From: a virus
DNA length: 22,039 nt
IMG/VR virus record: IMGVR_UViG_3300002231_000781
Span: 1-22,039 of that record
Strand: one strand, 5' to 3'
Shown: one piece after another, positions 1 to 22,039 of the stretch
Layout: every line of letters begins with the position of its first letter
Position numbering within the stretch: position 1 is the first letter of the stretch
The notes under the pieces: generated by a model
What the model saw: only the letters and a program-made list of their open reading frames with translations
Told to the model about the DNA's origin: nothing
The model's database searches: none
Position numbers and translations under genes: made by a program

Positions 1-2491
1 CTTCACAATCAACCTCGGATTGGATTTTCCACTTGAACGTTTCCTTCTCACCCTCGGGGGTGTATTCGGATTCAACGTTCTTGACCATGGTTCCTTCCCG
101 GGTTGCGATCTCGCGGATCTTGCCCGGCAACTTGTCGCCGCCCTTGACCCGCTCGAACTTCGTGCGCTGGATCTGATCCGAGTTATCGACCAGGGCGTCG
201 AGAACTTTCCGGCGCGCGCGCAGGGGTTCCTTCCGCAGATCGGAACCCTTCGAAAGCATGACGTCAAAAGCCTTGAAGCGGAAGGCCTTATCGTCAGACG
301 AATCGGCCGACTGCAAATACGCCGTAACATCGGAATGCCCCAGGCGCTGACGGCCACGCATCTTGACCATTTCCCCGGCGATGATATAATCGTCGCCATT
401 CTCGGACTTGGCGTCTTCAACGATGTTCGGAAACTTCGCCGAATGTTCGTTGCCTTCATCGGAGAAGATCTTGACATCATCGCCCTTGCGATGGATTTCC
501 ATCCAAACGCCGTCGTATTTGGGCTCGATGAAATACTCGCCCTCAAGATCGGCAAAGCCCTCTATGTCGAAAAATTCGTTGTTCTTCGAACCGGATTTCC
601 GGGGTTTGACCGGACCAGCAGGAACACCGAATTTCAGATCCGCAACCTTGTTGACAAGCTGCACACCGCAATGGTCGCAGAGCTCCATGGATCCGATTTC
701 ATACGGAAGACCGCATTCACAATTGGCCGACTTTTTGCCTTCCAGATAGGCCTTATCGGGGGTATGCTTGTGCAAACCCTTGGGATTGGAAGCGTCATGT
801 CGATGCTTTCCTTCCTTTTTTTCGATGCTCCATACTTCAGTATGAACACCGTCAGTACCATCTTCATGACTGTGATCCCCGGCCTTTGTGCCGCGGGATC
901 GGCTATGCCGATGTTGGCCTTTAGGATTCGATTTGTCATGGCTGTGGGTAGCTACGGCATCAGACCCTTTCTGAGGGGCCAACAGATCCTCCTTGGCGCT
1001 GGATCCATCTGCAGCGTTTTCGGACTCTTCTGCAGGGGCGTTACCGGGTTCGGGCTCACCCGAAGCGGGTTCGCCAGTCTCGCCAGCTTCTCCGGCACCG
1101 CTTTCATCGGCTGCAGATTCGCCGCTCATCGGATCGGTTTCGCTATCTGTAGATTCGTCTGTCTGATCTTGCCCGCCCTCGGGCTCATTTTCCGGCGCTT
1201 CAGCACCAGCCGGTTCGGCATCACTTCCTGTGCCTGCCTCTCCTTCTGCAGCTTCACCACCTTCGGTCTCGCCTTCCCCGCCCTGATCGTCGGGAGCATT
1301 CCCCCCCGGGGTATTATCCGGTTGGCCTTCGCCTTCGGACTCTTGCCCGGCGGTTCCTTCGGGTTCGCCACCTGCGTTCTCAGGTTCACCGGTAGCCGGT
1401 TCACCTTCGCCCTCGCCTGCTTCGGACTCAGCGGTCGAAGATCCCGCTTCACCTTCACCGGCTGGCTGGCTGTCGGCTGCGCCTTCGCCATCGGTGGCTG
1501 GTGCGTCGCCTGATTTTCCTTCGGCTGATTCTGCCGTTTTCGGCTCAGTTTCGCCAGTTTTACCAGTATTGTCAGTTTCCGTGCTTTCCGTGTTAGACGT
1601 CCCGTCCGTTTGATTTTTTTGGTCCTCCTCCGGCGACGCGGACTCCAATTTCACCACGCTCCCACATTTACATTCAGAAGGCAACTCGCCTCTCACCGCT
1701 ACCAAAGCTTCACATTTGCCGCATTTTACGACCTTGACATCCTTCTCGCCTGCTGCTTTCAGCGCTTCTTCGACAGCATCATAACCAATTTTCTCTTCGT
1801 CAGATAACGCGCTGTTCAGCGATCCGGCTGTTTTCTGAAATGCACCACGATATACGTGGCTCAGCTCAGCAACGCCTTTGATCTGGCTCGGATAATAATA
1901 GCACACTTGCTTCTCGCCACCGACGTCGTAATCCTCGCCCAATTTGTGGTCGCACTTTGAAATGACCATCTGCTGACCAAAGAAGTTTACCGAATCCCAC
2001 TTCGTGTGGCAAATGGAGCAACGGGCTTCGGTATACCAATAACTGATGCTTCCTTCGCTCCTGATCCCGGCGTCGATCTCCCTGGCGATCTTCTCATATT
2101 CGGGGATTCCAGCCAGAAAATAGTACCACGCCTTGACCATCTTTTCGCCGTTCCGCTCCTGCACTTCTGCTTTGTACACTCGCGCCCAGGGCACTTTATC
2201 CATACGATGGCCTTCCATCATCGGAGCACCGGGCAACAGGTTGGCCAACCTGGCCAACGAGCTCACCTTCTTGCCGTTCAGTTCCCGCTCAGGATGAATC
2301 GACATCTTGGTTGTGGGGGATTCGCCAATGCAGAACATGGCCCGAACGTGAATCTCGTCAGTCTTCAACGGACGAAGGGGTCCGTTCTGTTTCAGCCCGT
2401 TGATAAGCTTCAGCTCATCATCGGAAATAGTGTCCTCATACTGGCAGGGTTCGTTCCCGGCCTGGAGTAATGCAAAGAATCGGTGCTTCAT
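1..2491 (-). CDS. Prohead-protease-like domain fused to ATP-dependent DNA ligase (C-terminus beyond window)
   Basis: The frame reads from ATG at 2491 to the left edge with no stop: 830 codons, C-terminus missing. GGAGG lies 7 bases before the ATG; an in-frame-less ATG at 2505 stops after five codons. Residues about 45-230 resemble phage prohead proteases (S78-type): His95 in GHRMDKVPWARV and Ser148 in SEGSISYW match the usual His and Ser motifs, followed by a CSIC cysteine pair at 158-161 and an ELS-VYRGA segment. A CxxC/CxC ribbon lies near 258-280. Residues about 285-500 are an acidic Gly/Glu/Ala/Pro/Ser linker, then a His-rich stretch. A zinc ribbon (C591, C593, C605, C608) precedes the ligase adenylation domain: motif I K658-Y-D-G, AGEMV at 705-709, FKAFDVM at 739-745, EGTMVK at 799-804 and a motif V-like FKWKI at 819-823. 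Lys658 should be the AMP-accepting residue. The ligase call is strong and the protease call is good. The OB-fold domain is not in view. Confidence 0.85.
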   Translation of the reverse strand, partial: MKHRFFALLQAGNEPCQYEDTISDDELKLINGLKQNGPLRPLKTDEIHVRAMFCIGESPTTKMSIHPERELNGKKVSSLARLANLLPGAPMMEGHRMDKVPWARVYKAEVQERNGEKMVKAWYYFLAGIPEYEKIAREIDAGIRSEGSISYWYTEARCSICHTKWDSVNFFGQQMVISKCDHKLGEDYDVGGEKQVCYYYPSQIKGVAELSHVYRGAFQKTAGSLNSALSDEEKIGYDAVEEALKAAGEKDVKVVKCGKCEALVAVRGELPSECKCGSVVKLESASPEEDQKNQTDGTSNTESTETDNTGKTGETEPKTAESAEGKSGDAPATDGEGAADSQPAGEGEAGSSTAESEAGEGEGEPATGEPENAGGEPEGTAGQESEGEGQPDNTPGGNAPDDQGGEGETEGGEAAEGEAGTGSDAEPAGAEAPENEPEGGQDQTDESTDSETDPMSGESAADESGAGEAGETGEPASGEPEPGNAPAEESENAADGSSAKEDLLAPQKGSDAVATHSHDKSNPKGQHRHSRSRGTKAGDHSHEDGTDGVHTEVWSIEKKEGKHRHDASNPKGLHKHTPDKAYLEGKKSANCECGLPYEIGSMELCDHCGVQLVNKVADLKFGVPAGPVKPRKSGSKNNEFFDIEGFADLEGEYFIEPKYDGVWMEIHRKGDDVKIFSDEGNEHSAKFPNIVEDAKSENGDDYIIAGEMVKMRGRQRLGHSDVTAYLQSADSSDDKAFRFKAFDVMLSKGSDLRKEPLRARRKVLDALVDNSDQIQRTKFERVKGGDKLPGKIREIATREGTMVKNVESEYTPEGEKETFKWKIQSEVDCE

Positions 2492-2581
2492 GCGGAAGCC
2501 TCCATGTTGGGGTGAATCGAAAAACAAGGGGAAATTATTCCGGGTTTAATTCTTAAAACACTCAAAGTGGTCATACTGGGA

Positions 2582-2610
2582 AAATTAAAGACATTTGACA
2601 AATCAGTCAA
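2582..2610 (-). promoter_or_regulatory. Promoter candidate for the protease-ligase gene
   Basis: Read on the minus strand, TTGACT (2610-2605) is followed by a 17-base spacer and TAATTT (2587-2582), about 90 bases upstream of the ATG at 2491. The -35 box forms one arm of an inverted repeat shared with the divergent promoter. Called from motif match only. Confidence 0.45.
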
Positions 2611-2623
2611 CACCTATTATCGT
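2595..2623 (+). promoter_or_regulatory. Promoter candidate for the 2665 gene, overlapping the divergent promoter
   Basis: TTGACA at 2595-2600 is a perfect -35 box. After 17 bases, TATCGT at 2618-2623 is a moderate -10 match. The first five bases of the -35 form the inverted repeat TTGAC-aaatca-GTCAA (2595-2610), whose other arm holds the -35 of the minus-strand promoter. One bound protein could therefore block both directions. Confidence 0.45.
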
Positions 2624-2664
2624 TTCTCATGTAGACCTACAACACCAACAAGGAGTTTCCCCCT

Positions 2665-3150
2665 ATGATCGACCAACTTGCTGAATGTATGACAATCTTG
2701 TATGGTTCCACCAAGCTGAAGCGCTTGCCGGACACCATGACAGCCAAATACCTGCGACTTTACCTTCTGGCCCGATCCATGAACACCGACCTGAAATTGC
2801 TGCACAAAGACGGGGAAATGTCCACGTACCAGATGGCAAAGTACCTGAAATGCGATGTCAGGACAGTGGACGGCATGATCAATGCGGCCCACGACAAGGG
2901 CCTACTCAAACACTCAATCCACAAGAAACGCTGTTATGCCTGGCAATTCCCCGACCTGCTGGCCGAGGCTGAACACCACATGGCATTGAACCAACTCCGG
3001 GTGATGCTACCCCAGGCCAAGATCGAGTTCCTTCAGAAACGAATGCAGCTGTCCACCGAGTACGTTCAGGATAAAATCGAAAAATGGCAATTCAGCTGCA
3101 TTTCCAAAGACCACGAAATCCTCTTCGGGATGATCTTGCACAACAGGTAG
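2665..3150 (+). CDS. Winged-helix-like putative DNA-binding protein
   Basis: This 161-residue protein starts at ATG 2665 with AAGGAG 9 bases upstream. Residues about 50-85 (GEMSTYQMAKYLKCDVRTVD, then GMINAAHDKGLLKH) have the spacing of a helix-turn-helix with a recognition helix, followed by a likely wing (HKKRCYAW). The C-terminal half is helical and charged, with no recognised domain. It is the first plus-strand gene, flanked on both sides by TTGACAA-containing dyads, so an autoregulator or a switch between the left gene and the early operon is plausible. It could also be a replication accessory protein, since such wHTH folds occur in phage initiators. The exact family is not recognised. 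The function is inferred from the fold-like pattern and position only. Confidence 0.7.
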   Translation: MIDQLAECMTILYGSTKLKRLPDTMTAKYLRLYLLARSMNTDLKLLHKDGEMSTYQMAKYLKCDVRTVDGMINAAHDKGLLKHSIHKKRCYAWQFPDLLAEAEHHMALNQLRVMLPQAKIEFLQKRMQLSTEYVQDKIEKWQFSCISKDHEILFGMILHNR

Positions 3151-3183
3151 TACCGCAACGAAACCGGATACCACATGTAGCGG

Positions 3184-3211
3184 TTGACAAGTCCTTGTCA
3201 GAAGCTATTTT
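3184..3211 (+). promoter_or_regulatory. Early-operon promoter with dyad operator overlapping the -35 box
   Basis: TTGACA at 3184-3189, a 16-base spacer and TATTTT at 3206-3211 make a good sigma70 match. A perfect inverted repeat TGACAAG-tc-CTTGTCA (3185-3200) overlaps the -35 box, and a further TGACAA half-site lies at 3222-3227. The half-site TTGACAA is also present at 2595. This layout suits repression by a dimeric regulator, possibly the 2665 product. Confidence 0.5.
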
Positions 3212-3250
3212 AATAACCACATGACAAACTCCAGATCATAACAAATCACT

Positions 3251-3312
3251 CCCGGCAGGGGTCGGCAAGCCTGCCCTGGTACGTGCGTCATGTCACGTAA
3301 GCCCCTGCCGGG
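3251..3312 (+). promoter_or_regulatory. Structured leader that can fold as a three-way junction
   Basis: A perfect 11-bp inverted repeat, CCCGGCAGGGG (3251-3261) with CCCCTGCCGGG (3302-3312), encloses two smaller hairpins: GGCA-agcc-TGCC (3264-3275) and TACGTG-cgtcatgt-CACGTA (3280-3299). The outer stem ends 8 bases before the AGGAG of the GTG-3331 gene. An alternative stem, GGCAGG (3254-3259) with CCTGCC (3270-3275), would compete with the outer stem. It could be an RNA control element, a protein-binding leader or part of an origin. It matches no class I recognise. Confidence 0.5.
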
Positions 3313-3330
3313 GATTATACAGGAGAACCA

Positions 3331-4098
3331 GTGGCACAGGACAAAGACCAGTTCGCCCCGATATACACGCCGATACTCGATCATGTCCAGGACGGGCGTA
3401 TGACCCACGAAATGTTCACCCTATATGTAATCCTCCACCTTATTCAGGACTTCAAAACAGGATGTGTAACCCAAACCAATTACAAAGAGCTGTCCGACCT
3501 TTTCAACGCATCGGTGAATACGACCCGGAAAACCATGCGGGCTCTCTGCCCACACTACATCCAGTTCGTACCCAAACAAGGAATTCGCTATTTCAAGGTA
3601 ATTATCATGAATCGGAGAAGGCCCGGACGGGAGATTATGAACCCTAGAAATTCAAATGGTCAAAGTTTGACCATATGCAAACCGTGCACATTTCCAAATG
3701 AGCAAAATTCGAGCCCTAATGAGCAAAATCAGAACCAACTTATGCAAAGTTTGCATGGGTCTAGTATATACTCCAGAGTTACAGAGAACAGAGAAACATC
3801 CCACCCACCCACCGAGCAGGTTTTTGGCTTCGCCAATGAGGGAGAAAAAGGCCCAAGCCCAAGCCAAAACACCAAGCCGGGGGCTACGCCCCCTCCGTCA
3901 GGAGAAGAAGACACCCCGCGCGCGCCGCTGCCCCCTCACATGGAATACGACAGCAAAGGCAGGGAGAAGCCCCTGCACTTCCCCGACGAATGGAACGACA
4001 TGACCCCGGGCGATAGGCTCGACTGGTCCATGGATAAGGAATTCGACCAACAAACCGGCATACTCGTACGAAAGGAGAATGAATGCCAAAAAGAATAA
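3331..4098 (+). CDS. Replication-initiator-like protein with N-terminal winged helix
   Basis: This 255-residue protein starts at GTG 3331, with AGGAG 5 bases upstream. Residues 1-100 look like the winged-helix domain of phage replication organisers: an N-terminal helix, then ytLYVILHLIQDFKTGCVT-type helices, the turn NYKELSDLFNASVNTTRKTMRAL, and the wing YIQFVPKQGIRYFKVI. Residues about 105-155 are Gln/Asn-rich with a repeated PNEQN unit; this is where the DNA carries palindromes and spaced repeats. Residues 170-210 are Pro/Ser/Gly-rich linker, ending in a charged tail. A DNA-binding head, a disordered middle containing ori-like DNA and a C-terminal tail resemble the layout of lambda O, though no close homology is claimed. 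A helicase loader is not identified next to it. It overlaps the next gene by 16 bases. Confidence 0.55.
   Translation: MAQDKDQFAPIYTPILDHVQDGRMTHEMFTLYVILHLIQDFKTGCVTQTNYKELSDLFNASVNTTRKTMRALCPHYIQFVPKQGIRYFKVIIMNRRRPGREIMNPRNSNGQSLTICKPCTFPNEQNSSPNEQNQNQLMQSLHGSSIYSRVTENRETSHPPTEQVFGFANEGEKGPSPSQNTKPGATPPPSGEEDTPRAPLPPHMEYDSKGREKPLHFPDEWNDMTPGDRLDWSMDKEFDQQTGILVRKENECQKE
3656..3756 (+). repeat. Palindromes and spaced GCAAA repeats inside the initiator-like gene (candidate origin)
   Basis: Two perfect odd palindromes share the core CAAAGTTTG: ATGGTCAAA-g-TTTGACCAT (3656-3674) and ATGCAAA-g-TTTGCAT (3742-3756). Their centres, 3665 and 3749, are 84 bases apart. Between them, AATGAGCAAAAT occurs twice (3697-3708 and 3718-3729). 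GCAAA units start at 3677, 3702, 3723 and 3744, so the last three are 21 bases apart, about two helical turns. The 21-base spacing is also seven codons, so part of it may simply reflect the repeated PNEQN peptide. Confidence 0.45.
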
Positions 4099-4511
4099 CC
4101 GTCGCCGATCTGGTCGGCATCGTAGGGCGCCTCAACGTAGAAATGGACAATCGGGACGACTTGTCCATGTCCGCCGGGCTTTACTTGAGAACAGACGGGT
4201 ACCGCCACGACGTCAAATGGATGGGCGATTCCCTTTGGGATAACGAGGACAACAGGCCTGAAGAGGAAACGGTGGAGACCACCGAAATCCACATCCGGGA
4301 ATCCATTGCCGCCCTGGCCGACTATACCGCCAACTTCAAGAACATGGATTCACAAGGGAAAGGGTGTTTCCACCCCGGCATAATGTGCTCAGCCTGCAAA
4401 GATCAGGCGAATTGGCCAAATTGCGCAAAAGCAAAACAAGACCAGGAATCTTACACGGCTATAACTCCGGGCTCCGCCCATCGTCAGCCGCAAGAAAAGG
4501 CAGGCTCATAA
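4083..4511 (+). CDS. Hypothetical protein with C-terminal Cys cluster
   Basis: This 142-residue protein starts at ATG 4083, inside the end of the preceding gene, with AGGAG 5 bases upstream. The N-terminal 60 residues contain VADLVGIVGRLNVEMD and a Tyr/Gly-rich strand region. The middle has an acidic stretch (EEETVETTE) and a helix. Near residues 95-114 the pattern CFHPGIMCSACKDQANWPNC gives four cysteines that could bind a metal. No family is recognised. It lies between the initiator-like gene and another Cys-rich small gene, and its stop overlaps the next start (TAATG), so the two are probably translationally coupled. Confidence 0.65.
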   Translation: MPKRITVADLVGIVGRLNVEMDNRDDLSMSAGLYLRTDGYRHDVKWMGDSLWDNEDNRPEEETVETTEIHIRESIAALADYTANFKNMDSQGKGCFHPGIMCSACKDQANWPNCAKAKQDQESYTAITPGSAHRQPQEKAGS

Positions 4512-4816
4512 TGGCAAAAACCAAAACCCCGAAAATCCCCCACATGATATCGACCACCGAAATGAATCATCGCCTCCTGGCCGAAATCAGGGTGCTCGGC
4601 CGGATCTTCGGATTTGGCGCGATCATGCAGGCCACCAATGCGGCATGGAACCACCAGGCCCTCGAGCTGAGACGCCCGGGTGAAGAGCGCACAATCGGGC
4701 CGGCTGCGGCAACGACAGTGCTCTGCGAGTGCCCGGAACCCGGCAAATGCGAATGGTGCTGCGGATCCGGTTGGCTCACTAAACACGTAAAATCGTTGAA
4801 GGAGAAAAAGGCATGA
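4511..4816 (+). CDS. Small hypothetical protein with DnaJ-like zinc-finger tail
   Basis: The start chosen is ATG 4511, which shares one base with the preceding stop and gives 101 residues. The same frame stays open upstream, but that part lies within the previous gene. Residues 20-60 form likely helices (NHRLLAEIRVLGRIFG, then IMQATNAAWNHQALEL). The tail CECPEPGKCEWCCGSGW (about residues 76-92) has the CxC...CxxCxGxG spacing seen in DnaJ-type and tRNA-synthetase-type zinc fingers. The function is unknown. The stop overlaps the next ATG (ATGA). Confidence 0.6.
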   Translation: MAKTKTPKIPHMISTTEMNHRLLAEIRVLGRIFGFGAIMQATNAAWNHQALELRRPGEERTIGPAAATTVLCECPEPGKCEWCCGSGWLTKHVKSLKEKKA

Positions 4817-5655
4817 CAGAAAAAAGTAAGGCTTCCTGCTCGAACTGCTTTCATCACTGCGTTTGCAGTATTGACCGATCCATGTACGGAAACAGCGTTA
4901 TCACCCTGGGGTCCGATACCACATTGACCCTATATCCAAAACCCGGGGACGTACTGTTCGGAGAGCTGCAGGATCTATGCGCCCGCTACTGCGACCATTA
5001 CCTGTCCGTGGGCCAGGGGAAAGACACAATCGCGGCCGTGCCAATCGAGGGCCACGGGTCATACTTCCCCTTGGGTAAATTCATCCACGACCAAAAGGCC
5101 TGGTCAGAAAAGACCTTTGGGTCCGGCACCCGCACCGAGGGCATTTTGCGGCACATCGAAAAAGAAATGGCAGAGATCCGGCAGGATCCCACGGACATTA
5201 TGGAATGGACCGACATTCTCCTGCTAACCCTTGATGGAATATGGCGCCGGGGATTCGATGCTTCGGCGATCTGCTCCGCCCTGGTCGCAAAGCAAACCCA
5301 AAACTTCCACCGGGAATGGCCCGCAGCTGGGCCACAGGATGAACCAAACGAGCACATTAAAACCCATGAAAAGGTAGGCCCGATATCGCAAGGCCGGATC
5401 CATGTAAACCAAGTGTACCGAATTCAAAACAACTTCCACAAATCGGAGTCAAGCCCGACATATCGTATCATGGGTGCATGGACCAAAACCGTAGGCGGTC
5501 ACTGCTGTTTGGTCCGCACCGACGGCAAGGGACACGCGTACGCCGGTAAAATGGTACACGTAAAAAGCGTGTGGGATATCTCAGCCCGGGAATTCGAACT
5601 CATCACCGACGGAAAGCCAGCATGGTTCCGCCTGGTCAAGGAGGACGAATCATGA
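4813..5655 (+). CDS. dATP/dGTP pyrophosphohydrolase (DUF550/MazZ-like) domain protein
   Basis: This 280-residue protein starts at ATG 4813 in an ATGA overlap, with AGGAG upstream. Residues about 93-172 match DUF550, known from phages as a dATP/dGTP pyrophosphohydrolase of the all-alpha NTP-pyrophosphatase superfamily: FGSGTRTEGILRHIEKEM, then EWTDILLLTLDGIWRRGF and an ALVAKQ-N-R-WP ending. The metal-binding pairs E118/E121 and E131/D134 are intact. The domain is flanked by a Cys-rich N-terminus (CSNCFHHCVC, residues 9-18) and a roughly 95-residue C-terminal beta-rich extension of unknown role (VYRIQ...WFRLV). It would convert dNTPs to dNMPs plus pyrophosphate, shaping nucleotide pools for phage DNA synthesis. 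In diaminopurine phages MazZ works with PurZ; no PurZ is visible here. Confidence 0.8.
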   Translation: MTEKSKASCSNCFHHCVCSIDRSMYGNSVITLGSDTTLTLYPKPGDVLFGELQDLCARYCDHYLSVGQGKDTIAAVPIEGHGSYFPLGKFIHDQKAWSEKTFGSGTRTEGILRHIEKEMAEIRQDPTDIMEWTDILLLTLDGIWRRGFDASAICSALVAKQTQNFHREWPAAGPQDEPNEHIKTHEKVGPISQGRIHVNQVYRIQNNFHKSESSPTYRIMGAWTKTVGGHCCLVRTDGKGHAYAGKMVHVKSVWDISAREFELITDGKPAWFRLVKEDES

Positions 5656-5870
5656 AAGGGCTTCCAATTGCATTCGTCGCAATCTGCATCGGAGTTTTGA
5701 TCGGCATGGTTTGCGAGCAGGGCTGCGCCCTCATGTCGCACACTATGGAAATTGACCCCGAATACATCGACTATGCCGTTCGTGCGGAGTTTGCCGACTC
5801 CGCCACCGTAGTCAAGAAGCTGAAGAACGGCAATGTAATTATCAAATTCCACTACTCAGAGGATGAATGA
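5652..5870 (+). CDS. Small membrane-anchored hypothetical protein
   Basis: The start is ATG 5652 in an ATGA overlap with the previous stop, giving 72 residues. Residues 3-20 (GLPIAFVAICIGVLIGMV) form one hydrophobic segment, a transmembrane anchor or signal. The remaining 50 residues are polar and acidic, ending in KLKNGNVIIKFHYSEDE. Two cysteines follow the hydrophobic segment (CEQGC). There is no lipobox clear enough to call a lipoprotein. No family is recognised. Confidence 0.6.
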   Translation: MKGLPIAFVAICIGVLIGMVCEQGCALMSHTMEIDPEYIDYAVRAEFADSATVVKKLKNGNVIIKFHYSEDE

Positions 5871-6166
5871 TGCAGAAAAACGAACTCCTGGCAAAGACGG
5901 AGATTCTCGGGATCCCTGTCGAAATACGCCGGTACACCGACGATGCGCTGTTGCACATCACGGTCAAAACGCCTGAGAAGGGAACTAAAGTCCGGGCCCC
6001 TTCGGTTCCAACCCTCATAAGACTTGAGCTCCAGGGCGGTTCGCTCGAAGTGGAAACTATTTCCGGTGATACCAAAGGCTTGCTCATGCAATACCCGCCC
6101 GCAGTCAGCAGTCACTCGGGACCGTCTTTCATTATGAGATATCCGTCACCAAAACAAGGAGGATGA
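5867..6166 (+). CDS. Hypothetical protein
   Basis: This 99-residue protein starts at ATG 5867, overlapping the preceding stop; a second ATG follows at once, so the true start could be 5870. The sequence has alternating beta-like segments (GIPVEIRRYTDDALLHITV, then LIRLELQGGSLEVETIS) and a Pro/Ser-rich end. There is no hydrophobic segment, no cysteine and no recognised motif. Its place in the coupled early operon suggests real translation. No function can be proposed. Confidence 0.55.
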   Translation: MMQKNELLAKTEILGIPVEIRRYTDDALLHITVKTPEKGTKVRAPSVPTLIRLELQGGSLEVETISGDTKGLLMQYPPAVSSHSGPSFIMRYPSPKQGG

Positions 6167-6391
6167 GTGGATATTCACATCGACGAATCTATTGCAGTCA
6201 TTATTATTACCGGCTACTTCGTAGCGTCAGCCCTTTCCATGATACCGGCCTTTCTGGCACTCAAAGCAGCCAAGCTCAAAAACTCCAAATCAAACATTCA
6301 CATTGCCGTCCATGAGGCGCCAGGCAATTCTGAAGTACCGTCGCCAAAAGTATTTATCACCGATCACCAAGGGAGGCAGCACAGTGTCTGA
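6167..6391 (+). CDS. Small single-span membrane protein
   Basis: The start is GTG 6167, immediately after the previous TGA, with AGGAGG just upstream inside the previous gene; the product is 74 residues. Residues about 9-34 (AVIIITGYFVASALSMIPA and on) make one long hydrophobic span, followed by a Lys-rich segment (KAAKLKNSK) that fits the cytoplasmic side. The soluble tail is about 35 residues. No family is recognised. It overlaps the next gene by 8 bases. Confidence 0.55.
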   Translation: MDIHIDESIAVIIITGYFVASALSMIPAFLALKAAKLKNSKSNIHIAVHEAPGNSEVPSPKVFITDHQGRQHSV

Positions 6392-6905
6392 TACATGCGC
6401 AGCTTGCGGAGCCCCAATTCAATGGGTCGAAACAATGAATCAAGCCCGGATGCCAGTCAACCCGGGCCGATGGACAGTCATGACTAAAACGCCCGAAGCC
6501 GGGATCTTTCGCGCGGTGTCCGGCTTCATAAGCCACCACGCCACATGCCCGATGGTTTGGCAATTCAATCACCGGATGGGCGAAGAGTGGAACGATGCAG
6601 AAAAGCTTGACCCGTCAAACGGTGCGCTTTGCGTCGTGGCGCTCAGCGACAACACTTTCGACGTTGCAGCACAAAGGGCGGGCTGTTGGCCGTACGAAGG
6701 TATCAAGGTTGTCAAGTGGTGTCACTTCGACCAGAAGTGGTTTTGCCGACTGGTCCGGGCCGAGCTTGCCCGGCACGCGGATCGACAGATTCTCGATCGC
6801 ATGAGAGTCTGGTATGGGCACCACTCGAAACATTTGTCGAGGGACGACAAAGCTCAAGCAGAACTCGAAAGCATTCTCGGCATCGAGAAACCGGAGGAAA
6901 ATTGA
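6384..6905 (+). CDS. Hypothetical zinc-ribbon protein
   Basis: The start chosen is GTG 6384, because GGGAGG at 6371-6376 fits it and the protein then begins MSDTCAACGAPIQWV; the frame extends upstream to 6303 but lacks such support. It has 173 residues. CAACGAPIQWVETMNQARMP is a pattern often seen at the head of small phage zinc-ribbon proteins, with HHATCP near residue 53 as a possible second half-site. Residues 70-120 (CVVALSDNTFDVAA, GIKVVKWCHFDQKWFCRLV) are mixed alpha/beta, and the C-terminus is helical and charged. The function is unknown. The last base of its stop is also the first base of the short ORF at 6905. Confidence 0.6.
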   Translation: MSDTCAACGAPIQWVETMNQARMPVNPGRWTVMTKTPEAGIFRAVSGFISHHATCPMVWQFNHRMGEEWNDAEKLDPSNGALCVVALSDNTFDVAAQRAGCWPYEGIKVVKWCHFDQKWFCRLVRAELARHADRQILDRMRVWYGHHSKHLSRDDKAQAELESILGIEKPEEN

Positions 6906-7009
6906 TGGGAAAGAGAAAGAGTGTATCTCCACCAAATAATGAGAGAAGTCTTACGACGTCCGCACCACAAATTCGCAGCCGGAAAGCTCATTTTCCAAGA
7001 CGACCATGA
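6905..7009 (+). CDS. Possible short leader peptide overlapping the acetyltransferase start
   Basis: ATG 6905 has GGAGG at 6893-6897, a 7-base gap and the usual overlap with the preceding stop, better signals than those for the next gene. It encodes 34 residues, basic and Ser/Pro-rich (MGKRKSVSPPNNERSL start), stopping at 7009. It overlaps the acetyltransferase frame out of phase. It could be a coupling leader, a real small protein, or the mark of a frame error near the acetyltransferase start. Confidence 0.3.
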   Translation: MGKRKSVSPPNNERSLTTSAPQIRSRKAHFPRRP

Positions 7010-7385
7010 GTGTACGAAATACAACAGAGGTGGAACCTGCAGGATTGCTCGCACTGCCTCGCTCGATATTTCAGCAGACATTATGCTGGGCGCCTGGGTT
7101 ATGATAGGCCATGGCGCTCAGCTGCTCACCCACAAGCACAAATTCTGCGAAGGGCCGGGCGCATTGCCCCGTCTGCTTCAGCACGAACGAGACGTCAAAT
7201 CCACGATCCAGGTGTACCCGAAAATCATTCAGGACAATGTTTGGATTTACTCAGCCACTATCATGCCTCAATGTAATTTCATTGCCCGCGACTGCATCAT
7301 CGGTAAAGGCGCGATCGTTACCAAACCAATCACTGAATCAGGGACAATTTGGGTCGGGAACCCGGCCAGAAAGATCAAAGGATAA
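6921..7385 (+). CDS. Hexapeptide-repeat (left-handed beta-helix) acetyltransferase
   Basis: The product is 154 residues from GTG 6921; ATG 6939 in the same frame is an alternative, and neither has a strong ribosome site. Residues about 45-150 show the imperfect hexapeptide pattern of left-handed beta-helix acyltransferases of the maltose/galactoside acetyltransferase type. MIGHGAQLLTHKH carries the likely catalytic His region, and IIQDNVWIYSATIMPQCNF, IIGKGAIVTKPI and IWVGNPARKIKG match the typical end of the fold. It should acetylate a hydroxyl or amine acceptor from acetyl-CoA. The acceptor is unknown; candidates are a sugar of the host surface or of a phage product, or a modified base. It is followed by a methyltransferase in a TAATG overlap. 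Confidence 0.8.
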   Translation: MYLHQIMREVLRRPHHKFAAGKLIFQDDHECTKYNRGGTCRIARTASLDISADIMLGAWVMIGHGAQLLTHKHKFCEGPGALPRLLQHERDVKSTIQVYPKIIQDNVWIYSATIMPQCNFIARDCIIGKGAIVTKPITESGTIWVGNPARKIKG

Positions 7386-7990
7386 TGGTAAAATCAGTAC
7401 ACGCCGATCAAAATATTTTGCTCAAAGAACTCATTCAATTGCACTGCCCCAAGGGTATTTCATGCGACCCCACATACGGCTACGGTGGCTTCTACAAAGA
7501 GATCGACCCGCCAGCATGTTGTTCGGACCTTGACCCAAAAATAGAAGGCATTCCAAAAGAAGATGCGACAGACCTGCCCCATCCAGCCAGCTCGTTTGAC
7601 GCGATCATGCTTGACCCTCCGTTCCTTGTCGGCTCCAGTTCCCAAAGCTCAATCATGGGGAACAAATACGGATCGTTCCCGTCCACAGATTCATTCATGC
7701 AATTTGCATCACTTGCGGCCAGGGAAGCTTACAGAACCCTCCGCCGCTACGGCAAACTGATCTTCAAATGCCAAGACTACGTTCACGGCAAAAGGAACGT
7801 CTTCGCTCACTGCATGATAAAAGAGGTCGTCGAGAACGAAGGCTTCCGGGCCTGCGATCTTTTCGTCCTCGTAGCCAGCAATAGAATGCACCAGGGGAAA
7901 GATTGGGACAGGCAGCACCACGCCCGTAAATTCCACTCTTACTTTTGGGTATTTCGCAGGCTCGGCCCCAATGAGAGGCGGTTGCCGTGA
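7385..7990 (+). CDS. Small DNA methyltransferase-like protein (adenine type)
   Basis: The start is ATG 7385 in a TAATG overlap; the frame is open further upstream but without support. It has 201 residues. Residues 27-37 (CDPTYGYGGFY) match the SAM-binding motif I form found in N6A/N4C methyltransferases, D48-L-D50 gives an acidic pair after strand 2, and D77-P-P-F80 is the catalytic motif IV in its adenine-type form. The core helix and strand (GKLIFKCQDYV) and a late Tyr/Phe-rich strand (FHSYFWVFRRL) complete a Rossmann-like fold. There is no obvious target-recognition domain, so specificity is unclear. It probably modifies phage DNA against restriction, but an RNA or protein target is not excluded. 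No paired endonuclease is seen. Confidence 0.7.
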   Translation: MVKSVHADQNILLKELIQLHCPKGISCDPTYGYGGFYKEIDPPACCSDLDPKIEGIPKEDATDLPHPASSFDAIMLDPPFLVGSSSQSSIMGNKYGSFPSTDSFMQFASLAAREAYRTLRRYGKLIFKCQDYVHGKRNVFAHCMIKEVVENEGFRACDLFVLVASNRMHQGKDWDRQHHARKFHSYFWVFRRLGPNERRLP

Positions 7991-8709
7991 TCGACGAAAA
8001 CAGGAAAAAGTTTGACGAGAAAATGGCCTTGGTCGGGGTGGCGCTACACCGCAGATTCACCAAGATAGAGCTCAATGCCCTGGCTGATCAAATCAGCGAC
8101 TTTCCAATCGACTTTGTTTTGCCGGTCATAGATGAAATGTGCGAACTCGATAAATTTGCAGGCGTTAATATTCTGTCATTTCTCAAAGCCGGTGTTCGCC
8201 GGCGAGTGGAAAGATACGAGCAATCAAAACCAGCGGAGGGTTTCGAAGATTCAGGCGGCTGGTTTATGCACGGTCATTACTGTTGCCTTTGTGAAAACTA
8301 CGGCATGATCCCCGAAGCTAAAATCGTAATGAACACACAGAAAACCGACAATTCAACCTGCATGCACGAGCTCATGCGCTCATGCCGATGCAATAAAAAG
8401 AAAGTGTTCCGCGATAAATCCCAGGCCAGACACAGGCTCATTGAATCCTATGAGGATATTTTTGGCTTGCAGTTCCAGTTCCCATATAATGTTGGCGTCC
8501 TCCGCAGCGGAGGCGAAGAGCCAGTTACCTACTACGATGTTTACCGTGTTTACATTGCATCGTTCCTGCACCACTGGCGGAAAAGCAAATGCGTCCTAAC
8601 CGAAATAGACAAATCTATTTCCATCCTCAACAACTCCGCGATGCTTTCACCACGTGCAGGCTCCGTCAGGCAGGCCGTACAGAAAGCAATGGTCAAAGGC
8701 TTTAAGTGA
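7987..8709 (+). CDS. Hypothetical Cys-rich protein
   Basis: This 240-residue protein starts at GTG 7987, overlapping the preceding stop (GTGA). The N-terminal 75 residues are helical (FTKIELNALADQISDFPIDF, VLPVIDEMCELDKF). Residues about 90-140 contain HGHYCCLCENYG, then TCMHELMRSCRCN: a Cys/His cluster likely to bind zinc. The C-terminal 100 residues include a Tyr-rich helix (YYDVYRVYIASFLHHW) and a basic tail. The N-terminal helical part recalls phage helicase-loader or initiator accessory proteins, but the similarity is too weak to name. It sits between the methyltransferase and the 8706 gene in the coupled operon. Confidence 0.6.
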   Translation: MIDENRKKFDEKMALVGVALHRRFTKIELNALADQISDFPIDFVLPVIDEMCELDKFAGVNILSFLKAGVRRRVERYEQSKPAEGFEDSGGWFMHGHYCCLCENYGMIPEAKIVMNTQKTDNSTCMHELMRSCRCNKKKVFRDKSQARHRLIESYEDIFGLQFQFPYNVGVLRSGGEEPVTYYDVYRVYIASFLHHWRKSKCVLTEIDKSISILNNSAMLSPRAGSVRQAVQKAMVKGFK

Positions 8710-9083
8710 ATCGGGAATTTTTTATCAGCAACCTTTGGAGAAGGGCGGCAGGCATGCCAGAAATTAATACCATGAACGCTCCGCTCATGTACTTATATAT
8801 GACGCAGTGGAGTAAACCTTTTGAGAAACTGATGCGGGCTCGTCTCGCCATGGGCGCCATGCGCTACGGCCCGATCGGGGAAGGAGACAAATCAAAATAC
8901 GACAGACCAGGTACAATCCTGCGAAAGGCCGAAAGGTATAAAGAAACCGGCAACGATGAATTGCTGGTCGATATCGCAAACATGGCCCTTCTCGAATTCG
9001 TAGAAGGCCAGCACCCGAAAAAACATTTCAAAGCGGCCGATGATAAAGGCCACCAAATCGAAGAAAGGAACGAACAGTCATGA
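8706..9083 (+). CDS. Hypothetical phage protein, possibly MazG-like helical fold
   Basis: This 125-residue protein starts at GTG 8706, in a GTGA overlap. The core RLAMGAMRYG, then RKAERYKETGNDELLVDIAN and MALLEFVEGQHPKKHF, is a pattern familiar from small phage proteins of unknown function. ELLVD could be the ExxD half of a MazG-like metal site, with an acidic partner not obvious upstream. It could act on nucleotides, as the 4813 product probably does, but this is a guess from a short pattern. It overlaps the exonuclease gene (ATGA). Confidence 0.6.
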   Translation: MNREFFISNLWRRAAGMPEINTMNAPLMYLYMTQWSKPFEKLMRARLAMGAMRYGPIGEGDKSKYDRPGTILRKAERYKETGNDELLVDIANMALLEFVEGQHPKKHFKAADDKGHQIEERNEQS

Positions 9084-9673
9084 TTGTGTACGACTGCGAA
9101 ATCAAAAAGGCAATTTCCAAAAAAGGCGAACCGCTGGTACCCGGCATTCAATACTGTGAAGGATGGCGCGACTTCAAACGTATGGGCGTGTCCTGCATCT
9201 GCGCCTATGACTTTATTACGGACCGGTACCGCGTGTTCGTCAAAGACAATATGGTGGAATTTCAGAAGCTGATCGACAACACCGATTTCGTCGTGGGATT
9301 CAATAACCACAACTTCGATGACAAGCTTTGCCAGGCAAACGAAATCACGATCCCGCACGAAAAATCCTACGACATTCTTGTCGAAGTGTGGGCAGCCTGC
9401 GGCTTGAGCCCCACTTTCAATTTCCGCACCCACGGCGGCTACGGGCTCGAAGCATTGTCAAAAGCAAACTTCAATACCGAGAAATCGGGCAACGGCGCCC
9501 TGGCTCCGATCTGGTGGCAGCAGAAAAAGCCCGGCGCTGTGATTGATTATTGCCTCATGGACGTAAAGTTGACAACCGATATCATGGTCCAAATTTACAA
9601 AACCGGTAAGCTCACTTGCCCAAAGACCGGCAACGAGCTTTCAATTCGCAAACCTACGGAAAAAGGAGTGTAA
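9080..9673 (+). CDS. DEDDy-type 3'-5' exonuclease (RNase H-like fold)
   Basis: This 197-residue protein starts at ATG 9080 in an ATGA overlap. The three exonuclease motifs are present: D5 and E7 in VYDCEI (Exo I), D80 in GFNNHNFDD (Exo II), and Y157-x3-D161 in DYCLMDVKL (Exo III, DEDDy form). D98 in KSYDIL occupies the extra Asp position often seen in this group. The length fits a single exonuclease domain with no polymerase attached. It probably trims or proofreads DNA 3' ends during phage replication or recombination. A DNA polymerase is not in this window. Confidence 0.75.
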   Translation: MIVYDCEIKKAISKKGEPLVPGIQYCEGWRDFKRMGVSCICAYDFITDRYRVFVKDNMVEFQKLIDNTDFVVGFNNHNFDDKLCQANEITIPHEKSYDILVEVWAACGLSPTFNFRTHGGYGLEALSKANFNTEKSGNGALAPIWWQQKKPGAVIDYCLMDVKLTTDIMVQIYKTGKLTCPKTGNELSIRKPTEKGV

Positions 9674-9675
9674 TC

Positions 9676-9873
9676 GTGTCCCTGATGATTTGCCCGGAGT
9701 TTAATTGCCCAAGAAGGCGTGCCGATCCGCGCGCCTCCGATGCCGCAGAGCCTTGCCCTAAATCTGCTCCCCACGAAGAGAATAAGCACTGCCGGCATGG
9801 ATGTGAATTATTTGGGGAAAAGCGGCCGCGTAAGGGCTGTTCGCCTTTTCGCACGAAATTAACGAAAGTGTAG
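9676..9873 (+). CDS. Small Cys/His-rich hypothetical protein
   Basis: The start is GTG 9676, with AAGGAG 7 bases upstream; the frame also extends back into the exonuclease gene without support. It has 65 residues, with Cys/His in CPEFNCPRR, CPKSAPHEENKHCRHGC and a basic end (KRPRKGC). It could be a one- or two-zinc finger. It is the last gene before the head promoter. The function is unknown. Confidence 0.5.
   Translation: MSLMICPEFNCPRRRADPRASDAAEPCPKSAPHEENKHCRHGCELFGEKRPRKGCSPFRTKLTKV
9832..9849 (+). terminator. Weak terminator candidate at the end of the early operon
   Basis: AAGGGC (9832-9837), loop TGTTC, then GCCTTT (9843-9848) can pair with one G-U, ending in four T. It lies within the last codons of the 9676 gene and just before the strong promoter at 9890. 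The stem is short, so read-through is likely. Confidence 0.3.
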
Positions 9874-9889
9874 CAATTTGCCACATTAT

Positions 9890-9918
9890 TTGACAGCGCG
9901 TGCAGTCCGGGTTATATT
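9890..9918 (+). promoter_or_regulatory. Strong sigma70 promoter for the head genes
   Basis: TTGACA (9890-9895), a 17-base spacer and TATATT (9913-9918) form a near-consensus promoter 26 bases before the ATG at 9944. It is the best promoter match in the window and stands at the boundary between early and structural genes. No dyad overlaps it. Confidence 0.75.
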
Positions 9919-9943
9919 CCAGAAAAAAGGGAGATTTGTAAAA

Positions 9944-10456
9944 ATGAACATTCTCGAACGTATTGAGCAATTGATCGACGAGTTGGATTCAAAACCAACC
10001 TCCCTTGATTTTGGCTTCATCCGCACTGTTCTTGTGGACGCCCGTGAAGCTGTCGTTGATGGACTCCAGCGGTCTAAAGACGCACAGAATTTCGACGCAT
10101 TGAAACAAGAATCGGCGCGGCTGACTGATAAAGCAACGGACCTCGTAGGCCGTCTTGATTCCGCCACGGCACAGATTGAATCGCTGAAAAACAACGAGTC
10201 TTGCCTGGGCGACCTTTTTGCTCACATGAAAAAGGTAGCCTTGGGACGTGCACAAATTCTGCACAAAGACCCCGAAGTTTTGTCAGCGACAAAGCGAACC
10301 ATTGAAGAGTGCAATTCCGTCCAGCGATTCCTTGAGATCAATTCAAGGATCGAGCAGGACTTCGAAAAGCATTTCCGAAATGGGGACCATGCAGTGGGTC
10401 TCGGCAAAGGCAGCAAGCGAGTAATCCAACATAATCACTACAAGGTAGGAGGATAG
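9944..10456 (+). CDS. Coiled-coil head-module protein, possible scaffold
   Basis: The start is ATG 9944 with GGGAG 10 bases upstream, just after the 9890 promoter; the product has 170 residues. It is almost entirely helical. Residues about 45-105 (LKQESARLTDKATDLVGRL, then SATAQIESLKNNESCLGDLF) have heptad-like spacing. The C-terminus is basic and Gly/His-rich (GKGSKRVIQHNHYKVGG). A helical, charged protein encoded just before the decoration and capsid genes would suit a scaffold. There is no sequence family to confirm it, and it could also be a head-associated or host-directed protein. Confidence 0.6.
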   Translation: MNILERIEQLIDELDSKPTSLDFGFIRTVLVDAREAVVDGLQRSKDAQNFDALKQESARLTDKATDLVGRLDSATAQIESLKNNESCLGDLFAHMKKVALGRAQILHKDPEVLSATKRTIEECNSVQRFLEINSRIEQDFEKHFRNGDHAVGLGKGSKRVIQHNHYKVGG

Positions 10457-10460
10457 CTCA

Positions 10461-10883
10461 ATGGCAGTAGCCCGAGTTGTCAATAACCTCCAAGTTGGTA
10501 AAGTCGAAGGCACATTCGTCAACGACACTACCAGCAACGAGGACTTCACGCAGACCGACCTTGACAATCGTTTGTATGCTTGCGAAACGGCCGGGAACAA
10601 CACCGTCCAGCAGTCCAACGCATCCGACAAACCGTTGTTTGGAGCCGTTCAGGCTGTGTCCCTTGAACTCTCTTCGAGCATTCCAGTCGAAGTTGTGGTT
10701 CAAATTTCGGGGATCGCCGAATTCAAAGGTGCGGCCACCATGCCAACCGCAGGCGACAAGGTCTTCTGTAACACTGGCCTGGTCAAACAGGACGCCACCG
10801 CCGACACGCTGTTGGCAAACCTTAAATCAAGGGGCATTGTGACCAATGTCCACGATACCAACTACATCGAGATCCTCCTGTAG
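10461..10883 (+). CDS. Probable capsid decoration protein
   Basis: This 140-residue protein starts at ATG 10461, with AGGAGG in the end of the preceding gene. It is beta-rich, without cysteine clusters or membrane segments. The second half (GAATMPTAGDKVFCNTGLVK, then SRGIVTNVHDTNYIEILL) resembles small beta-barrel head decoration or stabilising proteins, in which a GDKV turn and a final 'value of a property' strand are common. It directly precedes the major capsid gene, the usual place for such proteins. Confidence 0.6.
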   Translation: MAVARVVNNLQVGKVEGTFVNDTTSNEDFTQTDLDNRLYACETAGNNTVQQSNASDKPLFGAVQAVSLELSSSIPVEVVVQISGIAEFKGAATMPTAGDKVFCNTGLVKQDATADTLLANLKSRGIVTNVHDTNYIEILL

Positions 10884-10916
10884 GAATCTTGGCAACCCAT
10901 TAGGGAGAACCACGCA

Positions 10917-12044
10917 ATGTTTATGAATGTGGACCTTACCGCTGCCAAGACGAATGTCGAATTCCTGGCAGGGTACAAATCAGACCCGTACAAAATGTAC
11001 AGCGATCTTGAGGCCGAAGGGGGAACCCTCACCGAGAAGCTGGAATCAACCGACGCTTCAGACATCAATCCCGCGACGGGCTTGCCCGAGCACGGCGTGG
11101 ATGCGCTGAGTCGGGCGCTCATGGCAGCCGACATTAAGTTGGCCGGCCCGGGCGCAATCATGATTTCTCAGCTCGTTGACCGCGGCCTGGTGCTCATGCC
11201 CGAACTCGTCTTGCGCGAAATTCAGGCCGGTATGAAAATGACCAAACGTTCAGACTATACCAAGCTGGTAGCCAGCACGGTTGAGTCGGTCGGTCCTTCG
11301 TACCACCCCGCATACATTCCCAACCTTAACCAAACTGCACCGGCAAGCACGATCGGCCTTCAAGGCAAGTCCCTCGCCAAGCGCGCAGCTGCGGCTAAAG
11401 GCGGAATGTTCCCCAAAACGTCCATTCGTTACCGCGAAAAAGACATCGTAATCAAAGATTACGGCCGGGAATTTGACGTATCCTACAAGATGCTCAAAGC
11501 TATGCCCTGGACCGAATTTGCGATCTTCCTGCACCTCGTTGGCGTTCAGTTGGCCGGCGAAAAACTGTTCGACATCTATGATCTTGCGATCACAGGTGAC
11601 GGCACAGTGGGTGCGGCCACCGATACCTTTTCCGGTACCAGTGGCAGCCTTGTGTACACAGACCTCGTGGACAACTACGTGTCCTACGACCAGGCGTTTG
11701 AAATGAACGCTATGCTGTGTCCTCAAAGCTCACTCGAAACGATCCTTACCATGGCTCAGTTCCAAGACCCGCAGGCTGGCTTTAGCTTCCAGCGCACCGG
11801 CGAATTGGTGACTCCCATTGGTTCCGAGTTGTTTCAGGTTCCCTCCGTTCCGAGCACCACGCCCACCGCAACGGTGATCGCTACGTTGGACAAACGCTTT
11901 GCTGTACGCGAAACCAACAGCCAAAAGCTAATGGTGGAAGCGAAGAAGATCATTGAACTCAAGTTCGAAGAAGCTGTCGTTTCTGAAGAAACTGTGTTCT
12001 CGATCATCGCAGATGGCGCCCTGAAACGCATCGTGTGGACATGA
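10917..12044 (+). CDS. Major capsid protein (HK97-like fold expected)
   Basis: This 375-residue protein starts at ATG 10917, with AGGGAG upstream. Length, position and pattern fit an HK97-type major capsid protein. The N-terminal region of about 80-100 residues is helical and charged (DLEAEGGTLTEKLEST and following), and could be a delta domain removed on maturation. It is followed by an E-loop/P-domain-like middle (IRYREKDIVIKDYGREFDVSYKM split over residues 169-191), a Thr/Ser/Gly-rich A-domain segment, and a beta-strand end (LMVEAKKIIELKFEEAVVSE). The likely maturation protease is encoded on the opposite strand at 1-2491. Cleavage itself is inferred. Confidence 0.75.
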   Translation: MFMNVDLTAAKTNVEFLAGYKSDPYKMYSDLEAEGGTLTEKLESTDASDINPATGLPEHGVDALSRALMAADIKLAGPGAIMISQLVDRGLVLMPELVLREIQAGMKMTKRSDYTKLVASTVESVGPSYHPAYIPNLNQTAPASTIGLQGKSLAKRAAAAKGGMFPKTSIRYREKDIVIKDYGREFDVSYKMLKAMPWTEFAIFLHLVGVQLAGEKLFDIYDLAITGDGTVGAATDTFSGTSGSLVYTDLVDNYVSYDQAFEMNAMLCPQSSLETILTMAQFQDPQAGFSFQRTGELVTPIGSELFQVPSVPSTTPTATVIATLDKRFAVRETNSQKLMVEAKKIIELKFEEAVVSEETVFSIIADGALKRIVWT

Positions 12045-12075
12045 TTCTTTTTCTTGATTTCTTTGTTTGCTGTCC

Positions 12076-12108
12076 GGGGCGGGCGCCGGTAAATTCCGGT
12101 CCCGCCTT
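12076..12108 (+). terminator. Terminator-like hairpin after the major capsid gene
   Basis: GGCGGG (12078-12083) pairs with CCCGCC (12101-12106), and inside it CCGG-taaatt-CCGG gives a second stem. Two further G-U pairs are possible with the following TT. The T tract is only three bases, so it may attenuate rather than stop transcription, giving more capsid than downstream mRNA. The rest of the roughly 90-base gap contains the ribosome site of the next gene. Confidence 0.5.
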
Positions 12109-12138
12109 TAACTCAAAACCAATACGAGGATTCACACT

Positions 12139-12629
12139 ATGGGCGACCAAGTATCAATTCCCAGGTCTTACTCGGGGAAAATTGGCGTTGCCGACGTGAA
12201 CAATTCCATCAAGCGCTCTCATGCTATTAAGTTGATTCAGGCAACCAATAGCACCACGGGGAACTTTCTTGGAAACAGTACCACGGCTCCGGCGCTCTTT
12301 GCCCGAAATGTGACTGTCGAAAAAGCCATCTACTCGTTTTACCTGTCATCGACCGCTACCACAGGTACTACGCTCCTGTCCTTCACCATTATGGACGGCG
12401 CAAGCACGATTTATGCTTCGCCGAAAGTAAACTCGACCACTCAGTTGGCATCCACCGGCTGGTACGAGGGTGAAAGTGCAGACGGCACAAAGCTCGACGG
12501 CGCGTTGTCGAAAAACTGCTCTTACAAGCAGTTCGAAAAATCTATGTCAACATTGCCACCAACTCACCCGCAGCACAGGTCAAGAAATTGAACATCTGGC
12601 TTCGGGTCCGGGAGGCTGTTGACAGCTGA
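12139..12629 (+). CDS. Head-module structural protein with a one-base frame break near 12540
   Basis: The start is ATG 12139. The open frame reads through to 12591, but its last 14 residues (STLPPTHPQHRSRN) are unlike a protein end. From the five-A run at 12536-12540, the -1 frame instead continues IYVNIATNSPAAQVKK, then LNIWLRVREAVDS, and stops at 12627-12629, sharing a base with the next ATG exactly as elsewhere in this genome. The intended product is therefore about 163 residues. It is beta-rich, Ser/Thr-rich and soluble, suitable for a small head or decoration protein. The break may be a base missing from the assembly, or a real -1 frameshift at GAA-AAA. No family is recognised. Confidence 0.65.
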
Positions 12630-13597
12630 TGAAGTTCACTCAGGAGAATGTCAAATATTGCTTACTCTCGTTTGATGCCTGGCAGCAGGGCTACTACGAG
12701 CAGTTCTTCGAAAAAGAACCAGCAATTACAGGCCTTTTCCAGTGGGCGAAAGCACTCGGGGGTACGATGGATTTTCCTCGTACTCCCGACAATTTTTCCA
12801 AATACAATCTCATTCATGTAAACCTCACCCCCCGCAATCTCACTCAGCTGTATCGCATCGCTCCCATGATCGACCGCAACCACACAAAGCTGATCGTGAA
12901 CGTGGACTACACCATCGACCTGTGGGTGAATAATTACATTCCCGAACAATTCTTGGCGGCCCTCGACATGGCCGACTACGTTTTTGGGGTCGAAGAGATG
13001 CAGGCAGACTTGTTGGCTCACGCTCTCAAACGTCCCGTGGCCTGCATCCCGCATCCAGCAGACATTGACGGCATTGGCAAGTTGGCCACAACCGAGCGCA
13101 AACCAATTTATGGCGCTTTCATTCACAGATATGACAAGAACTTCATGCTCCCGTGGTTTGCTCTTCAAAACCTTGACCGCAACAAGTGGATGACTATGGC
13201 CATGACCGGCGGCTGCGTACCGGGTGGCGACGTCGCCTGCTTCTACGATATGTACCAGGGGCATCTCGGATTCCCTGACATGTGCAAGGCAATGGCAGAA
13301 ATGTACTGCCTCATCGACACATACACAATCCGGAGCTATGGCAGATTCTCAATCGACGCTGCTGCTCTCGGCGTTCCGTGTATCGGTCCGAACTGCGTAA
13401 ACTCAATCGTCCGCTGCTTTCCCGATCTCACTACAGAAATCAACGACATGCCTGCGCAGTCCAAACTCGTTGACCGCCTGGCCGAAGACGAGGACTTTTA
13501 TCGGCACGTTTCCGAGTACGCACAACGTCAAGTCGAATACTACGGCTACCAAAACTGTCGGACACTCATGTTCGATTTTCTCAATTCCCCACAGTAG
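12629..13597 (+). CDS. GT-B-like glycosyltransferase in the head operon
   Basis: This 322-residue protein starts at ATG 12629 (TGATG overlap with the restored frame of the previous gene). It has the two-half layout of GT4-like enzymes. The N-half has Rossmann strands (NLIHVNL, KLIVNVDYT), a 'VFGVEEMQADLL' step, and the PHPADID linker that typically follows the acceptor side. The C-half begins GAFIHRYDKN and holds YGRFSIDAAALGVPCIG at 237-253, in the place of the usual E-x7-E sugar-nucleotide motif; the first Glu is lost and the second is Asp. It then has a late helix (LVDRLAEDEDFYRHVSEYAQ). A role in glycosylating capsid or fibre proteins is inferred from its position. The sugar donor is unknown. 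Confidence 0.7.
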   Translation: MKFTQENVKYCLLSFDAWQQGYYEQFFEKEPAITGLFQWAKALGGTMDFPRTPDNFSKYNLIHVNLTPRNLTQLYRIAPMIDRNHTKLIVNVDYTIDLWVNNYIPEQFLAALDMADYVFGVEEMQADLLAHALKRPVACIPHPADIDGIGKLATTERKPIYGAFIHRYDKNFMLPWFALQNLDRNKWMTMAMTGGCVPGGDVACFYDMYQGHLGFPDMCKAMAEMYCLIDTYTIRSYGRFSIDAAALGVPCIGPNCVNSIVRCFPDLTTEINDMPAQSKLVDRLAEDEDFYRHVSEYAQRQVEYYGYQNCRTLMFDFLNSPQ

Positions 13598-13608
13598 GAG
13601 GCACCCCA

Positions 13609-14097
13609 ATGGCAGGTGTTCAATCTGACAACACGGTCGCACGCCCGACCGAATCAAAAACTGTATCTAAACTCGACACAACGGCGATTCTTCGAAACCT
13701 TGCGGACCGCATTGATTCCGATGGGCTGGAAGTTGACGGTGTTTACGAATTGCTTTCTCAGGTCCAGAACAACACCAACGGTGTAAATCCAAATCAGCAA
13801 TCCGTCACAGTCGACAGTACCGGTGCAATTACAAAAACAATGCTCATTAACTGCCCAGCAGGTTCAAGGATTGCAATTCGTTCCGTCGTTGCGTCGGCGG
13901 CCGGAGCAACTAATTTCAAATTCACAGACGAGGACGACGTGGATGTTCTCGCCTCACTGCACTTGAACGCCAATGCAGCCGTGGTCGCTCCACCCCAAGG
14001 GATTGTCCTCCCTGAAGGCAAACCGCTTTTTTACACCGTATCCGCAGCAGTCGCCTTCGGTTTACAGGTGAATTTCCAGCTCATTGAAGTTTTGTAA
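13609..14097 (+). CDS. Hypothetical head or fibre-linked structural protein
   Basis: This 162-residue protein starts at ATG 13609, with AGGAGG upstream. The N-terminal 55 residues are helical and polar. From residue 65 on it is beta-rich (QQSVTVDSTGAITKTMLINC, SRIAIRSVVASAAGATNFKF, VLPEGKPLFYTVSAAVAFGL), a pattern of small beta-sandwich phage structural proteins. It contains one cysteine and no membrane segment. The function is unknown. Confidence 0.6.
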   Translation: MAGVQSDNTVARPTESKTVSKLDTTAILRNLADRIDSDGLEVDGVYELLSQVQNNTNGVNPNQQSVTVDSTGAITKTMLINCPAGSRIAIRSVVASAAGATNFKFTDEDDVDVLASLHLNANAAVVAPPQGIVLPEGKPLFYTVSAAVAFGLQVNFQLIEVL

Positions 14098-14106
14098 GGG
14101 GCTCCC

Positions 14107-14418
14107 ATGCAAGAAGATGTCCAACAGGAATTCACGGCCGTTCATACGCGGATCACTGATCTTGCTATCAGCCACGCGAAAACCGACCAAAAGGTCGATA
14201 CCGTAAAGGAAGATACGGCAGCCATCAAAGAATCCATATCAAAAGTCCATACTCGATTTAATGGTCTCGCATGGAAACTCGCTCTCATTTTTGGCGTTGC
14301 TGCAGGAATTAATTTTGCCTTCCAATTCGGTCCGAAGATTTTCACCAAACAAATGCCGGACACTCCGTACAGCTCCCCGGTTCGTGCAACCGCCGAACCG
14401 ACACGGCCAAGCAGGTAA
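14107..14418 (+). CDS. Coiled-coil plus membrane-span protein (XhlA/holin-accessory-like)
   Basis: This 103-residue protein starts at ATG 14107. Residues 1-52 form an amphipathic helix or coiled coil (HAKTDQKVDTVKEDTAAIKE), followed by a single hydrophobic span at about 56-73 (KLALIFGVAAGINFAFQFG) and a basic Pro/Ser tail. This layout matches small phage membrane proteins of the XhlA or holin-accessory kind. No endolysin is seen beside it, so lysis is only one possibility; anchoring a virion protein is another. Confidence 0.55.
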   Translation: MQEDVQQEFTAVHTRITDLAISHAKTDQKVDTVKEDTAAIKESISKVHTRFNGLAWKLALIFGVAAGINFAFQFGPKIFTKQMPDTPYSSPVRATAEPTRPSR

Positions 14419-14422
14419 TTTT

Positions 14423-14710
14423 ATGAACTTCAAATCAATTTCACTCGTCAACGGAATTGCCATTAAGGATAAAACGAGCACGAAATCGCTCGCGTCCGAT
14501 TCTTTTGACCTTACGCCATCAGACGAGAACGAGACTGCAATCAAGGGGCAGATTGAATCGCAGTTCGGTAAAACAACAAACGATATCGCAGTCCACATTA
14601 CCAAGGGGGCGGCAAGCAAAGAAGACAACGGCCTTTTCCCAGCAGGCATATTATTCGTGCGAACTGGTTTGAGCAATGGAGCTTGGCCCGACACGGAGGT
14701 AGACGAATAA
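14423..14710 (+). CDS. Small hypothetical structural protein
   Basis: The start is ATG 14423, 4 bases after the previous stop; the frame extends upstream into the 14107 gene and was not used. It has 95 residues: Ser/Thr/Asp-rich N-terminal half, then beta-like segments (TNDIAVHITKG, GILFVRTGLSN) and an acidic end. No family is recognised. It overlaps the next gene as TAATG, and may be a fibre-base or adaptor piece. Confidence 0.5.
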   Translation: MNFKSISLVNGIAIKDKTSTKSLASDSFDLTPSDENETAIKGQIESQFGKTTNDIAVHITKGAASKEDNGLFPAGILFVRTGLSNGAWPDTEVDE

Positions 14711-16968
14711 TGTTTATAGTAACGGGAACGTATACCGGCGATACAAGCGGCAGTGACCGCGAGATATTAGTGGATTACCCTTTTGCATATCTGTTTATCA
14801 AGGGTGACAGTTCCGGTGCAGAGGCGCGATTTAAAACCCCCCAAATGAATAATCGCCAAGACTCCGCAGAGTTTGCAGATCCAATAGCTTTTTCGACTTC
14901 ATACATTGACCGCTTTGGATATGATCGAAGTACGGGACAACATTACTTTCGCGTTGACAGTAGTATGAATGTCAATCTTGAGGAATACCACTGGTTTGGG
15001 GTTGTGGATACCGGTGATGACGATTTCCGCACAGGTGAATATGATGGAAACGGCGGTGACGGGGTTGCAAAAGTGTCTGATCTTCCTTTCACGCCGGAAA
15101 TAGTCATAGTCAAGGCTGATGGTGCATACGTGGCCGTTTGGCGTGGGTCGTGTCACACAGGGGATGATAGCTCATATTTCGACAACGACAACAATGCATC
15201 CAACCGCATAGAATCACTTGATGCGAATGGATTTACTGTTGGAAGTGATGCCGAAGTAAATGCTAATGGCGTGAATTATGTGTGGATAGCCTTTAAGGCA
15301 AGTGCAACCGCTATCACGTGCGGAACCTGTTCAGGGAACGATACGGATAATAGGGATATTACGACCGGCTTTGCGTCAAAGTGGGTTAATGTTTCTTCTG
15401 ATTCTACCCAGCAAGGAGTTTTTCGTTTGGATACGATGGACTCCGGTGATTCTGCCGAATATGATAATGGCAGCGCGTTCACAACTGGATTAATAAAAAG
15501 TTTTGGCGCAACAACGTTTCGGGTCGGAACGGATGCACGCGTAAACGCAAGCGGTACAAACTATTATTGGTTTGCCATTGGGGCGGCGGACAATTCCGCC
15601 GACACGGAACATTGCTTTTCCGACGATTTTGAAAGTGGGGATTTTTCCGCCTGGACGAGCCAAACGGTAGGTTCGGGAAATACGCTTGCGGTAAACGGTG
15701 GTTCTGCTCAATCTGGAAGTTACGGCCTTGATACTACCCTAAACAACAACGCCAATGATACTTATACCGATAAAACGATTTCTGGTTTCCCCTCAAATAA
15801 TTTACGCATAGGGTTTTGGCTTAAGGTTGCTTCCAGATCGTCAGAAACAAGTACAAACAAAATCATGAGACTTCTGCGATCGGCCGGAAACTCCATTGGT
15901 TCTGTTCAGCTTGAGCATACTAAAGAATCATTTTTTCTTGTTGGTAAATACGACAATGATGGAAGCACTTCGCAATCCACTAACCATGTTTATATTGAAG
16001 CTAACGCGTGGAATTGGATTGAATTTAGGGTACGCGAAGCAACACCCAATGTAGCCAGCGATGCCATAATGCAATTATATGTCAATGGGTGGATGATGGG
16101 GTATTTAGACGGATTCGACCTTTTTGATTTTCGACCAGCAGCCAACATTAGATTGGGGGCGGATCTTGCAGGTAGTTGGGATGTAGAATTTTATTTGGAT
16201 GGTCTTGAAGTTAGTTACGACCCGGATACTTTGCTTGGTACGGCTGAAGCAGAACCTTTTCTTACGCGTAGATTTGAAACCGATAACGGTTGGAGTGCAG
16301 GAGTTAATGAAAGTGGTATAGGCACAAAAACGATAAACGCATCCGCTGCATTGAACGGTTCAAGTTTTGGCTACCAGTGCGGACAAACTCCGGATTTGTC
16401 GAACAACCCGCGTATTGGAATTGATTTTCCAGAAGAGATCAGTGCTGGGCGTGATGGATATGCATATCGGTTTTGGTATGACCCAAATAATGTTTCTCTA
16501 AACTCCGCACTTGAAATCTGGACCGTTGCTTCCTCGGAACATTACGGGATTTCACGCATTCAAATGCAAGCCAGTGGCGGCGATTACGAAATCAGACTTC
16601 GTACAAGAGGAGACGATGGCGAGGAACTGAATTCTTCATACTATTCATTTTCAGACGCTGAGCACAAAATCACGGTGATCACGACCTATGCAAGCGATGG
16701 CACTGTCGAGGACGGTACTTCAGCACTCTATATTGACGGTGTTTTGAAAGAAACTATTACCGGAATTAATAATTTTGACGACAACAACAGGCCAGACGGT
16801 TTCGTGGGTGGAATTGCCGCTGGCGGTGATGTTGCAGACAGTGGCATGGTTTACATTGACGAAATTGTAATACGCATGGACGATACCGATCCGGACGCAG
16901 CAGTAATTGACCCAATGAGAGAATACCCACGCGGCGTAGGTCGCGGAATTCTAAGAGGAGTAAACTAA
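14710..16968 (+). CDS. Fibre/adhesin protein with two concanavalin/LamG-like domains
   Basis: The start is ATG 14710 (TAATG overlap) and the product has 752 residues. Residues 1-300 are strand-rich and contain a duplicated unit, GFTVGSDAEVNANGVNYVWIAFK-like then TTFRVGTDARVNASGTNYYWFAI, each followed by a short loop; this pattern is common in phage tail-fibre and virion surface proteins. Two concanavalin A-like/LamG sandwiches follow: one begins at CFSDDFESGDFSAW and ends at FYLDGLEVSYDPD, the second begins at RRFETDNGWSAG and ends at VYIDEIVIRMDD. Such domains typically bind sugars. The end (REYPRGVGRGILRG) is a short basic tail. The gene looks more A+T-rich than its neighbours, suggesting recent acquisition. 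There is no signal peptide. Confidence 0.75.
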   Translation: MFIVTGTYTGDTSGSDREILVDYPFAYLFIKGDSSGAEARFKTPQMNNRQDSAEFADPIAFSTSYIDRFGYDRSTGQHYFRVDSSMNVNLEEYHWFGVVDTGDDDFRTGEYDGNGGDGVAKVSDLPFTPEIVIVKADGAYVAVWRGSCHTGDDSSYFDNDNNASNRIESLDANGFTVGSDAEVNANGVNYVWIAFKASATAITCGTCSGNDTDNRDITTGFASKWVNVSSDSTQQGVFRLDTMDSGDSAEYDNGSAFTTGLIKSFGATTFRVGTDARVNASGTNYYWFAIGAADNSADTEHCFSDDFESGDFSAWTSQTVGSGNTLAVNGGSAQSGSYGLDTTLNNNANDTYTDKTISGFPSNNLRIGFWLKVASRSSETSTNKIMRLLRSAGNSIGSVQLEHTKESFFLVGKYDNDGSTSQSTNHVYIEANAWNWIEFRVREATPNVASDAIMQLYVNGWMMGYLDGFDLFDFRPAANIRLGADLAGSWDVEFYLDGLEVSYDPDTLLGTAEAEPFLTRRFETDNGWSAGVNESGIGTKTINASAALNGSSFGYQCGQTPDLSNNPRIGIDFPEEISAGRDGYAYRFWYDPNNVSLNSALEIWTVASSEHYGISRIQMQASGGDYEIRLRTRGDDGEELNSSYYSFSDAEHKITVITTYASDGTVEDGTSALYIDGVLKETITGINNFDDNNRPDGFVGGIAAGGDVADSGMVYIDEIVIRMDDTDPDAAVIDPMREYPRGVGRGILRGVN

Positions 16969-16969
16969 A

Positions 16970-19759
16970 ATGGCAGAAATGACGAGGCATTACAACAAGG
17001 CAACATCGGTATACTTTCCTCTTGTTGACTTCGGGGCAACTGATTTTGTTGCAGGCGTGACCATCGCGGCTGGAGACGCTCAAATTTCCCTAGACGGTGC
17101 TGCGTTTGGAAATACAAACTCAGTTTTCGTCGATGAAGGAAATGGTATTTATTCACTCGCTCTCACGGCGGCGGAAACGTCGGCAGCCAATATTGTCATC
17201 ACGATTATCGACCAAACAGCCACCAAAGAATGGGAAGACCAGGCAATTGAGATTGTAACATTCGGCCATTCGAGTGCTGAACTGCTCAGCGCGAACGATG
17301 CTGAAATTTTAATCAAACAGCTATCTGTCATTAATACCGGGGGGTCAGCTATTATCGCAACCGCGGCAGGAAGTAACGGTAGCGGTGCGGCCTTTACAGG
17401 TAACGGGTCGGGAGCTGGGATTTTCGCCAGCGGTGCGATTGAAGGAGGGTCGGGGCACGGCATCGAAGCATTAGGTGCAGGAGCAGGGAACGGAATAGAC
17501 TGTTCTTCGGAGACCTCCGGAGACGGAATTCAATCAGTAGGAGAAGGTGCAGGTCATGGAATTTCCGCCACCAGTAATGGAACTGGCGCGGGCATGCGGT
17601 TAATTGGTGGAGCAACAAGCGGAGCAGGACTCTTTACAAGCGGGTCAAGTGGCGGAGTTGGATCAGGTATTTGGGCTCTCGGCGGTAACGGAGGCTCATA
17701 CGGTGCACTTTTCCAAGGCACTGACGACACCGGAACAGAGGCCCTTGGGTTTGGTATGAACATAGTAAGTTCAGGTAGTGGAGCAGAAGCTCTTGCCGTC
17801 CAAGGAAACGGTGGCGAAGGTGCTGTCTTTACGGGCGGCGCTTCGCAGCCCGGTCTTGTTCTAACCGGCGCACCGGGACTCAAAGCCCTTGGCATTACAA
17901 ACGGGAACGGCGCTGAGCTCACAGGCGCAGGATCAGGCGAAGGTCTGGTCGCAACAGGTGGTGCGACAGGACATGGCATCTACGCCCTTGGCGGAGCCAC
18001 ATCAGGCGACGGGTTTCGGGCAGAAGGCCAGACTCTCGGTTACGGCGTTTACTTTTCTGGTGCAGGCGCAAGTCGTGAAGGAATGTTTGTCATCTCCACC
18101 GGCGAAGCCGATGCAGCTGAGTTTAGGTCTGGCGGCACAGGGAACGCTTCTATACGTCTCGCTCAAACTACCTCCGGGGACGGTCTGGTAGCAGCAGGCA
18201 CTGGGTCAGGTCACGGCATTAACGCTGTAGGCGGCGCAACTGGCAACGGTATCACTATCGCAGGAGGCGGAACGTCCGGTAATGGCATAAGTATTTCCTG
18301 TACCAGCGGCCACGGGATTGTTTCTGTCGGTGGCACGAATGGTCATGGATTCAGCAGTCAAGGCGCAGGAACAGGTGACGGCATCAGCGCCATGGGTGGC
18401 AGCGGAACGGGTCACGGTATCGACGCCCAGGGCGGGGCAACAAGCGGCGCAGGAATGAAGATATCTTCGATTGCCGGCAGTTCCCCCGCAATTGATATTG
18501 ATTCGGACGGTATCGGCATTGACCTTACATCGCCGAGCGCAGACGGCCTACAGATTACCGCAGCTTCTTCAAAAGGCATTCACATTGAATCCGATGACGT
18601 CGGTCTGCATATCGCTTCCACCAGCGGCGTTGGTATCGAGGTTTCATCCGGTAACACGTCGGCAGAGCCAGCAGTTAAATTGACCGGAGACGGCGGGGCC
18701 GCAGGTCTTCAGGTAGTTGGTGGTTCGTCAGGACCAGGCATTCAAGCCACGGGTAACGGATCAGCGTCAGGAATCAGCACAACAGGAGGAGCAACCGGCC
18801 ATGGCCTACTTGCCACGGGCGGGGCAACCTCTGGACAGGGCATTCGCGCCACTGGTGGGGCAACGGGAGGCAATGGCGCTTCTTTTATCGCCACAGGTTC
18901 TGGAAAGTCCGGTATCTTCGCTTCCGGCACAACTACCGCAGCAGGACTTTGGCTCGAAGGTGGAGCAACTGGAAACGGTCTCCACACGTTAGGCGGAGCA
19001 ACTTCCGGCGACGGCATTCACGCTGAAGCGCAAACAAGTGGAGATGGAATCGACGCCGTTGGAGCAGGAGCAGGGAATGGCATGCTCTCCACGGGCGGAG
19101 CAACCGGTCACGGCGCAAGACTTGTCGGTGGTGCTACTTCCGGTAGTGGCCTCAGTGCATACGGCCCAGGCACAAACGCAGTTGGTATCGGCGCCTACGG
19201 ATCAGGCACAAAGCCTGGTATCGAATCCGAAGGCGGCGTCACTGGTGAAGGGATGACCCTTACCGCAGGAATGTCAGGCGGCGTAGGACTGGAGATCACA
19301 AGCAGTGTAGATTCGGGCATTAAGTCCACCGCAGCCGGAAACGGTCAAGGGCTGGAACTTATTGGCTTCGGCACAGGCTCGGGACTTAAAGCGACGGGCG
19401 GGGCAACCGGCCACGGTGCGCAGCTCCTCGGCGGAGCAACTTCCGGGGACGGATTTCATTCCGAAGCTCAAACCGAAGGTGATGGTGTTGAGTATGTTGG
19501 TGCGGGGTCCGGTGTGGACTTCAACGCCGATATCGGATCAGCGTCAGCCATTACGATCTCAGATGAAATTCTAAAACGAGGCGTCTCAAACGTCGAAGAC
19601 GCGGCAGACTCTCATTCACTTGCAACCATAATCCTTGCCACTCTGGAATCTTCGATCTCCGGGAACACTTGGACGATCCGTAAAACCGGAGGCGGGACAT
19701 TCACCACCAAAACAATCGGCACCGATACTTCGGCCCAGCCGGTCGTGAGCGTAACATAA
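16970..19759 (+). CDS. Glycine-rich 11-12-residue repeat fibre protein
   Basis: This 929-residue protein starts at ATG 16970, one base after the previous stop, with AGAGGAG upstream. Residues 1-115 form a beta domain (ATSVYFPLVDFGATDFVAG, then EDQAIEIVTFGH) like N-terminal attachment domains of phage fibre proteins. Residues about 120-850 consist of roughly sixty copies of a Gly-rich unit, consensus GGAT(S)GxG[IFL]x[AS]x. A higher-order block GGATSGDG[FI]...E.QT.G.G recurs three times. Single hydrophobic residues alternate with Ser/Ala, as expected for a stacked beta or polyglycine solenoid. The last 75 residues (SDEILKRGVSNVEDAADSH, then TWTIRKTGG and TFTTKTI) form a capping domain. It is probably a rod-like, trimeric virion fibre. 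No cysteine-rich or enzyme motif is seen. Confidence 0.7.
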   Translation: MAEMTRHYNKATSVYFPLVDFGATDFVAGVTIAAGDAQISLDGAAFGNTNSVFVDEGNGIYSLALTAAETSAANIVITIIDQTATKEWEDQAIEIVTFGHSSAELLSANDAEILIKQLSVINTGGSAIIATAAGSNGSGAAFTGNGSGAGIFASGAIEGGSGHGIEALGAGAGNGIDCSSETSGDGIQSVGEGAGHGISATSNGTGAGMRLIGGATSGAGLFTSGSSGGVGSGIWALGGNGGSYGALFQGTDDTGTEALGFGMNIVSSGSGAEALAVQGNGGEGAVFTGGASQPGLVLTGAPGLKALGITNGNGAELTGAGSGEGLVATGGATGHGIYALGGATSGDGFRAEGQTLGYGVYFSGAGASREGMFVISTGEADAAEFRSGGTGNASIRLAQTTSGDGLVAAGTGSGHGINAVGGATGNGITIAGGGTSGNGISISCTSGHGIVSVGGTNGHGFSSQGAGTGDGISAMGGSGTGHGIDAQGGATSGAGMKISSIAGSSPAIDIDSDGIGIDLTSPSADGLQITAASSKGIHIESDDVGLHIASTSGVGIEVSSGNTSAEPAVKLTGDGGAAGLQVVGGSSGPGIQATGNGSASGISTTGGATGHGLLATGGATSGQGIRATGGATGGNGASFIATGSGKSGIFASGTTTAAGLWLEGGATGNGLHTLGGATSGDGIHAEAQTSGDGIDAVGAGAGNGMLSTGGATGHGARLVGGATSGSGLSAYGPGTNAVGIGAYGSGTKPGIESEGGVTGEGMTLTAGMSGGVGLEITSSVDSGIKSTAAGNGQGLELIGFGTGSGLKATGGATGHGAQLLGGATSGDGFHSEAQTEGDGVEYVGAGSGVDFNADIGSASAITISDEILKRGVSNVEDAADSHSLATIILATLESSISGNTWTIRKTGGGTFTTKTIGTDTSAQPVVSVT
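17340..19520 (+). repeat. Coding repeat region, 33-36-base units
   Basis: DNA such as ggcggagcaac-ttccggcgacgg recurs in many variant copies; the unit is 33 or 36 bases, i.e. 11-12 codons. The higher-order block can be seen starting near 17990, 18991 and 19430. Copies differ mostly at synonymous positions, so the repeat is old or is kept by protein-level selection. Slippage or recombination could change fibre length. Confidence 0.7.
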
Positions 19760-22039
19760 TGGCAGGCGTAGGCTTTTTTGATATTTTAAAATGGGTGTTG
19801 GGTTGGCAAAGCGCCAACCCTTCCCACCCTCCGTTCGACCCTAACTTCCTCGATGCAGGAGAACTCATGGATACGTCAGTAAACCGCACTCTCAATTATC
19901 TAAAGTCACAGTCCGTCCAGGCTGTCGCAGTCGTTGACGCCGGCGGCGGTGGTGACTACACGGACATTTCCGATGCAATCACAGCCAACGAATCTTTTAT
20001 TTGGGTGAAGGCGGGCTCTTACTCAGAAACCACAGCTTTGCAACTGGATGGGCAATGTATTGTGGGTGAGTCTCCCGAAACGGTAACTCTTACCACAACG
20101 CAGCAAATTAAGCTCAAAGCTCAAACCGCCATTTCAAATAACGGCACTGCCACCGTTACAAACGGATCAACCGCCCTCGCCGGCGCGGGAGCAGACTTTG
20201 ATACCGCAAACCCGGCAACGAATCTATGGGTCTTCATAGGTGGGAACATGATCAAGGTGTCCTCCGTCACCGACGCCAACACGGCAGTTCTGGAAGAAGC
20301 ATGGAAAGGGGCAACCCTTTCGGGTGCAACCTACACACTGTTTTCAGCAGACAACGACGGCTGCGGAGTCATGGGCATGACTATCGTTCACAACCCAAGC
20401 AGTTCGAAAAATCTAATCGAGGTTTCAGGCGCAAATAACATCCTGGCCAATCTTATTATCCACGGAGATCCGACCAATACCGCAAACGCCGTGGCCATCT
20501 CTCCAGCGGCCACTACTTTCGGGCTGCGTACTTTGCTCCACAAAGTTCTTATCCGAAGCGCAGCAAACGGCATCAATTGCACCGCAGCTCAGTCAGCGGC
20601 AACTATTATCGATTCTTGTGAGCTGTCTTCTATCGCCACAAATGCAATCGAAGTTTCAGGCACTCAGGATCTTTGCATAAACAACCACATTTCAGGCGCG
20701 GGCCAATATGGCATCGTCTCGAACCATGCCGACGCAAGACCGTCGATTAAAGGCAATCAAGTCAATGACACCGTAAATGTCGGGATCATTTCAATCGCAC
20801 ACCACTCGATTATTCAAGGCAATCACATCAATAACGGCGGGTCGAGCGGCGTCTTCGTTCAGTCGGGTGATTACATGATGGTTGCAAACAACCAAATCAA
20901 AAATACCGCAGGAGACGGCGTGTCCGTTAATTCAGATTCCGCTTACGCCCAGGTGGTCGATAATGATATTCGCGATTGCGCAGTAGGAATTGACTTCGAC
21001 AGCGATCACGGAATAATCAAGGGCAACGCCATCCACAATCCTACTGGCGACGGTATCGCCACAGATTCAGCAGCCGCCACAAATTGTCAGATCGAAGGCA
21101 ATAACATTCATTCAGCCGGTTCCATTGCAATTAATGTTGGACAAGCAAATTCATCCGTGGTCAATAATACCATTGATGCGTCCATCGGCGACTCTATCGA
21201 CCTCGGCGCATCGGCCACCAATTCAATCATTTCAGGAAACGACATTGACACCCCTGGCGCAATTGGTATCGACGCAAACGCACCCTGCATTATCTCTTCA
21301 AACATGATCAATAACGCCGCGGGTGCAGGGATCGACTCTGCCGGCGTAGACTCAAGCATCACCGGAAATAAAATCGACGGCACAGGGGCCGAAGGGATTC
21401 TCGCTGCAGGTGCGAATACAAACGTCTCAAACAACAACATTGATTCAGCCGGCACGATTGGAATCAGTGCCAGTGCGAACTTCGCGACTATTACCGGCAA
21501 TCAAATCAAAAACCCCGCAGCAGATTCGATTAATTCAACCGGCACTAATTGCAGCATTTCCGCCAATGTCCTGGACAACCCGGGTGCGATTGGAATTGAT
21601 GCAGACGGAGTGGAAAACACCATTTCCGCAAACACGATCAATGGCGCGGGGGCTCAGTCAATCGCTACCTCCGCACAGCGTTGCTCGATCACAGGGAACA
21701 CCATCGACACTTCAACCGGCACGGGCATTGAGGCCACCGGTTTTTACACTTCGATTGTGGGAAACAATCTCAACACTATGACGGCTTCCGCCATTGTCGC
21801 TTCGGGAGACTTTGCCACAATTTCTGATAATGGCATCCTGAATACGGGCGCAGCTGCCATCAACGCAACGGGTGCGTCTCAGTCCATCATTTCGGGGAAC
21901 AACGTTTCCACCGTAACTGTTGGTCAGGGGATCTTGACGGATGGTTCGGGCTCGACTGTAACCGGCAACTCAATCCACTCCCCGGCCGGTGATGCAATCA
22001 GCTTGACCGCAGCAGCCGAGGATTCAACAGTTGCCAACA
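19759..22039 (+). CDS. Right-handed beta-helix fibre/tailspike protein (C-terminus beyond window)
   Basis: The start is ATG 19759 (TAATG overlap with the previous stop), open to the right edge: 760 codons with no stop. Residues 1-55 are a short adaptor (MAGVGFFDILKWVLGWQ, then LMDTSVNRTLNYLKSQ). From about residue 60 (VVDAGGGGDYTDISDAIT), the sequence is typical of pectate-lyase-like right-handed helices, with many PbH1 coils of about 21-23 residues such as SSITGNKIDGTGAEGI, CSITGNTIDTSTGTGI and SIVGNNLNTMTASAI, alternating Gly-Asn ladders. Related phage proteins are receptor-binding spikes or depolymerases, usually trimeric. No clear catalytic site is visible in this part, and the receptor-binding end is outside the window. 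It is the third large surface protein in a row. Confidence 0.8.
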   Translation, partial: MAGVGFFDILKWVLGWQSANPSHPPFDPNFLDAGELMDTSVNRTLNYLKSQSVQAVAVVDAGGGGDYTDISDAITANESFIWVKAGSYSETTALQLDGQCIVGESPETVTLTTTQQIKLKAQTAISNNGTATVTNGSTALAGAGADFDTANPATNLWVFIGGNMIKVSSVTDANTAVLEEAWKGATLSGATYTLFSADNDGCGVMGMTIVHNPSSSKNLIEVSGANNILANLIIHGDPTNTANAVAISPAATTFGLRTLLHKVLIRSAANGINCTAAQSAATIIDSCELSSIATNAIEVSGTQDLCINNHISGAGQYGIVSNHADARPSIKGNQVNDTVNVGIISIAHHSIIQGNHINNGGSSGVFVQSGDYMMVANNQIKNTAGDGVSVNSDSAYAQVVDNDIRDCAVGIDFDSDHGIIKGNAIHNPTGDGIATDSAAATNCQIEGNNIHSAGSIAINVGQANSSVVNNTIDASIGDSIDLGASATNSIISGNDIDTPGAIGIDANAPCIISSNMINNAAGAGIDSAGVDSSITGNKIDGTGAEGILAAGANTNVSNNNIDSAGTIGISASANFATITGNQIKNPAADSINSTGTNCSISANVLDNPGAIGIDADGVENTISANTINGAGAQSIATSAQRCSITGNTIDTSTGTGIEATGFYTSIVGNNLNTMTASAIVASGDFATISDNGILNTGAAAINATGASQSIISGNNVSTVTVGQGILTDGSGSTVTGNSIHSPAGDAISLTAAAEDSTVAN

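Follow-up and report, generated by a model that had tools for sequence, protein, structure and literature searches.

A gene at the left end of the window joins a putative capsid-maturation protease to a predicted ATP-dependent DNA ligase in one reading frame. By the window we mean the whole stretch of 22,039 nucleotides that was analysed (positions 1 to 22,039 of IMG/VR virus record IMGVR_UViG_3300002231_000781). The N-terminal protease domain is separated from the adenylation domain of the ligase by a long acidic linker, in which zinc- and histidine-rich pieces occur. With modest confidence we favour the view that the product is a maturation protease with a C-terminal LigD-like end-healing-and-sealing enzyme, which would be packaged, released by the protease and put to act on the DNA of the virus, probably when the genome enters the cell.

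The frame opens at an ATG at position 2491, with a GGAG about 8 bases 5′ of it, and runs on the minus strand through 830 stop-free codons to base 2, which bears out the single protease-like and ligase frame described in the earlier note. Base 1 of the window is base 1 of the 35,184-base record, so it is the record, and not the window alone, that breaks off the 3′ end of the gene; among the frames listed for the opposite end of the record, none on the minus strand is open and could continue it. The protease domain takes up residues 1–228 (1808–2491, minus strand, as are all parts of this gene), with the putative catalytic His95 at 2207–2209 and the putative catalytic Ser148, in a GSIS motif, at 2048–2050. 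Five residues of the same domain, C158, C161, C180, H182 and C197 (1901–2020), may form a zinc site. It is followed by a cysteine-rich, possibly zinc-ribbon-like piece (1640–1726), a low-complexity Glu/Gly/Ala linker of acidic composition (residues 285–505, 977–1639), a histidine-rich HxH segment (residues 513–580, 752–955) and, directly before the ligase, a second cysteine-rich piece (residues 591–610, 662–721), whose CxxC...CxxC pattern has a match in the relative L001. The HxH segment, which may bind metal, is missing in that relative. The ligase adenylation domain lies at 23–559, with Lys658 at 518–520. The His95, Ser148, CSIC pair (C158/C161), Lys658 and ligase motifs III, IV and V named in the earlier note all stand at the positions given there.

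Several lines of evidence point to a maturation protease in the N-terminal domain. Pfam names the ligase in the window protein and finds no match to a protease family, while among the PHROGs phrog_16951, listed as of 'unknown function', matches residues 20–247 at 6e-8. Two members of the protease family are themselves matched by Pfam, as Peptidase_S78 (6e-5, above the cut-off, in P0010) and S78_2/XkdF (4.6e-5, just below the cut-off, in L013). A tblastn homologue is gene 24 of Brevibacillus phage Jenst, which lies between portal-like and capsid genes, and further homologues occur in two faecal phage contigs with the order TerS-TerL-portal-X-(decoration)-capsid. The homologue in Enterococcus phage fHoEfm07 was deposited as a head maturation protease and adjoins a capsid gene of phrog_3922, the family to which the capsid protein of the window also belongs. 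A scan with two of the protease homologues gave 267 relatives in IMG/VR, 80 of which were kept as loci, and in 63 of these 80 the capsid gene follows the protease directly. A profile built from the proteases of 36 other viruses, with the window left out, matches the window fusion at 1.1e-9, the L001 fusion at 1.1e-5 and the fHoEfm07 head maturation protease at 3.4e-6, and nothing further in the searched stretches of the window and L001 records. Since phrog_16951 matches the faecal proteases at 4e-94, it is a protease family, and its sole match in the window and L001 records is the fusion gene.

Conservation and structure agree with this assignment. All 38 aligned proteases, and all of eight diverse ones, have His95 and Ser148, and the five Cys/His residues are likewise invariant in the 38. 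An AlphaFold model of residues 1–235 (pLDDT 77.5, pTM 0.77) has T4 gp21 as its best solved match (Z 9.3, 149 of 165 residues, in the VIA second look), followed by herpesvirus assemblins at Z 5–7, and its best match in BFVD is a 'Prohead serine protease' (1.9e-11). Plain Foldseek of the model against the PDB gave nothing significant, and a profile of the protease alignment had a lone PDB match at 0.38. We regard the N-terminal domain, on sequence and model, as a capsid-maturation protease whose activity is predicted. On gene order, the His/Ser motif and the structure match, phrog_16951 and phrog_37798, both listed as of unknown function, are capsid-maturation proteases; examples of their loci are L005 9806–11278, L012 4944–5924 and L013 4971–5885. 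The same fold is seen in BFVD in other very long phage proteins, A0A4Y6EIL5 of Gordonia phage Pupper (1082 aa) and A0A6J5N5R9 (ferritin/DPS, 679 aa), so cargo enzymes may be joined to maturation proteases more widely.

Unlike their homologues, the fusion genes of the window and of L001 do not stand between portal and capsid genes and are on the opposite strand. In the window the major capsid gene (10917–12044, plus strand; phrog_3922, 1.1e-38) is 8.4 kb away, in agreement with the distance of about 8 kb noticed before. Co-expression with the head genes is thus not required. Just upstream of the capsid gene, on the same strand, lie a gene for a decoration-like head protein (10461–10883; phrog_4588, 0.0022) and, before it, a scaffold-like gene (9878–10456), named from a weak coiled-coil match to phrog_1752 (0.037) and from a homologue at the same place in L001. 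The scaffold function of the window phage therefore appears to reside in this separate gene, which corrects an earlier reading. The decoration-like gene also has a homologue in L001, and the two capsid proteins are 47% identical. As the two phages share head genes that have diverged, the fusion has been kept across considerable divergence. Other genes of the window touch different subjects. The product of 4813–5655 has a dATP/dGTP pyrophosphohydrolase domain (PF04447, 1.4e-20) such as phages with modified bases (diaminopurine) are known to encode; no PurZ-type adenylosuccinate synthase was found in the window record or the L001 record. A very long glycine-rich repeat protein of 929 aa (16970–19759) and a beta-helix-like repeat protein, whose frame begins at 19759 and runs to about base 23136 of the record, are probably fibres or spikes.

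The C-terminal half of the window protein is an ATP-dependent DNA ligase adenylation domain, with ligase activity predicted from its sequence. Pfam DNA_ligase_A_M (PF01068) covers residues 647–820 at 2.3e-21, and the top NCBIfam matches, dnl1 (7.6e-21) and NHEJ_ligase_lig (9.3e-21), fall well short of the curated cut-offs of these families. Lys658 lies in motif I (KYDG), and motifs III (FDVML, 742–746), IV (EGTMVK, 799–804) and V (KWK, 820–822) follow.

What lies beyond the break can be seen in L001, a 55-kb IMG/VR contig from another data set, which has a complete fusion homologue of 1229 aa. Its identity to the window protein is 38% by tblastn and 34% over the whole alignment; the protease domain alone reaches 46%. 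From the N-terminus onward it consists of protease, a Pro/Thr-rich linker that contains CxxC pieces, ligase (residues 655–834), OB-fold region, nucleotidyltransferase (NTase)-like stretch and a C-terminal 3′-phosphoesterase (PE) domain; the last three parts are seen in L001 and other relatives, the window gene being cut before the OB fold. The OB region aligns up to residue 921 with the ligase family phrog_114, and also with the ligase of ANMV-1. The NTase-like stretch takes its name from a motif, GSLVEEGLTTHDID at 963, and an NTase profile gave a single irrelevant match (1.2) and no relative in the PDB. The structure search of L001 was confined to the PE part. Pfam weakly recognises the C-terminal domain as LigD_N (0.012), and phmmer aligns it with the archaeal 3′-phosphoesterase 3p4h at 2.3e-5. 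A profile of 11 viral PE domains retrieves from the PDB only phosphoesterases of the LigD family (3p4h 1.7e-8, 3p43 1.1e-6, 5dmp 1.7e-3, 3n9b 0.035, 2lj6 0.047), and the predicted PE structure matches the same LigD PE entries at Z 11–17 and nothing else above 5. L001 and all other relatives with a PE domain retain the motif HxxxxxxHxDxR, ANMV-1 with one change. The pairing of protease and ligase claimed in the earlier note was right for both halves; the OB, NTase-like and PE parts of the complete relative bring it closer to LigD than to the plain ligase that had been supposed. Pfam reports no AEP-type polymerase domain in the L001 fusion protein. Stand-alone archaeal PE and ligase proteins are also without AEP, so its absence excludes only a canonical three-domain LigD.

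The fusion of the window and L001 is not the only one. Searches with the ligase part alone, which are free of context bias, yielded L017, where a ligase-OB-PE-protease-coiled-coil fusion is followed by the capsid gene (phrog_212, 2.8e-79). A search with the L017 protein found the same fusion in L029, again with the capsid gene next to it, and, in L030, L031, L032 and L033, proteins that are 48–54% identical to it over the protease-scaffold part. The same protease-scaffold gene adjoins the capsid gene without a ligase in L030, L031 and L033, with a portal gene upstream in L030 and L031. The proteases of L030, L031 and L033 match phrog_15531, head maturation protease, at 3.4e-6 to 6.5e-5, and phrog_1793, head scaffolding protein, matches L029 (8e-5) and L030 (2e-4). 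In the L017 lineage, to judge by these matches, the ligase-PE module is joined in front of a protease-scaffold gene, the reverse of the window order; this type is called a protease from its position, a His/Ser motif and the PHROG matches. Compared HMM to HMM, the window protease and the reverse-fusion protease gave no significant match (E 0.042). The comparison shows no close kinship of the two fused proteases, and the two fusions may thus be independent.

Unfused ligase-PE genes lie beside portal, protease or capsid genes in eight contigs (L004, L018, L019, L020, L022, L025, L026 and L027), which include ANMV-1 and contigs of ANME/Methanosarcinales. L018, L020 and L022 each have an unfused NTase-ligase-PE gene, which in L020 is split; a gene of the protease-scaffold type comes after it, and then the capsid gene. 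The order in L025 and L027, contigs of Methanosarcinales MAGs, is portal, ligase-PE (split in L027), protease and capsid; the protease matches DUF2213 at 1e-18 and, in L025, also the head maturation protease family phrog_530 at 2e-24. In L019, in L026 (Methanophagales) and in ANMV-1 (L004) the ligase comes directly after the portal gene. Linkage of the ligase-PE gene to portal, protease or capsid genes is found in all contigs with readable context. In contrast, the plain ligase of Rhizobium phage RHph_TM3_3_3, found by the same kind of search, is located among integrase and recombination genes, so a place beside head genes is not a general rule for ligases. The two fusion orders and the repeated placement by head genes indicate that the ligase-PE module is part of the head module. 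Scans with the ANMV-1 ligase alone and with the L001 fusion protein alone gave no further viral relatives. In sampled genomes of the archaeal phylum the ligase was present at E<1e-30 in 3 of 393, a rarity that is expected of viruses.

Two features of these loci deserve mention in their own right. The ligase-PE gene is split by 2–3.5 kb of other ORFs in L020 (6303–7568/9689–11695) and L027 (647–2344/5849–6919), both archaeal-type contigs. One break falls within the adenylation domain, after the FD motif and before motif IV, and the other separates OB from PE. The insertions hold coiled-coil and fibre-like ORFs, among others, and a mobile insertion or a split enzyme is possible. An ASCH-like domain, without Pfam confirmation, is fused in some viruses to the C-terminus of the portal protein and in others to the N-terminus of the ligase (L018 500–2152, L020 4614–6275, L019 1386–4097, L026 2272–4128), which makes a further link between portal and ligase.

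Prohead proteases are assembled into the prohead together with the scaffold and degrade it at maturation, as in T4, HK97 and the herpesviruses. In the mechanism that we favour the protease domain would carry the fusion into the assembling prohead; once the protease fires, the linker would be cut and the ligase-PE part would remain in the capsid, to exit with the DNA or to act on DNA inside the head. LigD phosphoesterases take off 3′-phosphates and 3′-ribonucleotides so that a ligase can seal. The viral PE would likewise clear 3′ ends blocked by a 3′-phosphate or 3′-ribonucleotide, the ligase would seal nicks or genome ends, and the incoming linear genome could be repaired or circularised without host ligase. 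Such healing and sealing would most likely take place at entry, before any viral protein exists. The idea of packaging and entry, put forward earlier for the window gene, gains independent support from the 3′-phosphoesterase in the family, the reverse-order protease-scaffold fusion and the adjacency to head genes in archaeal viruses. A search for Ku in six virus records, each of which may be incomplete, gave no match, so some other factor would have to bridge the ends. Cohesive ends may suffice, the host may bridge, or nick repair may be the main job. In its widest form the proposal is more tentative, and we hold it slightly short of even: viruses of bacteria and of methane-cycling archaea may package their own LigD-like break-repair enzyme, two lineages by way of a protease fusion, for virion-borne, Ku-free end joining at entry.

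The main rival to action at entry is action at packaging or assembly, when the ligase, in the prohead or at the portal, would mend nicks or blocked ends of the concatemer and prevent the motor from stalling, to be lost or inert later. The unfused relatives directly after the portal gene and the tie of the fused ones to the protease would suit it, and the pattern of genes is the same for both stages. Fusion to the protease, in contrast, would place the ligase inside the shell with the scaffold, away from the motor face through which DNA comes in, and we consider this alternative improbable. An ordinary cytoplasmic enzyme of replication or repair is likewise unlikely in our estimation. Phage ligases are common and mostly replicative, the fusion of the window and L001 faces the other way from the head genes, and genes of the replication type are near it in the window; fusion and head neighbourhood would on this account reflect shared late expression, with the parts separated by proteolysis. 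Against it speak the two fusion orders and the portal, protease or capsid genes adjoining the module wherever context can be read, as well as the PE domain, which is typical of double-strand-break repair and not of replication.

Very little speaks for an inactive protease domain that would serve as a mere targeting tag to bring the ligase into the head while another enzyme matures the capsid. The scaffold-like gene is indeed separate and the protease gene has moved away from the capsid gene, yet the fusions of both the window and L001 retain the His/Ser pair together with its neighbouring residues, and searches of the two records, which may be incomplete, gave no second protease of the S78, ClpP or phrog_16951 type. 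Finally, the frame is cut by a contig end, which might suggest two genes joined by an assembly or frameshift error, but such an artefact is ruled out by the same architecture in one complete 1229-aa frame on the independent contig L001. The other finding that would have overturned the earlier note, a lack of protease profile hits, did not come about either.

Known capsid-maturation proteases comprise T4 gp21 (S77), HK97 gp4 (S78), XkdF-like enzymes (S78_2) and the herpesvirus assemblin fold. The fusion protein has the fold and the His/Ser pair in common with them, and in its relatives the gene also lies between those for portal and capsid, often with a coiled-coil scaffold part. It differs in the LigD-like ligase as C-terminal partner (continued by OB, NTase-like and PE parts in L001), in the separate scaffold-like gene and in the conserved, zinc-like Cys/His site within the protease. 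With the LigD-type NHEJ enzymes of bacteria and archaea the viral proteins share a compact ligase core (adenylation and putative OB domains) with a 3′-phosphoesterase and its HxxxxxxHxDxR motif, and the viral PE resembles archaeal (including Methanocella) and Pseudomonas PE structures. Unlike those enzymes, they are encoded in head modules, have an NTase-like stretch, show no AEP and come with no Ku that was found, and their PE stands after the ligase and is sometimes repeated. The 'ATP-dependent DNA ligase' of ANMV-1 (AJP62006) has the same NTase-like, ligase, OB and PE parts and is homologous along ligase-OB and PE; it differs in being unfused to a protease, in its place between the portal gene and a gene for a Cys-rich protein, and in being annotated as a ligase only. 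In mycobacteriophages Omega and Corndog a phage Ku and the host LigD circularise the genome. The idea of end joining to circularise an incoming genome is the same, with the roles reversed: there the virus has the Ku and the host the ligase; in the present case the ligase would come from the virus, and the search for Ku gave no match.

Phage polyvalent proteins have been described (Iyer et al. 2017, PMC5512222) as large enzymes of several domains whose genes adjoin those for portal and head proteins, and packaging and injection have been proposed for them. The location of ligase-PE genes next to the portal gene agrees with what that article outlines for packaged phage enzymes. Its passages on ligases concern RNA ligases, with no DNA ligase-PE and no maturation-protease fusion among them. 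In the relevant parts of the surveys checked, a protease-ligase fusion, a LigD-like composition and placement in the head module are not described. We likewise found in open-access papers no description of a fusion of prohead protease and ligase, for which the earlier note had also known no example, or of ligase-PE genes in head modules. The protease and ligase parts are each of known kinds; the fusion, the LigD-like viral composition and the recurrence in head modules appear to be what is new. There is a chance that the fusion represents a new kind of virion-borne repair.

The analysis assigns a function to PHROG 16951, that of head maturation protease, and one to the neighbourhood of the ANMV-1 'ligase'. 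It also points to 3′-blocked ends as a problem for viruses in packaging or entry, and the fusion offers a direct handle on a protease-released ligase. If our reading is true, an enzyme borne in the particle can repair or circularise the genome of a tailed virus independently of the host ligase, which would explain why a ligase of the break-repair type with a domain that cleans 3′ ends recurs in the head modules of viruses.
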